Below are positions 1 to 64,000 of a stretch of DNA of 64,000 bases, one piece after another. Source of the stretch: Natrinema saccharevitans (GTDB taxonomy: Archaea; Halobacteriota; Halobacteria; Halobacteriales; Natrialbaceae); the NCBI RefSeq assembly GCF_001953745.1, contig NZ_LWLN01000001.1:1426001-1490000 (forward strand). Reading direction: 5' to 3'. The notes beneath the pieces are model-generated. The model worked only from the letters and a program-made list of their open reading frames with translations, made no database searches and was not told the origin of the DNA. The position numbers and the translations under genes were made by a program. Position 1 is the stretch's first letter. Each line of letters starts with the position of its first letter.

Positions 1-161
1 CGTGGCGTAGTGACTCTCGCATTTAAAATCGACGACATCCGAATCAATCTCGAGACGGTCTTTGAGAAGCATTTGGCAGCTTTGAATACCCAATTGACAC
101 GTATGGGTTCATGAATAGTGATACAATAGAACGACTCGAGGACCTGGGTTACCTTCAGTAG
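1..161 (+). pseudogene. Tail of an upstream gene, possibly a degraded sulfatase end
   Basis: One frame is open from the window edge to a TGA at 112-114 (37 codons). A second frame, open from base 66, ends at a TAG at 159-161 and finishes with the residues ERLEDLGYLQ. That ending resembles the C-terminal tail common in archaeal sulfatases. An in-frame TGA at 63-65 blocks this second frame, so it is either a frameshifted remnant or a chance match. It overlaps the last codons of the convergent glycosyltransferase. Identity is weakly supported because the rest of the gene lies outside the window. Confidence 0.25.
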
Positions 162-1246
162 GCGATCGAGCGGAGGTGCTCGGTCGTCCGTTCGACGGTC
201 GTCCGCCACGCGTAGTCGTCGTCGAGACCCGGGACCCGCTCGTCCGTTCCGAGCCACTCGGTGACCTGCGCCGCGATCGACTCGCCGGCGTCGATATCGA
301 CCAGCGAACCCCGACCGGCGACCAGGTCCTCGAGTTGGTCGAGCTGCGAGCAGACGACCGGCAGTCCCGAACTGACGGCCTCGAGGACCGTCCGCGGGAC
401 GCCCTCCGCTCGGCTCGGAAGCACGAGCGCGTCCCCGCTGCGGTAGATCTTGGGCATCTCGTCGTAGGGTACGTGGCCCAGAAAGTGGACCGAGTCGTCG
501 ATATCCAACTCTCGAGCGAGTGCCTCGAGGTCGTCCCGCAACGGCCCGTCACCGCACAGATAGAGGTGAGCGTCGGGGTATTCCCGCTGGATCCGCGGCA
601 ACGCCTCGAGCGCCACTGATGGGCGTTTGCCGTCCACTAATCGACCGACGAAGAGGACGACCGGACTCGTCTCGTCGATCGATGCGCTCGGCTCCCCCTC
701 GGGGGTGAACCGCTCCGTATCGATCCCGTTCGAGACGACGTCGATCCGACTCGAGACGCCGAACTCCCGTACTCGCTCCCGATCCGTGTCAGTATAACAG
801 AACACCACGTCGGCCTGATCGAACGTCCACCGACCGAGCGTTCGCAGGTACAGCCGGAAGACGTTCTCGGGGGCGCTTTGCGAGTAGAGGCCGTGGTTCG
901 TAATCGCCAGCGGGAGATCTCCGAAACGGCGTTTCAGTGCCGCCAGATTCGTTGAGAAGTACAGGTGCGAGTGAGCGTGGACGACATCGAACGCGTCGGC
1001 CGTCGCCAGATAGTTGGCGACGCCGGGGCTGATGTCGTTCCCCAGCAACGTCGCCGCCGGATCGTACCGGACCACCGTATACCCGTCCCGGGTTTCGACG
1101 TGGGGGAGGTCGGGATCCGACCGCACCGTTAGGACGGTCACGTCGTGACCCATCGCCGCCTGATCGCGACTCATCGCGTGGACGTGATACTGTCCACCGC
1201 CCTTCGTATCGGGATAGAGTTTCTGTGCGACGCGAAGAATACGCAT
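155..1246 (-). CDS. Family GT4 glycosyltransferase
   Basis: This 363-residue protein has the GT-B layout. The N-terminal half holds the glycine-rich acceptor loop (KGGGQYHVH, about residues 15-23). The C-terminal half is a Glycos_transf_1 domain with VVLFVGRLVDGKRP near 197-210 and the donor-binding EX7E motif in EGVPRTVLE near 288. GT4 enzymes move a sugar from a nucleotide donor with retention of configuration. Here it probably acts on the cytoplasmic face in making a surface polysaccharide or N-glycan. The start ATG fits the family, which begins with MRILRVAQ-like strands. It is divergent from the epimerase gene, and the two share an AT-rich intergenic stretch. Its exact donor and acceptor cannot be read from the sequence. 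Confidence 0.85.
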   Translation of the reverse strand: MRILRVAQKLYPDTKGGGQYHVHAMSRDQAAMGHDVTVLTVRSDPDLPHVETRDGYTVVRYDPAATLLGNDISPGVANYLATADAFDVVHAHSHLYFSTNLAALKRRFGDLPLAITNHGLYSQSAPENVFRLYLRTLGRWTFDQADVVFCYTDTDRERVREFGVSSRIDVVSNGIDTERFTPEGEPSASIDETSPVVLFVGRLVDGKRPSVALEALPRIQREYPDAHLYLCGDGPLRDDLEALARELDIDDSVHFLGHVPYDEMPKIYRSGDALVLPSRAEGVPRTVLEAVSSGLPVVCSQLDQLEDLVAGRGSLVDIDAGESIAAQVTEWLGTDERVPGLDDDYAWRTTVERTTEHLRSIAY

Positions 1247-1284
1247 TCGTTAGGGAGTCTAAATCGAACACGTATGAGTATGCT

Positions 1285-1375
1285 GATCTATTATAACCTA
1301 GTCCAAACATTTATAATTAATTTCTTTGCGGAAGGTTATAAAGCGGTCGCGCATAGGCCGGAACGGTTAAGCGGG
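1285..1375. promoter_or_regulatory. Divergent AT-rich promoter region
   Basis: The gap between the divergent glycosyltransferase and epimerase genes is strongly AT-rich. TATA-like boxes include TTATAATAG (read on the minus strand, about 1290-1298), TTTATAATTAA near 1309-1319 and GGTTATAAAG near 1333. A weaker GGTTAAGCG at 1366-1374 lies about 32 bases before the epimerase ATG. These plausibly drive the two genes outward. Confidence 0.4.
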
Positions 1376-1401
1376 TGTATTCATAGAGAGAAGAATAGTT
1401 A

Positions 1402-2382
1402 ATGCGCATACTCGTAACTGGAGGATGCGGTTTTATCGGCTCTCATCTGGTTGATTTCGTGCTCGAGAGAACGAATCACGACATCGTGGTTCTCGATAAC
1501 TTCTCGACGGGAACGAAAACCAACTTGCCGGACTCGGATCGACTCGAGGTCGTCGATGGCGATGTCTGTGACGACCGAGTGGTCTCGAAACAGGTCGGCC
1601 GCGCGGATACCGTGTACCACCTCGCGGCCGCCGTCGGCGTCCAGAAGATCATCGATTCACCGCTTGACTCCCTGCGGACGAACCTACGCGGAACCGAACT
1701 GGTACTCGAGACCGCAGCCGAAGACGAAACGCAGGTGTTTATCGCGTCGTCGTCCGAGGTGTACGGGAAGTCCGAAGCGGTTCCGTTCGCGGAGTCGGAC
1801 GACCGAGTGCTCGGTCCGACTGAGAGCCTCCGCTGGAGTTACGCCTCCGCAAAGGCAGTCGACGAGGCGTTGGCGCTCGCGTACAACCGGAAACGCGAGC
1901 TCCCCGTTGTCGTCGGACGGTACTTCAACATCGTCGGCCCACGTCAGACGGGCCAGTACGGGATGGTCATCCCGACGTTCGTCGAGCAAGCGCTTACAGG
2001 TGAACCACTGACCGTCTACGGAGACGGAACACAGACGCGGAGTTTCACACACGTCCGAGATGCCGTTCGAGTGACGTACCAACTACTACACTCACTCGAG
2101 GCCTACGGCTCGGTGTTCAACATCGGCTCGCCGCATCCGACGAGCATCAACGATCTCGCGGAACGAATCATCGAACTCACGGGCTCCGACTCCGAAATCA
2201 AACACATCCCGTACGAAGTTGCCTTCGACGAGAACTTCGAAGAACCGCAGCAGCGTGAACCGGATGTCACGAAACTCGAGGAAACGTTGGGACGGCATCC
2301 GGAAACGGAACTGGATCGCATTCTCGAGGACGTGATCGAGGAACGACGGTCCAAACTCTGGGCGGAAGGGGAGATTCAATGA
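1402..2382 (+). CDS. NAD-dependent sugar-nucleotide epimerase/dehydratase
   Basis: This 326-residue protein is an extended short-chain dehydrogenase. It has the Rossmann motif TGGCGFIGSH at residues 6-15, an acidic NAD-binding position in VVLDNFSTG near 30-38, SSSEVYG near 117-123, and the catalytic pair in SYASAK (YxxxK) near 147-152. Relatives include UDP-glucose 4-epimerases, UDP-glucuronate decarboxylases and GDP/dTDP-sugar dehydratases. The substrate cannot be fixed here. It overlaps the next gene by ATGA, so the epimerase and nucleotide-sugar dehydrogenase are very likely co-translated. Together they suggest production of an activated uronic acid or amino sugar for a surface glycan. Confidence 0.88.
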   Translation: MRILVTGGCGFIGSHLVDFVLERTNHDIVVLDNFSTGTKTNLPDSDRLEVVDGDVCDDRVVSKQVGRADTVYHLAAAVGVQKIIDSPLDSLRTNLRGTELVLETAAEDETQVFIASSSEVYGKSEAVPFAESDDRVLGPTESLRWSYASAKAVDEALALAYNRKRELPVVVGRYFNIVGPRQTGQYGMVIPTFVEQALTGEPLTVYGDGTQTRSFTHVRDAVRVTYQLLHSLEAYGSVFNIGSPHPTSINDLAERIIELTGSDSEIKHIPYEVAFDENFEEPQQREPDVTKLEETLGRHPETELDRILEDVIEERRSKLWAEGEIQ

Positions 2383-3746
2383 CCGGCATTCGAGAGCGGA
2401 TCGAAGAACGGTCAGCGACCGTCGCGGTGGTCGGTATCGGATACGTCGGTCTACCCCTGTCCTGTCACTTCACGAATGCCGGGTTTCAGGTCATCGGATT
2501 CGATATCGACGAAGACCGAATTCGGTCCCTGCAGCGTGGAAACTCGTACATCGATGATATCGACGACGAGCGACTCGAACGGGCGCTCGACGACGGTTTT
2601 CTTCCCGCAAGTGATCCAGACGTGCTCTCCGAAGCAGATGCGTTCGTCGTCGCTGTCCCGACGGGTGTTCAAGGGGGTGAGCCCGATATGGAAGCCGTCA
2701 GGCAGGCGAGTCGGACCGTTGGTGAGCATGCACCCGATCGCGAAATTTTGTACATCTGTAGCAGTACAGTCTTCCCAGGAGCGGTCGACGAAATCGTTCG
2801 GCCGGCACTCCGTGTAGGTGGTCGGCATCCGGGCGAAGATACCCTCGTAGCCGTTGTTCCGGAACGGATCAACCCCGGTGGTCGGTACGAGTTCGAGGAT
2901 ATTCCGCTGATCGTCGGTGCAGACAGCGACGAGGAGCGGGCCGCTGCACAGGAACTGTTCAACGCTGTCACCGTCGGTACGGCTCCGGTATCGTCGACGA
3001 AAGCTGCAGAGATGGCCAAGACGCTCGAGAACACCTATCGTATGGTGAATATCGCTCTCGTTAACGAGCTCGCTCGCCACGCCGAAACAATCAACGTCGA
3101 CATCTGGGAAGTGATTGAAGCTGCGGGGACGAAGCCGTTCGGCTTTCAGGAGTTCTATCCCGGCCCCGGCGTCGGCGGCCACTGTATTCCGGTCGATCCA
3201 CAGTTTTTGACCTGGTTGGGACGCCAACACGACGAACCGCTTCGATTAGTCGAGCAGGCAAATGGTATCAACGAGACGATGCCCGCCCACATCGTTGATC
3301 AAGTAGAGACCGGACTCAAAGCACGTGGGGACTCGATTCAAGACGCTTCGGTTACGGTCCTCGGGCTCACATACAAGCCGAACGTTGCTGATATTCGTAA
3401 TTCACCTGCGATGGCGATCTGTGAGAACCTCCGTGCGAAGAACGCGACTATTACAGCTATCGATCCGTACGTCGATACCACGATAATCGCCGGCGAAACG
3501 GTCGAACCGAGTAGCCATATCGATCGAGACCTGATCGCCGACGCTGACGCCACGCTCCTGTTGGTCGATCACGACGCCTTCGAATACGATGCCCTCAAGA
3601 ACGCACCCTTCGTTTTCGATGCACAGAATACACTGCCAGATGAAACATCGATGCCAGTGCTCCGACTCGGTGACGGCGAGTCGTTAGAAACCACTCACTC
3701 ACGTTCGACGAGTTCGGTGACGTCTTCAACGACCTTCCAGAGTTGA
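2379..3746 (+). CDS. UDP-sugar 6-dehydrogenase (WecC/UGD family)
   Basis: This 455-residue enzyme has the three-domain UDP-glucose/GDP-mannose dehydrogenase layout. The N-terminal Rossmann motif is GIGYVGLPL (residues 19-27). The central dimer domain carries Lys214 in EMAKTLENTYR. The catalytic cysteine is Cys269 in GVGGHCIPVDP, and a C-terminal domain begins at VTVLGLTYKPN. It oxidises C6 of a nucleotide sugar to the acid using two NAD+. The motif spacing is closest to UDP-N-acetyl-mannosamine dehydrogenases, but this is an inference. It overlaps the upstream epimerase by four bases. Its last 52 bases overlap the convergent sugar transferase. Confidence 0.9.
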   Translation: MTGIRERIEERSATVAVVGIGYVGLPLSCHFTNAGFQVIGFDIDEDRIRSLQRGNSYIDDIDDERLERALDDGFLPASDPDVLSEADAFVVAVPTGVQGGEPDMEAVRQASRTVGEHAPDREILYICSSTVFPGAVDEIVRPALRVGGRHPGEDTLVAVVPERINPGGRYEFEDIPLIVGADSDEERAAAQELFNAVTVGTAPVSSTKAAEMAKTLENTYRMVNIALVNELARHAETINVDIWEVIEAAGTKPFGFQEFYPGPGVGGHCIPVDPQFLTWLGRQHDEPLRLVEQANGINETMPAHIVDQVETGLKARGDSIQDASVTVLGLTYKPNVADIRNSPAMAICENLRAKNATITAIDPYVDTTIIAGETVEPSSHIDRDLIADADATLLLVDHDAFEYDALKNAPFVFDAQNTLPDETSMPVLRLGDGESLETTHSRSTSSVTSSTTFQS

Positions 3747-5131
3747 CGGATCAAAATCTTCAGGTCAAACAGCAGCGACTGATTGCGGATGTACTGGAGA
3801 TCATACTGGATTTTCTCGGCGGGCTCTTGACTCGTTGCGTCGTTGACTTGGGCGAGGCCAGTGAGACCAGGCTTGACGAACCATCGCTGTCGCCACTCGA
3901 TCGCCTCGTTTTCGAACTCGGGCTCCAGTTCCGTCTGTGCCGGTCGTGGACCGACGATACTCATATTTCCCGTCAAAATCGACCATAGCTGCGGAATTTC
4001 GTCGAGATGGGTCGTTCGAAGGAACGTTCCGAGTGTCGTTCGGCGATCGTTTTCGATGACCGTACCGACCTCACCCCCTCGTTTCGGTTTTAACGTTCTG
4101 AATTTCTTAATCTGGAACGTTTCGCCGTACAGATATGTCCGCTTCTGACTGAAGAAGACCGGTCCTTCACCCTCATGTTTAATCGCGAGGACGATAAGGA
4201 GGATAAGCGGTGAGAGAACGAACAGGGCTGTTCCTGAAACGATGATATCAAACACTCGTTTCATAATATAATCGAATGGGTCCCAGGGCTCCACCTCTAT
4301 ATTGACGAGCGTTCCAACTGCGTTCTCGGAAACAAGTACCTTATCCGTATACTCACGATGAACTTTTGCGTTGACACCATGCTCGTAGCAGGCATCGAGT
4401 GTACCGAAAAACTCCGCACGATCAGGGTGATGAAATGCGAGTACAACGGTGTCGATGTCGTACTCCACTAGCGTATCTTCGATTCGAGAAAGCCCTCCAA
4501 GTCGAGTGAGTGAGTCTAATTCCTCAAGCGTATCAATCTCACTTTCGATTTCCGTGAGATCGTCTTTTTGTACGGTAACGCCACCATCAGTGGCAGCGTT
4601 CCATCTAGTGGCAGTTGGACACAGATAGCCCAGCACGGACCCATTGATCTCAGGCGCGATCCGTTCGATCTGGACTAGATCGTCGCCGACGATCAGCGTG
4701 CGTCCGTCCGACCCGGTCGGTCGACGGCGGATCCAGACGAACCACGCGGGGATCAAGAGCATCAGTATCCCAACGATCATGACGAGCGTCGCCCGCGGCA
4801 ATCGATGGCTCCACTGGAAAAATCCAAGTGTTGCTAATGCGAGCCCCGCTACCCCGACTCGCTTTTGTGCGATGAACACCGTCTCGAGGATTCGACGGGG
4901 ACGGGGTTTGTAGAGCGGGAATAAACAGCCAGCAACGATACCGATGCTTAGAAACAACGCTAATTGCAGCGATTCCCCGGTCAGAAGAGTTACCTCGAGG
5001 CGATTGAAGAGCGGAACGTAGGTGGTGAACAGATGTTGAGACACCGGATGGTTAGCGACAGTAATAGCGATACCAGTCGTCAGCATTACTCCAATCAAAC
5101 TGACAATACGGTATCGCCATCCAGTGAACAT
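3695..5131 (-). CDS. Polyprenyl-phosphate sugar-1-phosphate transferase (WbaP/ExoY type)
   Basis: The chosen ATG at 5131 gives 478 residues. A TATA box (GTTTATATC on the minus strand, 5157-5165) lies about 30 bases before it, which argues against the longer frame that starts at 5317. Several membrane helices fill the first ~130 residues. A CoA-binding-like middle domain follows, then the bacterial sugar transferase domain with KRVFDIIVSG, KKFRTLK, LDEIPQLWSILTG and SIVGPRP motifs. The family loads the first sugar phosphate onto a lipid carrier to start glycan assembly. The 3' end runs 52 bases into the opposing dehydrogenase gene. The lipid acceptor (dolichyl or other polyprenyl phosphate) is inferred. 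Confidence 0.88.
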   Translation of the reverse strand: MFTGWRYRIVSLIGVMLTTGIAITVANHPVSQHLFTTYVPLFNRLEVTLLTGESLQLALFLSIGIVAGCLFPLYKPRPRRILETVFIAQKRVGVAGLALATLGFFQWSHRLPRATLVMIVGILMLLIPAWFVWIRRRPTGSDGRTLIVGDDLVQIERIAPEINGSVLGYLCPTATRWNAATDGGVTVQKDDLTEIESEIDTLEELDSLTRLGGLSRIEDTLVEYDIDTVVLAFHHPDRAEFFGTLDACYEHGVNAKVHREYTDKVLVSENAVGTLVNIEVEPWDPFDYIMKRVFDIIVSGTALFVLSPLILLIVLAIKHEGEGPVFFSQKRTYLYGETFQIKKFRTLKPKRGGEVGTVIENDRRTTLGTFLRTTHLDEIPQLWSILTGNMSIVGPRPAQTELEPEFENEAIEWRQRWFVKPGLTGLAQVNDATSQEPAEKIQYDLQYIRNQSLLFDLKILIRQLWKVVEDVTELVERE

Positions 5132-5156
5132 TCGATACAAGCGATTGCAGGGAAAT

Positions 5157-5165
5157 GATATAAAC
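5157..5165 (-). promoter_or_regulatory. TATA box deciding the sugar transferase start
   Basis: GTTTATATC on the minus strand is centred about 30 bases before the ATG at 5131. That is the spacing of a leaderless haloarchaeal transcript. It excludes the upstream in-frame ATG at 5317. Confidence 0.6.
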
Positions 5166-5327
5166 TTGCTGAATATGTTGTGGTGGGGGGAGGGGTTGAT
5201 TCTATCCTCTAGCGAGTGGGTGTCGATTGCCTGATGACGGTCGTTAGTTATATTCGACCAGATATCGGGAGAACAGAGATCACTTGCGAAGTGAATCCGG
5301 TCCTCTACTACCCGCAATCCCGGGGAG

Positions 5328-6401
5328 TTACGATTGCAGCACTAACGGTTCGTACCAGTCACGATTCGCACGGAACCACTCGATGTACTGCGCAACGCCC
5401 TGGCGAATCGACGTCGTCGGCTCGTAGCCGACCAGTTCGCGGGCTTTCGAGACATCCGCGTGCGTGTGCTGGGCGTCGCCCATCGGCTGCTCGGCGTACT
5501 CGAGACCGAGCGACGGATCGATCGTGTCCCGAATGAGTTCCGCGAGCGTGTGGATCTCGATGTTGCCTGTCGAGCCGACGTTGAGAATTTCGCCGTCGGC
5601 GCTATCGTCGGTCATGAGCGTCCGGTTGACGCCGACGATGTCGTCGATATACGTGAAGTCTCGCGTCTGTGACCCGTCGCCGTAGACGACTGGCGGCTCG
5701 CCGTTCAGACACCGGGCGGTAAAGTTCGAGATCGCCATATTGGGCCGCATACGCGGACCGTAGACGGTGAAGTAGCGTAGCGCGACCGTCGGGAGGCCGT
5801 AGACCTCGTGGTAGACGCGCGCGTACTGCTCGCCGGCGAGTTTCGAGACGCCGTAGGGGCTCACGGGGGTCGTGGGGTGTGCTTCGTCGTAGGGCAGGTA
5901 CTCGGGTTTCCCGTAGACCGAGGAGGAACTCGCAAGGACAATGCGCTCGACATCCGTCTTGCGGGCCGCGTCAAGCACGTTCAGTGTGCCGTCGACGTTG
6001 ATGTCATTGGGTTTCCGCGGATCGTCGACACTCGTCCGAACGCCCGCCTGGGCTGCCTGGTGGTAGACGATATCGGCGTCGGCGACCAGCCGCTCGACGA
6101 GGTCGGCGTTTCGAACGTCACCGTCGGCGAACTCGTAGCTCCCGCCCGTATCCGACGCCGGAACCTCGGTCTCGTCGTACTCGAGTCGTGTCTGCCCGCC
6201 GTCGACTCGTGTGTCGTCGGCACCAGCGCTGTTGGACTCCCGCGCTGCCGCGCGACCGAGCTCGATGTTCTGTCGTTTGATCCCGACAGCGTAATACGGG
6301 TCAAGATTGTCCAGAACAGTTACATCGTGGCCGTCACGCGCGAACGACTCGGCAAGATGGCCGCCGATGAAGCCGGCACCTCCTGTGACGAGAATGTCCA
6401 T
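5328..6401 (-). CDS. NAD-dependent epimerase, UDP-glucuronate 4-epimerase-like
   Basis: The ATG at 6401 gives 357 residues and places TGGAGFIGGH at residues 6-15, as in the family. A 15-residue extension would start at 6446. Other motifs are the NAD-binding VLDNLDPYY, ASSSSVYG, and the catalytic SPYGVSK (YxxxK) before AGEQYARVY. Extended SDR enzymes with YYAVGIKRQNIE after the second strand are typical of UDP-glucuronate epimerases, which interconvert glucuronate and galacturonate. An insert rich in Asp, Ser and Thr follows the third strand (about residues 50-80). It is one of three sugar-nucleotide SDR genes in 9 kb. A palindromic repeat lies just upstream. Confidence 0.85.
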   Translation of the reverse strand: MDILVTGGAGFIGGHLAESFARDGHDVTVLDNLDPYYAVGIKRQNIELGRAAARESNSAGADDTRVDGGQTRLEYDETEVPASDTGGSYEFADGDVRNADLVERLVADADIVYHQAAQAGVRTSVDDPRKPNDINVDGTLNVLDAARKTDVERIVLASSSSVYGKPEYLPYDEAHPTTPVSPYGVSKLAGEQYARVYHEVYGLPTVALRYFTVYGPRMRPNMAISNFTARCLNGEPPVVYGDGSQTRDFTYIDDIVGVNRTLMTDDSADGEILNVGSTGNIEIHTLAELIRDTIDPSLGLEYAEQPMGDAQHTHADVSKARELVGYEPTTSIRQGVAQYIEWFRANRDWYEPLVLQS

Positions 6402-6478
6402 CGGTGTAGTGGGTTCCAGCAAGTGATCAAAAGGCTGTTGATTCAACTGCTCGGACTTTGTACCCAGAGTAAGACGAA

Positions 6479-6564
6479 CTATAGTAGCCGCTGAAAGTCA
6501 TTGCACACCTGATCAAACGACGGCGTTGCGATCAGTGTGTGAATCGTTTCAGCGACTACTATAG
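6479..6564. repeat. Palindromic repeat, copy A (86 bp)
   Basis: The ends CTATAGTAGCCGCTGAAA and TTTCAGCGACTACTATAG are inverted repeats with 17 of 18 positions paired. The inner part is also an imperfect palindrome (CACACCTGATC facing GATCAGTGTGTG). The whole element recurs in inverted orientation at 25587-25671, nearly identical, and as a diverged copy at 49697-49781. It has no coding capacity. Size and symmetry suggest a MITE-like non-autonomous element. Confidence 0.85.
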
Positions 6565-6926
6565 CCGTCCGACCGTCTGCGCGTCGTATACGGCGCTGAT
6601 GCAAGCGAGCGGCCGCAACCGAGAGGAGAAACCCTGTCCTCGGTCAGACGCAGTCCGCCCTTGACCTGTAGCGTCGTTTGGCTTCGTGGCAGTCTTCTGG
6701 ATAGCTGATATCGATTCGCCACTCTTGAGCCCGATCGCGTCGATAGTTCGATCTGGCTGAATCAACAGGTCGATCAGTTCCCTGCCCGACGCTGTGAGTA
6801 ACGCCGTCGGTTCGAGTGTCGGCTTCGTGCTGTCGGGCTTCGACCCAAAACTGAGGCCAATGCTGACATGATAATACCTATAGTCCCGGGACGGACTTGT
6901 GCCTGCATGAACGGTTGGAGGGAGCC
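6565..6926. other. Intergenic region without a recognised gene
   Basis: A minus-strand frame of 68 codons from its first ATG (6559-6765), open further upstream, crosses this region. It has no recognisable domain, and part of it lies in the repeat arm. The sequence is less GC-biased than its neighbours. The last bases hold the ribosome binding site GGAGGGAG at 6917-6924 for the gene starting at 6927. I see no promoter or RNA with confidence. Confidence 0.4.
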
Positions 6927-7787
6927 ATGCCGCTGATCGACGACGAGGGGAACCTCTTCGGCGTCGTCAACGTCGTCGACGCACTCGCTGCCTGTCTCGT
7001 CGTCGCGGTGCTGGTCGCGGGCGTCGCCGTCGTCGGCGTCCTTGGCGGCGGCAACGGGGCTGTCGGGCCCGAGACGGAGTCCAACGAATCTAACGGTACA
7101 GCGACTCCCAACTCCACTAATGCATCCGTCGACGACGGCCAGCCGGCGACACAGTATGCCACGATCGACCTGGGAACGCAAGCGGACTATGTCGCCGACG
7201 CCGTCGACGAAGGCGATCGGGCGGTCGTCGCCACGGCCGGACACAACCTGACGATCACCGACGTATACGTCTCGCCGACGACCGACGGTGACGGTCACGT
7301 GATCGTCCGTGCCGAGATCGATGGCGAGTATCCATCGACCGAGGCGTCAGCGACGGCGTTCCAGTTCGATACCACCCCAGTCCGGATCGGCGAACAGCTC
7401 ACGATCGACACGGCCGATTACGTCCTTACGGGCACGGTCCAGCGGCTCGAGGACGAGGGCACGGCCCTCACGACGGAGCGAACGACCGTGGGGCTCGACG
7501 CAAACGTCTCGGCGTCGACGGCCGATGCGATGGAGACCGGTGACGAGTACCGGTTCGCCGGGCAAACGATCGCGACCGTGACCGATGTCGAGACGACCGA
7601 ATCGGAGCGTTCGTCGACCGTTGCCGTCGACCTCGAGGTCGACCTCGTGACGTTCGACCGAGCCGGGACGCGTACGTTCGGCGGGCGAGCGCTCGATATC
7701 GGCTCGCGGATCACCCTTCGGACCGATCGCTACGACGTCAGCGGTGAACTGACTCGTCGCGGCGCGTCGGAACCGATCACGGACTAG
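6927..7787 (+). CDS. DUF4330-type single-pass membrane protein
   Basis: The chosen start gives MPLIDDEGNLFGVVNVVDA, the typical opening of DUF4330 proteins, and has GGAGGGAG a few bases upstream. The 286 residues comprise a short cytoplasmic head, one membrane helix (about residues 17-37), a low-complexity Asn/Ser/Thr linker (about 45-70), and a large beta-rich outer region. That region holds two similar segments around PVRIGEQLTIDTADY and LDIGSRITLRTDRY. Function is unknown. The next gene begins two bases after the stop, so the two form an operon. Neighbouring polysaccharide genes hint at an envelope role, but that is only context. Confidence 0.75.
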   Translation: MPLIDDEGNLFGVVNVVDALAACLVVAVLVAGVAVVGVLGGGNGAVGPETESNESNGTATPNSTNASVDDGQPATQYATIDLGTQADYVADAVDEGDRAVVATAGHNLTITDVYVSPTTDGDGHVIVRAEIDGEYPSTEASATAFQFDTTPVRIGEQLTIDTADYVLTGTVQRLEDEGTALTTERTTVGLDANVSASTADAMETGDEYRFAGQTIATVTDVETTESERSSTVAVDLEVDLVTFDRAGTRTFGGRALDIGSRITLRTDRYDVSGELTRRGASEPITD

Positions 7788-7789
7788 CC

Positions 7790-8479
7790 ATGCTGGAGGC
7801 CGCACTCGAGCGATCGAGAGTCGTCGGGGTTCTCACGTCCCTTCCGGACCGAATCGGTGCTGCACTCGAGGGGAGTCGGCTTCGCGAACTCGGTGAGACG
7901 ATCGGGAGATACGTTCGCGCGTCGTACTGCTACCGGTGGCTGACGGCCGAGCCCGACCCGGCGGTCATCGTGATCGACCTCCGAGAGACCTACACCGTCG
8001 GGCCGATCGTCCGACTCCTCGAGACTGCGATAGACGAACTTGAGACGGGGTACGTGAATTCCCGGGCCGCCCGCATCGTCGCCGCACTCGCCGTACCTGT
8101 TCGAGCAGAGCCGCTTCGACTGCTCGGTGTCCTCGGGCTCGCTTGGGTGGCCGTATCGTTGGTCGGCCTCACGCTGCTGGGGGTACTCTCGAAGCTGCTG
8201 TTTGCCGCCCATCTCGTCGCGATCGTCCCCGCGGCTGCAGCGCTCCGATCGACTCACTCGCTCGCGGATCTCCGCGAGAGCCGCCCGGTAACGCTGCTGG
8301 CACGCGCACTCGAGCCGCCGGAGCCGCCCGAGTCTCGCCCATCGACCGAGCAGACGGCAGCATCGATGACCGAAACGGCGACGGACCGGACAGCGCACCT
8401 CGAGAAGCGGGACTCTTCGGAGACGGTAACGACGGGGGACACCGACGGAGCTGACGAGTCGGACGATGGCCGATGCTAG
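7790..8479 (+). CDS. Conserved hypothetical membrane protein
   Basis: This 229-residue protein is translated two bases after the DUF4330 gene. Residues 1-70 are soluble and end in PAVIVIDLRETYTVGPIV. Two hydrophobic segments follow at about 113-132 and 138-152 (LGVLGLAWVAVSLVGL, then LLFAAHLVAIVP). The tail from about 175 is acidic and low in complexity. I recognise no catalytic motif. The pairing with the DUF4330 protein suggests that they work together at the membrane. Confidence 0.7.
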   Translation: MLEAALERSRVVGVLTSLPDRIGAALEGSRLRELGETIGRYVRASYCYRWLTAEPDPAVIVIDLRETYTVGPIVRLLETAIDELETGYVNSRAARIVAALAVPVRAEPLRLLGVLGLAWVAVSLVGLTLLGVLSKLLFAAHLVAIVPAAAALRSTHSLADLRESRPVTLLARALEPPEPPESRPSTEQTAASMTETATDRTAHLEKRDSSETVTTGDTDGADESDDGRC

Positions 8480-8853
8480 AGCCGGTGAGACCCAGAATCC
8501 GCTGTCGATGACGCGGGCAGTCGGCCACCGCGGTTCCAGCGGAACGGCGGCTACGTCTTCCGATGCCCGATCGCAGGGAGCCGATCGCTCCCCGGTGGGT
8601 CTGCGCCGCAACGAGTCGCATCCGAAACTCCAAACCACCAGGATCCAGTTCGCTGGGCCCCCGGGATCGGCGATCCCGGTCGGGTTCCCCGGCGGCCGCC
8701 CTCATGTATCGTTCAGTGAATGTCGTCACACCGTATTTGTGTTCGATTCGCATAGCGGGCCTCTGGAATACCAGTACACCAACCCGGACTCGCCCTCGAA
8801 CCACCGGCGACTCCACGAGGAGACCACGTGTCACGCCTGTGGGACGGCGATAC
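8480..8853. other. Intergenic region, no supported gene
   Basis: Open frames here (for example from 8466 and 8563 on the plus strand) are rich in Arg, Ser and Pro and lack any known domain. They look like shadows of GC-rich DNA. Part of the stretch near 8700-8790 is more AT-rich and may have held the promoter of the truncated gene that follows. Confidence 0.4.
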
Positions 8854-9093
8854 ATGCATCCCGGCAGGAGGGTTGCGCTCGACGTCGTTTTGCTCGTCGT
8901 CCTCGGCGGGCTCTGTGTTCACTACGGGGCGACGGCCGACGACAACTGGCCGCATCCGACCGGGGACCAGCTTCTGGAATCGGGAACCGACCAGTACGTC
9001 GGGGACCGAATCCTGCTGTTCGGGGAAGTCGAGCGTATCGATGACGGAACGGCGACGCTCCACGTCGTGGACGACGAGTCGGAGGTCAAAGAA
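8854..9093 (+). pseudogene. Truncated membrane OB-fold-like protein gene
   Basis: From ATG 8854 the frame encodes a signal-anchor helix (VVLLVVLGGLCVHYGATAD) and then WPHPTGDQLLES, ILLFGEVERIDDGTATLHVVDDE. I recognise this as the start of a conserved haloarchaeal small membrane protein that normally continues through an OB-like beta domain and more membrane helices. After about residue 80 the similarity stops. The frame then runs on to 9357 through sequence antisense to the epimerase gene. The 3' part therefore appears to be lost and the remnant joined to the downstream locus. Family recognition is from memory. Confidence 0.5.
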
Positions 9094-9146
9094 CGCTGCA
9101 CAAGTCGTGGTCCACAGAAGAGCGAGTGCTTCGAGCGTCCACGTAC

Positions 9147-10076
9147 TCAGTCTTCGGTGTACTGCGCACAGACCCGCCGGATCCCCTCCTCGAAGTCGAT
9201 CTGGGGTTCCCAGCCGATCGCCTCGCGGATCTTCGAGGCGTCGGCGCAGGTGTCGTGGACGTACACGTCCTCGGGGATGGGATTTTCGACGTACTCGGGC
9301 ACCACGTCGGTCCCCAGTTCGTCGTTGATCATCCCGACGACCGTCTCGAAGTCGTAGGCCTCCCCGGTTCCGAGGTTGTAGATCCCGTCGAGTTCGGCCG
9401 CCGCGGCCCCCTCGAGTCCGCGGACGATGTCGGAGACGTGGGTGAAGTCCCGGGTCTGGGTGCCGTCGCCGTACAGCACCGGCGACTCGCCGTTTGCGAT
9501 GTCGTCGGCGAACTGCGCGATCACGTTGGCGTACTCGCCCTTGTGTTCCTCCGCGCCGCCGTAGCCCTGATAGACCGAGAAAAAGCGCATGCCGGCCATC
9601 GACACGTCGTAGTGGTTCGAGAAGTACTCGCCGTAGCGCTCCCGGGCGAGCTTCGAGGCCTCGTAGCCGGTGTTGACGCCCACGTCCATGTCCTCGGGCG
9701 AGGGCTCGGTGCGGCTGCCGTAGATCGACGAGGTCGAGGCGTAGACCACCGTGTCACAGCCGTCCCGCCGGGCCTGCTCGACGACGTTGACGAAGCCCTC
9801 GACGTTCACGCGAGCGCCCGTGGTCGGGTCCTCCTCGTGCATCGCATAGGACGACAGCGCCGCGAGGTGGAAGACGACGTCGACGTCCGTCGGCAGGTCG
9901 TCCTCGAGGACGCTCGCGTCGACGAACTCCACGTCCTCGGCGAGGTTCTCGGGGGTGCCCAGATACTGGTCGTCGACGACGGTCACGTCGTTGTCCGCGG
10001 CGAGGTGGTTCGCCAGGTTCGAGCCGATGAATCCCGCCCCGCCGGTGACGAGAACGGTCCGATCGTCCAGAGTCAT
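9147..10076 (-). CDS. NAD-dependent epimerase, GalE-like
   Basis: The ATG at 10076 gives 309 residues starting MTLDDRTVLVTGGAGFIGSN. Nine extra codons are possible from 10103. Motifs are TGGAGFIGSN, VVDDQYLG (NAD-binding acidic position), STSSIYGS, and catalytic TGYEASK (YxxxK), with FFSVYQGYGG after it. This is the sugar-nucleotide 4-epimerase branch of extended SDR enzymes. It is the third such gene in the left block. The substrate is unknown. It converges on the truncated gene at 8854 and is divergent from the MFS gene. Confidence 0.85.
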   Translation of the reverse strand: MTLDDRTVLVTGGAGFIGSNLANHLAADNDVTVVDDQYLGTPENLAEDVEFVDASVLEDDLPTDVDVVFHLAALSSYAMHEEDPTTGARVNVEGFVNVVEQARRDGCDTVVYASTSSIYGSRTEPSPEDMDVGVNTGYEASKLARERYGEYFSNHYDVSMAGMRFFSVYQGYGGAEEHKGEYANVIAQFADDIANGESPVLYGDGTQTRDFTHVSDIVRGLEGAAAAELDGIYNLGTGEAYDFETVVGMINDELGTDVVPEYVENPIPEDVYVHDTCADASKIREAIGWEPQIDFEEGIRRVCAQYTED

Positions 10077-10227
10077 ATCGGGAATCGCAGGTCGGCGACC
10101 CATAGGTGTTTTGAAAACCCGAGCGCGGCGAGGTACCGCGATCGACCCGAACGGGCACAGTCGACGACCGGCCGGGAATCGACGCTCGAGCCGCCTCTGT
10201 GTCGCCGACCCGCCGCTCGAGCCGTAG

Positions 10228-10237
10228 CTTTAACAAA
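10228..10237 (+). promoter_or_regulatory. TATA box fixing a GTG start for the MFS gene
   Basis: CTTTAACAAA is centred about 27 bases before a GTG at 10259, where the protein then begins VRLLSNPYRRRWIGWG. This supports leaderless initiation at the GTG rather than at the ATG at 10199. Confidence 0.55.
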
Positions 10238-10258
10238 TATGATAGCATACCCCAAACG

Positions 10259-11581
10259 GTGAGACTGCTTTCGAACCCGTATCGACGGCGCTGGATCGGC
10301 TGGGGACTGCTCGTGGGGGCCTTCTTCCTCGTGAGCCTCCACCGGTCGTCGACCGCGGTCCTCTCGGGAGAGCTGATGCGCGCGTTCGATACGACGGCGA
10401 CCAGCCTCGGCCTGCTGCACTCCTCGTTTTTCTACCTGTACGCGGCGTTTCAGGTGCCCGCGGGGCTCCTGACGGACCGGTACGGTGCGCGGGCGATCGC
10501 CGCGGCTGGGACCGCCGTGATGAGCGCCGGCGCGGTCGCGTTCGGCCTGGCGTCGACCTATCCGGTCGCGTTCGGCGGCCGCGTGCTGGTCGGGCTGGGG
10601 GCCAGCGTCCTCTTCGTCGCGGCGCTGCGGTTCTGTGCGAACTGGTTTCGCCCCGACGAGTTCGGCACGATGACGGGCGCGACGTTCAGCGTCGGCATTC
10701 TGGGCGGCCTCGCGGCGACGACGCCGCTGGCGATCGCCATTTCGCGACTCGGCTGGCGGGGGTCGCTGGTCGGCCTCGGTGCTGCGGGCCTCGCGGCCGC
10801 GGTCGGCATCCTCCTCGTCTCCCACGACTCGCCGGCCGACGCCGGCCTCGAGCCGATCGACGACGTGCCGGATCGCCCGGACGTGACCGACGCCGCGACG
10901 CTCAAGCGATACGTCTCGGACGCGGTTCGCGAACCGGAAACGTGGCTGCTGGGGATCATGCTCTTTTTCATGACCGGGATCGGGATCACGATCTTCGGCC
11001 TGTGGGGGATCCCCTATCTCGTCCAGACCCACGGGATCTCCGTGACCGAGGCCTCGGTCTACCTGCTCGTGGGCAACGTCGGCGGCATGATCGGCCCGAC
11101 GGCCTTCGGCTGGCTCTCGGATCGATCGGGGAAGCGAACCGGCCTCATCGTCTTCTCGACGGTCGTGTTCGGGCTGACCTGGACGGTCTTCGCCGTCTTC
11201 GGGACCGTCCCCCTGTTGCTCGTCGGCGCGATCTTCCTCTTCTCCCGGGTCCTTCGCGGCGGCGTGCCGCTCGCCTTTACCGTCATCAAGGAACGCCACC
11301 CGGAGGGAGCGAGCGGGACCGTGATCGGAATCGTCAACACGATGGGCTGGGTCGGCGCGGCCGTCTTCCCGGTCGTCCTCGGGGCCGCCCTCGACGCCTA
11401 CTGGACCGGCGACACCGTCAACGGGACGCGCGTCTACACCGAGTTCGGCTATCAGGTCGCGTTCGCCATCGCGGCCGCCGCGGGGCTGCTCGCCGCGGCC
11501 TGTGCAACCGTACTCTACGTCCGGACGCGCGCCGACCGGTCCCTCGAGTCCGGCACCGATATCGACCAGCAGGCGAGCTGA
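10259..11581 (+). CDS. Major facilitator superfamily permease
   Basis: From the GTG at 10259 the protein has 440 residues and about twelve hydrophobic segments. The MFS signature after the second helix appears as LLTDRYGARA, and its counterpart in the second half as GWLSDRSGKRTG. A hydrophilic loop near residues 185-215 separates the halves. The family exchanges small solutes or organic anions across the cytoplasmic membrane. The overall look is of the oxalate/formate antiporter or ACS-like branch, but the substrate is not readable. The MaoC gene starts 83 bases downstream. Confidence 0.88.
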   Translation: MRLLSNPYRRRWIGWGLLVGAFFLVSLHRSSTAVLSGELMRAFDTTATSLGLLHSSFFYLYAAFQVPAGLLTDRYGARAIAAAGTAVMSAGAVAFGLASTYPVAFGGRVLVGLGASVLFVAALRFCANWFRPDEFGTMTGATFSVGILGGLAATTPLAIAISRLGWRGSLVGLGAAGLAAAVGILLVSHDSPADAGLEPIDDVPDRPDVTDAATLKRYVSDAVREPETWLLGIMLFFMTGIGITIFGLWGIPYLVQTHGISVTEASVYLLVGNVGGMIGPTAFGWLSDRSGKRTGLIVFSTVVFGLTWTVFAVFGTVPLLLVGAIFLFSRVLRGGVPLAFTVIKERHPEGASGTVIGIVNTMGWVGAAVFPVVLGAALDAYWTGDTVNGTRVYTEFGYQVAFAIAAAAGLLAAACATVLYVRTRADRSLESGTDIDQQAS

Positions 11582-11664
11582 CGCCGCCGGGCGGCCCGAA
11601 CCGTCCCCTATCGCCCCTGCCTCAGCCCACAGCTACTTGTCGATACGTACCACACCACACCGTC

Positions 11665-12120
11665 ATGCGCTACTACGAGGACATCGAGGTCGGGGAGACC
11701 CGGGAGTTCGGCGAGTACCACGTGACCAAAGCGGAGGTACTCGAGTTCGCCGAGCGCTACGACCCACAGCCGTTCCACACGGACGAGGAGGCCGCCGAAG
11801 AGTCCGCGTTCGGCGAGCTGGTCGCCTCCGGCTGGCACACCGCCGCGATGTGTATGCGGATGCTCGTCGACGGCCCGATCCAGGACCGCGCCAGTATGGG
11901 CGCTCGCGGCGTCGACGAACTCCGGTGGAAGCAGCCGGTCAAACCCGGTGACACGCTCTCGGTCCGGACCGAGATCGTCGACAAACGCGTCTCCGAGAGC
12001 GATCCGACCCGCGGCTACGTCGACAGCAAACTCGAGGGGATCAACCAGGACGGCGACGTGGTCATCTCCTGGATCGGGCTGGGCATGATCGCCCGCCGAC
12101 CGGACGACGGGGAGGAGTGA
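11665..12120 (+). CDS. MaoC-like hotdog dehydratase
   Basis: This 151-residue protein has the MaoC hotdog fold. MRYYEDIEVGE opens the domain, and YDPQPFHTDEEAA carries the Asp/His hydratase signature of R-specific enoyl-CoA hydratases. ASGWHTAAMCMRM is the typical central helix. The family adds water to 2-enoyl-CoA. The next gene follows within a few bases, so the two are likely co-transcribed. Its role in this cell (acyl-CoA breakdown or polyester precursor supply) is not decided by the sequence. Confidence 0.88.
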   Translation: MRYYEDIEVGETREFGEYHVTKAEVLEFAERYDPQPFHTDEEAAEESAFGELVASGWHTAAMCMRMLVDGPIQDRASMGARGVDELRWKQPVKPGDTLSVRTEIVDKRVSESDPTRGYVDSKLEGINQDGDVVISWIGLGMIARRPDDGEE

Positions 12121-12122
12121 GG

Positions 12123-12647
12123 ATGGCCCGGGTGCCGCTGCTCGAGGCCGCCGACCTCCCCGAGGAGTACCGCTATCTGTTCACCGAGAACGACGTCGGC
12201 GACGCCCACATCTTCCAAGCGATGGCCAACGCGCCGGAGCTGCTACAGTGGTACATGCGCTACTCGACGCGGCTCTGGGACGTCCTGCCGGCGCGCGAAC
12301 GCGAGGTAGTCATTCTGGCGGCCGCCCGCGCCCTCGAGCACGAGTACGAGTGGCACCAGCACGTTCGGCTGGGCCGCGAGGCCGGCGTGACCGACGCCGA
12401 GATCACCGCTATCAGCGAGGGCGACCTCGCGGCGCTGGCGGACCGCGACGCGGCGCTGGTCGCGTACGCACGTAGCGTCGCCCTCGGCGATCCCCGCGAC
12501 GGTGACCACGACCGACTCGGCGAGTACTACGACGTCGAGACCGTCGTCGGCGTCGCCATGTTAGCCGCTCACTACGTCGCGACGGCCCGGGTGCTGGATG
12601 CGTTCGACGTCGCAACCGAGGAGGCGTTCGTCGGCTGGCAGCCCTGA
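12123..12647 (+). CDS. Carboxymuconolactone decarboxylase family protein
   Basis: This 174-residue all-helical protein contains EREVVILAAARALEHEYEWHQHVRLGREAG, the core of the CMD/AhpD-like family. Unlike AhpD it lacks the CxxC pair: the positions near EYEWHQH carry Glu and His instead. That is more like gamma-carboxymuconolactone decarboxylases. The ATG at 12123 is chosen because GGAGGAG lies six bases upstream. A GTG at 12117 is also in frame. It sits directly after the MaoC gene. The substrate is unknown. Confidence 0.8.
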   Translation: MARVPLLEAADLPEEYRYLFTENDVGDAHIFQAMANAPELLQWYMRYSTRLWDVLPAREREVVILAAARALEHEYEWHQHVRLGREAGVTDAEITAISEGDLAALADRDAALVAYARSVALGDPRDGDHDRLGEYYDVETVVGVAMLAAHYVATARVLDAFDVATEEAFVGWQP

Positions 12648-12875
12648 CCGTCCGCGGCGAGTCACTCGCTCGGCGACGCTCTCGGGACTCCTGTCGACCC
12701 GATTCGAAACGACACTCAACGAAGATTCGGGTCGAGGAAATCGCGGTACCCGCTTGGGTAGGGCCAGAACAAGCCGCGGACGGAAAACGGCGCGAAATCG
12801 CGAGCGGGCAGCTGGCTTTCCGAACGGTCGGCGATCACCACCGGAGTTATTGGCCACGGCGTCGAGACGAACCGT

Positions 12876-13370
12876 ATGACCTTCGTCGTCCCGTTCGATG
12901 GATCGGAACTCGCTGAAGCCGCGCTCGTCAGAGCCGTCGAGTACGACGCCGCACTCGAGGAGGGGATCGCGGCCGTCGTCGTCGTCCCGGAGCGAAAGGG
13001 ATACGCGCGGGAGAAAGGCTGGATCGACGAGGACGAACCGTACGACGTCGATGCGGTCGTCGAACGCCTTCGCGACCGAGTCCGGACGCTCGCGCCGTCG
13101 GCGGCGTTCGAGTGCGAACGGATCCGCGAGTTTCCGCCCGAAGAACGGCTCGCCGGCCATATCGAGCGACTGATACGAAACCACGATCCGAGCGTCGTGT
13201 TCCTCGGAAGCGACAACGTCGGCCGCGTCGTGACGCCGCTGACGAGCGTCGGCGTCCACGTCGCCGCCGACGAATCGTACGACGTCTTCGTCGTTCGCCA
13301 GCCGACGCCGCCGACGCTCGAGGCCCTCGATCCCCATCCCGACTTCTACCGGGACACGGGCTCGACGTAG
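12876..13370 (+). CDS. Divergent universal stress protein-like protein
   Basis: This 164-residue protein begins MTFVVPFDGSELAEAAL, the beta1-alpha1 unit of Usp folds. A later strand reads PSVVFLGSDNVGRVV, matching the place where ATP-binding Usp proteins have GxxGxxG-S. The glycine motif is incomplete, so nucleotide binding is uncertain. A TATA-like AGTTATTGG about 28 bases upstream supports the start. It is the first of four Usp-fold genes within 3 kb, all on the same strand but mostly with their own promoters. Confidence 0.7.
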   Translation: MTFVVPFDGSELAEAALVRAVEYDAALEEGIAAVVVVPERKGYAREKGWIDEDEPYDVDAVVERLRDRVRTLAPSAAFECERIREFPPEERLAGHIERLIRNHDPSVVFLGSDNVGRVVTPLTSVGVHVAADESYDVFVVRQPTPPTLEALDPHPDFYRDTGST

Positions 13371-13470
13371 CGATCGCGATACCCGGTGTCAGAGGCCGAT
13401 CGGCGGCCTTCGACGGATCGGCTCGACGGGGTGGTTTTATGCCGCCGAGCGGTGTGCGATCACCGAACCC

Positions 13471-13932
13471 ATGAACTTCGACGAGTTTACCGGCGACGTC
13501 CAGCATCGGCTCGAGCTACCCGGAACCGGCGAGACCGTCCGCGCGATCAGGGCCACGCTCGTGACGCTCGGCCAGCGGCTCCCGGAGGGCGCGGCCGAGG
13601 ACCTCGCGGCCTCGCTGCCCATGGAAATCGACTGGTACCTGACCGGAGCAGTCGACGAACACGGCCAGCGGTTCGACTGGCGGGAGTTCGTCTCGCGGGT
13701 GAGCGACATCGAGAACACGGATCCGTCCGACGCCGCGTACCACGCCCGCGTTATTGTCGATCTCGTCCGGACGCAGGTTCCGGAGTCGGACTTCCGGCAA
13801 CTCCGCGACCAACTTCCCGAGGACCAGTCGGACGAGAACTGGGAGAAGCTGTTCGAAATCGTCGACGCCGGCGGCTGGGGCGACGCCGAAGAGGCCCAGA
13901 CCGGCGGCGGGCCACAACCCGACGGCGAGTGA
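13471..13932 (+). CDS. DUF2267 family protein
   Basis: This 153-residue helical protein begins MNFDEFTGDVQHRLELPGTGETVRAI and contains TLGQRLPEGAAEDLAASLP, the hallmark of DUF2267 (repeats of a helical hairpin that senses nothing known). DUF2267 genes often sit next to Usp genes in halophiles and soil bacteria, as here. A TTTTATG box lies about 34 bases before the ATG. The biochemical role is unknown. The C-terminal ~20 residues are Gly/Glu-rich and probably disordered. Confidence 0.8.
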   Translation: MNFDEFTGDVQHRLELPGTGETVRAIRATLVTLGQRLPEGAAEDLAASLPMEIDWYLTGAVDEHGQRFDWREFVSRVSDIENTDPSDAAYHARVIVDLVRTQVPESDFRQLRDQLPEDQSDENWEKLFEIVDAGGWGDAEEAQTGGGPQPDGE

Positions 13933-14023
13933 TCGCCGGCCGACTCGCGGCGAGACGACCGCCGTCGTACGAACGCCGTCACCGATCCCAGCGATTAATG
14001 GTCGTGTCGACGAAGGACACGGC

Positions 14024-14425
14024 GTGTACGACCGAATTCTCGTTCCGACCGACGGGCGCGAGGAGACCGAACGGGCGATCGACGAAGCGATCGCGCTCGC
14101 CGCCGAACACGACGCGACGCTCCACGCGCTGTACGTGGTCAACTCCGCCGCGATCGCGCCCGGCATCGAGTTCAGCGATCTCGAGGACGTCGGCAGACAG
14201 GCGGTCGAGCACGTCCGCGATCGGGCGACGGCTGCCGGTGTCGATCGAGTCTCGTGTGCCGTGACACACGGCCTCCGTCATCGCGCGATTCTCGACTACG
14301 CCGCCGACAGCGATGTCGACCTGATCGTCATCGGTCGCCATCGGGAACTCGACCATCTCGTTCGCGGGAGCGTGTCGAAACGCGTCTCCGAGGAGGCGAC
14401 GGTCCCGGTGTTGCTCGTCGAGTGA
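14024..14425 (+). CDS. Universal stress protein (single domain)
   Basis: Starting at GTG 14024, the 133 residues read VYDRILVPTDGREETERAID and end with the strand VPVLLVE. The ATP-loop is DVDLIVIGRHRELDHLVRGSVSKRV, a variant of GxxGxxxxxxGS. The start is set by a TATA box GATTAATG (13993-14000), 28 bases upstream. Usp proteins bind ATP or act as sensors in stress responses; the exact role is unknown. No ribosome binding site is visible, which fits a leaderless transcript. Confidence 0.85.
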   Translation: MYDRILVPTDGREETERAIDEAIALAAEHDATLHALYVVNSAAIAPGIEFSDLEDVGRQAVEHVRDRATAAGVDRVSCAVTHGLRHRAILDYAADSDVDLIVIGRHRELDHLVRGSVSKRVSEEATVPVLLVE

Positions 14426-14486
14426 CCGACTGCCGCGTCCCCGATCCCCCATAGCATTAATCGGCGGGAAAACGAAGTCCGCCCCG

Positions 14487-15401
14487 ATGTCTCCGACAAC
14501 AGATACGATCGAGTCGGTTCTCTTGCCGACGGACGGCAGTGACGGCGCGCTCGTGGGGGCGAAACGGGGCGCGGATCTCGCCGCGATGGCCGATGCGACC
14601 GTTCACGTCCTCTCGGTCGTCGACGCGTCGGCGATCGAGGGGGTCGCGTCCGTTCTCGAGTCGGATCTGGACGAACAGCGGGCCGCCCTCGAGGACGACG
14701 CCGAGTCGGCCGTCGCGTCCGTCTCGTCGATGGTCCAGGACCGGTATCCGGACTGCGAGGTCACGACGACGACCGACCGGGGGAGGCCCTTTCGGGTCAT
14801 CGACCGCTACGTCGAGGAAAACGACATCGACGTCGTCGCGATGGGAACGAAGGGACGAACGGGTGTCAGACGCGTCGTTCTCGGAAGCGTGACCGAAAAC
14901 GTCCTCCGGACCGTCGAGGCCCCGATACTCGTCGTGCCGCCGGCGGCGAGCGACGCGCCGCTCACCGAGGACACCGTCCGGAACGTCCTCCTGCCGACGG
15001 ACGGCAGCGACGGTGCCGCGGTCGCCGTCGACTGGGGACTGGCGCTCGCGACCGCCTTCGACGCGATGACCCACGCGATCTACTCGGTCGACACGAGACG
15101 GTTCTCGCCGCAGGCAGAGCCCGGCGAGATCCTAGCCGAACTCGAGCGTCCCGGGGAGGACGCCCTCGAGTCGGTCCGCGAACGCGCGCGAGAGCGCGGC
15201 TGCAGCCTCACGGGTACGATCGCAACGGGACCGCCGGCGAGGGTCGTCCTGGACTACGCCGACGGCAACGATATCGATCTCATCGCGATGGGGACACACG
15301 GCCGCTCGGGACTCGAGCGACACTTCCTCGGAAGCGTGACCGAAAACGTCGTCCGGAACGCCGAGTTGCCGGTGGTTTGCGTTCCGATGAGCGGCGCCTG
15401 A
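14487..15401 (+). CDS. Tandem universal stress protein (two Usp domains)
   Basis: These 304 residues hold two complete Usp domains. Domain one begins IESVLLPTDGSDGALVGAKR (about 9-28) and has the loop GTKGRTGVRRVVLGSVTENV. Domain two begins VRNVLLPTDGSDGAAV (about 165-180) and has GTHGRSGLERHFLGSVTENV. Both ATP-binding loops are intact, so this is the most canonical Usp of the cluster. The near-identical openings point to an internal duplication. A TATA box GCATTAATC (14454-14462) lies about 29 bases before the ATG. Confidence 0.92.
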   Translation: MSPTTDTIESVLLPTDGSDGALVGAKRGADLAAMADATVHVLSVVDASAIEGVASVLESDLDEQRAALEDDAESAVASVSSMVQDRYPDCEVTTTTDRGRPFRVIDRYVEENDIDVVAMGTKGRTGVRRVVLGSVTENVLRTVEAPILVVPPAASDAPLTEDTVRNVLLPTDGSDGAAVAVDWGLALATAFDAMTHAIYSVDTRRFSPQAEPGEILAELERPGEDALESVRERARERGCSLTGTIATGPPARVVLDYADGNDIDLIAMGTHGRSGLERHFLGSVTENVVRNAELPVVCVPMSGA

Positions 15402-15474
15402 GCGGCGGCGACGGATCTGCCGGCAGTTCGACCACGGTTGCGGTATTATACCGCTGGTCGTCGTAGCGGCCGGT

Positions 15475-15903
15475 ATGGGTGAGCGACTCCTCGTTGCCTA
15501 CGACGGGTCAGAACCGGCGAAAGACGCACTCGAGTACGCGATCGAGACGTTTCCGGAGGCGGAGCTTACCGCCCTGTACGTCGTTCCGGTTCCGGACGGG
15601 TACTGGATGGCGTTTCGGGACCCCGAGGATCGGGTTCCGGCCACCGAACGCGGCCGCGATGAGGGACGCGATATCCTCGAGGAAGCGGTCGATCTCGCCG
15701 CGGACCACGGCCGCGATCTCGAGACCGAAATCGCGACCGGAAAGCCGGATCAGGAGATTATCGAGTCGGCCACGACGGACGGCTACGAGACGATCGTTAT
15801 CGGCAGCCACGGCCGCGACCGAATGTCGCGCGTCTTGCTCGGCAGCGTCGCCGAAAAAGTGGTTCGCCGATCGCCGATTCCAGTTATCGTCGCCCGCGAC
15901 TGA
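15475..15903 (+). CDS. Universal stress protein (single domain)
   Basis: This 142-residue protein begins MGERLLVAYDGSEPAKDALEY and has the ATP-binding loop GSHGRDRMSRVLLGSVAEKV followed by the closing strand IPVIVARD. An internal segment with FRDPEDRVPATE is typical of haloarchaeal members. The TATA box GTATTATACC (15443-15452) is 28 bases before the ATG. It is the last Usp of the cluster and precedes the CNNM-like gene. Confidence 0.92.
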   Translation: MGERLLVAYDGSEPAKDALEYAIETFPEAELTALYVVPVPDGYWMAFRDPEDRVPATERGRDEGRDILEEAVDLAADHGRDLETEIATGKPDQEIIESATTDGYETIVIGSHGRDRMSRVLLGSVAEKVVRRSPIPVIVARD

Positions 15904-16067
15904 CCAGATCGACCGTCCCCGCGGAACGGACTCACGTCGCGGACGGCGCTTGCGGGAGTGACGCCCGTCGGCCGACCGAGGACGGCCAGCCATTGACCGA
16001 CGTGGGAGTGTGCCGTCAGCGCCGACGGCGGACCCCGACGTTCCAACCCGCCGGAAAGTAGCAGCGT

Positions 16068-16076
16068 CTTTATATG
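16068..16076 (+). promoter_or_regulatory. TATA box of the CNNM-like gene
   Basis: CTTTATATG is centred about 28 bases before the ATG at 16100. It marks that ATG as the leaderless start and rules out the longer frame from 16010. Confidence 0.6.
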
Positions 16077-16099
16077 AACTCTCGGCGAATCGTCAGTTC

Positions 16100-17173
16100 A
16101 TGGAACCCGTCGAAATCGGCGTTCGGTTGGTCGCCGGCATCGCTCTCATTCTGGCAAACGCCTTCTTCGTCGCGATCGAGTTCGCGCTCACTCGCGTTCG
16201 ACAGTATCCCGAGTCCGAGTTCGACAAACCGGGGCTGCGGCGCGCGTGGGAGATGACCAACGAACTCGAGATCTATCTAACCAGCTGTCAGGTGGGCATC
16301 AGCGGGACGAGCATCGCCGTCGGCATCATCGCCGAACCGGCCCTCGCGACGATCATCCGTCCCGTCTTCGAGAACACCGCACTCGCCTCCGCGGGTGCCG
16401 GTGCCGTCCTCGCGTTCGTTATCATCAACCTCCTTCATCTCACCCACGGCGAACAGACGCCGACCTACCTCGGCGTCGAGCGAACGAAGTTCGTCGCGAG
16501 GTACGGGGCCACCCCGCTGTACTGGTTCGCGAAACTCCTCTCGCCCGTGATCTGGTTCGGAGACGCCGTCGCGAAGTGGACGCTACACCGGTTCGGGATC
16601 GAGATGACCGGTGCGTGGCTCGAGACCGAGACGGAGATCATCGAAACGCGTGCCGAACTCCGGAACCGACTCGCGTCGGTCCTCGAGCAGGGCGACGTCC
16701 CGGACGACCGCCGGGAGGAGATCATCAACGCCCTGACCGTCGGCGACCGGCCGGTCGAGGACGAGATGACGCCCGTCGAGGACGTCACCTTCCTCTCGAC
16801 GACGGCTTCCACCGCGGAGAACGTCGATCGGATCGGCTCGAGCCCACACACCCGGTTTCCGCTGATCGAGGAGGCCCCCGAGTCGTTCGTCGGCATCGTC
16901 TACGCTCCGACGGTCGTCGACCGGATCGACGACCTGCGAAACGGCGACGCGTCCTTCGCCGACATCGCGACGCCGCCGATGACGCTGCCCGCCGACATGC
17001 ACGTCAGCGACGCGATCGACGAACTACAGGCGGCACAGCAGGAACTCGCGCTCGTCGAAGCCGACGGGACCGTCGTCGGACTACTGACGGCGACCGACGC
17101 CCTCGAGGCACTGGTCGGTGACTTCGAGGATCCACTCGTCGTGAACGACGGCTTGCTGCAGAAACGTTCGTAA
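16100..17173 (+). CDS. CNNM/CorC-like membrane protein with CBS domains
   Basis: The ATG at 16100 gives 357 residues. The DUF21/CNNM membrane domain spans about residues 1-190 with helices IALILANAFFVAIEFAL, GTSIAVGIIAEPALATI and GAVLAFVIINLLHL. The signature HLTHGEQTPTYLGVERTKF follows. After a linker (LRNRLASVLEQGDVPDDRR) come paired CBS-like segments, ending VVGLLTATDALEALVGD. Family members export Mg2+ or Co2+ or are otherwise tied to divalent cation balance. CBS pairs usually bind adenine nucleotides. The usual CorC_HlyC tail domain is absent. Confidence 0.85.
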   Translation: MEPVEIGVRLVAGIALILANAFFVAIEFALTRVRQYPESEFDKPGLRRAWEMTNELEIYLTSCQVGISGTSIAVGIIAEPALATIIRPVFENTALASAGAGAVLAFVIINLLHLTHGEQTPTYLGVERTKFVARYGATPLYWFAKLLSPVIWFGDAVAKWTLHRFGIEMTGAWLETETEIIETRAELRNRLASVLEQGDVPDDRREEIINALTVGDRPVEDEMTPVEDVTFLSTTASTAENVDRIGSSPHTRFPLIEEAPESFVGIVYAPTVVDRIDDLRNGDASFADIATPPMTLPADMHVSDAIDELQAAQQELALVEADGTVVGLLTATDALEALVGDFEDPLVVNDGLLQKRS

Positions 17174-17290
17174 CGCCGACGGACATCGTCATACTCGCCT
17201 CGTGTTCACCTCCCTCGCCGTCACCACCTCGGCGGGATCGGAACTGGTGTCCGCCTGCAGGCATCGCTGCTCGAGTTGTCTGCGGAGAAA

Positions 17291-17365
17291 TGCTCCGACA
17301 GGGATTCGAACCCTGGTCATTGCCGTGAGAGGGCAATATGATTGGCCGGACTACACCATCGGAGC
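17291..17365 (-). tRNA. tRNA-Glu (anticodon CTC)
   Basis: Read on the minus strand, the acceptor GCTCCGA pairs with TCGGAGC, followed by discriminator A. The T arm contains GGTTCGAATCC. The anticodon arm TTGCC-CTCTCAC-GGCAA places CTC at positions 34-36. No intron is seen and CCA is not encoded. The D arm region reads TGTAGTCCGGCCAA. Confidence 0.95.
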
Positions 17366-17485
17366 GCGCTGCGTCGCGTTTCGACGCGTCGCGAGTGTAT
17401 TCCATCGTAGCGCCGTTTGACGTTTAAGCATTCCGTTTCGTCTCGGGAGTGTTGAACCCTCTCACGCGGATCGGTGTCGAACGAC

Positions 17486-18712
17486 CTACTCTTCGAAGGG
17501 GGACTTGGTCGCCTCGGGCTCGAACCCCTCGAGGCTGATGATGTTCTCGCGGCCGACGCGGAGTTTGCTGATCGTGCCTTCCTCTTCCATGTCAGAGAGT
17601 AGCATACTCACTTTGGACTTCGACCAGCCGGTTTCCTCGACGATGTTGACCTGCTTCATCCGGCCGCCGTTCTCGCGGATGAGTTTGACGACGCGGTCCT
17701 CGTCGGTCAGCAACTCCTCGTTGGAGGTCGACTCGGAGTCGGTGACTGAATCGGCGGTCGAACCGGGACCGGCGGCCGCACCCTCAGCGGGAGCCGTCGG
17801 TTCGGCGTCGTCGGACGCCGATTCGTCGTCGCTGCCGGGGCCGTATCGTCGATACCAGACGGCGGCCGCGACGGCGACGACGATCAGGAGGGCACCGACG
17901 AGGAACGGAACGAGGCCCCCGCCGGCCATTCCCCCGAGCGGCCCCGCGTTGCCGTCGCCGATGGCGGCCGAATCGGGGCGGTCGAACACGGCCCGCGGCC
18001 GACCGTCGATGAACTCTCGGTCGCCGCTCCAGCGAACCGACTCCGCGCCCGCGAGCGAATCGCCGGCGTACCGGGCGTCGTCGGGTTCGATCGACCGGAA
18101 GGTCAGATCGCCGCCGGCTTCGATGATGATCGCCTGCTCTGCGGAGAGTGGCACCCCATCGAAGACGTCACCGACGACGATCCGGTCGTCCTGAACGTCG
18201 GCGAAGTTCGTCCACGTGAACGACATCTCGACGACCCCGGTCGGCGTGAACTGGTCTTCGATCCGTGCCGATCGCCGGAAGTTCGCCGCTTCCATCTCCC
18301 GGCCGGTCTCTTGCACGCCGGCTCGAGTCAGTTCGCGTGACTGGTTGGTAAACCGGTCGTAGAGGCCCGTTTCGTTCGCCCGGAACTCCTCGGCGAAGGC
18401 CTCGAAGTTCTCCCGGGTTCGAGTCGCGTTCTCGTCGTCGGTAAACCGCTGTTCGTAACGGAACGTCCAGGTCGCGCTGCCGTTCTCGTGGACGCGGATC
18501 TCGAACGTCGTATTGTCGAACTCCCGCGTGTCCTGTCTGAGCAGCCCCCGCGAGTCCTGGGGAGCGATCGCGGCCCCAGTCTGTGGCTCGGCCGTCGTCG
18601 TCGAGACGGTATCGCCCGGCCCGCCGGCCGCAAGCGATGCCGGTGCGCCGACGGCGAGGACGGACGAGAGAACGAGAAGGACGACGAGTCCGACGGAGCC
18701 CGGCCGATTCAT
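17486..18712 (-). CDS. Secreted/membrane-anchored protein with cytoplasmic winged helix
   Basis: This 408-residue protein begins with a signal peptide (SVGLVVLLVLSSVLAVGAPA). An extracellular beta-rich domain of ~240 residues follows, containing RVHENGSATWTFRYEQRFTDD. One membrane helix (VPFLVGALLIVVAVAAAVWY, about 270-290) leads into an acidic linker. The C-terminal winged helix (about 335-395) contains VVKLIRENGGRMKQVNIVEETGWSK and then a dimer wing. Such haloarchaeal proteins look like one-component signal transducers that read the outside and bind DNA inside; that is an inference. A TATA-like box (18735-18743) lies about 27 bases before the ATG. Confidence 0.75.
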   Translation of the reverse strand: MNRPGSVGLVVLLVLSSVLAVGAPASLAAGGPGDTVSTTTAEPQTGAAIAPQDSRGLLRQDTREFDNTTFEIRVHENGSATWTFRYEQRFTDDENATRTRENFEAFAEEFRANETGLYDRFTNQSRELTRAGVQETGREMEAANFRRSARIEDQFTPTGVVEMSFTWTNFADVQDDRIVVGDVFDGVPLSAEQAIIIEAGGDLTFRSIEPDDARYAGDSLAGAESVRWSGDREFIDGRPRAVFDRPDSAAIGDGNAGPLGGMAGGGLVPFLVGALLIVVAVAAAVWYRRYGPGSDDESASDDAEPTAPAEGAAAGPGSTADSVTDSESTSNEELLTDEDRVVKLIRENGGRMKQVNIVEETGWSKSKVSMLLSDMEEEGTISKLRVGRENIISLEGFEPEATKSPFEE

Positions 18713-18883
18713 TCATGCCCCACTACGTGCCGGAGCTAAAAATGCTTGTGAATATCGGTACCGAACCGATGGGGCCGGAGTCGACCCCGTGACGGTCCGG
18801 CAGGACACTCGACGCACCTGTCGTGGCGGACGCCACGCCGCCGTGTCGATACCCACAAACCGATCGACCGCGTACCGCCGGCT

Positions 18884-19462
18884 ATGATTGCCAATCTCGC
18901 GCAGGGCGTCCGAGCGTTTACCAGCAACGTCTTCCTCGTCGACGGCGACCGACCCGTCGTCGTCGATACCGGTGCGAACTTCGACGCCGTCGCTGCTGCC
19001 CGCGACCACGTCGACGATCTCGAGGCGGTAATTCTCACCCACACCCACCGTGACCACGTCGGCAACCTCGCGGCGGTCAGAGACGCCTTCGGCGTCGACG
19101 CCTGGGGTTTTGACACCGCGATCGACGGCGTCGATCACGCCATCGACGACGAGGAAACGGTTCAGTTGGGCGACCACGACTACGTCGCGCTGCATACGCC
19201 CGGCCACAAGAACGACCACCTCTGTTTCTACTCGGAGCCGGCCGGCGTCCTCTTCGCCGGCGACCTGATCTTCCAGAACGGGAGCTTCGGCCGCACCGAC
19301 CTCGAGGAAGGCGACCGCGCGGCGTTGATCGAGAGCATCGACCGGGTCCGCGAGCGGATCGACCCCGACCTCGAGGAGATGCATACGGGCCACGGGCCGA
19401 GCGTGACGACGGATCCGTACGATCACGTCGAGCTCTCGGCGCGGATGGCCCGCCAGTCCTGA
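18884..19462 (+). CDS. Metallo-beta-lactamase fold hydrolase, glyoxalase II-like
   Basis: This 192-residue protein has the MBL zinc signature THTHRDHVGNL near residues 49-59, GHKNDHLCFY supplying the next His, LFAGDLIF with the bridging Asp, and GHGPSV with the last His. The short length fits the compact hydroxyacylglutathione-hydrolase-like branch, which hydrolyses thioesters. Haloarchaea use gamma-glutamylcysteine rather than glutathione, so the substrate is uncertain. The start follows the family opening MIANLAQGVRAFTSNVFLV. Confidence 0.85.
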   Translation: MIANLAQGVRAFTSNVFLVDGDRPVVVDTGANFDAVAAARDHVDDLEAVILTHTHRDHVGNLAAVRDAFGVDAWGFDTAIDGVDHAIDDEETVQLGDHDYVALHTPGHKNDHLCFYSEPAGVLFAGDLIFQNGSFGRTDLEEGDRAALIESIDRVRERIDPDLEEMHTGHGPSVTTDPYDHVELSARMARQS

Positions 19463-19483
19463 CCCGCGGGCGTTCTTTGCGGT

Positions 19484-20314
19484 CTACGCCCGGCCGGCGG
19501 CGTCCAGCAGCGCGTCGTACGCGTCCGCGTACGCGCCGGCGATCCGTGCGGGGTCTTTCCGTTCGTCGGCCCCGAGCGCCGGCAGTCGAACCCGCTCGAG
19601 TGGATCGAGATACTCGAGGGCGTCGGGGACGCGTTTCTCGACGGCACCGTCTCGCGGGCTGGAGCTGGCGACCTCGCAGGCCCGGCAGTAGCGGTCTCCC
19701 GAATAGAGCCGGACGCGACCGGGTTCGACGGCCGCGACGGCCGCGATCGACGCCGGCTCGAGGGAGTCGAGCGGGAGCGCGATGTCGCTGTAAGACTCGA
19801 CGACGGCGACCTCCGTGGCCTCGATCTCGGCGGCAAGTCGCTCGAAGGCGGGGACGTACTCCCGCTCGGCGAGGGCGTTGAACTCGGCAACGGTCTCGAC
19901 GGGGACGGCGTCGGAAAGCGGGAGCGCCTCGGCGACCCGATCGGGAACATCGGCGGTGGCGTTGCGAACGAACAGGGGGTCGTCGGCCTCGCGACCGATC
20001 CGATCGACCACGAACTCCCGGTTCGAGCGGCCGAGCAGTCCCGTCCCGCCGTCGGGAGCGGGCCGCCACAGCCGGTGGACGGGGTTGAGCCGCTCGGGCG
20101 GCCGCTCGCGGCCGTCGGCCGCCGAGAGCCGCGCGGCGTCTTTGCCGTACAGCCGCCCGTCGGAAAGGGCTCGACGACAGTCGTCGTGGTCGAACCAGAA
20201 GTCGTTGCCGGCGCGGGGCTTGTAGCCGACCGCGCCGGTCCGCTCGAGCAGGCCGGCCGAGAACGTGGTCTTGCCGGCATCGACGCGGTCGGCACCGACC
20301 ACGAGCAAGATCAT
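19484..20314 (-). CDS. P-loop NTPase of unknown function
   Basis: The ATG at 20314 gives 276 residues with a P-loop right at the start (VVGADRVDAGKTTFSAGL, residues 5-22), like BioD and related amidoligase-type NTPases. Middle strands include EVAVVESYSDIALPL. A Cys pair, YCRACE near 212-217, and a C-terminal helical region follow. No specific family could be named. Its start overlaps the stop of the upstream 88-residue gene by four bases, so the two are translationally coupled and probably work in the same process. Confidence 0.65.
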   Translation of the reverse strand: MILLVVGADRVDAGKTTFSAGLLERTGAVGYKPRAGNDFWFDHDDCRRALSDGRLYGKDAARLSAADGRERPPERLNPVHRLWRPAPDGGTGLLGRSNREFVVDRIGREADDPLFVRNATADVPDRVAEALPLSDAVPVETVAEFNALAEREYVPAFERLAAEIEATEVAVVESYSDIALPLDSLEPASIAAVAAVEPGRVRLYSGDRYCRACEVASSSPRDGAVEKRVPDALEYLDPLERVRLPALGADERKDPARIAGAYADAYDALLDAAGRA

Positions 20315-20577
20315 TCCCGCAGGCCGTAGTAGCCGGGTTCGTCCTCGTCGCGGGGTTCGGCGACCACGAGGTCCTCGGCGTTGGTCATCACCCACGGAAT
20401 CGCCCAGTCGAGCAGGATGTCCTCCGTCTCGCGGTCGATGTCGGCGTCCGGCTCGAGGCCCTGAAGCATGCGGGCGATCTCGTAGACGGTGTACATCCGG
20501 TCCTCCTCGAGCAGTTCCGCGGGGGTGTAGAAGTCACACGGCGGGAGACTCTCGAACTCCGATTTGGGTACGGGCAT
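20311..20577 (-). CDS. Small conserved haloarchaeal protein (DUF5827-like)
   Basis: This 88-residue acidic protein reads MPVPKSEFESLPPCDFYTP at its start and contains LLEEDRMYTVYEIARMLQG, an HTH-like helical stretch, then WAIPWVMTNAEDLVVAEP. I recall it as a short family restricted to Halobacteria (DUF5827); the number is from memory. The box CATTTAGG on the minus strand (20602-20609) is about 28 bases before the ATG. The stop overlaps the P-loop gene by ATGA. Function is unknown. Confidence 0.65.
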   Translation of the reverse strand: MPVPKSEFESLPPCDFYTPAELLEEDRMYTVYEIARMLQGLEPDADIDRETEDILLDWAIPWVMTNAEDLVVAEPRDEDEPGYYGLRE

Positions 20578-20703
20578 ACGCCCTCGTACCGCCGGCCGAC
20601 GCCTAAATGATTCGTTCGGGAGTCGGGCCGGACCGCGAGTACCTGCGCACGGCCGGCGTCGAGACGAGAGCCGATCCCCGCGAGTGCGGTGGCGCGCGCT
20701 GGG

Positions 20704-20941
20704 CCGCGGTTCGCCACCGTGGCGAACCGCGGCGTAACGCTGCGCGAGGTTGTCGCGAGTGAAACGAGCGACTGCTCGGAAGACGCGGTGCGTCTTCCGT
20801 TGGATGAGCGCGGGAGCAACGCGACCGAGCGTTAGCGCGGGACCGCAGGTCCCGCGAACCGTCCGAATCGTGCGAGGCCTCCGGCCTCGCATACCATGTG
20901 AACGGGCTGAAAGCCCGTGAACAGACGGCGCGGAGCGCCGT
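20704..20941. repeat. Array of six perfect triloop hairpins
   Basis: Six consecutive inverted repeats, each with a three-base loop and fully paired stem, lie at 20704-20732 (13 bp stem), 20777-20799 (10 bp), 20836-20856 (9 bp), 20872-20890 (8 bp), 20902-20918 (7 bp) and 20925-20941 (7 bp). Stem sequences differ from each other, so this is not a direct-repeat or CRISPR array. It fills the gap between the DUF5827-like gene and the FAD/Fe-S dehydrogenase stop, with no coding sequence. It leads directly into the conserved core motif at 20945. Confidence 0.85.
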
Positions 20942-20944
20942 GAG

Positions 20945-20997
20945 GAGTAATCCGGCTGGGGAGGGCGTGGCCTCCGTGTCGCCGCGGTAGCAGGACG
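20945..20997 (+). repeat. Conserved CGGCTGGGGAGG core element, copy 1
   Basis: The element contains CGGCTGGGGAGGGCGTGG, then CCGTGTCGCCGCGGTAGCA. CGTGGC pairs with GCCGCG (one G-T pair) to form a hairpin. Close relatives lie at 31661-31710 and 56926-56975, all on the plus strand, sharing the same order of motifs. It follows the six-hairpin array directly. Confidence 0.75.
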
Positions 20998-21039
20998 GCT
21001 CGCGCCGCTGTCCACTCGACGAACCCGGCAACTCAGCGT

Positions 21040-24000
21040 CTACCTATCCGAGTCGAGCCCTCGAGCGAGCAGTTCGACGGGATGGGCCGGCCGATCGCAC
21101 CCCTCGAAGTCGCCGACCTGCGTCCGACAGGAGGTGCCGGGCGCGGCGACGACCGACTCGCCGTCGTCGCCCGATTGTTCGGCCGCGCTCGCCTCGAGTC
21201 GCTCCCGTAGCATCGACCCCATCGCTTTCGAGAGATCGTAGTGTTCCGCCTCGTAGCCGAAGCTGCCGGCCATCCCACAGCACGTCGAGTCGACGGGATC
21301 GACGGGATAGCCCGCCCGCCGGAGGACGCCGACGGCGTGGTGGTCCGCGCCGCGCGCTTTCTGGTGGCAGTGGCCGTGGAACGTCACCGGCGTCCCCGTC
21401 GTCATCGACTCGTCGAACGCGATCGCCTCGTCCAGCCGTCGCTCGTCGAGGTACTCACAGACTCCGTAGGCGTTCGCCGCGAGCCGCTCGACGCGGTCGT
21501 CCGCGAGCAGCGACCGATACTCGTCGACGACCATCGCCGCGTCCGAGGGCTCGACGAACAGGACCGACCAGCCCCGCTCGAGGGAGGGCTCGAGATCGTC
21601 GAGCAGGTCGCGGCCCCGTTCGGCCGCGGTCTCGAGCAACCCTTCGGAGTAGGCGGCCCGCCCGGTCGGGCCGAGATCCGGGACCGCGACGCGGACGTCC
21701 GCGGCCTCGAGGAGTTCGACGGCGGCCGTCCCGACCTCGGGATTCGAGTAGTTGGTGTCCGTGTCGGGAAAGAGGACGACGCCGGCCGTCGCGTCTTCGG
21801 GGGCCACCCGCGGGCCGCCGCGCTGCTGGAACCACTCGACCAACGACTCTCGCCGGAACGTCGGTAACGTCCGATCGGCCGCGATTCCGAGGGTCTCCTC
21901 GAGGACCGTCCGCGCGCCCGGCAGGTCCGTCGCGCGGTTCGCCACCGGTGCGAACGCACTCCCCAGCGACGCCAGTCGGTCGACGTTCGCGAACAGTCGC
22001 TCGCGCAAGTTCGCGCCCTCCCGCTCGTGATACCCGTGTTTGACTTCGGCCTTGAGCTTCGCGAGATCGACGCCGGTCGGGCAGTCGCTCTGACAGCCCT
22101 TGCAGCCGACACACAGGTCGAGGACCTCGGACTGGAACCGCTCGCTGTACAGCTCCTCGGGGTCGATCTCGCCGCTGATCGCCGCCCGGAGCAGATTGGC
22201 CCGGCCGCGCGTGGTCGCGATTTCCGCCCCGGTCGCCCGGTAGGTCGGACACATCACGTCGCCGTCGGTCTGGCGACAGGTCCCACAGCCGTTACAGAGT
22301 TCGACGAGTTCAGAGAAGCTGCCCTCGTCGTCGAACTCGAGCGCCGTCCGAGGCTCGAGCGAGGCGTAGTCCGGCCCATACCGCAACTGCTCCCGGAGAT
22401 CGGTCGGATCGTCGTCCCGGTAGACGACCTTGCCGGGGTTCATGCGCCAGTCGGGATCGAAAGTGGACTTCAACTCCCGAAACGCGGCCCAGAGATCGGG
22501 GCCGTACAGCTTGGGGTTGAACTCCGTCCGCGCGAGGCCGTCGCCGTGTTCGCCCGAAAACGAGCCGTTGTGTTCGCGAACGAGGTCGGTCACGTCGTCG
22601 GCGATGGCCCGCATTTTCTCGACGTCCTCGTCCTCTTTGAGGTTCAGGACCGGCCGGATATGGAGCGTCCCGACACCGGCGTGAGCGAAGTACGCGGCCT
22701 CGGTGTCGTGGGCCTCGAGGATCTCCTGAAACCCCGAGACGTACGCCGCCAGTTCGGCCGGCGGGACGGAGGCGTCCTCGACGAAGGGGTAGGGTTTCGG
22801 ATCGCCGTCCATGCTCATCAACAGCGGGATGGCGGCCTTCCGGAGCTTCCAGAGGCGGTCCTGTTTCGCGGCGTCGAACGCCTCGAGCGAGTCGAACGCC
22901 GCCCCGTCACCGACGAGGTCGGCCGTCGCGGTTTCGACGGCGTCCGGCAGGTCGTCGACGACCTCCGAGTCGAACTCGAGCAGCAGCGCCGCCGCGGTCC
23001 CGTCGGGGATCGGCTCCGCGTACTCGGCGTACTCCGCCGACTCGCCGGCCAGCCGGAACACCTCGTCGTCCATCAACTCGACCGCGCTGGCCTCGAGTTC
23101 GAGCGCCTCGGGGACGGCGGCCAGCGCCTCGAGCAGGTCGTCGTAGCAGCAGACGACGAGCGCGGTCTCGTCCGGTCGGGTCACAAGCGAGAGCGTGGCT
23201 TCGACGACGACGCCGAGGGTTCCTTCGGCCCCCACGAGCAGTTTGGAGAGGTTGATGATCCGGGCTCCGTCCGCACGCTCCCTGAGAACCTTCTGCAGGT
23301 TGTAGCCGCTGACGCTGCGCTTGAGATCGGGATAGCGCGCCTCGATCTCGTCGGCGTTGTCCTCGACGAGCGCCCGCACGATGCGGTAGATTTCCGCCTC
23401 GCGGTCGTCTTTCGAGACGATCTCGTCCCACTCCGGTCCGTCGAGGACGACGTCCCGGGTACGGATCAACGAGCCGTCGGCCAGCACCACCTCGCACTCC
23501 TCGACGTAGGCGTCGGTGATCCCATACCGGACCGAGTGGGCACCCGTCGAGTTGTTCCCGATCCCGCCGCCGATCGTCGCCCGGTTCGAGGAGGCCGGAT
23601 CGGGCGCGAACTGCAGGCCGTACGGCTCGAGGGCGGCGTCGAGGTCGTCCTGGACCACCCCCGGCTGGACGACGGCGGTCCGGCCGTCGGGATCGATCTC
23701 GCGGACGTCGTCCATGTGTCGCGAACAGTCGAGGACGATACAGCCCGGTCCCACGGTCTGGCCGGCCAGCGACGACCCCGCACCCCGGGGGAGGACCGGC
23801 GCGTCGTGGTCGGCCGCGACCGCCATCGCGGCGCGGACGTCGGCGGTGTCCCGCGGGAAGACGACGCCGGCCGGCTGTGCGCCGTAGATGCTCCCGTCCG
23901 TCGCGTAGAGGACCCGCGTGTACTCGTCGAATCGAACGTCGCCGTCGACGGCCGTCCGCAAGTCGGCCGCAAGTTCCCCGCCGGCATCACCGCCGCCCGT

Positions 24001-24081
24001 TCCCGTCTCGAGCGACGGCTGATGCCGCGTCGGCTCTCGATCCTCGCCTCTCGCGTCGACGCCGCTGTCCTCGGCAGCCAT
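21040..24081 (-). CDS. FAD-linked D-2-hydroxyacid dehydrogenase fused to Fe-S/CCG domain
   Basis: The ATG at 24081 gives 1013 residues. GTTTAAC (24107-24113, minus strand) is about 29 bases upstream. Residues ~60-240 are the FAD_binding_4 domain (PRGAGSSLAGQ, TIGGGIGNNSTGAHSVRYG). A FAD-oxidase C domain follows, with HAGVGTLHIRPVLNL and GEHGDGLARTEF. Then come two 4Fe-4S motifs (CNGCGTCRQ...C and CVGCKGCQSDCP), and a C-terminal part with HCHQKARG and STCCGMAGSFG. This is the GlcD-GlcF-type fusion resembling bacterial YdiJ, oxidising a 2-hydroxyacid (lactate, glycolate or 2-hydroxyglutarate) and passing electrons to quinone. The substrate is not decided. It runs toward the hairpin array. Confidence 0.88.
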   Translation of the reverse strand: MAAEDSGVDARGEDREPTRHQPSLETGTGGGDAGGELAADLRTAVDGDVRFDEYTRVLYATDGSIYGAQPAGVVFPRDTADVRAAMAVAADHDAPVLPRGAGSSLAGQTVGPGCIVLDCSRHMDDVREIDPDGRTAVVQPGVVQDDLDAALEPYGLQFAPDPASSNRATIGGGIGNNSTGAHSVRYGITDAYVEECEVVLADGSLIRTRDVVLDGPEWDEIVSKDDREAEIYRIVRALVEDNADEIEARYPDLKRSVSGYNLQKVLRERADGARIINLSKLLVGAEGTLGVVVEATLSLVTRPDETALVVCCYDDLLEALAAVPEALELEASAVELMDDEVFRLAGESAEYAEYAEPIPDGTAAALLLEFDSEVVDDLPDAVETATADLVGDGAAFDSLEAFDAAKQDRLWKLRKAAIPLLMSMDGDPKPYPFVEDASVPPAELAAYVSGFQEILEAHDTEAAYFAHAGVGTLHIRPVLNLKEDEDVEKMRAIADDVTDLVREHNGSFSGEHGDGLARTEFNPKLYGPDLWAAFRELKSTFDPDWRMNPGKVVYRDDDPTDLREQLRYGPDYASLEPRTALEFDDEGSFSELVELCNGCGTCRQTDGDVMCPTYRATGAEIATTRGRANLLRAAISGEIDPEELYSERFQSEVLDLCVGCKGCQSDCPTGVDLAKLKAEVKHGYHEREGANLRERLFANVDRLASLGSAFAPVANRATDLPGARTVLEETLGIAADRTLPTFRRESLVEWFQQRGGPRVAPEDATAGVVLFPDTDTNYSNPEVGTAAVELLEAADVRVAVPDLGPTGRAAYSEGLLETAAERGRDLLDDLEPSLERGWSVLFVEPSDAAMVVDEYRSLLADDRVERLAANAYGVCEYLDERRLDEAIAFDESMTTGTPVTFHGHCHQKARGADHHAVGVLRRAGYPVDPVDSTCCGMAGSFGYEAEHYDLSKAMGSMLRERLEASAAEQSGDDGESVVAAPGTSCRTQVGDFEGCDRPAHPVELLARGLDSDR

Positions 24082-24253
24082 GGCATGTGGAATCGTCTCG
24101 CGAACAGTTAAACCATGGTAGTCATCAACAGTCACTGTCGAGCGAGCGCCGGGCGATCGACTCGAGCGGGGTCGGCGATGCCATCCGGTCGGGACCGTCA
24201 GCGGCGGCTACCGGGACTGTCGCATAAAAATTCGGGATCGACCGGGTCGTCGC

Positions 24254-24856
24254 TTACTCGAAGTGGTCGAGGCAGGTCTGGTACTCCGCTTCGGCCTTCT
24301 CCCAGTTGACGACGTCGAAGAAGGCGTCGATGAACTCGCCACGGTCCGGGCCGTAGTCGTAGTAGTAGGAGTGTTCCCAGACGTCCAGCGCGAGGATGGG
24401 GTGTGCGCCCCACAGCGCGCCCTGGTCGTGCTTGTCGACCGCGACGTTGCGAAGCTGCTTCGCGACCGGGTCGTAGACCAGCAGTGCCCAGCCACTGGCG
24501 GCACCGGCAGCGGCCTCGAACTCGCCTTTCCAGCCCTCGTAGGAACCGAAGTCCTCCTCGATGCGGTCGGCGAGATCGCCCTCGGGTTCGCCGCCGCCGT
24601 CGGGGGACATGTTCTCCCAGAACAGCGTGTGGAGATAGTGGCCACAGCCGTTGTGGGTGACGTCGCTGAGCGCGCCCGGCGTCGAGCCGAAGTCGCCCTC
24701 CTCGCGGTTCTGGGCGAGGGTCTCCTCGGCTGCATTGAGGCCGTTGACATAGCCCTGATGGTGCGTGTCGTGATGCCAGGTCAGTACCTGTTCGGACAGT
24801 GCCGGTTCGAGCGCGTCGTAATCGTACGGCAGTGGTGGGAGTTCGTGGTCAGCCAT
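24254..24856 (-). CDS. sod: Superoxide dismutase (Mn/Fe family)
   Basis: The ATG at 24856 gives 200 residues: MADHELPPLPYDYDALEP is the canonical opening, while the frame upstream is leader. Metal ligands are visible: His28 in LTWHHDTHH, His76 region in CGHYLHTLFW, and Asp/His in LDVWEHSYYYDYG. Haloarchaeal enzymes of this type are usually Mn-dependent and cytoplasmic and convert superoxide to peroxide and oxygen. A GAGGTG ribosome binding site lies a few bases before the ATG, so this gene has a short leader. It neighbours the dehydrogenase but has its own promoter (AACTTAAC near 24893-24900). Confidence 0.95.
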   Translation of the reverse strand: MADHELPPLPYDYDALEPALSEQVLTWHHDTHHQGYVNGLNAAEETLAQNREEGDFGSTPGALSDVTHNGCGHYLHTLFWENMSPDGGGEPEGDLADRIEEDFGSYEGWKGEFEAAAGAASGWALLVYDPVAKQLRNVAVDKHDQGALWGAHPILALDVWEHSYYYDYGPDRGEFIDAFFDVVNWEKAEAEYQTCLDHFE

Positions 24857-25067
24857 AGTATACACCTCATGATTCGTATCGGTTTCTCGCCTGTTAAGTT
24901 TTGAGGAGAGAGACGATATCACACCTCATAAAGTATCGCCGCTCCCTCTGGCGATTTACCGATACGTCACCGGATCCACCACGGACTCGGACTTAAACCT
25001 TTCAACGACCCCGATCCGATCGCTCATCGTCGTCCCCCCGTTCGCGATTCGCGACCGACGGCCGCCC

Positions 25068-25475
25068 CTACGACATCTCCTTGTGATAGGCATGCTCGAG
25101 CCACTCCTCGAGCGACGGCTGTCCCCAGTATCGCACCGTCTCGCTTCGCCGGTCGTGTTCGAGAACGCCGGCGTCCTCGAGTTTCGGGAGGTGGACGTGC
25201 CGGAGTTCGACTCGAACGGTCCCCCGTTCGTCGGCGGGATCCGGGTCCTGATCGGACGGCGACCGCGCCGCGTCACGGTCGGCACCGTCGGCGGCGCCCC
25301 GCTCGAACGCGACGACGTTCTTGGCCAGGGCCGCGACCGTCGCGACGCCGTCGGACTGCTGGTTGAGATAGTACAGTGCGTAGCGCCGTCGCCTGTTGGA
25401 AAGGAGATCGAAAACGAGGTCCAGCGACGGCATCGCGTCGGCCTGTAAGTTCGATACGCCCTCCCGTTTACGCAT
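25068..25475 (-). CDS. DUF7344-type winged-helix regulator
   Basis: This 135-residue protein has the haloarchaeal HTH pattern. LDLVFDLLSNRRRRYALYYLN begins helix one. A variable acidic insert (about 55-75) follows. VRVELRHVHLPKLEDAGVLEHD is the recognition-helix and wing part, with the typical H-HLP-L motif. A downstream ATG at 25433 would give MPSLDLVFDLL and could be the true start. These proteins are thought to be DNA-binding regulators with unknown targets. It stands alone, near palindromic repeat copy B. Confidence 0.75.
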   Translation of the reverse strand: MRKREGVSNLQADAMPSLDLVFDLLSNRRRRYALYYLNQQSDGVATVAALAKNVVAFERGAADGADRDAARSPSDQDPDPADERGTVRVELRHVHLPKLEDAGVLEHDRRSETVRYWGQPSLEEWLEHAYHKEMS

Positions 25476-25586
25476 CCACGAACCACCTACCGTCTGTTAC
25501 CATTCGAAACCACCACGGCCGTCTACTTCGGCCGCCACATTAGACTTTACGTTTGTCTGAAAATATATGTACGTGGACTTTTCCGT
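25476..25586. other. AT-rich gap before repeat copy B
   Basis: The stretch includes TCTGAAAATATATGTACG near 25555-25574 and likely carries the promoter of the DUF7344 gene. No RNA or coding signal is visible. Confidence 0.3.
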
Positions 25587-25671
25587 TATAGTAGCCGCTG
25601 AAACGATTCACACACTGATCGCAACGCCGTCGTTCGATCAGGTGTGCGATGACGTTCAGCGGCTACTGTAG
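25587..25671. repeat. Palindromic repeat, copy B (85 bp)
   Basis: Read on the plus strand it nearly equals the reverse complement of copy A (6479-6564), with only a handful of substitutions by eye. Ends are TATAGTAGCCGCTGAAA and TTCAGCGGCTACTGTA. It lies between ndk and the HTH gene and is non-coding. Confidence 0.85.
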
Positions 25672-25732
25672 TCGTGACTGACACTATCTGCCGACAGAAC
25701 GGGCGGAAAAACCGCCGTTCGATCCGAAACGG

Positions 25733-26197
25733 TTACTCGTAGAGCCACTCGGCGTCGTGTTGATCGTAGTCGATCAGTTCGTCCTCGTCGAAGTGGATCG
25801 CAATCTCGCGTTCGTTCGCGCCCTCGTCCTCGTGGTCGGCGGCGTGAACGACGTTCCGACCGAGATCGAGCGCGTAGTCGCCCCGGATCGTTCCGGGCTC
25901 GGCCTCGAGCGGGTCGGTCTCGCCGATCATCTGGCGGACCTGACGCGTCGCGTCCTGGCCCTCCCAGACCATCGGGACGACCGGTCCCGAGGTGATGAAG
26001 TCCACGAGGTCGTCGTAGAACGGCTTGTCCTCGTGTTCACCGTAGTGTTCTTCTGCCCGTTCGCGGGGCATGTTCTCGACCTTGATACCGACGAGTTTGA
26101 GCCCGCGGTCCTCGAGGCGGGAGACGACCTCGCCCACGAGTCCGCGCGCGAAGGCGTCGGGCTTGACCATCACGAAGGTGCGCTCGTGATCGCTCAT
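25733..26197 (-). CDS. ndk: Nucleoside diphosphate kinase
   Basis: This 154-residue protein begins [20 protein letters not shown] and has the active-site segment [24 protein letters not shown] with catalytic His118. Most family members have NVIHGSD; the Gly/Ala change after His is usual in halophiles. It passes the gamma phosphate from ATP to other NDPs through a phospho-histidine. Its start overlaps the stop of rpl24e by four bases. It is the last gene of the rpl7ae-rps28e-rpl24e-ndk operon, a widely conserved haloarchaeal order. Confidence 0.97.
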
Positions 26198-26550
26198 GCT
26201 TCCTCGGCCTCGGTTTCGGCGTCTTCGGCGTCGGTCTCTTCGGCTTCGTCGGCCTCCGCGTCCTCGGTCTCGTCGACCGCTTCGTCAGCGGCGGGCACGT
26301 CGTCTTCGTCGTCGGCTTCCGTCTCGACCTCCTCGGTCTCGTCGGCAGGCGTCTCCTCCTGTGCGGACGGCTTGCCGCGACGACCCTCTTCGGTCCACTC
26401 CAGGTCTCGGGGTTCGCGCCCCATCTTGTAGTTTTTCTCCGCCTTGGAGTCGACGAAGTGAAGCACGGAGCCGTCGTTTTTGACGTACATGATACCCGTG
26501 CCGGGTTCGATCTCTTCGCCCGTGTAGTCGCAGGTTCGTTTCTCGACCAT
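26194..26550 (-). CDS. rpl24e: Ribosomal protein eL24 with long acidic tail
   Basis: Residues 1-60 are a complete eL24 core: [19 protein letters not shown] begins the zinc ribbon, [21 protein letters not shown] ends the core. Only one Cys is visible in the N-terminal zinc-ribbon position (RTCDY), with the rest replaced, as in some halophiles. Residues ~62-118 are almost only Glu, Asp, Ala and Thr. Characterised haloarchaeal eL24 is about 60-66 residues, so the tail roughly doubles it. The start overlaps the rps28e stop (TAATG). Confidence 0.93.
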
Positions 26551-26774
26551 TATTGTCCTCCGATGGAGTCGGCCTCGCGGGCGGTCTCGCGAAGCTGGAG
26601 TACGTCCCCTTCGCGGACCGGCCCGAGGCAGTTACGGGTAATGATGCGTCCCTGGTTCTCGCCCTCCTTGATTCGGCATTTGACCTGCATGGCTTCGCCG
26701 TGCATGCCGGTCTTGCCGACGATCTCGATGACCTCGGCGGGCGTGGAGCCGCTTTCTTCCTCTTCAGCACTCAT
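26550..26774 (-). CDS. rps28e: Ribosomal protein eS28
   Basis: This 74-residue protein carries the eS28 OB-fold core: [25 protein letters not shown], then [28 protein letters not shown]. It lies 11 bases after rpl7ae and overlaps rpl24e by one base. The small subunit uses it near the mRNA exit channel. Confidence 0.97.
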
Positions 26775-26785
26775 CTCTGATCACC

Positions 26786-27148
26786 TCAGTCGAGGTCCTC
26801 GACCTTGTCGGCGATGTCCTCGACGTCGTCTTCGGCTTCGCCAGTGTCGACGATCGCCGCAGCGGCCGAGCCGACCTCGAGGCCGGCGGCGTGGCCGACG
26901 TCGTCCTGGGTCTCGATGAAGACGACGGGGATGCCCTTCTCCTCGGCCAGGTCGGGCAGGTGCATGACGATCTCCTCGGGGGAGACGTCTTCGGCGACGT
27001 AGACCAGATCGGCGTTGCCGCGCTCGATGGCCTTCGTGGTTTCGTTCGTTCCTTTCTTTACGCGTCCGGTGTCTCGTGCGACCTCGAGCGCCTCGAGGGC
27101 GTCGTCGGCGAGGTCGGCTGGGATGTCGGTATTGACGTAGACTGACAT
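26786..27148 (-). CDS. rpl7ae: Ribosomal protein eL8 (L7Ae), K-turn binder
   Basis: This 120-residue protein has the L7Ae fold with the K-turn recognition segment [30 protein letters not shown] and the loop [15 protein letters not shown]. Besides the large subunit it is a core part of box C/D and H/ACA ribonucleoproteins and archaeal RNase P. It heads the operon. Unlike most genes in this window it has a leader of about 127 bases, which could carry an autoregulatory K-turn. Confidence 0.97.
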
Positions 27149-27305
27149 GGTTGTTCACCTCTCCTACACGTGGGCTCGCGCTCCCCTGCCGTCCGGGCAC
27201 TGGGTACCCGTGCCGGGCCGATCCCGGCGGAAGTCCTGTGAAGCTAGGAGCATCATCAACCCCGCGTAGGGTGTACACTCGAATAGCGTTGCCCCCCTTA
27301 AAAGC
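27149..27305 (-). promoter_or_regulatory. Promoter and ~127 base leader of the rpl7ae operon
   Basis: The TATA box CTTTTAAGG (27297-27305, minus strand) predicts transcription from about 27275, so the leader is near 127 bases. It holds the inverted repeat CCCGGCAC...GTGCCCGG around 27212-27235 and the sequence GTTGATGATGC, which resembles a box C or K-turn purine-rich strand (TGATGA). AGGAGAGGTG before the ATG is the ribosome binding site. Confidence 0.5.
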
Positions 27306-27437
27306 GTGTTCAAACGGCTGGCGAAGTGAGACTCCCCCGCACGGACGGGGCCGGTTCGGGCCGACTTCGAGTCCGATATCTGATCGGATAGCGCGGTCGC
27401 GTTCTCCCGGCCGATCGGAACGGTTCCCGCGGGGGGA

Positions 27438-29036
27438 CTACCTGAACGCGGCTTTCGCAGCGTCGACGAGAACCTCGGGTTCGTACTGGTGCGTACTCAC
27501 CGGGGGCACCTCCCGATCTACGTCGAGTTGGTCGTAGACGGCTCTCATCGCGGACCGAACCGAATACTCGACGGTGAACACCACGTCCCGGGGCTGCTCC
27601 GCGAACTGGCCGATGAACGCGAGGTTGTTCGATCCCGGTGGGACGACGTCCGGCCGATCGCCGGACGTCCGCGGCATGAAGTGACTCGTGATAAACGGCA
27701 TGGTACAGGGGATACAGTTCGCGTCCTCGAGAACCGAGGGGAGTTCGTCGAGGTAGCCGAGGTGGTAACACAGTTCCTCGAGGATCTCCTTCCCGGTGCA
27801 GTTTTCCATCTTCTTCTCGACGTAGTTCCCCTCCTCCTCGGGGAACAGGCCGTACCCCCAAAAGACCTTCACGTCGTCGGGCTGGTTCGCGAAGTGAGGC
27901 TGGGCAGCGACGACGATGGACATCAGCCAGTTCGACTCGGTGAAGGTGATCAATCCGTTCCCGGGCGCTTCGCCGGTGACCTCGACGATGTGTTCGAGCA
28001 GGTCCGGCTCGTCGAGCGTGACGGTGTAGGACGGCCACTTCGTCTCCGGGACGTGATCGGCAAACACCGACGGCGTCCCGAACTCGGGGTTGTCCGCGAC
28101 GATGTTCTTCCACAGTTCGAAGGAGGCCCCAGTCGTGTTCAGATCCGGCGCTTCGGCCATCGACCCCAGATCCGAGCCGTCGGTCATCGACCCGTTGGTC
28201 ACGAAGACGAGATCCGTCGGCTCGACGTCGATCGTCTCGGCCGCACCGTCGGTCTCGTAGTGGATCGTTTCGACGGTCTTGCCGTCCCGGCCGGGAACGA
28301 TATCCATGTCCGTCACTTCACAGCCGCCCCGGAACTCGACGCCGTGGTCTTCCAGCCACCGCCGAATCGGTCGGACCATCGAGTCGTACTGGTTGTACTT
28401 GGTCCGGTGGATGCCCTCCATGGTGTTCAACCGGGGGAACTCGTGCATGAAGCGGTGCATGTATCGGCGCATCTCCGCGACGCTGTGCCAGGGCTGGAAG
28501 GCAAACGTCGTCGCCCAGATGTACCAGAACGTCGTCTCGAAAAAGGAGTCGGAAAACCACTCCTCGATCCGCGTGTCGCCGAGTTGCTCCTCGGGCGTCA
28601 GGACCAGTTGGAGCAAGGAGAGCCGATGCTCCATCTCCAACCCGTACGACGAGACGTCGAGGACCTCCTGCTCGTCGCCCACCAACCGAGCGACGGCGTA
28701 CGTCTGATGGTCCTCGTTGAAATCGTCCATGACGTCCTTGACCGATCGCTCGCGGTCCTCGAGCGACGGAATCGTCTCGAGCAGGTCCCACGTACACTCG
28801 TACGTCGGGAAGTTGAGCATTCGGCCGCCCCGAATGACGTACCCCTCCTCGGGCGAGCCGGCTCCGTCGAGCGCCCCGCCCATCACGTCGAGTTTCTCCA
28901 GGACGTGGACGTTCTCGCCCGGCAGTTCGCTGTCACGGACGAGGAACGCGGCTCCGGCGAGGGATGCGATCCCCCCGCCGACGAAGTACGCTTCCCGTTC
29001 CGATCCGTCCTGTCGCTGGGTCCGCTCGTTACTCAT
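27438..29036 (-). CDS. ohyA: Oleate hydratase (MCRA family)
   Basis: This 532-residue flavoprotein has FVGGGIASLAGAAFLVRD at residues 18-35 (FAD-binding GxGxxG variant). GGRMLNFPTYECTWDLL near 70 carries the conserved acidic catalytic loop region. FWYIWATTFAFQPWHS, HRTKYNQYDSMVRPI and FTVEYSVRSAM at the end are family hallmarks. Oleate hydratases add water to cis-9 double bonds of free fatty acids, with FAD in a structural or reduced role. Archaeal membranes use isoprenoid ethers, so the natural substrate may be external fatty acids from dead cells or detergents. It stands alone upstream of the L7Ae operon on the same strand. Confidence 0.92.
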   Translation of the reverse strand: MSNERTQRQDGSEREAYFVGGGIASLAGAAFLVRDSELPGENVHVLEKLDVMGGALDGAGSPEEGYVIRGGRMLNFPTYECTWDLLETIPSLEDRERSVKDVMDDFNEDHQTYAVARLVGDEQEVLDVSSYGLEMEHRLSLLQLVLTPEEQLGDTRIEEWFSDSFFETTFWYIWATTFAFQPWHSVAEMRRYMHRFMHEFPRLNTMEGIHRTKYNQYDSMVRPIRRWLEDHGVEFRGGCEVTDMDIVPGRDGKTVETIHYETDGAAETIDVEPTDLVFVTNGSMTDGSDLGSMAEAPDLNTTGASFELWKNIVADNPEFGTPSVFADHVPETKWPSYTVTLDEPDLLEHIVEVTGEAPGNGLITFTESNWLMSIVVAAQPHFANQPDDVKVFWGYGLFPEEEGNYVEKKMENCTGKEILEELCYHLGYLDELPSVLEDANCIPCTMPFITSHFMPRTSGDRPDVVPPGSNNLAFIGQFAEQPRDVVFTVEYSVRSAMRAVYDQLDVDREVPPVSTHQYEPEVLVDAAKAAFR

Positions 29037-29340
29037 GTGAAATACCCTCCGTGTTCCTGATCGCCGTCCCGGTTCGCCGGCGTGACCGGTTCGAAGCCGT
29101 GTTGCCGTACATGTTCAACCACGATTGGATGTTTGACACGAGTGGTATTGAAAGTCCACAGCAGTTCTCACGGCATGGCAACGATAAACTAGTTATATGT
29201 TTTCAGAAATTGACATTCCGACCGGACACGATTCGACGGACTCGGCGGGAGCCGCCACATCGCCCCCGAGGCGGGACCCGGGCTCGGTGTCCGTTACGAT
29301 GGCCGCCGTTGCGATCGACGACGGTTCCCGCATGAGAGAG
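29037..29340. other. Intergenic region before ohyA and tmcA
   Basis: The gap separates the divergent ohyA and tmcA genes. The part at 29100-29220 is AT-richer, with several TATA-like runs (for example AACTAGTTATATG near 29188-29200). GGAGGGTATTCAC precedes the ohyA ATG on the minus strand, a likely ribosome binding site, so ohyA probably has a leader. No small gene is evident. Confidence 0.35.
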
Positions 29341-29349
29341 TAATTATAC
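29341..29349 (+). promoter_or_regulatory. TATA box of tmcA
   Basis: TAATTATAC is centred about 26 bases before the tmcA ATG at 29371, in agreement with leaderless initiation. Confidence 0.6.
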
Positions 29350-29370
29350 CGGCACACACGAAGCGGGCGT

Positions 29371-31632
29371 ATGAACGCGGACGCGGACGTCGTTACGCTC
29401 GCGCGAACACTCCGTGCGGAAGCCGAGCGCGCCAACGAGCGCCGGGTGCTGGTCCTCGCGGGGAGCCGCGAGCGCGGGTACGATCGACTCGAGTCGGTCC
29501 TCGACACCCTTTCGGTTCCGATCACGGCGACGACGCTGGTCGGGCCCGCCGACCGGCTTCGCTGCGAGCAGCTTCCTCAGGCCAACGCGGGCGAGTTGCT
29601 GGGAACGACGCGAGACGTGATCGCCGTCGACGCCCACGACGAACTCCGGCCCAACGCCGTCGGGAAGGTCGTCGGCGCGGTCGACGGCGGCGGCCTCCTC
29701 GTCTTGCTCGTCCCGCCGCTCGAGGCGTGGCCGGACCGACGCGACGGGTTCGACGACTCGCTGGCCGTTCCGCCGTTCGAACTGGCCGACGTCACCGGCC
29801 GATTCCGACGGCGGTTCGTCGGGACGTTGCGGGCCCACCGCGGTATCGCCATCGTCGACCTCGAGTCGGAGCGGATCGAGGCCGACGGCCTGACCCAGCC
29901 GGCCCCGCGGCTGCCGACGGCCGATCCCGCGCCACCGCCGGATCGTCGGTTCCCGGCCGCCGCCTACGAGGCCTGCTTGACTGGCGATCAGAGCGACGCC
30001 GTCGCTGCCCTCGAGTCGCTCGCCGAGGCCGATCGGGCCGTCGTCCTCGAGGCCGACCGGGGGCGGGGGAAATCCAGCGCGGCGGGGCTCGCCGCGGGTG
30101 CGTTCGCCGCCGACGGCGAGGACGTCCTCGTGACCGCCCCTGCGTCCCGGAACGCAGCGGAACTGTTCGACCGCGCCGGCGAACTCTGCCGGACGCTCGA
30201 GGGCGACGACACGACGGTCGAGTCCCGCCGGATCGAGACGAGCGCGGGCGGTTCAGTCCGGTTCCGCGAGCCGACTGCCGCCGCGGACGCGATCGACGCG
30301 GCCGATATCGTCCTCGTCGACGAGGCCGCCGCGCTCCCCGTGGGGACCCTCGAGTCGCTGCTGGCCGCCGATCGGGTCGCGTTCGCGACGACGATCCACG
30401 GCTACGAGGGGGCCGGCAGGGGTTTCTCGGTCCGGTTCCGGGACCGGCTGGCCGAAAGCGACCACGAGGTGACCGACTGCCGGCTCGTCGAGCCGATCCG
30501 GTACGCCGGGGGCGACCCCGTCGAGGTGTGGGCCTTCCGCGCGTTGCTGCTCGACGCCCGGCCGCCGATCGAGCCGCTGGTCGCCGACGCCGACCCCGAC
30601 TCCGTCGACTATCGCCGGCTCGATCCCGACGACCTCCTCGCGGACGAGCGTCTGCTCCGGGAGGCGTTCGGCCTGCTCGTCCTCGCCCATTACCGGACCG
30701 AGCCCAACGACCTCGCGCGCCTGCTCGACGCGCCCAACCTCGAGGCCCGCGCGCTGGTACGGGACGGCCACGTCGTCAGCGTCGCCCTGCTCGCCCGGGA
30801 GGGAAACCTGCCGCCCGACAGCCGCGCGATGATGTACGAGGGCGGCCGGATCCGGGGCAACATGCTGCCGGACGTGCTGACCAGCCAGCTGCGCGACGAG
30901 GCGGCCGGCGAGCCCGCGGGCCTGCGGGTCGTCCGCATCGCGACCCACCACGCGGCCCGCTCGCAGGGGCTGGGCTCGCTGTTGCTCGAGCGCGTTCGCG
31001 AGGAGTTCCGGGACGCCGCCGACTGGCTCGGCACCGGCTTCGGCGCGACCCCCGGCCTGCTCGCGTTCTGGCGGGAAAACGGCTATCGGACGGTCCACGT
31101 CTCGACGACCCGCAACGACTCGAGCGGCGAGTACTCCGCGCTCATGCTCGCGCCGACGACGGCCGCGGGCCGGCGGCTCCGCGACCGCCACGCCGAGTGG
31201 TTCGCCGACCGGTTCGGGGCCCTTTGTTCGGACTCGCTCGACGACCTCGCGCCCGACGTGGCCCGGGCGGTTCTCCGGAGCGTCGACGCCAACGCCGCGC
31301 CGTCGCTCTCGCTGTCCGATCACGAGTGGCGGGTCGTCGCCGGGGCCGCCTACGGGCCGGGGCTGTTCGACGTCGACCCCGGACCCTTCCGCGACCTCGT
31401 CGTCCGATACCTCGTCGACGACCCCGACGACGTCGACCTGACCGCCCGCGAGGAGCGGCTGCTCGTCCTGCGAGCCCTGCAGGCCCGGGACTGGGAGTCC
31501 GTCGCCGACTGCCTCGAGTACCACTCTCCCGGCCAGTGTATGCGCGCGCTGGGCGATGCGTTCTGCCCGCTGGTGGATCGCTACGGAGCCGACGCGGCGA
31601 TCGAGGTCCGGGAGCGGTTCGCCGGCGAGTGA
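29371..31632 (+). CDS. tmcA: tRNA(Met) cytidine acetyltransferase
   Basis: This 753-residue protein has the TmcA layout. Residues 1-165 are a DUF1726-like domain. An RNA-helicase-like ATPase follows, with Walker A EADRGRGKSSAAG (about 228-240) and Walker B VLVDEAAALP. A GNAT acetyltransferase domain has RIATHHAARSQGLGSLLLERV (about 526-546). The C-terminal tRNA-binding tail completes it. It uses acetyl-CoA and ATP to make N4-acetylcytidine at the wobble base of elongator tRNA-Met; archaeal homologues may also acetylate other RNAs. It stands alone and is followed by repeat core copy 2. Confidence 0.95.
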   Translation: MNADADVVTLARTLRAEAERANERRVLVLAGSRERGYDRLESVLDTLSVPITATTLVGPADRLRCEQLPQANAGELLGTTRDVIAVDAHDELRPNAVGKVVGAVDGGGLLVLLVPPLEAWPDRRDGFDDSLAVPPFELADVTGRFRRRFVGTLRAHRGIAIVDLESERIEADGLTQPAPRLPTADPAPPPDRRFPAAAYEACLTGDQSDAVAALESLAEADRAVVLEADRGRGKSSAAGLAAGAFAADGEDVLVTAPASRNAAELFDRAGELCRTLEGDDTTVESRRIETSAGGSVRFREPTAAADAIDAADIVLVDEAAALPVGTLESLLAADRVAFATTIHGYEGAGRGFSVRFRDRLAESDHEVTDCRLVEPIRYAGGDPVEVWAFRALLLDARPPIEPLVADADPDSVDYRRLDPDDLLADERLLREAFGLLVLAHYRTEPNDLARLLDAPNLEARALVRDGHVVSVALLAREGNLPPDSRAMMYEGGRIRGNMLPDVLTSQLRDEAAGEPAGLRVVRIATHHAARSQGLGSLLLERVREEFRDAADWLGTGFGATPGLLAFWRENGYRTVHVSTTRNDSSGEYSALMLAPTTAAGRRLRDRHAEWFADRFGALCSDSLDDLAPDVARAVLRSVDANAAPSLSLSDHEWRVVAGAAYGPGLFDVDPGPFRDLVVRYLVDDPDDVDLTAREERLLVLRALQARDWESVADCLEYHSPGQCMRALGDAFCPLVDRYGADAAIEVRERFAGE

Positions 31633-31660
31633 CCTCATATCCGACTGAACGGAGGGAGGG

Positions 31661-31710
31661 AATCGGCTGGGGAGGGCGTGGCAATTCCGTGTTGCCACGG
31701 TAGCACAACG
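31661..31710 (+). repeat. Conserved CGGCTGGGGAGG core element, copy 2
   Basis: AATCGGCTGGGGAGGGCGTGG is followed by a perfect hairpin: CGTGGCAA pairs with TTGCCACG around the loop TTCCGTG. GTAGCACAACG ends it. The copy lies 29 bases after the tmcA stop and lacks an upstream hairpin array. Confidence 0.75.
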
Positions 31711-31767
31711 CTATCTTCCGTTCCGACCTCGAGTTAGATCCGCCGATTCACAGTTCGTCAAAGACGC

Positions 31768-32502
31768 TCAGAACAGCCGCCGACGCAGCCCTTCCGGGGC
31801 CAGATCCAGCACCCACGCGAGCAGCCGCCAGCGCCGCGTCACGTAGGCGTGGGTCCGCTCTTTCTCGATCGCTCGAGCGATCTGGTTCGCCGCCGTTTCG
31901 GGCGAACACTCCCAGAAGCCGCCCAGCGAAAGCTTGGTGTCGACGAACCCCGGCTCGATGGTCGTGATCGCCACGTCAGTGTCGCGATCTGCCTCCCGAT
32001 AGCGGAGCCCCTCCAGATACGTCGAGACGTAGGCCTTGGAGGCGCTGTACGCCGGCGCGTCGTCGTTACCGATGTGGGCCGCCACGGACGAGATACCCAC
32101 GAGGTGGCCGTCAGATTCGCTCGCGTGATCGGGATTCGACTCGAAGTACTCCATCGCGGCCGTCGCCAGCGCGGTGAACCCGCGGACGTTGACGTCGACG
32201 GTTTGCCGTTCGGGCGCCCACTCGAGGTCGCGGTTGACCGGCGCGACGCCGGCGCTCAAGACGACCAGATCGACCGACGGCATGGCTTCGGCGAGTTCGA
32301 AAAAGCCCTGGCGGGCGTCCGCGGTGTCGGTGACGTCCATCGTCGCGACGTAGGACGTGGTCGGCAGTTCGGCGCCGATCCGCCGCATCCGTTCGGTCCG
32401 CCGGGCGGCCATCCCGATCTCGTAGCCGTCGGCCGCTAGCCGCCGGGAAAGCGCTTCGCCGATCCCCGACGACGCGCCGACGACGATGGCACCGTTAGTC
32501 AT
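31768..32502 (-). CDS. Short-chain dehydrogenase/reductase
   Basis: The ATG at 32502 gives 244 residues with VVGASSGIGEALSRRLA (cofactor-binding TGxxxGxG variant) near the start, AARRTERM (NADP-type Arg after strand 2), the SDR NAG-position reading LSAGVAP, GISSVAAHIG and the catalytic YSASKAYV (YxxxK) near 150. It is a classical SDR of the NADP-preferring type with unknown substrate. A weak TATA-like CATTACGG about 30 bases upstream supports this start over 32520. Confidence 0.88.
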   Translation of the reverse strand: MTNGAIVVGASSGIGEALSRRLAADGYEIGMAARRTERMRRIGAELPTTSYVATMDVTDTADARQGFFELAEAMPSVDLVVLSAGVAPVNRDLEWAPERQTVDVNVRGFTALATAAMEYFESNPDHASESDGHLVGISSVAAHIGNDDAPAYSASKAYVSTYLEGLRYREADRDTDVAITTIEPGFVDTKLSLGGFWECSPETAANQIARAIEKERTHAYVTRRWRLLAWVLDLAPEGLRRRLF

Positions 32503-32641
32503 GCGTGAACGTTCCGTCACTGGACCGTAATGGTGTCGGGTCCGTCCGGGGCGCTCGGCCCGGACCGATCGTCTGGCAGTATCAGTCTGTGTGACGGGAG
32601 ACTCCTTATTTACCGTTCACACTGGAAGTACGGACACCCGG

Positions 32642-34441
32642 ATGGCACCGTTGACGACTGGTGCGTTACTGGTCTTTCTGATCATCGCCGTCGCGCTCGT
32701 GTTGTTCGTCACCGAGCCGGTCTCCATCGACGTCACGGCGCTCGGGATCATGGTGAGCCTGATGCTACTCGGCCCGTGGACGGGCGTCTCACCGAGCGAC
32801 GGCGTCGCCGGGTTCTCCAACCCCGCGACGATCACGATCCTCGCGATGATGATCCTGAGCGAGGGCGTTCGTCGAACCGGGGTCATTCAGCGCCTCCAGC
32901 AGACCGTCGCCTCCTACACCGGCACGGACGAACACAAGCAACTCGGCGCGACGATCGGCATCGTCGGGCCGCTGTCGGGGCTGATCAACAACACGGCGGC
33001 GGTCGCCGTACTGATGCCGATGGTCAACGACCTCGCCCACGAGAACGGGACCTCCCCCTCGAAGCTCCTCTTGCCCCTATCGTACGCCTCGATGTTCGGC
33101 GGGATGCTCACCCTCATCGGCACGTCGACGAACCTCGTCGCGAGCAGCCTCTCCGCGGAGTACCTCGGCCGCCCCTTCTCGATGTTCGAGTTCACCCACC
33201 TCGGCGTCGTCGTGTTCGCCGTCGGCTCGGCGTACCTGCTTACCGTCGGCTACTGGCTCACCCCGTCACACGTGACGGCACGAAGCGAGCGGGAGACGGC
33301 GACGAAAGAGGAGTACCTCACGGAACTCGTCGTCCGAACGGGCTCGCCGCTGGTCGGCGTCACGCTTCGGGACGCGCTCGAGGAAGTCAGTTTCGAGACC
33401 GACGTCACCCAACTCGTTCGGGGCGATCGGTACACCTCGAACCCCGCGCTGTCGACGACCGTCGAACCCGACGACATCTACACGGTGCGGCTCACCGACG
33501 ACGCGCTCCAGACGTTGCTCGACGTCGACGGGATCGACCTGGTTCCCGGCGTGACGACCGAAACGGACCTCGAGACGCTCGCCCCGGGACAGACGCTCGT
33601 CGAGATCGTCCTGACGGCGGGCTCGGACCTGATCGGCGAGACGATCGACTCGGCGGGCTTTTCGGATACCTACCAGGCGCGAGTCCTCGCCGTTCGACGC
33701 GGCGGCAAGATCACGCACGAACGGCTGACCGAGTTCACGTTCCGGCCGGGCGACGCGCTCCTCGTCGAGTCCGAGGCCGAAACGGTCGACCGGCTGGCCG
33801 ACAATCCGAACGTCATCGTCGCCGGCGACCTCGCGCTCCAGCAGTTTCGGCGGTCGAAACTCCCGCTCGCCGTCGGCGTCGTCCTCGCCGTCGTGGGACT
33901 GGCAGCGACCGGACTGGTGCCGATCATGGTCTCGGCGCTGGCCGGCGTCGTCGTCATGCTGGCCGCGGGCGTCCTCAAACCCGCCGAGGCCTACGAGGCC
34001 GTCCAGTGGGACATTATCTTTCTGCTCGCCGGCGTCATCCCGCTCGGAAACGCGATGGCCGAGACCGGCGGTGCAGACGTCCTCGGCGCGCTCGTCGTCT
34101 CGAGCGCGGACTTCCTCCCTGCAATTGCCGTCCTCGGCGTCTTCTACCTGCTGACGGCCCTGATGACCAACGTCGTCAGCAATCAGGCCAGCGTCGTGTT
34201 ACTCGTCCCGGTGGCCATCGACGTGGCCTCGAGGCTCGACGCGAACCCCGTCGCGTTCGTCCTCGCGGTGACCTTCGCCGCCAGTACGGCCTTCATGACG
34301 CCCGTCGGCTACCAGACCAACCTCTTCGTATACGGTCCGGGAAAGTACCAGTTTCGGGACTTCGTCCGTGTGGGTGGCCCGCTCCAGTTACTGCTGGCGC
34401 TCGTCACGACGGTCGGGATCGCGACGTTCTGGGGGGTCTAA
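32642..34441 (+). CDS. SLC13-type permease with two TrkA-C domains
   Basis: This 599-residue protein begins PLTTGALLVFLIIAVALVLF. The first half has transporter helices with TSTNLVASSL in a re-entrant loop. Two RCK_C/TrkA-C domains (about residues 205-290 and 295-385, each starting TGSPLVGVTLRD or AGSDLIGETIDS) interrupt the fold. The second half repeats the transporter motif with MTNVVSNQASVVLLVP and TPVGYQTNLFVYGPG. This is the layout of YbiR/SLC13 anion:Na+ symporters. The substrate (sulfate, dicarboxylate or citrate) is unknown. The ATG at 32642 follows a CTTATTTACC box. Confidence 0.9.
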   Translation: MAPLTTGALLVFLIIAVALVLFVTEPVSIDVTALGIMVSLMLLGPWTGVSPSDGVAGFSNPATITILAMMILSEGVRRTGVIQRLQQTVASYTGTDEHKQLGATIGIVGPLSGLINNTAAVAVLMPMVNDLAHENGTSPSKLLLPLSYASMFGGMLTLIGTSTNLVASSLSAEYLGRPFSMFEFTHLGVVVFAVGSAYLLTVGYWLTPSHVTARSERETATKEEYLTELVVRTGSPLVGVTLRDALEEVSFETDVTQLVRGDRYTSNPALSTTVEPDDIYTVRLTDDALQTLLDVDGIDLVPGVTTETDLETLAPGQTLVEIVLTAGSDLIGETIDSAGFSDTYQARVLAVRRGGKITHERLTEFTFRPGDALLVESEAETVDRLADNPNVIVAGDLALQQFRRSKLPLAVGVVLAVVGLAATGLVPIMVSALAGVVVMLAAGVLKPAEAYEAVQWDIIFLLAGVIPLGNAMAETGGADVLGALVVSSADFLPAIAVLGVFYLLTALMTNVVSNQASVVLLVPVAIDVASRLDANPVAFVLAVTFAASTAFMTPVGYQTNLFVYGPGKYQFRDFVRVGGPLQLLLALVTTVGIATFWGV

Positions 34442-34515
34442 CCGCGACCCGCGTCGACCGACCGGCGCGAAACCGCCGGCGGTACGGCTTTGACGCTCGC
34501 GGCCCTCTGAGCAGT

Positions 34516-35001
34516 ATGGTCGACGTAGTGCTGGTCCTCGCGATCGCGTTGCTCGCGGGTGCGATCGTCGGCGCGGCCGTCCCGATGGTACCGAGCGGCT
34601 TCCTCTCGCTGGCCGGCCTCGGCGTCTACTGGTGGGGTGCCGAATCGGCTGCGATTAGCGCCGTCACCGTCGCCGTCCTCGCCGCTATCGCCGTCGTCAC
34701 CGCGCTCGTCGAGTTCTTCGGCGGCTCGATCGCTGCCCGAGCCGGCGGCGCGTCGTGGCTGACCACCGCCGTCGCCGCTGTCGTCGGAATCGCGCTCATG
34801 CTCGTCACCGGCCCGGTGGGACTGCTGGCGGGTCTCTTCGGCACCGTCTTCGTCCTCGAGTTCGTCCGCGGCGAGGAACTCGAGGGCAGCGCCCGGTTGG
34901 CGGTCTACACGACCGTCGGAATCCTCGCGTCGACGGCAGTTCAGGTCCTGCTGACGGCCACGATCCTGCTCGGTTTTCTCGTGGCCGTCTTCCTGCTGTG
35001 A
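34516..35001 (+). CDS. DUF456 family membrane protein
   Basis: This 161-residue protein is almost entirely hydrophobic. It has about five segments and the DUF456 glycine motifs GAIVGAAVPMVPSGFLSLAGLGVYWW and then EFFGGSIAARAGGAS and TGPVGLLAGLFGTVFVLEF. The repeated GP-G-LAG pattern may form a re-entrant loop. Function is unknown. Confidence 0.8.
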   Translation: MVDVVLVLAIALLAGAIVGAAVPMVPSGFLSLAGLGVYWWGAESAAISAVTVAVLAAIAVVTALVEFFGGSIAARAGGASWLTTAVAAVVGIALMLVTGPVGLLAGLFGTVFVLEFVRGEELEGSARLAVYTTVGILASTAVQVLLTATILLGFLVAVFLL

Positions 35002-35045
35002 CCCGCGGGAAACACTGAAGTCGTGGGTGTGGTTGACACAAGACG

Positions 35046-35210
35046 ATGAACTGTTCCGAGCCCGACTGCCACCGGCCCGCAGCAGTCGAGTTACACGTTC
35101 CGTGGGCGGAGAACCGGCTTGTCTGTGCTGCCCACGCCCGCGTGTTGGGTCGGCAGGACGGCGTCGTCGCCGATCCCGATCCCGACGTGGGTGACGAACT
35201 GCTCGAGTGA
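35046..35210 (+). CDS. Small putative zinc-binding protein (54 residues)
   Basis: The frame encodes MNCSEPDCHRPAAVELHVPW and then NRLVCAAHARVL. Cys3, Cys8, His9, Cys31 and His34 form a plausible zinc site (CxxxxC...CxxH). The tail is acidic (DPDPDVGDELLE). Codon use is like that of the neighbours. I recall similar short proteins in many Halobacteria. The ATG follows AAGACG, with the weak TATA-like GGTTGACAC about 15-20 bases upstream. Its partner and role are unknown. Confidence 0.6.
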   Translation: MNCSEPDCHRPAAVELHVPWAENRLVCAAHARVLGRQDGVVADPDPDVGDELLE

Positions 35211-35269
35211 TCGCGCGGAGTCACCGACCGACTGGTCGGCACAAAGCGATCGAGCGGAATCGGCCCTGA

Positions 35270-37009
35270 TCAGGGATGTGCGTAGTACGCGACCGTCTCC
35301 GCGTCCTCGTCGTCGCTTTCGTGTCGGTCGATGCGAGCGAACCCGACCCGCTCGAACTGCACCAGTTCGTCGGGCTCGAGGTCGCCGACGCCGGGTTCGG
35401 CGTGGCCACGCACGTCGCCCTCGATCGTCCGCATGCGGAGGGGGACGCGGTCGTCCGCGGGTACCCAGTGGACGACGTCGACGCCCTCCTCGCGGACCAC
35501 GTCGAGATCGTCGGTGGCGTACCGTAACACGCCGTCCTCGAGTTCGAACCCGCCCAGTCCCTTCAGCCAGAGCCGCGTGTCATCGGCGGCCGAGTCGGGG
35601 AGGTCCTCGGCCTCGAGCATGACCGAGTCGCCGACGGGGATCTTGCGGACGCCCCGCTCCTCGTGGTTGGGGTGCAGCGGCGGGTTCGCCTCGGCAGGCG
35701 GGTCACCGGCGAGGGGGAGCTGATTGCCATCGCGGACGAAAAAGCGGCGGTCCGTCTCCTCGTCGATCAGATCGCGGTTGGCGGCGTAGATCGAACTCAT
35801 CGCCAGGTCGACGTCGCTGGTCGAGGTGCCGAGCCCGACCATCGCCTCGACGATGGCCTCGCCCCGAATACCGCGCCGGCGCAGGCTCTTGAGCGTCGGC
35901 GCTCGCGGGTCGTCCCACCCGTCGAGTTCGCCAGCCTCGATCAGCTCCGAGATGGTCGAGGTACTCACCTTCACGTCGTAGTCGTCGAGCTGGACGTGGC
36001 CCCAGTGGACGACTTCCGGGTACTCCCAGTCGAAGTAGTCGTAGACGAACCCCTGTCGCTTCGCGGAGTCCTGCAGGTCGATCCCGCGGATGATGTGGGT
36101 GATTCCCAGCAGATGGTCGTCGATCCCCGACTGGAAGTCGAGCATCGGCCAGCAGCGGTACTCGCTGGCCGCCTCGCGGGGGTGTGGCGTATCGATCATC
36201 CGGAAGGCGACCCAGTCGCGCAGGGCGGGGTTCTTGTGTTCGATGTCGGTTTTCACGCGGAGGACCATCTCGCCGCTCTCGTACTCGCCGTCGATCATGG
36301 CCGCGAACTCCTCGGTGACCGTCTCGACGTCTTTCTCGCGGTGGGGACAGGCCTCGCCCGCGTTCTTCAACTCGGAGAACGCCTCGCCCGAACACGAGCA
36401 GGTGTAGGCCCCGCCCAGTTCGATCAGCTCGCGGGCGTGGTCGTAGTAGGTCTCGAGGCGGTCGCTCGCCCTGTAGACATCGTCCGGCTCGAAGCCGAGA
36501 TACTCGAGGTCCTCGAGGATCGCGTCGTAGGCCTCGAGATCCGGCCGCTTGGTCTCGGGATCGGTGTCGTCAAAGCGCACGCAGAACCAGCCGTCGTAGC
36601 GTTCGCGGTAGGTGCCGATGACGGCGGGCATCCGGGCGTGGCCGACGTGCCAGGGCCCGTTCGGGTTCGGCGCACACCGCATCCGGATCTCGTCGTAGTC
36701 GTCGGCGTTGGGCAGGTCGGGGAGGTCGTGTTCGTCTTCCTCTTCTTCGGCCTCGATCTCGGCGAGTTCCTCGGGCGCGAGGTCCTCGAGGCGCTCGCGT
36801 TTGGCCTCGTAGCCGAGGTCGTTGACCCGGCCGACGACGCCGCCGGCGATGCCCGGGACCTCGTCGCCGTGTTCGCGGAAGTCGGGGTTGTCGCCCATCA
36901 GCGGCCCCATGATGGCACCGACGTCGGCGTCGCTCTCGTGTTTGACGGCGTTCAACAGCGCGTGCTTCTCGACCTCGCGCTCGATGCGTTCGCGTAAGTC
37001 GTCGTCCAT
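35270..37009 (-). CDS. gltX: Glutamyl-tRNA synthetase (archaeal type)
   Basis: The ATG at 37009 gives 579 residues. Residues 1-105 are the archaeal N-terminal helical region with an acidic stretch. The class I HIGH motif is HVGH at 121-124 in PNPNGPWHVGHAR. The KMSKS counterpart reads VKVSTSTIS. A C-terminal beta-barrel anticodon domain like GlnRS follows. Archaeal GluRS charges both tRNA-Glu and tRNA-Gln; the latter is then amidated by GatDE. It is downstream of the Tat lipoprotein gene on the same strand, 166 bases apart. Confidence 0.96.
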   Translation of the reverse strand: MDDDLRERIEREVEKHALLNAVKHESDADVGAIMGPLMGDNPDFREHGDEVPGIAGGVVGRVNDLGYEAKRERLEDLAPEELAEIEAEEEEDEHDLPDLPNADDYDEIRMRCAPNPNGPWHVGHARMPAVIGTYRERYDGWFCVRFDDTDPETKRPDLEAYDAILEDLEYLGFEPDDVYRASDRLETYYDHARELIELGGAYTCSCSGEAFSELKNAGEACPHREKDVETVTEEFAAMIDGEYESGEMVLRVKTDIEHKNPALRDWVAFRMIDTPHPREAASEYRCWPMLDFQSGIDDHLLGITHIIRGIDLQDSAKRQGFVYDYFDWEYPEVVHWGHVQLDDYDVKVSTSTISELIEAGELDGWDDPRAPTLKSLRRRGIRGEAIVEAMVGLGTSTSDVDLAMSSIYAANRDLIDEETDRRFFVRDGNQLPLAGDPPAEANPPLHPNHEERGVRKIPVGDSVMLEAEDLPDSAADDTRLWLKGLGGFELEDGVLRYATDDLDVVREEGVDVVHWVPADDRVPLRMRTIEGDVRGHAEPGVGDLEPDELVQFERVGFARIDRHESDDEDAETVAYYAHP

Positions 37010-37175
37010 TACCGGGCGGTACTTCCGCCCGGGCCAAAACCCTCGCGATTCGGGCCGCAACCGACGCACGCACCGGCGGCCGCCCGCGACGAATTCTCGG
37101 ACCGCTACCAGTCACTTCCGGCGCAACCGCTCCCCGTCCCGTGGTCGTGCCGGGAAATCGGGACAGCAGCCGATC

Positions 37176-37823
37176 TCAGTCCTCGAGGTCCTCGGGGTAC
37201 ACGCGGCTGTTGAGAACGTTGCTCATCAACACCATCGCGGCCGTAGCGTCGTCCCCGCCATCGGTCTCGTTATCGGTCGCCCCGTCGGTGTCACTGCCGC
37301 TGTCGCCGTCGCCGGTCTCCGCCGACGTCTCGGTACTCCCACCGTCGCTCTCGGTCCCATCTTCGGCGGCGACGGCCTCGTTGTACTGCTCACACCACTC
37401 CGTCTTGACGCCCCAGCCGTGGGCCTGCCCGTCGAAGGGGTTCGTGACCTCCGCGTAGAGCATCCCGACGTCGGCGTCGTTTTTCACGAGGTTCTCGTTG
37501 TAGACCGTGGCGACGATCTCGATCTCTCGCGTCGACTCCGATTCCGTCGTGGCACCGGACTCGTACTCCAGCACGAGGTCCGACCCGTCCCACCGGAGCG
37601 ACTCGACCGAAACGTCGTTTCGCTCGACGAGCGTGTAGAACTCGCCGGGCGTCCCCTCCCGGGGCTCGCTCGGCTCGACGGGTTCGATCTCGTTCTCGCT
37701 CGAGTCCGCGGTCCCGAGGACCGAGTCGAGACAGCCGGCGGTCGCGACCGCGCCGACGGTCGTCGCCGCCCCGAGCAGTTCGCGTCGGGAGGGTGCGGCT
37801 CCGTTCGGGGAGTCGTCAGTCAT
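37176..37823 (-). CDS. Tat-exported lipoprotein of unknown function
   Basis: The ATG at 37823 gives 215 residues. The signal reads SRRELLGAATTVGAVATAGC, with a twin-arginine motif and a lipobox cysteine at about residue 31. This predicts export in folded form and lipid anchoring outside the membrane. A FxxE-type domain (EIEIVATVYNENLVKND, then GMLYAEVTNPFDGQAHGWG) resembles FxLYD-like beta sandwiches. The final ~60 residues are Asp/Ser/Thr/Gly low-complexity. It lies between gltX and idsA. Confidence 0.75.
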   Translation of the reverse strand: MTDDSPNGAAPSRRELLGAATTVGAVATAGCLDSVLGTADSSENEIEPVEPSEPREGTPGEFYTLVERNDVSVESLRWDGSDLVLEYESGATTESESTREIEIVATVYNENLVKNDADVGMLYAEVTNPFDGQAHGWGVKTEWCEQYNEAVAAEDGTESDGGSTETSAETGDGDSGSDTDGATDNETDGGDDATAAMVLMSNVLNSRVYPEDLED

Positions 37824-37931
37824 ACTACCAGGTCGGCGGGGAACTCGCAAAAGGACCCGGACGAAATCGAGTCCCGTATCGAACGGTGAGTCGTCCGTGA
37901 GCCGACCGCCGGAAAGAGTCGTGATCGACGA

Positions 37932-38984
37932 TCAGTAGCCGCGTTCGATCAGGTAATCCGCCAGCTCACAGAGCAGTTCGCGGGACTCGTTGTCCGGCAG
38001 CACCTCGAGTCGGCGCTTGCCCCGTTCGACGAGATCCGTCGCGGTCTCGTCGGCGTAGGCGATCGACCCCGACGCCTCGAGTTCGGAGACGGCGTCGTCG
38101 ATCTCGGCCTCCGTGACCGCCTCGACGTCGTCGGTATCGACCAGGTTCTCGACGTCGACGCCCTGCTCCCGGGCGTGGACCGTGATGAGGGTCTGTTTGT
38201 TCTCCACTAGATCGCTGCCGCGCTGTTTGCCCAGTTGGTCGCTCGGGACGGTCAGATCGAGGACGTCGTCCCGGATCTGGAACGCGCGGCCGATGTCGAG
38301 TCCGTAGCCGTAGAGTTCCTCGATGGTCTCGTCGTCGGCCCCGAGCAAAATCGCGGGGAGACACGCCGACGCGGCGTACAACACGGCCGTCTTCTGTTCG
38401 ACCATCTCGAGGTACTCGTCGGGGGAGACGTCGGTCCGCTCCTCGAAGGTGACATCCAGCGACTGCCCCTCGCAGATGTCCGTACAGGTCGTCGCCAAGA
38501 CGTCGAGCGCGTCGACGACTCGATCCGACTTCGCGCCCGTCTCGAGCATGATCTCGAAGGCCTTCGAGTAGAGCGTGTCGCCGGCGAGGATCGCCGTCTC
38601 GAGGTCGTACTCCTTGTGGACGGCTGGCACCCCGCGGCGGAGGTCGTCGTCGTCCATGATGTCGTCGTGGATCAGGGTAAACGACTGGATGACCTCGACG
38701 CTGACCGCGGCGGCCATCATATCGACCGGCCCGTTCCCGTCGACCGGGTCGAACGAGCGGTAGTCCGCCGACAGCGGATCGACGTCGGTCAGCGCCTCCG
38801 CGGTCGTCAGCAACACCGTCGGCCGGAGCCGCTTGCCGCCCGCATCGAGCAGGTAGCGGGAGGCCTCGTAGAGCCGTTCGGGTCGCTGGATCGGTAGCTC
38901 CTCAGGGATCGCGTCGTTGACCAGCTCGCGGCGCTTCCGGACCGCCTCGAGCACCGCCTCCTCGCGTGCCTCGGGACTCGTCAT
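37932..38984 (-). CDS. idsA: Geranylgeranyl/farnesyl diphosphate synthase
   Basis: This 350-residue polyprenyl synthetase has the first aspartate-rich motif DDIMDD (about 107-112, in LIHDDIMDDDDLRRG) and the second in IRDDVLD, plus KRLRP for substrate binding. It chains isopentenyl units from the mevalonate pathway (mvk and ipk in this window) into C15-C20 chains for ether lipids. It begins one base after the stop of rnj, so the two are co-transcribed. Confidence 0.95.
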   Translation of the reverse strand: MTSPEAREEAVLEAVRKRRELVNDAIPEELPIQRPERLYEASRYLLDAGGKRLRPTVLLTTAEALTDVDPLSADYRSFDPVDGNGPVDMMAAAVSVEVIQSFTLIHDDIMDDDDLRRGVPAVHKEYDLETAILAGDTLYSKAFEIMLETGAKSDRVVDALDVLATTCTDICEGQSLDVTFEERTDVSPDEYLEMVEQKTAVLYAASACLPAILLGADDETIEELYGYGLDIGRAFQIRDDVLDLTVPSDQLGKQRGSDLVENKQTLITVHAREQGVDVENLVDTDDVEAVTEAEIDDAVSELEASGSIAYADETATDLVERGKRRLEVLPDNESRELLCELADYLIERGY

Positions 38985-38985
38985 A

Positions 38986-40332
38986 TCACTCGACCAGCTG
39001 GATGAGGTTCCCGTTTCGCGTGACGTGGAGGTCGCGTCCGAGCTTGTACCCCTCGCTCTCGGCCAGGTTGACGTAGCTGGAGTAGCCGCTCATGTCCTGG
39101 TGAGCCGGAATGACGTGCTGGGGCTGCAACGCATCGAGCATCTCGTAGTGGCCCTCCTGATTGAGGTGGCCCGAGACGTGGATGTCGTCGTAGACGCGTG
39201 CGCCCTGCATGCCCAACAGCTTCTCGGCCTGGTAGCGCTGGCCCTCGTTGGTCGGCTCCGGGATCACGCGGGCCGAGAAGACGACCTTGTCGCCGTCGTC
39301 CAGCTCGTAGGGCGTCTCGCCGCGGGCCATCCGGGTGAGCATCGCGCGGGGCTCGCCCTGGTGGCCGGTGACGACTGGCAGATAGTTCTCTTTCCCCTCG
39401 TTCATGATCCGTTTGAACGTCCGGTCGACGGACTTGCGGTGGCCGAACATCCCGAGGTCGGACGGGAAGTCGATGAAGTCGAGTCGTTCCGCGGTACCCG
39501 AATACTTCTCCATCGAGCGACCGAGCAGGACCGGCTGCCGGCCGATGTCGTCGGCGAACTCGACCAGCGACTTCACCCGGGCGATGTGACTCGAGAACGT
39601 CGTGGCGACGATGCCGCCGTCGTAATCCTCCATGCTGTAGAGGACGTCCCGGAGGTGTTCGCGGGCGACGCTCTCGGAGGGGGTCCGCCCCTTCTTGTTG
39701 GCGTTGGTACAGTCCTCGATGTAACACAGCACGCCGTTGCCCTCGCGACCGATCTCGCGGAATCGCTTCATGTCGATCGGGTCGCCGATGACTGGCGTGT
39801 GGTCCATGCGCTTGTCCAGCCCGTAGACGATCGCTCCCTCGGGCGTGTGAAGCACCGGGTTGATCGCGTCGATGATCGAGTGAGTGACGTTGACGAACTC
39901 GAGTTCGTTGCGGTCGCCGATCGACATCGTCTCGCCGGCCTCCATCTTGACGAGGTCGTTCTCGACGCCGAACTTCTGTTCGCCCTCGATCTGCTGTTTG
40001 ACCAGTTCGATCGTAAACGGCGAGGCGACGATCGGCGCGTCGTATCGGTGTGCCAGCTTCGAGATGGCACCGATGTGGTCGAGGTGACCGTGAGTCGGCA
40101 CGATGGCTTTGACGTCGCCCTCGAGGTCGCTCATGACCCGGTCGTCCGGGATAGCGCCCATATCGATCAGGTCGAGACTGTGCATCCGCTCGGTTTCGAC
40201 GTTGTCGTGGATCAGGACCTGCGAGAGGTTCAGACCCATGTCGAAGATGACGACGTCGTCGCCGGCGCGGACGGCGGTCATCTGCCGTCCGACTTCTTCG
40301 TAGCCGCCAATGGTTGCGATTTCGATTTCCAT
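38986..40332 (-). CDS. rnj: aRNase J, beta-CASP ribonuclease
   Basis: The ATG at 40332 gives 448 residues. The MBL motif HGHLDH spans 81-86, other motifs include [28 protein letters not shown] (beta-CASP) and [14 protein letters not shown] near the end. Archaeal RNase J acts as a 5'-3' exonuclease on RNA with 5' monophosphate ends. It is the promoter-proximal gene of the rnj-idsA unit. The leader of about 180 bases is unusual here. An in-frame ATG at 40344 is also possible. Confidence 0.95.
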
Positions 40333-40544
40333 GGTTCGTAGCACTGAAAGCCGCGTGATGGACTCTCATCGAAACTGTCCGCGGACGCCTAGTCGTACGG
40401 CCCCGGCGTCTTGCAGCGCGTCGGCCATCCCGCTATGCGCTCGCGGGGACGATCGTCCCCCTCGGGCTCACGACGTCGTGAGCCCCCGAACGCACTTGCC
40501 CGCGGGTTTCGTTGCTCTCTCCTACACGCCCGGGCGTTAAAAAC
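40333..40544 (-). promoter_or_regulatory. Long structured leader and promoter of rnj
   Basis: A strong TATA box GTTTTTAAC (40536-40544, minus strand) predicts transcription from about 40515, some 183 bases before the ATG at 40332. The leader carries two perfect palindromes: 22 bases at 40464-40485 (GGGCTCACGACGTCGTGAGC plus two bases) and 16 bases at 40445-40460 (GGGGACGATCGTCCCC). Both would form hairpins near the RNA 5' end. Confidence 0.6.
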
Positions 40545-40676
40545 GCAGTGGGTTGGGCCGTCCGGCGGGGCGATCCGGGCGGAACGCGGGAGGCTATCAG
40601 GGCCTTCGAGACACCGTAATTCATTTCTCTATTCGGCCGAAACCAGTGGTCGATACATGCTTTCGGAGGGATCGTC
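40545..40676. other. Gap between the rnj promoter and trkA
   Basis: The bases before trkA include TAATTCATTTCTCTATTCGG near 40618-40637, which is likely its promoter, and GGAGGG at 40665-40670 as a ribosome binding site. No gene is evident. Confidence 0.35.
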
Positions 40677-42008
40677 GTGTACGTAATCATCGTCGGTGCC
40701 GGCGAGGTCGGGCGCTCGATCGCCGCGAACCTCGAGGACGGCCACGACGTGGTCGTCGTCGATCGCGACGCGGACGTCGTCGACGAACTCACCTACTCGC
40801 TGGACGTGCTGACGATTCGGGGCGACGGGACCGACCTCGACGTCCTTCGCGAGGCGGGCCTCGAGCAGGCGGGGCTGGTCATCGCCTGTACGGACAACGA
40901 CGAGACCAACGCCGTCGTCTGCGGGGCGGCGAAAGCGGCCGGTGAGGTATTCACCATTGCTCGAGTGCGCCGCCGGACGTTGCTCGAAACCTGGCAGGGA
41001 TCGCAGGGTGCCTTCGGCGTCGATTTCATGGTCTGTACCGACCTGCTGACCGCGCGGGCGATCTTCCGGATCTCCGGCCTGCCCAGCGCACACGACGTCG
41101 ACACCTTCGCCGGCGGACTCGTCAGGATGGCCGAGTTCGATATCCCCGACGACAGCCCGATCGCGGACCTGACCGTCAGCGAGGCCGACTGTTACGACTC
41201 GCTGACGTTCGCGGCGATCTTCCGCGAGGACGAGATGATCGTGACTCGAGGTGATACGCACATTCGGGCGGGCGACCGGGTCGTCGTCATCGGTAGCCCC
41301 GACTCGATCAACGAGTTCGCAGACGAGGTCGCGACCAAACCGGACGACGCCGAGGAGGTCGTCATCGTCGGCGGCAGCGAGATCGGCTACCAGGTGGCCC
41401 GCGAGTTCGAGGACCACGGGTTCCGGCCGCGGCTGATCGAGCGGGACCACGAACGGGCCCGCGAACTCGCCGAATCGCTGCCGAACACCATGGTCATGGA
41501 AAACGACGCGACCAACTCCGAGTTCCTCGCGCGCGAACACGTCGGCGAGGCCGACGTCATCGTCGCCGCTCTCGACAGCGACGAAAAGAACCTGCTCGTC
41601 TCGCTGCTGGCCGATCGGCTCGGCGTCGACCGCACCGTCGCGATCATTGAGAACCCCGAGTACACCGACCTCTTCGAGACCGTCGGGATCGACGTCGCGA
41701 TCAACCCCCGCGAGGAGACCGCCGAGGAGATCATCCGGTTTACCCGGACCGACAACACCGAGAAGATCGCGATGCTCGAACACGACCGCGCCGAGGTCAT
41801 CGAGATCGAGGTCGGCCCGGAGAGCGTCCTCGCCGGGCGTGAAATCGTCGATGCGACTGACGATCTCCCCACCGGGATCGTCATCGGCGCGGTCTCGCGG
41901 TCCGGCGACCACATCACCCCCCGCGGGTCGACCGTGATCCAGCCCGGCGACCACGTCATCGTCTTCGTCGACGCGGCGGCTCTGGATGACGTCCTCGAAC
42001 TGATCTAG
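40677..42008 (+). CDS. trkA: TrkA, double-domain potassium channel regulator
   Basis: This 443-residue protein starts at a GTG preceded by GGAGGG. It holds two RCK_N-RCK_C units. The first NAD-binding motif is IIVGAGEVGRSIA (4-16), the first RCK_C is near 145-220, the second Rossmann motif VIVGGSEIGYQVA is near 230, and the second RCK_C ends the protein. Such double-length TrkA rings gate TrkH potassium channels in response to NAD(H) or nucleotides. It is transcribed away from rnj and converges with the TrkH gene that follows. Confidence 0.93.
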   Translation: MYVIIVGAGEVGRSIAANLEDGHDVVVVDRDADVVDELTYSLDVLTIRGDGTDLDVLREAGLEQAGLVIACTDNDETNAVVCGAAKAAGEVFTIARVRRRTLLETWQGSQGAFGVDFMVCTDLLTARAIFRISGLPSAHDVDTFAGGLVRMAEFDIPDDSPIADLTVSEADCYDSLTFAAIFREDEMIVTRGDTHIRAGDRVVVIGSPDSINEFADEVATKPDDAEEVVIVGGSEIGYQVAREFEDHGFRPRLIERDHERARELAESLPNTMVMENDATNSEFLAREHVGEADVIVAALDSDEKNLLVSLLADRLGVDRTVAIIENPEYTDLFETVGIDVAINPREETAEEIIRFTRTDNTEKIAMLEHDRAEVIEIEVGPESVLAGREIVDATDDLPTGIVIGAVSRSGDHITPRGSTVIQPGDHVIVFVDAAALDDVLELI

Positions 42009-42164
42009 ACCCACCGGTCCGTCTCCGCCGTGTCGTCTCCTCTCCTGTCACCGCGTCCCGATTCCGATTCGACGGCTGTCGCGATCGACCCCAGCCGACG
42101 GCGACGGCCACGCTCGGTGGGTGAGAAATCAGTAGCTCGCTCGAGGGGATGCCGCCCCCAGCCG

Positions 42165-42368
42165 TCAGTGACGGACGCCGCGATAGAGGACGTATGCGAC
42201 GAAGAAGAGGACGTACGCGGCTGCGAGACCGATCGTTACGGCCGATCGGCCCAGAACGGCGATGACGAGTATCAGGGCCGGCCCGACGAGCAGGAGCGAA
42301 TCGAAGACCCGGTCCTCCGCACCCGACTCGAGAAGGTCGCCAACGACCGGGACGTCCGCGAGCCTCAT
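42165..42368 (-). CDS. Small TrkH-linked membrane protein (67 residues)
   Basis: The ATG at 42368 overlaps the TrkH stop by four bases (ATGA), so the two are translationally coupled. The protein has two hydrophobic helices, SLLLVGPALILVIAVLG and VTIGLAAAYVLFFVAYVLY, after a short head LADVPVVGDLLE. Its role is unknown. A second small two-helix protein sits near the other TrkH gene (44855-45100), though the sequences are not clearly alike. Confidence 0.65.
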   Translation of the reverse strand: MRLADVPVVGDLLESGAEDRVFDSLLLVGPALILVIAVLGRSAVTIGLAAAYVLFFVAYVLYRGVRH

Positions 42369-43915
42369 CGGTAGAGCCCCCCGCGGTCGAAGATCGCTCG
42401 CAGCGTCACCAGCACGGGAATGATCTCGAGTCGGCCGATCCACATGTTAAAGAGAAACATGACCTTGCCGAGCGTCGGGAGCGACTCCGGCCCGGTGATC
42501 CCCGCAGAGAGGCCGACGTTGCCCTGTGCGCTCGCCACCTCGAAGATGACGTTCTCGAGGGTGTACTCTCCCTGCGGGAGCAGTAGGAGGAGCGCGAAGG
42601 TCCCGAGCCCGAGGAAGAGGAACCAGAGCGTGGCGATGATCGCCGCTTCTTCGAACTCTTGGCGGACTTCGCGTTCGTTGAGGCGACGGCCGTTGATCTC
42701 CAGTCGACGGACGGCCGTCTCGGGGTAGAAGACGTCCGCGATACGGAACCGGATCCCCTTCAGGAGGGTAAGCGCCCGGATCAGCTTGATCCCGCCGACT
42801 GTCGACCCGGCCGCGCCGCCGACCACCATTCCGAACACGACGGTGAGCTGGGCCTGTACCGGCCAGCGACCCAGCGCGACGTTCGTCGCGTCGGTGGCGG
42901 TCTGGAAGCCGGCACAGGTCGCGGCGGAGACGAACTGGAACGAGCCGTACCGGAACGCGGTAAACAGGGAGTCGTACGTGTCACCGATGTATACCAACAC
43001 GGTGAGCAGGGCCGTCCCGATCCCCATGTAGATGAACACCCACCGAGTCTGCAGGTCGGCGTAGAGGTTCCGCAAGTCGCCCTGCAGGATGAGATAGTGG
43101 ACGGGGAACGCGATGCTGCCGAGCAGCATGATCGGGAGGAGCGCGAAGTCGATGGCCGCGCTGTCGTAGGTGGCGATCGAGTTGTCGGTGATCGAGAACC
43201 CGCCAGTCGCCAGCCCCGTCATGCCGTGGTTGATCGCCCCCCAGATCGGCATCCCGACGACCCACAGCAACAGGATCGAGACGAACGTAAAGAGGATGAA
43301 GATCCACCAGATCGTCTGCACGGTCGAGACGATGCTCGGATGGATCCGTTCGGAACGGGCCTCGCTCTCGTAGAGGGTGAGCGAACCGCTCCCGGGACGG
43401 GCGAGGATCGCCGTCGTGAGGACGATCACGCCCACGCCGCCGACCCACTCGATGAACGATCGCCACCACTGGAGGGTCCGCGGGAGGACCTCCTCGTTGT
43501 CGGTCATCGTCAGCCCGGTCCCGGTGAAGCCGCTCATGCTCTCGAAGAGGGCGTTGATCGGGTTCGTAAACGCCGCGAGCGTCGACGTCTGGGACGGATC
43601 GCCGAGAATCGGCGGGGCGAACTCGACGGTCCACGCGATGAGGAGGAAGGGCAGCGAACCGAATATCGCGACGCAGAACCAGCCCATTGCGGCGATGATC
43701 ATCCCGTGAAGCTTGCCGGGCTGGGCCGCGCCCCGGAACCGCGAGGTCAGGACGTACCCGGCGAGAAGGGGAAGCAGCCCGGAGACGAACAGCCCCGGAA
43801 TCGCGTAGTACTCCCGCCAGACGAGCGGGACGAGGATCGAAACGAACAGCAGTCCGGCCAGCGCCTGAAAGATCCGCCCCAGATCCCGCCCGACGGTCCG
43901 TGCCGCCTCGTTCAT
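42365..43915 (-). CDS. trkH: TrkH potassium uptake channel subunit, copy 1
   Basis: This 516-residue protein has four pore units with selectivity-filter glycines: SMSGFTGTGLTMT, GLATGGFSITDNS, SAATCAGFQTATD and SAQGNVGLSAGIT. Conserved loop GGAAGSTVGGIKLIR and the end IGRLEIIPVLV match TrkH/KtrB. It imports K+ with a TrkA ring, most likely encoded by the adjacent single-unit trkA at 44044-44730, 128 bases upstream on the same strand. Confidence 0.93.
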   Translation of the reverse strand: MNEAARTVGRDLGRIFQALAGLLFVSILVPLVWREYYAIPGLFVSGLLPLLAGYVLTSRFRGAAQPGKLHGMIIAAMGWFCVAIFGSLPFLLIAWTVEFAPPILGDPSQTSTLAAFTNPINALFESMSGFTGTGLTMTDNEEVLPRTLQWWRSFIEWVGGVGVIVLTTAILARPGSGSLTLYESEARSERIHPSIVSTVQTIWWIFILFTFVSILLLWVVGMPIWGAINHGMTGLATGGFSITDNSIATYDSAAIDFALLPIMLLGSIAFPVHYLILQGDLRNLYADLQTRWVFIYMGIGTALLTVLVYIGDTYDSLFTAFRYGSFQFVSAATCAGFQTATDATNVALGRWPVQAQLTVVFGMVVGGAAGSTVGGIKLIRALTLLKGIRFRIADVFYPETAVRRLEINGRRLNEREVRQEFEEAAIIATLWFLFLGLGTFALLLLLPQGEYTLENVIFEVASAQGNVGLSAGITGPESLPTLGKVMFLFNMWIGRLEIIPVLVTLRAIFDRGGLYR

Positions 43916-44043
43916 GCGTCACCCCCCCGCCGGCTTCGGACATGCCGACACGGTGGCGGGTCGCCGTCCCGCTCGAGGCGGGCCGTCCGAAGACGACCGC
44001 TGGTGTCGACCGGCGTCGGTCCGGAACCCGCGTCGATCGCCCG

Positions 44044-44730
44044 TCATTGGATTCGATCTTCGGGATGACCGAACACGTCCGTGAGTTCGGGTTCCGCACC
44101 GAACGCCGAATAGACGGTAAGGAGGTCGTCGGCCTCGATTCGCGTGTTCCCCCTCGGCGTGACCGGCGGATCCTCTCCCTCGCGTTCGATCGCGACGATC
44201 AGGACGTCCTCGGAGAGGAGGTCCTCCTCGGCCGCCTCGATGAGGGTCTTTTCGGCGATCGGCGCGTTTTCCGTCACCTCGATCTCGAACACTTCCGCCT
44301 GCTCGCCGATCCGCATGTAGTCGACGATCGCCGGACGAGCGACCGCCCGGTAGAGGTACTCGGCGATGAGTTCCTGGGGGTTCTCCATCGTGTTGACGCC
44401 GATCTGGCGGAACACGTTCATGTGTTCGGGGTCGTGAACGACCGAGACGATATTTGGGACCGCGTGTTCCTGGGCGAGCAGACAGACCATGATGTTGGTC
44501 GCGTCCCGGTCGGTCGTGCTGATCAGGGCGTCCGCCCGCTCGATGCCGGCGTCCTGAAGCGCATTGTGATCGGTTGCATCGTCCTCGAGGATCAGACAGT
44601 CGTACTCACCGGCGGCCCGATCCGCCCGTTCCGGGTCGTTCTCGATGACGACGACTTCGTTTCCCGAGCGCGTCGCGATATCGATGAGCGGCTGGCCGAT
44701 ATCGCCCGCACCGACGATGATGATATACAT
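44044..44730 (-). CDS. TrkA, single RCK unit
   Basis: The ATG at 44730 gives 228 residues: IIIVGAGDIGQPLIDIA is the Rossmann motif, followed by a dinucleotide-binding acid VVIENDPERAD. RCK_C is at about 140-220 and ends SAFGAEPELTD. It is half the length of the plus-strand trkA, so it should form octameric rings from single units. Together with TrkH copy 1 it forms a likely operon. The 26 codons upstream in frame look non-coding. Confidence 0.9.
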   Translation of the reverse strand: MYIIIVGAGDIGQPLIDIATRSGNEVVVIENDPERADRAAGEYDCLILEDDATDHNALQDAGIERADALISTTDRDATNIMVCLLAQEHAVPNIVSVVHDPEHMNVFRQIGVNTMENPQELIAEYLYRAVARPAIVDYMRIGEQAEVFEIEVTENAPIAEKTLIEAAEEDLLSEDVLIVAIEREGEDPPVTPRGNTRIEADDLLTVYSAFGAEPELTDVFGHPEDRIQ

Positions 44731-44854
44731 TGCGTCGGTGTTCTTGCGTGACCGTTGAAAACATATCGCTTCGGTGACCGTCCCAGTGACCCCAAACGAG
44801 GCAGTCACGAACTCGGTTCCGTGCGAATCCGTCGAGGGAGCTACCGGGACGCGA

Positions 44855-45100
44855 TTATTTCCACGGCCAGTCCCGTCGCCGCTGCCGTCTCGATCGCTCC
44901 TCGGTTTCCGCCAGAATTCGTTCGATCGCCCAGCCGGCCCACACGAAGACGACCGTGATGAAAACGGCCATCTCGAGTCGGATCACCTCCCCGTATCGGA
45001 CGGCAAGGACGAGGGCCATGATCGCCACCGCGGCGGCGACGACGCCGAAGACGTCGTAGAACGTGTGCGGGTGGCGAACGCTTGGTAATCGAACGTGCAT
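44855..45100 (-). CDS. Small membrane protein near TrkH copy 2 (81 residues)
   Basis: The protein has two helices (YDVFGVVAAAVAIMALVLAVRYG and IRLEMAVFITVVFVWAGWAIERIL, shown from residues ~15-65) and an Arg-rich tail RSRRQRRRDWPWK. It is divergent from TrkH copy 2, with 186 bases between. Function is unknown; its place in the Trk block suggests an accessory role. Confidence 0.6.
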   Translation of the reverse strand: MHVRLPSVRHPHTFYDVFGVVAAAVAIMALVLAVRYGEVIRLEMAVFITVVFVWAGWAIERILAETEERSRRQRRRDWPWK

Positions 45101-45286
45101 AGTACTATCTACGCGCTGTCAGTATATAACCCTACTCACGAAACCGATCGATCCCTCCTTCGGGGCGCCATTTCCGCCGGCCACAATAGTGTCACGGGCG
45201 GAAACCGTCTTACGATGGATTAATGGGACTGAATCGAAATCCGGTAACTACCGTGTCCAGATGCGATTCCGCGAGCGGGGTGTTCC

Positions 45287-46831
45287 ATGCGGCTCCGAAC
45301 TGACTGGCGCGCCAGCGTCGCGCTCGTCGGAACCGTTCTCAAGTATCTCTCCGTTCCGCTGGTGATCCCGCTCGTCGTGGCGCTCATCTATAGCGATCCC
45401 ATCGTCCCGTTCGTCGCGACGATCGCGCTGACGATCGCAGTCGGGGAGGGCCTCGAGCGGCTCAGCCCCGAACCGGACCTGGAGATCCGTGAGGCGATGC
45501 TGTTCGTCGCGATTTCGTGGCTCGCCGTCGCGGTCGTCGGCGCAGTGCCGTACGTGATCGCGGGCTGGGGGACCGAGTCGACGCTCGCCCATCCCGTCAA
45601 CGCCCTGTTCGAGTCGATGTCCGGGTTCACGACGACCGGAGCAACCGTCCTGGGCGAGATTTCGCTCGAGCGCCACTCCCACGCGATCATGATGTGGCGA
45701 CAGCTCACCCAGTGGCTCGGCGGGATGGGGATCATCGTATTGATGGTTGCAATCTTGCCGGAAATCGCCGTCAGTGGTGCCCAACTCGTCGAATCCGAAG
45801 CCCCGGGTCCCGAGCTACAGAAGCTCACGCCGCGGATCGCGGAGACCGCTCGCATCCTCTGGCTGGTCTACTTCGCCTTTACTGTCGTCTATATCGCCAT
45901 TCTCTACGGCCTGCACCTCGCGGGAGCGGCACCCAACATGGGGCTGTACAACGCCATCGCCCACGGGTTCACGACGCTCCCGACCGGCGGGTTCTCGCCG
46001 GAAGCCGACAGCGTCGCGGCCTTCTCGGCGGCCGTACAGTGGACCGCCGTTCCGTTTATGATCATCGCCGGGACCAACTTCGCGCTGTTCTGGCACGTCT
46101 TCAGCGGGGAGGGCCACCGCTTCGTCCGCAACTCCGAGTTCCGCGCCTACATCACCGCAATCGCCGGACTCACCGCACTCCTGGCCGGGATGCTCTACGT
46201 CGGCACCGCGCCCGCGCTGGCGGAACTCGGCGGTGTGACCGAAGGCGTATTCGAGAACTCGCTGCGACAGAGTGCATTCCAGATCGCGTCCCTGCTGACC
46301 TCGACGGGGTACGCGACCAGCGACTTCGTCGACTGGAGTTCGACGGGCAAGATCGTCCTCCTGTTCGCGATGCTCGTGGGCGGCTGTGCCGGCTCGACGG
46401 GCGGCGGCGTCAAGGTCGTCCGGTGGCTAATCGTCTTCAAAGTTCTTCGGCGAGAGCTGGTTACCGCGTCTCATCCCGAAGTCGTCCGTCCGATCCGGCT
46501 CGGCGGCAACGTCGTCGATGAAGACGCCATCCGTGGCGTCCTCGGCTTTACCTTCATGTACCTCGTCATCTTCGCCGGCGCAACCTTGCTGATCGCCCTG
46601 GACGTCAGTCGGGCCGACGCGATCGCGAACTTCTCCCCGCTCGAGGCCTTCAGCGCGAGCCTCGCGACGATCGGGAACATCGGACCCGGCTTCGGCCACC
46701 TTGGACCGTTCGGTAGCTATCTGGACTTTCCGATCCCGTCGAAACTCCTAATGATCTTCCTGATGTGGATCGGCCGCCTCGAGATCATTCCGGTACTCGT
46801 CCTCTTCACCGGCGGGTTCTGGACCCGCTGA
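45287..46831 (+). CDS. trkH: TrkH potassium uptake channel subunit, copy 2
   Basis: This 514-residue protein has the four filter segments SMSGFTTTGATVL, TLPTGGFSPEADS, ASLLTSTGYATSDF and ATIGNIGPGFGHL, and the conserved GCAGSTGGGVKVVRWL. The filters differ from copy 1, so the two channels may differ in cation selectivity or coupling. It is on its own promoter (AT-rich stretch near 45215-45225) and no TrkA lies next to it on this strand. The double TrkA at 40677 is a possible partner. Confidence 0.92.
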   Translation: MRLRTDWRASVALVGTVLKYLSVPLVIPLVVALIYSDPIVPFVATIALTIAVGEGLERLSPEPDLEIREAMLFVAISWLAVAVVGAVPYVIAGWGTESTLAHPVNALFESMSGFTTTGATVLGEISLERHSHAIMMWRQLTQWLGGMGIIVLMVAILPEIAVSGAQLVESEAPGPELQKLTPRIAETARILWLVYFAFTVVYIAILYGLHLAGAAPNMGLYNAIAHGFTTLPTGGFSPEADSVAAFSAAVQWTAVPFMIIAGTNFALFWHVFSGEGHRFVRNSEFRAYITAIAGLTALLAGMLYVGTAPALAELGGVTEGVFENSLRQSAFQIASLLTSTGYATSDFVDWSSTGKIVLLFAMLVGGCAGSTGGGVKVVRWLIVFKVLRRELVTASHPEVVRPIRLGGNVVDEDAIRGVLGFTFMYLVIFAGATLLIALDVSRADAIANFSPLEAFSASLATIGNIGPGFGHLGPFGSYLDFPIPSKLLMIFLMWIGRLEIIPVLVLFTGGFWTR

Positions 46832-46951
46832 ACGGATCAGTACATCTCCGATTCGGTTGATCCCGCTCCCCGCGTTCGTAGGACTCTCGCCGACGCCGGC
46901 GCACCCGGTGCAGGTCATGGGCGCGCTGGGACCCAGCGACAGCGGCCCGTC

Positions 46952-47686
46952 TCAGTCGATTGTCGTTCCCGGGTTCTCGCCGTCGAGAAACGACGCGAGA
47001 GACGCGAGCCCGAAGATCGACGCCTCGGCCTCGAGCTCGAGCAGCGTCCGCACCTTGCCGGCCATGCCGCCGGTCACGTCGGTCGCGTCGCTGGCTCCGA
47101 GGACCGCGGCGACGGTATCGAAGTCGTCGATTCGGTCGATGACCGCGTCCTCGTCGTCCAGTACGCCGGGCACCGTCGAGCAGAGCCCGACCCGATCGGC
47201 CTCGAGGGAACGGGCCAGCGCCGCGACGAGTTCGTCGCCGCTGACGACGGTCGCGCCCGCGCCGGCGTGGGCGATCATATCGCCGTGTAACACCGGGACG
47301 AATCCCTCCGCGAGCATCGTCTCGACCTGTCCGGTCGGCAGATGGAGGTCCCCCTCACCGTCGCGGTGGCCCGCCGAGAAGGGATGGACCGGTACCGCCT
47401 CGACGTCGCGCTCGAGCAATCGACCGAGGACGAACTGGTTCAGGGTCTTCATCGCGCCGTGAACGTCGAGCGCCGCGCTCGCGTCGCGGGTCCCCGCCGT
47501 CGTGGTGACGCCGTGTTCGCTGGCGTTGTGGTGGCCGAAACTGCCGCCGCCGTGGACGACGACGAGGTCCTCGCGGCCCTCGAGCGCCGCGATCGCGTCC
47601 GCCGCCCGCTCGAGGGCTTCGCCGTCGAGGGTCTCCGGTCGGTCCTTCTCGGTGATGACGCTGCCGCCGAGTTTCAGGACGATCAT
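46952..47686 (-). CDS. ipk: Isopentenyl phosphate kinase
   Basis: This 244-residue amino-acid-kinase-fold protein begins IVLKLGGSVITEKDRPETLD, with the Lys and Gly loop for ATP. VHGGGSFGHHNASEHG carries the catalytic His and substrate-binding Gly loop typical of IPK. GMAGKVRTLLEL follows. It phosphorylates isopentenyl phosphate to IPP in the archaeal mevalonate pathway. It overlaps the mvk stop by four bases. The convergent TrkH copy 2 ends 120 bases away. Confidence 0.95.
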   Translation of the reverse strand: MIVLKLGGSVITEKDRPETLDGEALERAADAIAALEGREDLVVVHGGGSFGHHNASEHGVTTTAGTRDASAALDVHGAMKTLNQFVLGRLLERDVEAVPVHPFSAGHRDGEGDLHLPTGQVETMLAEGFVPVLHGDMIAHAGAGATVVSGDELVAALARSLEADRVGLCSTVPGVLDDEDAVIDRIDDFDTVAAVLGASDATDVTGGMAGKVRTLLELEAEASIFGLASLASFLDGENPGTTID

Positions 47687-48669
47687 TCGACTCGCTTCAC
47701 CCCGGTTTCGGCCAGTTCGGCGCGGAAGGCGTCCTCACAGCCCGGCGTGAACGAGAGGGCGGTCTCGGTCTCCTCGGTGGGATCGAGCGCGACGATACAG
47801 CCCCCGCCGCCGGCACCGGTTAGCTTCGCGCCGTGCGCGCCCGCGTCCCGGGCCGCCCAGACCATCGTGTCCAGCGAGCGCGAGGAGACCCCAAGCGCCG
47901 AGAGCAGCCCGTGGTTGAAGTCCATCAGCCGACCGATCTCCTCGACGTCGCCGTCGGCGAGGGCGTCCTCGCCGTTTCGGACCACGTCGCCGATGGCCTC
48001 GACGGTGTGGGCCGCGAAGTCGTACTCCTCGCGGAGGTCGCGAACGCCCGCGACCAGCTGGCCGGTCTCGCCCGCGCCGCCGTCGAACCCGATCACGATC
48101 GGGAGTTCCGGCGCTTCGAGCGAGCGACAGTCGTCGCCCTCGACCCGGACCGCGCCGCCGGTCGCCGAGCAGAACGTGTCGGCGCGGGAGGCCTGACCGT
48201 CCTGGACCTGCGATTCCGTTCGATAGGCCCGCTCGGCGAGTTCGTCGCGATCCAAGGCGACGCCGAGTTCTCGAGTGGCCGCGTCGATCGCCGCGACCAC
48301 GACGGCCGCCGAGGAGCCGAGTCCCGCACCCAGCGGGATGTCGCTCTCGATGGTCACGTCGAAGCCGGCCCCCTCGGCACCGGTGACCTCGCGGACCTGC
48401 TCGATCGCGCCGTCGACGTACTGGGTCGCCGCCGTCACCAGCGATTCGGGGACGTCGACGTCGGGACGGGCGTCGGCCGTCGCCCCGTACTCGACGGTGA
48501 AGCCGTTCAGGCTCAGATCCTCCGCGTTGACCCGGAGTCGCCCGTCGTCCCGTTGCCGGACCTCGACGCGGGCCCGCCGCTCGATCGCACACGGGACGGC
48601 GGGCTCGCCGTACACCACCGCGTGCTCCCCGAAGAGGTACACCTTGCCGGGGGCGCTCGAGAGTGTCAT
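47683..48669 (-). CDS. mvk: Mevalonate kinase
   Basis: This 328-residue GHMP kinase has GKVYLFGEHAVVYGEPAV near residues 8-25, the ATP loop PLGAGLGSSAAVVVA, and the third motif KLTGAGGGGCIVAL. It makes mevalonate 5-phosphate. The minus-strand box AGCTATTACT (48693-48702) lies about 29 bases before the ATG, so it is leaderless. It is followed directly by ipk. Confidence 0.95.
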   Translation of the reverse strand: MTLSSAPGKVYLFGEHAVVYGEPAVPCAIERRARVEVRQRDDGRLRVNAEDLSLNGFTVEYGATADARPDVDVPESLVTAATQYVDGAIEQVREVTGAEGAGFDVTIESDIPLGAGLGSSAAVVVAAIDAATRELGVALDRDELAERAYRTESQVQDGQASRADTFCSATGGAVRVEGDDCRSLEAPELPIVIGFDGGAGETGQLVAGVRDLREEYDFAAHTVEAIGDVVRNGEDALADGDVEEIGRLMDFNHGLLSALGVSSRSLDTMVWAARDAGAHGAKLTGAGGGGCIVALDPTEETETALSFTPGCEDAFRAELAETGVKRVE

Positions 48670-48692
48670 GGCCGGCCGTTCGTCCGAGGGGG

Positions 48693-48740
48693 AGTAATAG
48701 CTGTCTGTGTCGCTGCCGCCGCGCTGTAGTCGGACTTATG
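48693..48740. promoter_or_regulatory. Divergent leaderless promoters of mvk and the ThiR-like gene
   Basis: AGCTATTACT on the minus strand (48693-48702) serves mvk, and ACTTATG on the plus strand (48734-48740) serves the ThiR-like gene, 28 bases before its ATG at 48765. The two start sites lie less than 100 bases apart. Confidence 0.5.
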
Positions 48741-48764
48741 TCGGTGCGTCCGCTGATCGCTCGT

Positions 48765-49712
48765 ATGTCGCTGGTCTTGCCGAGCGAACTCGTCGTCGAC
48801 CGGTTCCTGCCGACGGTTCGGGCGATGCTGGCCGCCCGACTCGCGGATCGGGGGCTGACCCAGCGGGAGATCGCCGCCGAACTCGGCGTCACGCAGGCCG
48901 CAGTCAGCAAGTACGTCGCCGGCGAGGGCGGCGGTGACGACCGCTTTCGCGACGACCCCGAGACGGTCGCGACCGTCGACCGGATCGCGGACGGGCTCGC
49001 CGGCGGCGAGATGGACGGCTACGACGCACTCTCCGAACTGCTCTCGCTCGTTCGCAGCCTCGAGGATCGGGGGCCGATCTGCGAACTCCACGAGGAGGAG
49101 ATGCCCGCGTTACGGGGACTCGGCTGTGACCTCTGTGTCCGGGGACTCGATCCCGACGTGCGCGCCGAGCGGGACGTCCTCGCGAACGTCCGGACGGCCG
49201 CGCGGACGCTCGCGTCGGTCCCCGGGATGGCCGACGCCGTCCCGAACGTCGGCACCAACGTCGGCATGTCGCTGCCCGATCCCGCCGACGAGACCGACGT
49301 CGCCGCCGTCCCCGGCCGGATCTACGCCATGGGCGGCCGGATCGAGATCCCCGCCAACCCCGAGTTCGGCGCGTCGAAACACGTCTCGACGGCCGTCCTC
49401 GCCGCCAACGACGCCGACCCGGACGTCCGGGCCGCCGTCAACGTCGCTACCGATGACGCCCTGCTCGCCGCAGCCCGGGAGCGGGGGATCGACCCCCTCG
49501 AGTTCGACGCCGACTACGAGGACCGCGGCGAACATCTCGGAGACCGGTTCGCGAACCGCGGTGCCGTCCCCGCAGTCGCCTACCATCGGGGTGCGTTCGG
49601 GATCGAACCAGTGACCTACGTCTTCGGGGCGACGGCCGTCGAGACCGCCGAACTGGTCGGGGAGTTGCTCGCGGCCCGGTCCGCGTCGGCGGCCGCCGAT
49701 AGTAACGACTGA
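48765..49712 (+). CDS. ThiR-like regulator: HTH plus ThiN domain
   Basis: The ATG at 48765 gives 315 residues. Residues ~18-50 are an HTH (RLADRGLTQREIAAELGVTQAAVSKYVAG). A zinc-like pair sits in CELHEEEMPALRGLGCDLC. The rest (about 125-305) is a ThiN/thiamine-phosphate synthase-like domain with PNVGTNVGMSLP and AVAYHRGAFGIEPVTYVFG. In archaea such fusions (ThiR) repress thiamine genes when thiamine phosphate is bound. No thiamine gene lies nearby. The last residues and stop lie inside palindromic repeat copy C. Confidence 0.85.
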   Translation: MSLVLPSELVVDRFLPTVRAMLAARLADRGLTQREIAAELGVTQAAVSKYVAGEGGGDDRFRDDPETVATVDRIADGLAGGEMDGYDALSELLSLVRSLEDRGPICELHEEEMPALRGLGCDLCVRGLDPDVRAERDVLANVRTAARTLASVPGMADAVPNVGTNVGMSLPDPADETDVAAVPGRIYAMGGRIEIPANPEFGASKHVSTAVLAANDADPDVRAAVNVATDDALLAAARERGIDPLEFDADYEDRGEHLGDRFANRGAVPAVAYHRGAFGIEPVTYVFGATAVETAELVGELLAARSASAAADSND

Positions 49713-49781
49713 CCGTCATTGCAACCCGATCGTGCGACGACGTCGCGATCAGTGCGTGAACCGTCTCAGTGGCTCCGATAG
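49697..49781. repeat. Palindromic repeat, copy C (85 bp, diverged)
   Basis: Aligned to copy A, the left arm matches at 18 of 24 positions and the right part is clearly homologous (GCGATCAGTGCGTGAACCG against GCGATCAGTGTGTGAATCG). Both convergent flanking genes end inside it: the ThiR-like stop at 49710-49712 and the HTH gene stop at 49766-49768. Confidence 0.75.
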
Positions 49782-50194
49782 CCGCTGGGTTCGCTTCCCC
49801 GATCCCCGCCCCGCCGCTCGCGTTCGAGCGTTCGACAGCCCAGGACCAGCCGGTCCGGTAACGCCTCCACGTTCGCGTACAGGCTCTGCAGGACGAGCCC
49901 GGCGTCCTCGAAATTACAGCCGCGGTAGGCGCGCAACGGTTCTCCCTCCCACTCGACGATCCGTTCGCGCTCGAGCAGCGGGAGGTGATGGTGTCGCAAC
50001 CGGAGCCGTACCTGCTCGAGATCCGTCTCGACGCTCGGGTTCGCCGCGACTTCCGGTAACGGAACCGACTCGCCGGTTGGCGCGTCCAACAGCGCGTCGA
50101 TGATCTGTCGTCGGGGCTCCGCAGCGAGTACCTCGAAGATTCGGTCCCACCGGTCGACGCCGTCTACCGCCTCGTTGGACACTGGTTCGGACAT
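49766..50194 (-). CDS. DUF7344-like winged-helix protein
   Basis: The ATG at 50194 gives 142 residues; TAAACC (minus strand GGTTTAGTG, 50218-50226) about 28 bases upstream supports it. The HTH reads RIFEVLAAEPRRQIIDALLDA then LRLRHHHLPLLERERIVEWEG, the same pattern as the gene at 25068. A C-terminal helix (LVLQSLYANVEALPDRLVL) may dimerise. It is probably a DNA-binding regulator with unknown targets. Its last five residues and stop come from repeat copy C. Confidence 0.7.
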   Translation of the reverse strand: MSEPVSNEAVDGVDRWDRIFEVLAAEPRRQIIDALLDAPTGESVPLPEVAANPSVETDLEQVRLRLRHHHLPLLERERIVEWEGEPLRAYRGCNFEDAGLVLQSLYANVEALPDRLVLGCRTLERERRGGDRGSEPSGYRSH

Positions 50195-50206
50195 GGTCGC
50201 GGACAC

Positions 50207-50353
50207 GGCGACGTGCCCACTAAACCTTGTGGCGAGTTTCCACGTCTGTATTTAGGGATCGCCCGCCGCCGGCCAACACGCGATCCGACCGCCCCAGTGC
50301 GGCCGCTGATCGACGCGAGCGATCGGAAAACGAACAGTGTCGAAATCGCCGAA
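50207..50353. other. Gap downstream of rps2
   Basis: Apart from the promoter of the HTH gene I see nothing in this 147-base gap. No clear poly-T terminator follows rps2. Confidence 0.3.
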
Positions 50354-51160
50354 TCAGACGCCGCTTTCGAAGTCCTCGAGCGAGTACGACGGCTCGGCAC
50401 CGCGTCGATCGAGCACCTCGTTGGCGAGCAGCCAGTAGACGACCGAGAGGGCCTTGCGCCCCTTGTTGTTCGTCGGGACGACCAGGTCGACGTTACTAAC
50501 CTGATTGTTCGAGTCACACATCGCGATGACCGGGATGCCGACCGTGATGGCCTCCTTGACGGCCTGGGCGTCGCCGATCGGGTCGGTGACGACCAGCACG
50601 TCCGGCTCGATGTAGCCGTCGTACTTGGGGTTGGTCAGCGTGCCCGGGATGAAGCGGCCGGTGCGGGCGCGTGCGCCCACGGCCTCGGCGAACTTCTCCG
50701 CCGGGAAGCGACCGTACTGACGGCTCGAGGTGACCAGAATCTGTTCTGGGTCGTAGTTCGCGAGGAAGTCCGCGGCCGTGCGGATGCGGCCGTCGGTCTT
50801 CGAGATGTCCAGCACGTAGAGGCCGTCGGTTCGGACGCGGTGGATAAACCGGTCCATGTCCTCGGTCTTCTGCTGGGTCCCGATGTGGACCCCCGCGCCG
50901 AGGTAGTCCTCGACGGGGATCAGCAGGTCCGCCTCCTCGTCGGACATGACGTCGTCGTCGAGGGTCGGCCCGGCGTCCTCCTCGGCGTCGTCGTCGGCTT
51001 TGTCGGCGTCGGCCGCGGGCGTTCCCTCGGCGTCGGCGGGCTGTTCGTCTACTGGCTCGACGTCCTCCTCGGCGGCGGGGCCAGCCCCTTCGGCTGGCTC
51101 CTCGTCGATGTCCTCCTCGGCGGCGTCGAGCCCTTCTTGGGTTGCGTCGTTTTCTGTCAT
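50354..51160 (-). CDS. rps2: Ribosomal protein uS2 with acidic N-terminal extension
   Basis: The ATG at 51160 overlaps the enolase stop by four bases. Of 268 residues, the first ~70 are nearly all Asp, Glu, Ala and Pro (for example [19 protein letters not shown]). The uS2 core starts at [20 protein letters not shown] and includes [19 protein letters not shown] and [20 protein letters not shown]. Acidic extensions of S2 are common in Halobacteria. It is the last gene of the long ribosomal/RNA polymerase run. Confidence 0.96.
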
Positions 51161-52362
51161 GTCGCGTCGTCTGCGATTCGAATGAGCTCGTTGAGCTTCG
51201 CGGTTCGCTCGCCGCCGACCGCGCCCGTCTTGATGTAGGGGGCGTCGGTCGCGACGGCGAGGTGTGCGATCGTCGCGTCTTCGGTCTCGCCCGACCGGTG
51301 GGAGACGACCGAGTCGTAGCCGTTCCGTCTCGCGAGTTCGATCGCGTCGACGGCGTCGGACAGCGTCCCGATCTGGTTCGGCTTGATCAGAATGCTGTTT
51401 GCCGCGCCGCGATCGATGCCCTCGACGAGCCGATCGGTGTTGGTGACGAACAGGTCGTCGCCACAGATCAGCGTCTGGTCGCCGACCTCGTCGGTGAGGT
51501 CGGCGAAGGCGTCGTAGTCGTCCTCGTCGAGCGGATCCTCGACGTAGACGAGGTCGTACTCCTCGACCAGATCGGCGATGTAGGCGATCTGTTCCTCGGT
51601 GTCGCGGCTCCGGTCGCTGTACTCGTAGGTACCCGAATCGGCGTCGTACAGCTCCGCGCCGGCGACGTCGAGCCCGAAGCCGACGTTGAAGCCAACCTCG
51701 TCTTGAACTCGGGAGACCGCCTCGGCGACGATTTCGAACGCCTCGCCGTCGTCGATCGACGGAGCCCACGCGCCCTCGTCGCCTTTCCCGCAGGCGATGT
51801 CGCGTTCCTCGAGCAGGTCGGCGACGGTTCCGTGGACGGCAGCGTTGGCGAAGACGGCGTCGGCGACGCTCGGCGCGCCGACGGGCGCGGCGAGGAACTC
51901 CTGAATGTCGGTCGCGTCGGCGGCGTGTTCGCCGCCGCCGACGACGTTCCCGAGCGGGATCGGGAAGTTGTCGCCGCGGAACGTCCCGCCCAGATGCTGG
52001 AACAGCGGCGCACCCAGAACGTCGGCACCGGCCTTGGCGGCGGCCATCGAGATCGCGACCGCGCTGTTGGCACCGATCTCGGAGAAGTCGTCGGTCCCGT
52101 CGGCGGCGCGCAAGGCGGCGTCGACGTCGCGTTGGTTACCCGCGTAGACCTCGCCGACCAGTCGGGGAACGGCGTGTTCCCGCGCCGCGGCGATCGCTTC
52201 GCCGGCCGGCCGTTCGACGGCCTCGTACTCGCCGGTACTGGCACCGCTGGGTGCCGCGGCGCGGCCGAAGCCGCCGCTTTCGGTCAGGACGTCGGCCTCG
52301 ACCGTCGGGTTCCCCCGCGAGTCGAGAACTCGACGCAGCCGGACGTCGGTGATCAGCGTCAT
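51157..52362 (-). CDS. eno: Enolase
   Basis: This 401-residue protein has the enolase layout: [12 protein letters not shown] near 15, [11 protein letters not shown] for the active-site loop, and the C-terminal [20 protein letters not shown] and [17 protein letters not shown] with metal and catalytic residues. It converts 2-phosphoglycerate to PEP. It overlaps rpoK and rps2 by four bases at both ends, so the genes are tightly coupled. Confidence 0.97.
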
Positions 52363-52541
52363 TTCCGGTCGTACCCCCGCTTGACGGTAAAGGGCAACAC
52401 GCCGGCGTCGTACTCCTCGGCGGCGATGAGGATCGGCTGGGTCTGGTCCGTCTCGATCAACACCGGCGCGCCGTAGGAGACCTGCAGCGCTCGCGCGCCG
52501 AGGATGCGTGCCTTCTCGTAGCGGTTGTGTTGTTGTTGCAT
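52359..52541 (-). CDS. rpoK: RNA polymerase subunit Rpo6 (K)
   Basis: This 60-residue protein has the RpoK/omega core: [24 protein letters not shown] and then [16 protein letters not shown]. It aids assembly of the polymerase clamp. It sits three bases after rpoN and overlaps eno. Confidence 0.96.
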
Positions 52542-52544
52542 GGG

Positions 52545-52739
52545 TTACTGGTACGGGGAGACGACGTCGACGAGATCCTCGTGACTGACGAGCATGCGCC
52601 GACAGCAGTAGCGGTCGACGCCGAGTTCGTCGAGGACCTTTTCGGGGTCCTCGTCGCCCTCGTTGGCCCGCTCGTCGAACTCCTCCCAGTGTTCGCCGAC
52701 GACGTTACCACAGGTGAAACACCGGACCGGTACCATCAT
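52545..52739 (-). CDS. rpoN: RNA polymerase subunit Rpo10 (N)
   Basis: This 64-residue protein has the zinc-bundle residues CFTCG and YCCRRM that define Rpo10/RpoN. The start is the first or second Met (MMVPVRCF). It lies between rps9 and rpoK. Confidence 0.97.
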
Positions 52740-52751
52740 GATTGGATCACC

Positions 52752-53150
52752 TCAGCGGTAGGACTTCTGGTAGCGCGCCCGAGCGCCCGGGCCGCCCCAC
52801 TTTTTCGGTTCGGACTGGCGAACGTCGTTGACCAGCAGCGAACGATCGAACTCCATGAACGCGTCGCGGAGTTCGGCGTCGTTGGTGTGCTGGACGATCC
52901 CGCGTGCGATGGCGGTGCGGACGGCGTCTGCCTGGCCGCTGATGCCACCGCCTTCGACGCGGACGTCGATGTCCATCTCGCCGCGGAGGTCCTCGCCGAC
53001 GATGCGGAACGGCTCGAGCATCTTGAGCCGGGACGTCTCCGGTTCGACCAGTTCGACCGGCTGGGAATTGATTCGAACGCGACCCTCGCCTTCGCGCACC
53101 GTGGCGCGAGCGACGGCCGTCTTTTTCTTGCCACTCGTGTTGGTTACCAT
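52752..53150 (-). CDS. rps9: Ribosomal protein uS9
   Basis: This 132-residue protein has [22 protein letters not shown] at its start and ends in [16 protein letters not shown], the conserved basic tail that reaches the P-site tRNA. It overlaps the rpl13 stop by seven bases. Confidence 0.97.
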
Positions 53151-53593
53151 GTGACGTTAGCACCTAACTGTTCGGACACTTCGTGCAGGTGGACGAAGCG
53201 GATGTTCGACAGTCGATCCAGCGACGTTCCCTCGAGAACCGTCGACTCGTGGTCGTCGTCGCCCTCGTAAGGGTTGCCGACGTAGACGCGGACGCTGTCG
53301 AGTGCTTCGCGACCGCGGGGCTTTTTGTACGGCAGCATCCCGCGAACGGAGCGCTTGAAGATGGTGTCCGGTCGCTTGGGATAGTACGGTCCGCGGTCCG
53401 ACCCCATCTGCAGTCGCGTGCGGTACGTCTCGAAGATGTCTTCCTTGTCGCCGGTGATGACGGCGTCCTCGGCGTTGACGATCGCGACGCGTTCGCCGTC
53501 CAGCGCGCGCTGGGCGACCTCGCTTGCGACGCGACCGAGGATGCAGTCACGGGCGTCGACGACGGTGTCGGCGTCGAACTCTGCGAGACTCAT
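53144..53593 (-). CDS. rpl13: Ribosomal protein uL13
   Basis: This 149-residue protein contains [21 protein letters not shown] and then [20 protein letters not shown], both typical of archaeal uL13. It overlaps rpl18e by four bases and rps9 by seven. Confidence 0.97.
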
Positions 53594-53943
53594 CGAATCA
53601 CCCGGACGTCGGAGCCTTCGGGGTTTGCTTCGAGCGCTTGCTCGAGCGGTACGGATTCACCGACCTGGTCGATCTTCGTCTCGGCGGACGAGGAGAAATC
53701 GACTGCAGCGACGGTGACGTTCTTTTGTAGTGCGCCCGATCCCAGCACTTTGCCGGGAACGACGACTGTCTCTTCTTCGCGTGCGTATCGCTCGATGCGG
53801 CCCAGGTTCACCTCAGCGTGGGTGCGCCGGGGCTTTTCGAGTCGATCCGCGACGTCTCGCCAGACGTCGGCGTCCCGCTCTCGGGACGTCGACTTCAGCT
53901 CGGCGATGAGATCGTTGAGCCTCGGATTGGTTTTGCTACTCAT
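53590..53943 (-). CDS. rpl18e: Ribosomal protein eL18
   Basis: The ATG at 53943 gives 117 residues. It begins [20 protein letters not shown] and has [19 protein letters not shown]. It starts 128 bases after the tRNA-Leu gene, and overlaps rpl13. Confidence 0.96.
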
Positions 53944-54071
53944 TGTATCCTCCAAATGCGGTCGTCTCGGCGAGGCGAGGAAGCGTCTCGCCGATGGTGG
54001 AATCGGTTCGCTGCCGGCCGACGACGCGCCGATCGCCGCTGATCGGTGTCGGTCGGCGGTGAAGAAGTGGA

Positions 54072-54156
54072 TGCAGGGAGCAGGATTTGAACCTGCGGAC
54101 TCCTACGAGACAGCGCCCTGAACGCTGCGCCGTTGGCCTGACTTGGCTATCCCTGC
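54072..54156 (-). tRNA. tRNA-Leu (anticodon CAG)
   Basis: On the minus strand, acceptor GCAGGGA pairs with TCCCTGC before discriminator A. The anticodon arm CAGCG-TTCAGGG-CGCTG gives CAG. A long variable arm (GTCTCGTAGGAGTCC region) marks class II leucine tRNA. The T arm contains GGTTCAAATCC. No intron; CCA is not encoded. It sits inside the rpoD-rpl18e run, as in other Halobacteria. Confidence 0.95.
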
Positions 54157-54285
54157 TCGCACTTCCGTGTATCCGCCGCCCCTTCAAACCCCTTTCGATT
54201 CCAGTAGGCGAGCGATCGCCGGCCTCGTGGCTGACGGCACCGGCGAGCGGCTCGACCAGTTCGGGTCGGGGGCGTCGGTTCATAT

Positions 54286-55035
54286 CTATAGCTGTACTGC
54301 GTCTTCGAGTTCGGTCGCGCGTGCCTCGAGCGTATCCGCCGCTCGAGTCACGAGCTCTTCGATGCTGAAGGAGCCGTCCGTCTCCACGTGGAAGACGAAC
54401 GCTTCGGGCACGTCCTCGACGCGGACCTCCTTGCCCGGATACCGGTTCGAGAGGTCGTGATCGAACTCGCTCGTGGGAACGAGTTCGCCGTCGTCTTCGA
54501 TGACGCCGCGAATGATCCGGCGCTCTTCGTCCTCGAACTCCGGCAGGTCGCCCTCGACCTCCACGCGCTGGAGGTGTCGGTAGCCGACCGCGACCCCGCC
54601 CTGGTGTTTGGCGTGGTCTTTCCCGCGGTCGATGACGGCGTCGGCCTCGGCCTCGAGGCGCTGCCCGTCCTTGAGCTCGATGATCGGGACGTTCTCGTCG
54701 GCGGGTTGGACGAGGTCGTCCTCGGAGACGAGGTCGCCGGAATAGGCGGTTGCCGGCCCTTCGACGTCGATCGAGAGCGTGACGGTGTCGTCCTCGGCGA
54801 ACTCGCCGACCGGCGGCGTCGTCAGCGGGACGAGCCCCATCCGCAGGGCGAGTTGCTCGTCGAACATAACCGACGAGTTCTCGACGAACCGGACGGTATC
54901 GATCGCCATCGTCGGCACGTCGGCGATCATCGCTCGGCGGATGCCGTTTGCGAACCCGGGCGTCACGCCGCGAACGAGGAATCGCGCTTCGCGGTCCTCG
55001 CGTTCGACGAACTCGACGTCGTACTCAGCAGTCAT
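54286..55035 (-). CDS. rpoD: RNA polymerase subunit Rpo3 (D)
   Basis: This 249-residue protein has the alpha-like fold: [21 protein letters not shown] near residues 17-37 and [19 protein letters not shown]. The inserted domain (about residues 90-135) lacks the Cys cluster that carries an Fe-S centre in some other archaea. It forms the assembly platform with subunit L. It starts three bases after rps11. Confidence 0.95.
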
Positions 55036-55038
55036 GAT

Positions 55039-55428
55039 CTAGTAGCCGCCCTTGCCTTTCGGAGCGCGCGATCCGTCGTGCGGGATCGGCGTGACGTCCT
55101 CGATTCGCCCGATCTCGATGCCCGAGCGGGCCAGCGCGCGGATCGTCGCCTGCGCGCCGGGACCGGGGGATTTCTGGAGGTTGCCACCGGGGCCACGAAC
55201 CCGCACGTGCAGGCCCGTGATACCCGCGGCCTTGACTTCCTCGGCGACGGACTCGGCCATCTGCATGGCCGCGTACGGCGACGCCTCGTCGCGGTTCTGC
55301 TTGACTGCCGTCCCGCCGGAGGACTTGGCGATCGTCTCCGCGCCCGTGAGGTCGGTCACGGTCATGACGGTGTTGTTGAACGATGCGTGTACGTGGGCGA
55401 TTCCCCATTTGTCGTCGTCCTGGCTCAT
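55039..55428 (-). CDS. rps11: Ribosomal protein uS11
   Basis: This 129-residue protein contains [22 protein letters not shown] and ends with [20 protein letters not shown], the conserved eukaryote-like tail. It overlaps rps4 by four bases. Confidence 0.97.
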
Positions 55429-55949
55429 TGATTACCCTCCGCGCGTTCGGGGTGGAGTTCGTCCGCGAGCGGGCTGTTCTCCTCGAAGTCCACCAGTTCC
55501 TCCTCGTCGACGTCGACGACGTAGGAGGGGACGCGGTGACGCTGTCCGTCGACCACGATGTGGCCGTGGGTGATGTACTGGCGGGCCTGCTGGGTCGTGT
55601 TCGCCAGCCCCTTGCGGTAGACGACCGTCTGGAGACGGCGCTCGAGGATGTCCTCGATCTCGAGCGACAGGATGTCGCCGAGTTCGTCGGCCTCGTCCAA
55701 GATGCCGACGCGTTTGAGCCGACCGAGGAACTCCTCGGAGCGCCGTTGGACGACCTCGTCGCCCTGGGCCTGGCCGAGCAGTTCCCGGGCCTCGCGCCGG
55801 TAGGAGCGAAGCTCGGACTGGGCACGCCAGAGTTCTTCCTTGTTCTTGAGGCCGTAGCGGTCGATCAGCGAGTGTTCGCTGGCGATGCGTTCACCCTGGT
55901 AGGGGTGATTCGGCGTCTCGTATTGCTTGGTGTCAGTGCCGAGTGGCAT
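55425..55949 (-). CDS. rps4: Ribosomal protein uS4
   Basis: This 174-residue protein has the S4 domain [23 protein letters not shown] and [18 protein letters not shown]. It overlaps rps13 by one base (TAATG) and rps11 by four. Confidence 0.97.
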
Positions 55950-56473
55950 TATTCGCCCTCATCCTCTTCTTCGGCGGCCTCTTCGGCCTGTTCCTCGCGG
56001 ATCTCCTCGACGTTGACCCCGATGGTGCCCTCCGTTCGGCCGGTGGACTTGGTCCGCTGACCGCGGACCTTCTGGCCGCGCTTGTGGCGCGTGCCCTTGT
56101 AGGAGTCGATCATCTTCATCCGGTTGATGTCGTGCTGACGGGTTAGCTGGAGGTCGTTGCCGATCTCGTGGGTCGTCTCGCCGGAGTAGAAGTCGTCCTG
56201 ACGGTTGTTGAGCCAGTCGGGGACTACCTCGGCGTAGTTCTCTACGAGTTCGACGACCTCGTCGATCACGTCTTCGTCGAGTCGACCGAACGTGTCCGTC
56301 CGGTCGACGCCCGCTTCCTCGGCGATGAGTCGGGCGGTCCGGTGACCGATCCCGTTCATCTCCGTGAGCGAGCGCTCGACGGACTTCGTCCCATCGAGGT
56401 CCGTTTGCCCGATGCGGACGAAGTAGCGGAGATCTTCGTCGTCTTCTTGCTCTTGAGGTTCTTCCGCGCTCAT
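55949..56473 (-). CDS. rps13: Ribosomal protein uS13
   Basis: This 174-residue protein has an acidic start ([12 protein letters not shown]), the core [21 protein letters not shown], then [22 protein letters not shown] and an acidic tail. It is the first protein gene of the run. A small hairpin CTGGCG/CGCCAG lies between it and the tRNA-Ser gene, perhaps aiding processing. Confidence 0.97.
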
Positions 56474-56545
56474 GTTGTCGTGTATGTGTGTCTAGTCTGC
56501 GTGCGTTGCAAATCGACTGGCGGGAAAACGCCAGCTGAGTTCCGA

Positions 56546-56628
56546 CGTTGTGGCGGGGATTCGAACCCCGGAGGCTTGACGCCACATGGTTAGCAACCAT
56601 GCGCCTTGGGCCGCTTGGCTACCACAAC
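56546..56628 (-). tRNA. tRNA-Ser (anticodon GCT)
   Basis: On the minus strand, acceptor GTTGTGG pairs with CCACAAC; the discriminator is G as in serine tRNAs. The anticodon arm CATGG-TTGCTAA-CCATG gives GCT. A long variable arm marks class II. The T arm holds GGTTCGAATCC. A TATA-like CTTAAGTAG near 56711-56719 suggests that the precursor and the ribosomal run are transcribed together. Confidence 0.95.
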
Positions 56629-56925
56629 ACCGTCGGTCTATCGTCGCCCTCTCGGACTCGGGGATCGCTCCCCTACACGTATCGCACTCGGACCTACCCC
56701 TGTCTGCTACTTAAGGGCAACGAAAGACAGCCAGTTCGGATGTGGGTCGCTCGCACAACTATTTTGCCTGCTATGTGTGGCGCGCGCTGGCGGTCGACCG
56801 AGCGTTGCGAGGCCGAACGCAGTGAGGTCTCGAAAAGCGAGCGGTGACCGAAGGGAACCGTGACCCGAGCGAGGGCGACCGTCGATACCGCGCGAGGGGT
56901 GAGCGAACGCCGTTTGGCGTGAGCG
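56629..56925. other. Gap upstream of tRNA-Ser with imperfect hairpins
   Basis: Besides the likely promoter of the tRNA-Ser/rps13 unit (near 56711-56719, minus strand), the stretch 56770-56925 begins GCGCGCTGG, as does the region before the hairpin array at 20690. It holds looser inverted repeats such as ACGCC/GGCGT (near 56907-56920). No open frame looks real. Confidence 0.4.
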
Positions 56926-56975
56926 AATCGGCTGGGGAGGATGTGGGTACTCCCTGTTGCCACGATAGCAAAACG
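56926..56975 (+). repeat. Conserved CGGCTGGGGAGG core element, copy 3
   Basis: AATCGGCTGGGGAGGATGTGG is followed by CCTGTTGCCACGATAGCA. GTGG pairs with CCAC. It is the most diverged of the three copies but keeps the order of all motifs. It lies between the tRNA-Ser promoter and the moaA stop. Confidence 0.7.
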
Positions 56976-57055
56976 TTCCGTTTTGTCTCGGGTGGATTCA
57001 CCGCTGGGGCTCGGTAAGGACGTTCGAAATTCGAACGTGAGAAATAAAATCGGAT

Positions 57056-58072
57056 TCAGGCTCCGGCGTACTCCTCGAGGTACTTCTCGTTGATCTCCCA
57101 CTCGCCGTCGTCGTTTCGAACCATGTACTCCCCGTAGTAGGGCACCCGGTCGGCGACGACCTCGCGGAAGGCGTCCCGGATCTCGGGTTTGGTCATCTCG
57201 CCCATCGGCTTGAGGTCGTCGTTGCGATTCAAACAGCCCTTCAGGTAGCCCTCGTGGGTCACCCGAACGCGGTGGCAGTTCGCACAGAAGGTGGGGTTCT
57301 CGACGGGGTCGACGATCTCGACCATCCCCCGACCCGCGGCGTTCGAGCCGACATCGTCCGCGCCGCTCGAGCCGTCGCTGACCCAGTAGCGCCTGCGGTC
57401 GTGCATCTCTCGATGTTCGATCTCGTCGGCCCGCTCGGCCAGCCAGTCGTGGACCCGCTCGATGTCGACGTTCCACTCGGGCTTGCCCGTCAACTCCGGC
57501 ATGTACTCGATCAACTGTAGCTGGAGGCCGTCGTTTGCCGCGACGTGGTCGACCATCTCCGGGACGTAACCCGCGGTGTGTTCGAAGACGACCATGTTGA
57601 GTTTGACTGGGTCCAGCCCCGCCTCGAGCGCGGCCTCGACGCCCTCGAGAACCTTCTCGTACGCGCCGCTTTTGGTCACCGCGGCGAAGTCCTCGGGATC
57701 GAGGGCGTCCTGCGAGACGTTGACCCGCTCTAACCCGGCGTCGACGAGGGCCTCGGCCCGGCCCGGCAAGAAGGTGCCGTTGGTCGTCAGCGAGACCTCC
57801 ATTCCATCCGGCGTTCGCTCGATGATCTCCTCGAGATCCTGTCGGAGCATCGGTTCCCCGCCGGTGAACTTGACCGCGTCGACGTCGAACTCGGCGGCGA
57901 CCTCGAGAAAGCGGACGACGTCGTCGGCCGACATCTCGTCGTCTTGCGGGTCCATCGGCCCCCGCGTGTCCCCCAGCCCTTCGTTGTGACAGTAGACGCA
58001 GTCGAAATTACACCGATCGGTGAGGGAGACGCGTACCCCGGTTACCTCCCGCCCGAACTCGTCGGTGAGCAT
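57056..58072 (-). CDS. moaA: GTP 3',8-cyclase, molybdenum cofactor step 1
   Basis: The ATG at 58072 gives 338 residues; a GCTTAAACG box (58096-58104) about 28 bases upstream supports it over the longer frame from 58237. The radical-SAM cluster is CNFDCVYC (Cys21, 25, 28). The C-terminal second cluster is [20 protein letters not shown] Gly/Ser-rich insert near 265-280 is unusual. It makes 3',8-cyclo-7,8-dihydro-GTP for molybdopterin. It stands alone and is divergent from a small gene. Confidence 0.95.
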
Positions 58073-58223
58073 GCCAACGAGTTGCAGCCGGATCCGCTTA
58101 AACGCGCCGGGAATTTCGACCCGACGTAACCGATTTCGGTTCGCAAACTCTGTCAGCCCACTACGAGGATCGGCGACATCGACCGGCGGAAGGTCTACCC
58201 TGCTCGCGCTCGAACGGCGACCC

Positions 58224-58439
58224 ATGGACGAGGACATGCTCGCGGACCAGCGGCGGCTGGTCGAACTCGTCGAGGAGGAGGGCTGGGACGTGACCGATCT
58301 CGAAATCTCCGCCTACGACAGCCCGTGGGCCGACGAGGACGACCCCGAGGCGACGGTGACGATCACCGCGCGGAAGCCGTACGAGACTGCGGGCGACGAC
58401 GGGGACGAGGAGGACGACAGTCCGTTCCGAGTGAAGTGA
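58224..58439 (+). CDS. Small acidic conserved protein (71 residues)
   Basis: The frame encodes [21 protein letters not shown] and then [30 protein letters not shown]: a helix followed by two beta strands. It has a GGCGACCC stretch upstream and no clear promoter. I recall short proteins of this kind in Halobacteria. Function is unknown. A downstream in-frame ATG at 58236 is an alternative start. Confidence 0.6.
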
Positions 58440-58514
58440 GCGCGGCCGCAATATGCAGTTCCCGACCGGCTTCGTCGAGGGCGCTCGTCGAGATTCGCGA
58501 CGCCCGAGCCCCGA

Positions 58515-61412
58515 TTACCCCTTGATGTTACAGACGGGGAACGTCCGCGCGACCTTGTCGCCGATCCCGAGCGCGTCCGAGACGCGGACGACCTCGTCGA
58601 CGTCCTTGTAGACGCCCGGGGCCTCCTCCGCGACGGTCGCGCCAGACTGGGCCTTGACGTAGATCTGGTTCTGCTCCTCGAGGTCCTGCTGGACGTCGCC
58701 GCCCCAGAACTCGTTTTTGGCCTGGGTACGGCTCATCAGCCGACCCGCGCCGTGAGCGGTCGAGCCGAAGGTCAGGTCCATCGAGTGCTCGCCCCCGCGG
58801 AGGACGTAGCTGCCCGCGCCCATGCTGCCGGGGATGATCACCGGCTGGCCGACGTCGCGGTAGGCCGACGGCACCTCGGGGTGGCCCGCGGGGAACGCCC
58901 GCGTCGCACCCTTGCGGTGGACGTAGAGTTCCCGTTCCTCGCCGTCCGCCCCGACCGTGTGGGTCTCTTTCTTCGCGATGTTGTGGGCCACGTCGTACAG
59001 CAGGTGCATGTCCATCTCCTCCCAGGAGCGATCGAACACGCGCTCGAAGACCTGCCGCGTGCGGTGCATGATCAGCTGGCGGTTGACCCACGCGAAGTTG
59101 ATCGCGGCGTTCATCGCGGCGTAGTAGTCCTCGGCCAGCTGTGAGCCGGCGGGTGCGGCCGCCAGTTCCGTGTCCGGCAACTGGTTCAGCAGTCCCTCGT
59201 GTTGCCGCTCGATCTTCCGCAGGTAGTCGTTACAGGTCTGGTGTCCCAGCCCGCGCGACCCGCAGTGGATGAGAACGACGATCTGGTCCTCGGAGAGGCC
59301 GTAGGCCTCGCCCACCTCGCCGTCGAAGACGTCGGTCACGCGCTGGACCTCGAGGAAGTGGTTGCCCGAGCCCAGCGAGCCGATCTGGTTCTTCCCGCGG
59401 TCCTTGGCCTTCTGGCTCACCTTGTCGGGGTCCGCGCCCTCGCGCATGCCTTCGTCCTCGCAGTGCAGCAAATCGTCCTCGACGGCGTGGCCGTTCTCGA
59501 GCGCCCAGTCGACGCCGCGGGCCAGGATTTCGTCGACGGTGTCGACGCCGGCTTCGACGATGCCGCCGCCGCCGAGTCCCGACGGGACGTTCGCGAAGAG
59601 CGAGTCGACGAGTTCTTTCTCGTGGCCCTGCACCTCGTCGTAGGTCAGGTTCGTCCGCATCATCCGGACGCCGCAGTTGGAGACGACGAACCCGTTAGCG
59701 ACGAAATTGTGCGCATCGTGAGCGACGCCGATATCGTACACCGTTTGCGCTTCGTCAACCGTCTCGATGGATCTGATCCGGGTGGAAACAGCGTAATCCT
59801 CACCGACTTCCGTCGTTTCACAGTAGTCCTCGAATCCGGGAAACTCCGCCGGCGGTCGCGGTCGTCCGCTTCGTCCACCCCAGATGCTCCGCTCGATGAA
59901 CCGCTCGTTGATATCGAATTGCGATTTGATGTCGTTCGCTGGCGTTCCTCCATCGGCCATCGCTTTCGCTTCGCGAGCGATCGTCACTCGACGATCGATC
60001 ACCGCCTCTTTCGTCTTGAGATACTGTATTGTTTTGGCTGCCTTTTTCCTCTTTTCGTGGTTATAGCGGTAGCCGACGGTCGAGAAGAACTCGATCAGGT
60101 TCTCGGAGTCGTTTTTGATTCCGAGTCGAAGTCTGATCGTCTCTCGATCCGAACTCGAGTCCGTCTCGAACCGTTCGATCTCGTCCGTCTCGATACCGAG
60201 ATCGTCGAGGAAGGAAGCCAGTTCTACCATGAATTCCTCACCGGCGTCGGCGACGTCAGCGACGCGCGTCTGTGACACCTTCGGACAGTACAGGTTCTTG
60301 TCGTGCTGGGCCGCAGGGGCGTTCATCTCGGCGCCGAAATACGCCGAGACGTACAGTGCTTTCTGCCAGTTCGTCAGTCGATCGAAGTACCACGGCGTCG
60401 TGAAGTCGGATTCGATCTTCCGTCCGTCGGGTGCCCCCAGCGCGAGGAGTACGCGCTGGAAGGCCTTCGAGGTCGATCGGACGCTGAACTCCGTCGTCTC
60501 GAACGTTTTCCCGTCGATCTGGTGCGATCGGTCTCGCTCGTAGATTTTCGAGGGCGTGAACCCGATCGCTTCGATATCGTTTTGAATGGATTCGAGATCC
60601 ACGCGTTCCCCGTAGAACCACGTCTGTCCGCCGCTTCCGATCGCACCGTCGCCGGTATGGAACCCGACGAGTTTGAGAAACCGATTGAACGCGTCGTCGG
60701 TCGATTTCAATGGGAGGAGGTCACGCTCCTCGAGCGCGCGGACGAGTTGCGGGTTCTCGTCGGCGAAATCGTCCTCGCTGAGGACGGTGAAATCCTCGGG
60801 TTTCTCGTCGGGAACGCCGCGGAACGGTTGGAGATGGACCTCGTCGCCTTCGGAGAGCTCCTCGAGTGACTGCATCCCGTCGGGCGTCCGGAACGGGTGG
60901 TCCGCAGTCGCAGTAATACGGTCGCCGGTCTCGGTCTCTACTTCGTACACGGTCGCGTTCTCGCGTTCGGTGAACAGCCGAATCGGTGACGGGGTGAGGT
61001 CATCATCGGCGACCACCGCGTTCTCCGCTTCGAAGCGGTCCTCGAGGGTTTCGATCGGGGTTCGACGGCCGTGTTCGAGGAGGACTTCCGAATTTCCTGT
61101 GAGGCAGTTGATGTCGTAGCCGACCGCTCCCGGCGAAATACAGCCGTTTTCGGCATCGAGGGCACCCACCCCACCGACGGGGAAGCCGTAGCCCTGATGG
61201 CCGTCGGGCATGCAGATCGCGTGGTCGGTGATCCCCGGCAGGTGAGTCGTGTTTTTGATCTGCTCTAAGGTCTTGTCGTCCTCGATCTGCTCGAGCAGGG
61301 CCTCGCTGGCGAGCACTCGCGTGGGGACGCGCATATCCCCCTCCTGTGGGATCTCCCAGACGTACTCGCGCACCCGCTCCAACGTGATGCCGTCGGCGTC
61401 GTACGTAGTCAT
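58515..61412 (-). CDS. rtcB: RtcB RNA ligase precursor with intein
   Basis: The 965-residue precursor has an N-extein of residues 1-102 (ending GAVGYDIN), an intein (103-579) and a C-extein from Cys580 (CGVRMMRTNL). Joined, the 488 residues form an archaeal RtcB: DINCGVRM supplies metal ligands, GSLGSGNHFLEVQ the His/Asn site, HCGSRGLGHQ another, and the GMP-linked His lies in AHGAGRLMSR. RtcB joins 2',3'-cyclic phosphate and 5'-OH ends of tRNA exons using GTP. Archease lies 109 bases upstream on the same strand. The ligase is inactive until the intein leaves. Confidence 0.96.
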   Translation of the reverse strand: MTTYDADGITLERVREYVWEIPQEGDMRVPTRVLASEALLEQIEDDKTLEQIKNTTHLPGITDHAICMPDGHQGYGFPVGGVGALDAENGCISPGAVGYDINCLTGNSEVLLEHGRRTPIETLEDRFEAENAVVADDDLTPSPIRLFTERENATVYEVETETGDRITATADHPFRTPDGMQSLEELSEGDEVHLQPFRGVPDEKPEDFTVLSEDDFADENPQLVRALEERDLLPLKSTDDAFNRFLKLVGFHTGDGAIGSGGQTWFYGERVDLESIQNDIEAIGFTPSKIYERDRSHQIDGKTFETTEFSVRSTSKAFQRVLLALGAPDGRKIESDFTTPWYFDRLTNWQKALYVSAYFGAEMNAPAAQHDKNLYCPKVSQTRVADVADAGEEFMVELASFLDDLGIETDEIERFETDSSSDRETIRLRLGIKNDSENLIEFFSTVGYRYNHEKRKKAAKTIQYLKTKEAVIDRRVTIAREAKAMADGGTPANDIKSQFDINERFIERSIWGGRSGRPRPPAEFPGFEDYCETTEVGEDYAVSTRIRSIETVDEAQTVYDIGVAHDAHNFVANGFVVSNCGVRMMRTNLTYDEVQGHEKELVDSLFANVPSGLGGGGIVEAGVDTVDEILARGVDWALENGHAVEDDLLHCEDEGMREGADPDKVSQKAKDRGKNQIGSLGSGNHFLEVQRVTDVFDGEVGEAYGLSEDQIVVLIHCGSRGLGHQTCNDYLRKIERQHEGLLNQLPDTELAAAPAGSQLAEDYYAAMNAAINFAWVNRQLIMHRTRQVFERVFDRSWEEMDMHLLYDVAHNIAKKETHTVGADGEERELYVHRKGATRAFPAGHPEVPSAYRDVGQPVIIPGSMGAGSYVLRGGEHSMDLTFGSTAHGAGRLMSRTQAKNEFWGGDVQQDLEEQNQIYVKAQSGATVAEEAPGVYKDVDEVVRVSDALGIGDKVARTFPVCNIKG
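59676..61106 (-). other. Intein within RtcB, with LAGLIDADG-type endonuclease domain
   Basis: The 477-residue intein starts at Cys103 (CLTGNSEVLL, block A) and has block B with TADH. Block F reads TVYDIGVAHDAHNFVANG and block G ends VVSN before Cys+1. The penultimate residue is Ser instead of the usual His. The centre carries two DOD-type motifs, LKLVGFHTGDGAIG and LYVSAYFGAEMN, so it may be an active or decaying homing endonuclease. The DNA of this part is visibly less GC-rich than the exteins. Confidence 0.93.
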
Positions 61413-61521
61413 ACCCGAGCATCCGACCCCGGCGATGAAAGATGTTCGTCTTGCCAGCGACCTCGAGAGTCCGTCTCACTGTCCGATCGCGGCGGTTCGC
61501 GGACGGAATCGGAACGACGGA

Positions 61522-61965
61522 TTAGACGTCGAAGACGACGTAGGTCTCCCAGCCGTCCGCGACCGACTCGAGGCGCATCTCCGAGTAGGTCACGGCCTTC
61601 ACCTCGCGGGCGTCGACCGCGGCCAGCGGGACGCCACGGGCGCTGGCCTCGAGGGACCACGCAGTCGCTTCGACGTCGGCATCGCTCCCGTCCGCAGGCG
61701 CATCGATTCTTTCGACCCGGTTGTCGACGGGTAACTCGGCGCGGACGTCCCGCAAGTAGATCAGTTCGCCGAGGTAGTCGAACAACAGCGCCTCGCGTCG
61801 CTCGGCGGCCACGGTCAGGGAGAACCGCTCGCCGGACTCCGGCGGGATTTCGTCGCAGGACGCGGCTGTGAGGCCGTCGGCCGTCGCTTCGAACACCGCC
61901 TCGAGGGAGTCGCCGGTCGCAGCGACCGCGACGTCGGCCGTGTGATCGCGCAGTTCGAACCCCAT
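61522..61965 (-). CDS. Archease, RtcB activator
   Basis: The ATG at 61965 gives 147 residues; a box GTCATACC about 29 bases upstream on the minus strand supports leaderless starting. MGFELRDHTADVAVAATG has the conserved acidic residue of the archease metal site, and ATAWSLEASARGVPLAAVD is near the C-terminal site. Archease speeds RtcB guanylation and lets it use other nucleotides. The pair is adjacent. Confidence 0.94.
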   Translation of the reverse strand: MGFELRDHTADVAVAATGDSLEAVFEATADGLTAASCDEIPPESGERFSLTVAAERREALLFDYLGELIYLRDVRAELPVDNRVERIDAPADGSDADVEATAWSLEASARGVPLAAVDAREVKAVTYSEMRLESVADGWETYVVFDV

Positions 61966-62124
61966 GTGGCCGTCCTTCGCGGGCGAGTGTGGTATGACCG
62001 TCGGTTCGGCGACGAGGGCGACCCCACCGACGGCGTGTCGACGGGGCGACATACCCCGTTGTCAGACCTTCCCGAGAACGAACTGCCGGTGGAATTATAG
62101 TGAACAGGCTGGTAGACTGTGATA

Positions 62125-62601
62125 GTGAGCGTCAATATCGATAGTCGCGTCGTCGCGCCGGGGAGCGACGACTTCGTCGACGACGCCTGGGAACTCAAAG
62201 AGGAGATCCGTCGCGAGGAGGGCGTACTCAAACAGCGCTACGACTTCTTTACCGACGCGTACCGACGGTCGAAGGTCCACTGCTACGTTCGAGACGGCGA
62301 GTTGATCGGGTTCGCGGCCGTGCGACGTGACGGCTACATTCTCTTTCTCGCGGTGGCGCCCCGCTATCGCAGCGAGGGGATCGGGAAACGACTCGTCGCC
62401 CGCGTGGCCGACGACCACGAGACCATCACGTGTCACGCCCGGACGAGTAACGAGAACGCGCTCCAGTTCTACGAACACCTGGGCTTCGAGATCAAGCGCC
62501 GGATCGACGACTACTACGAGGACGGCGGCGACGCCTACTACCTGAAGCTGGGGTCTGACGTCGGGATCACGGACAAGATCTCGGATCTGATTCGGCGGTA
62601 A
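62125..62601 (+). CDS. GNAT family N-acetyltransferase
   Basis: The protein is a GNAT with the acetyl-CoA pyrophosphate loop APRYRSEGIGKRLVARV and the last strand motif NENALQFYEHLGFEIKRR. A TATA box AATTATAG near 62093-62100 lies about 29 bases before GTG 62125 but only 23 before the in-frame GTG at 62119, so 62125 is preferred (158 residues) and 62119 (160) is possible. The acceptor is unknown; it looks like the RimI-like or ribosomal alanine acetyltransferase branch. Confidence 0.82.
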   Translation: MSVNIDSRVVAPGSDDFVDDAWELKEEIRREEGVLKQRYDFFTDAYRRSKVHCYVRDGELIGFAAVRRDGYILFLAVAPRYRSEGIGKRLVARVADDHETITCHARTSNENALQFYEHLGFEIKRRIDDYYEDGGDAYYLKLGSDVGITDKISDLIRR

Positions 62602-62767
62602 CGATCGGTTCTGCGGCTCGTCAACGACCGATCCCTCAGCCGACGGTCCGTTCTCGACGGCCCCGCAACCCGACCCGACGACCGAGCGGCGCTTGGGGCC
62701 TGCGACCGCGGACGGCCGACTGCCGCTCGAGCCGCCCCGTCCCGACGCGTCGCGCGGCCAGTCCAAT

Positions 62768-62777
62768 ACAATTATAC
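62768..62777 (+). promoter_or_regulatory. TATA box of priS
   Basis: CAATTATACC is centred about 32 bases before the priS ATG at 62805, giving a very short or absent leader. Confidence 0.5.
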
Positions 62778-62804
62778 CGGCCCCACCCCGAGTAGGCCAA
62801 TCGT

Positions 62805-63980
62805 ATGGAAGAGCGAACGAGGGCCTACCTCCGCGGGCGATTCCGGGATCACTACCGACGGACGGAGATCACGCCGCCGCCCGCGGCCAACGAACGCGAG
62901 TGGGGCTACATCCCGTGGACGGAGGGCCCCGACACGACGATGGTCCGCCACCGTTCGCTGCTCGAACTGGGGGATCTCTCCGAGTTTCTGGTCCGGAAGC
63001 GCCCGCGCCACGTCTACTTCTCGGCGGGGCGCTTTCGCGATCCCGGCGCGAGTTCGATGCACGAGAAAGACTGGCAGTCGGCCGATCTCGTCTTCGACCT
63101 CGACGCCGACCACCTGCCGAACGTGACGCTTGGCGAGGACAGCTACGCCGAGATGCTCGCCAAATGCAAGGCAGCCCTGCTTCGGCTGCTCGATTTCCTC
63201 GAGACCGACTTCGCCTTCGAGGACCTCGAGATCGTCTTCTCCGGTGGTCGGGGGTATCACGTTCACGTCCGCGACGAGAACGTCTTGCACTTAGAGCGGG
63301 AACACCGCCGCGAGATCGTCGACTACGTCCGAGGGATCGGGCTGGAGTTCGACGAACTGATCGAGACCGAGACCGTGGCGGGACTGGGGCGAAAGACCCC
63401 GACCGAGCGTCGGACCCTCCGGACCGAGGGGGGCTGGGGGGCCCGGATCCACGACCACTTCATGGCCTTCGTCGACGACTTGCTCGAACTCGAGGAGGAG
63501 GCGGCCCTGGAGCGGTTACAGTCGTTCGACGGCATCGGCGAGGGGAAGGCGAAGGCGACGCTGAACGCCGCCCGCAACAACCGCGAGGGACTCGAGGCGG
63601 GCAACGTGACCGTCCACACTGCCATCGCGCAGTTGGCCGAGCGGTTCGCGAGCGAGGCCGTCGAGCGCGACAACGCGCCGATCGACGAGCCCGTGACGAC
63701 GGACACGAACCGGCTGATCCGCCTGCCGGGCAGCCTCCACGGCGGCAGCGGCCTGAAAACCGTCCGCCTCGAGCGCGACGAGATCGCCGACTTCGATCCC
63801 CTCGTCGACGCCGTTCCCGAGACCTTCGAGAGCCACGAGATCACCGTCGACGTCGCCGACGGCGGCGAGGTCGAACTCGGAGGAGATACCTTTACGGTCG
63901 CGGAGGGTGACCAGTCACTACCCGAGTACGTCGCCGTGTTCCTGATGACACGCGGCCGCGCCGAGAAGGAGAAAGAATGA
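62805..63980 (+). CDS. priS: DNA primase small (catalytic) subunit
   Basis: This 391-residue protein has the catalytic pair in LVFDLDADHLPN (Asp98 and Asp100) and the nucleotide-binding SGGRGYHVHV. The C-terminal half has RLPGSLHGGSGLKT, the helix for subunit contact. Together with PriL it makes primers; archaeal enzymes can use dNTPs and NTPs. Its stop overlaps the next gene by ATGA. Confidence 0.96.
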   Translation: MEERTRAYLRGRFRDHYRRTEITPPPAANEREWGYIPWTEGPDTTMVRHRSLLELGDLSEFLVRKRPRHVYFSAGRFRDPGASSMHEKDWQSADLVFDLDADHLPNVTLGEDSYAEMLAKCKAALLRLLDFLETDFAFEDLEIVFSGGRGYHVHVRDENVLHLEREHRREIVDYVRGIGLEFDELIETETVAGLGRKTPTERRTLRTEGGWGARIHDHFMAFVDDLLELEEEAALERLQSFDGIGEGKAKATLNAARNNREGLEAGNVTVHTAIAQLAERFASEAVERDNAPIDEPVTTDTNRLIRLPGSLHGGSGLKTVRLERDEIADFDPLVDAVPETFESHEITVDVADGGEVELGGDTFTVAEGDQSLPEYVAVFLMTRGRAEKEKE

Positions 63981-64000
63981 ACCTAGACGAACTGCGGTCG
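63977..64000 (+). CDS. Start of a GINS/Sld5-like gene (partial)
   Basis: Only the first eight codons (MNLDELRS) are in the window. The ATGA overlap with priS and this opening fit the GINS subunit gene that commonly follows priS in Halobacteria. GINS links the MCM helicase and primase/polymerase. Identity rests mainly on gene order. Confidence 0.55.

Follow-up and report, generated by a model that had tools for sequence, protein, structure and literature searches.

What is the dense array of hairpins between two genes of Natrinema saccharevitans, and does it act as RNA, as DNA or as part of a repeat? We addressed this question for a stretch of 64,000 nucleotides, here called the window. An earlier note, made from the letters alone, had described six consecutive perfect inverted repeats ahead of a core motif and had offered three readings: a structured RNA, a transcription-stop or insulator array and a replicating repetitive element.

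The hairpin array

All six inverted repeats, fully paired and with three-nucleotide loops, were recovered at 20703-20941 and are followed, as described, by the core CGGCTGGGGAGG at 20953-20964. In order, they are located at 20703-20733 (14 bp, loop CCG), 20777-20799 (10 bp, loop GGT), 20836-20856 (9 bp, loop GCA), 20871-20891 (9 bp, loop TCC), 20902-20918 (7 bp, loop GAA) and 20925-20941 (7 bp, loop GGA). The first stem had been given as 13 bp and the span as 238 rather than 239 bases. In 5000 first-order Markov sequences generated for the same segment, such hairpins numbered 0.07 on average and at most 3, compared with the 6 observed, and just 19 occur in the entire 64-kb window. Folding z-scores of the array were -4.8 and -5.6 for the two strands as RNA, and -5.2 and -8.2 as DNA. 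Additional hairpins with tandem GA mismatches are interspersed among the perfect ones, and the feature as a whole extends beyond its first proposed limits, from 20685 to 20997. The neighbours are those originally named, both on the minus strand: the gene for an FAD/4Fe-4S oxidase ends at 21040 and the DUF5827 gene (PF19145, E 6e-46) starts at 20577. Identical direct repeats with spacers are absent from the array, and the exclusion of CRISPR or tandem duplication holds. The accompanying view that the stems are unrelated does not, since two of the hairpin pairs represent one module type, the one lying inside the other.

A class-wide repeat family

The six hairpins are the changeable interior of one copy of a dispersed, intergenic haloarchaeal repeat. 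The core occurs in 30 exact copies in the genome, compared with 2 for a reversed-pattern control, and exact cores were present in 17 of the 21 genomes first searched. Nearly all 30 core loci share one architecture: TGCGGTGGCGCGCGCTG, a hairpin H1, GCGCGAGG, which closes an outer stem, a hairpin H2 (consensus arms GATGA...GAATC), the core, a hairpin H3 (GTGGC...GCCAC) and the tail GATAGCAGGAC. A minimal copy of ca. 145 nt combines the conserved ends and core with a variable H1 and an H2 made of GA/GA-separated steps. The covariance-model search proposed for this locus was carried out with a model built from 12 minimal copies. It returned 54 matches in the genome, equivalent to ca. 47 loci once split long copies were merged, and matches in 111 of 194 sampled Halobacteria genomes (E 1e-4). 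The array is part of a class-wide repeat whose ends and GC-rich core are conserved and whose interior is structured and hypervariable. The reading as a replicating repetitive element stands insofar as a dispersed repeat family is meant.

No model match was found outside Halobacteria in a phylum-wide sample, where all eight positive genomes belong to one order. Members from other families retain GCGCGCG...GCGCGAGGGATGAG...ATCGGCTGGGGAGG and differ in H1 and tail. Matches in plasmid collections were all haloarchaeal. Viral carriage was considered and rejected, as phage records contained no element match and viral contigs no match to a strict right-end pattern. Searched against Rfam 15, the window matched only tRNAs at the gathering score, and a relaxed threshold gave chance-level matches. 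In the literature searched, we found neither an earlier description of the repeat nor its sequence strings. It is a real, unannotated, modular repeat: over half of the sampled haloarchaeal genomes contain it, Rfam does not include it, and the matched public records do not annotate it. At L139 (3066-3182), a decayed copy was observed between metG and a decarboxylase-like gene, where G019, a genome of another family, has a tail-to-tail pair (L029). This may be an ancient common site, or the coincidence could be due to chance.

Architecture of the window copy

The entire element (20685-20997, plus strand, as are all of its parts) has left and right ends common to the genome's other copies and consists of a skeleton and three two-hairpin modules. 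The covariance model matches it at 20685-20825 and 20921-20999. It begins with the conserved 5' end TGCGGTGGCGCGCGCTG (20685-20701), which is near-invariant in 29 copies. CGCGC at 20695-20699 pairs with GCGCG at 20742-20746 to form the outer stem, whose pairs are 95% kept and show two-sided changes. H1 is the first perfect hairpin (20703-20733), and its sequence varies among orthologous copies. Module A (53 nt, 20750-20802), docked at GAGG^GATGAGC, comprises a GA-mismatch hairpin (20753-20773) and a perfect hairpin (20777-20799). Comparison with minimal copies places the 5' part of the skeleton hairpin H2 (GATGAGC...GAGCG) at 20803-20831. Module B (20832-20948), docked at GCG^AATCGG, has its first hairpin at 20836-20856 and its second at 20925-20941 and is interrupted by the 58-nt module B' (20867-20924, hairpins at 20871-20891 and 20902-20918). 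Read from the sequence and compared with other copies, B' has the same order of parts as B, namely a perfect hairpin, an ACCAT linker and a GA-flanked hairpin. The core at 20953-20964 is followed by H3 (CGTGGC...GCCGCG, 20966-20986; helix 7 of A2, 92% of cells paired) and by the conserved tail GTAGCAGGACG (20987-20997), which was delimited by comparing the right ends of copies. The window copy can be read as the skeleton with A and B added, where B itself encloses a second B-type module.

Modules and orthologous sites

Copy lengths in the genome cluster near 145, 200, 258 and 315 nt, and the excess over the minimal copy consists of two-hairpin modules of ca. 53-64 nt. Modules A and B dock at the points given above, module D in the H1 loop and module C near the H2 end; the orientation of module C is opposite between L033 and L036.

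Close relatives carry the element at the same sites, where H1 has been replaced and gain or loss of modules has taken place at fixed docking points. The window site is occupied in G004, G103, G006, G210 and G010 and is without the element in G173, G005, G211, G207 and others. G103 has the bare skeleton, lacking module A. In G006 the skeleton is joined by B and in G010 by A; G210 carries D- and B-like modules, and another hairpin set is present in G004. Module A is docked at the identical point in G010 at the window site and in G103 at site L152. Pairwise alignment revealed a clean 61-nt insertion in G006 relative to G103 at the window site and a clean 59-nt insertion in G004 relative to G000 at site L152, both without target duplication and both at the same junction, at two loci and in two lineages. 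Site L146 exists in three module states (C in G000, D in G004, none in G103), site L154 has three modules in G103 only and site L134 has module B in G000 only, while complete replacement of H1 separates relatives at L158, L161 and L129. Across close relatives, individual loci occur both with and without a given hairpin module, a natural series in which the turnover of folded modules can be traced.

Across 33 orthologous comparisons, identity was 96% at the 5' end and 91% in the core with H3, compared with 83% and 75% in the flanks. Identity in H1 fell to as low as 35%, yet a hairpin was still formed. The skeleton is therefore old and conserved in place, with the hairpins as the changing part, though gene conversion between copies, rather than selection in place, could account for the conserved core. 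Eight further sites in four relatives yielded no precise empty site. G004, G006 and G103 have the element at most of them, and the flanks, too, have diverged where it is missing from G173. Whole-element insertion and the exact element ends are thus putative. Since the sampled copies are mostly common to the four closest species, whole elements are not very active there, while modules are.

Some observations concern the surroundings of these sites. The gene upstream of the window-site element (window 20311-20577) is a DUF5827 gene in G000 and G004 and a different gene in G103, G006, G210 and G010, which we take, from comparison of L100, L101, L103 and L104, to be of PIN type and RNA-ligase-partner-like. 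The element and the FAD oxidase gene stay constant while this upstream gene changes. Two copies are separated by a MITE-like insert with CTATAGTAGCCGCTGAAA...TTTCAGCGGCTACTATAG ends in the spacer of a tail-to-tail pair at L142 (ca. 2562-2648) and also at L193, and a similar insert adjoins the element at site L161 in G004. The tail-to-tail spacer at L059 (ca. 1355-1540, G173 contig 22) contains the adapter-like CTGTCTCTTATACACATCT plus an N and is likely an assembly artefact at a hairpin-rich spot.

Covariation and the H2 hairpin

Base-pair covariation, which had been suggested as a check on the array, is present among the repeat copies. In the 12-copy alignment, 21 of 32 pairs show two-sided changes, and the covariation score of 0.41, compared with 0.18 after shuffling, was reached in none of 500 shuffles. 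Sliding the pairing partners as a control lowered pairing to 23-42%. With 53 model hits, in an alignment that is fitted to the model, two-sided changes were seen in 29 of 32 pairs.

H2 is built of 2-bp steps alternating with symmetrical 2x2 loops of the form 5'-GA/5'-GA. Matches occurred in 17 of 41 genomes of the family and gave 72 unique H2 sequences. The steps are Watson-Crick in 89-92% of cases, compared with 53-61% after shuffling. The 2x2 loops are GA/GA in 184 of 198 cases, a count in which the outermost 5' GA is fixed by the search pattern; excluding the pattern-fixed loop, the count is 114 of 126. GNA triloops cap H2 in 43 of the 72 sequences, and most H2 lengths are 42 or 50 nt, a difference of one 8-nt step. 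Because the opposite strand would bear TC/TC, GA/GA pairing is restricted to one strand.

A probable folded single strand, as DNA or RNA

Overall, the best explanation, and one we regard as probable, is a modular repeat of the BOX/REPIN kind with a conserved skeleton that folds as a single strand, most likely of DNA. One strand would fold once it becomes single-stranded, most likely as DNA in replication or repair, and may adopt a stable branched fold with GNA loops capping its hairpins and with GA/GA helices. The unpaired core beside this fold would be the likely protein-binding part. Hairpin modules would be swapped between copies through the single-stranded state, for which a single-strand endonuclease/ligase and short-homology gene conversion are both candidates, and dependence of the host or the element on the skeleton is presumably why it persists.

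We lean towards the DNA form, with RNA as a possibility. DNA is favored because of the GNA triloops, the H1 tetraloops of GNNA rather than GNRA type (7 and 1 of 17, respectively, a purine being rare as the third base), the absent promoters and the parallel with Streptomyces telomeres. GNA-type loops are especially stable in DNA, and both GA tandems and GNA loops are found in RNA too. Against DNA, the outer stem has many G.T pairs, with 17 of 52 at one position, as does H3, where they reach 14 of 49, and RNA tolerates such pairs better. In H2, G.T (14) and A.C (8) cells do not differ greatly in number and thus do not indicate RNA-type tolerance. Whether compensatory change, GNA and GA/GA motifs report the folding of single-stranded DNA or of RNA can be asked here within one system.

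Gene context bears on two further explanations. The copies are intergenic. Of 47, 25 have an upstream gene on their own strand and 29 a downstream gene on the other strand (gene calls from a home-made caller), and the copies have no consistent orientation to genes. None of the 47 has a TATA-like box upstream, and TTTT within 40 nt downstream was found in only 3. The genome contains seven close pairs, all inverted tail to tail and placed in divergent, tandem and convergent gene contexts, and comparable pairs exist in relatives. A family of structured non-coding RNAs would consist of copies transcribed singly or within UTRs whose fold acts as RNA, for example as a protein sponge, in mRNA stability or in other control. 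The strong covariation, the frequent G.U in the outer stem and H3 and the restriction of GA/GA to one strand suit such a family, but the missing TATA-like boxes and T-runs, the free orientation to genes, the lack of an Rfam match and loops that are GNA instead of GNRA make it unlikely on balance. The structured RNA proposed originally is possible, with no support from promoters or Rfam, and stand-alone RNA genes were rejected for want of an upstream promoter signal. A terminator or insulator array, the other role first suggested, is very improbable: GC-rich intergenic hairpins, the frequently opposite downstream gene and a weak pyrimidine bias directly after the tail would agree with it, but the upstream gene is co-directional in barely more than half of the copies, T-runs are absent and the hairpins at a site turn over freely. 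Stops just 5' of several copies had suggested a terminator or 3' UTR element, a candidate that was dropped when the 47-copy gene calls gave no rule.

Within the preferred reading of a repeat folding as single-stranded DNA, a more specific version is tentative. It describes a hairpin cassette system in which a conserved non-coding skeleton occupies the same sites across species, ready-made two-hairpin modules repeatedly enter and leave fixed docking points, nest and are swapped there, the folded single-stranded DNA with its GA/GA helices and GNA loops would be the substrate of a putative haloarchaeal enzyme, and the core may have a host role.

Mobilization and related systems

No mobilizing enzyme was found. 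IS200-type mobilization was rejected, given that the number of PF01797 (Y1_Tnp) genes does not track copy number; past mobilization of IS200/IS605 type is possible. That the repeat is a PATE-type derivative of IS200/IS605, with two near-terminal hairpins recognized by the Y1 transposase TnpA, appears quite improbable. Its hairpins near both ends, its non-coding nature and its module junctions without target duplication would fit, and PATEs are abundant in Haloquadratum (PMC3119063). However, two high-copy genomes are without an intact PF01797 gene: Y1_Tnp matches are lacking in G089, which has 13 strict copies, and G190 has 26 strict copies and only a 38-residue Y1_Tnp remnant. Conversely, G057 has five Y1_Tnp matches and no strict copy. 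No copy was seen enclosing a transposase, and the modules would be left unexplained. Mobilization of REP/REPIN-type palindromes by a RAYT protein is barely conceivable. The seven tail-to-tail pairs recall REPIN doublets, but a survey of Y1 proteins saw only the IS200 subclass in Archaea (PMC6006769). REPs are defined as short (20-40 bp) palindromes tagged with GTAG or CGTC (PMC3733652), and the element, which is ca. 145 bp or more and has different ends, is much longer and lacks a GTAG-tagged short palindrome. With respect to MITE features, the left end GGTGGCGCGCGCTG and the right end GATAGCAGGAC are not inverted repeats, and no clean empty site was seen.

Among the known systems compared, a BOX-like modular repeat folding as a single strand, preferably of DNA, is the best fit. 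BOX elements of Streptococcus pneumoniae (boxA-boxBn-boxC) are likewise dispersed, intergenic, strongly folded and strain-variable, with conserved end modules and a variable internal number (PMC3049150), a design that the copy lengths and the presence or absence of modules reproduce here. In contrast to BOX, our element has an archaeal host, several two-hairpin module types with separate docking points that are nested rather than only in tandem, GA/GA mismatch helices and no target duplication at module junctions; the likeness is one of design, and no shared sequence is claimed. PATEs and SMR-A of Haloquadratum walsbyi are also short non-coding haloarchaeal repeats, and SMR-A elements enter palindromes that belong to other repeats and leave no target duplication (PMC3119063). 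PATEs have palindromes in common with IS605 transposons, and SMRs have inverted ends and a length of ca. 80-110 bp (PMC3119063), whereas the modules described here are two-hairpin units without such ends and are set apart by this description. The element is nearest to BOX in design and to Haloquadratum PATEs and small mobile repeats in host, and we claim membership of neither. REP/REPIN with RAYT resembles it in being intergenic, structured and arranged in inverted doublets, but the RAYT class was not observed in Archaea (PMC6006769), and our copies are mostly single and ca. 145-320 bp long. Streptomyces telomeres, with arrays of 5-8 GNA-capped hairpins of variable length that carry GCA or GGA loops with sheared pairing and fold as single-stranded DNA (PMC7205883), are similar in structure; they are chromosome ends, whereas the element is a dispersed interior repeat, and no homology is claimed.

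Other copies in the window

Two further copies are present on the plus strand of the window. The second (31610-31712, E 1.4e-15) is truncated on its left side by the end of the preceding gene, and the third (56773-56977, E 5e-28) carries one type D module in H1. N. thermotolerans A29 has a copy at the place matching the third, between the rps13 operon and moaA. A 987-kb record of this strain, CP031304.1, is labelled 'plasmid unnamed6' and looks chromosomal, with ribosomal protein genes, RNA polymerase subunit D and moaA. Elsewhere in the window, at 1001-7000, G+C falls to 52-59% across several kb, compared with 65-70% in the remainder, which suggests an integrated element.
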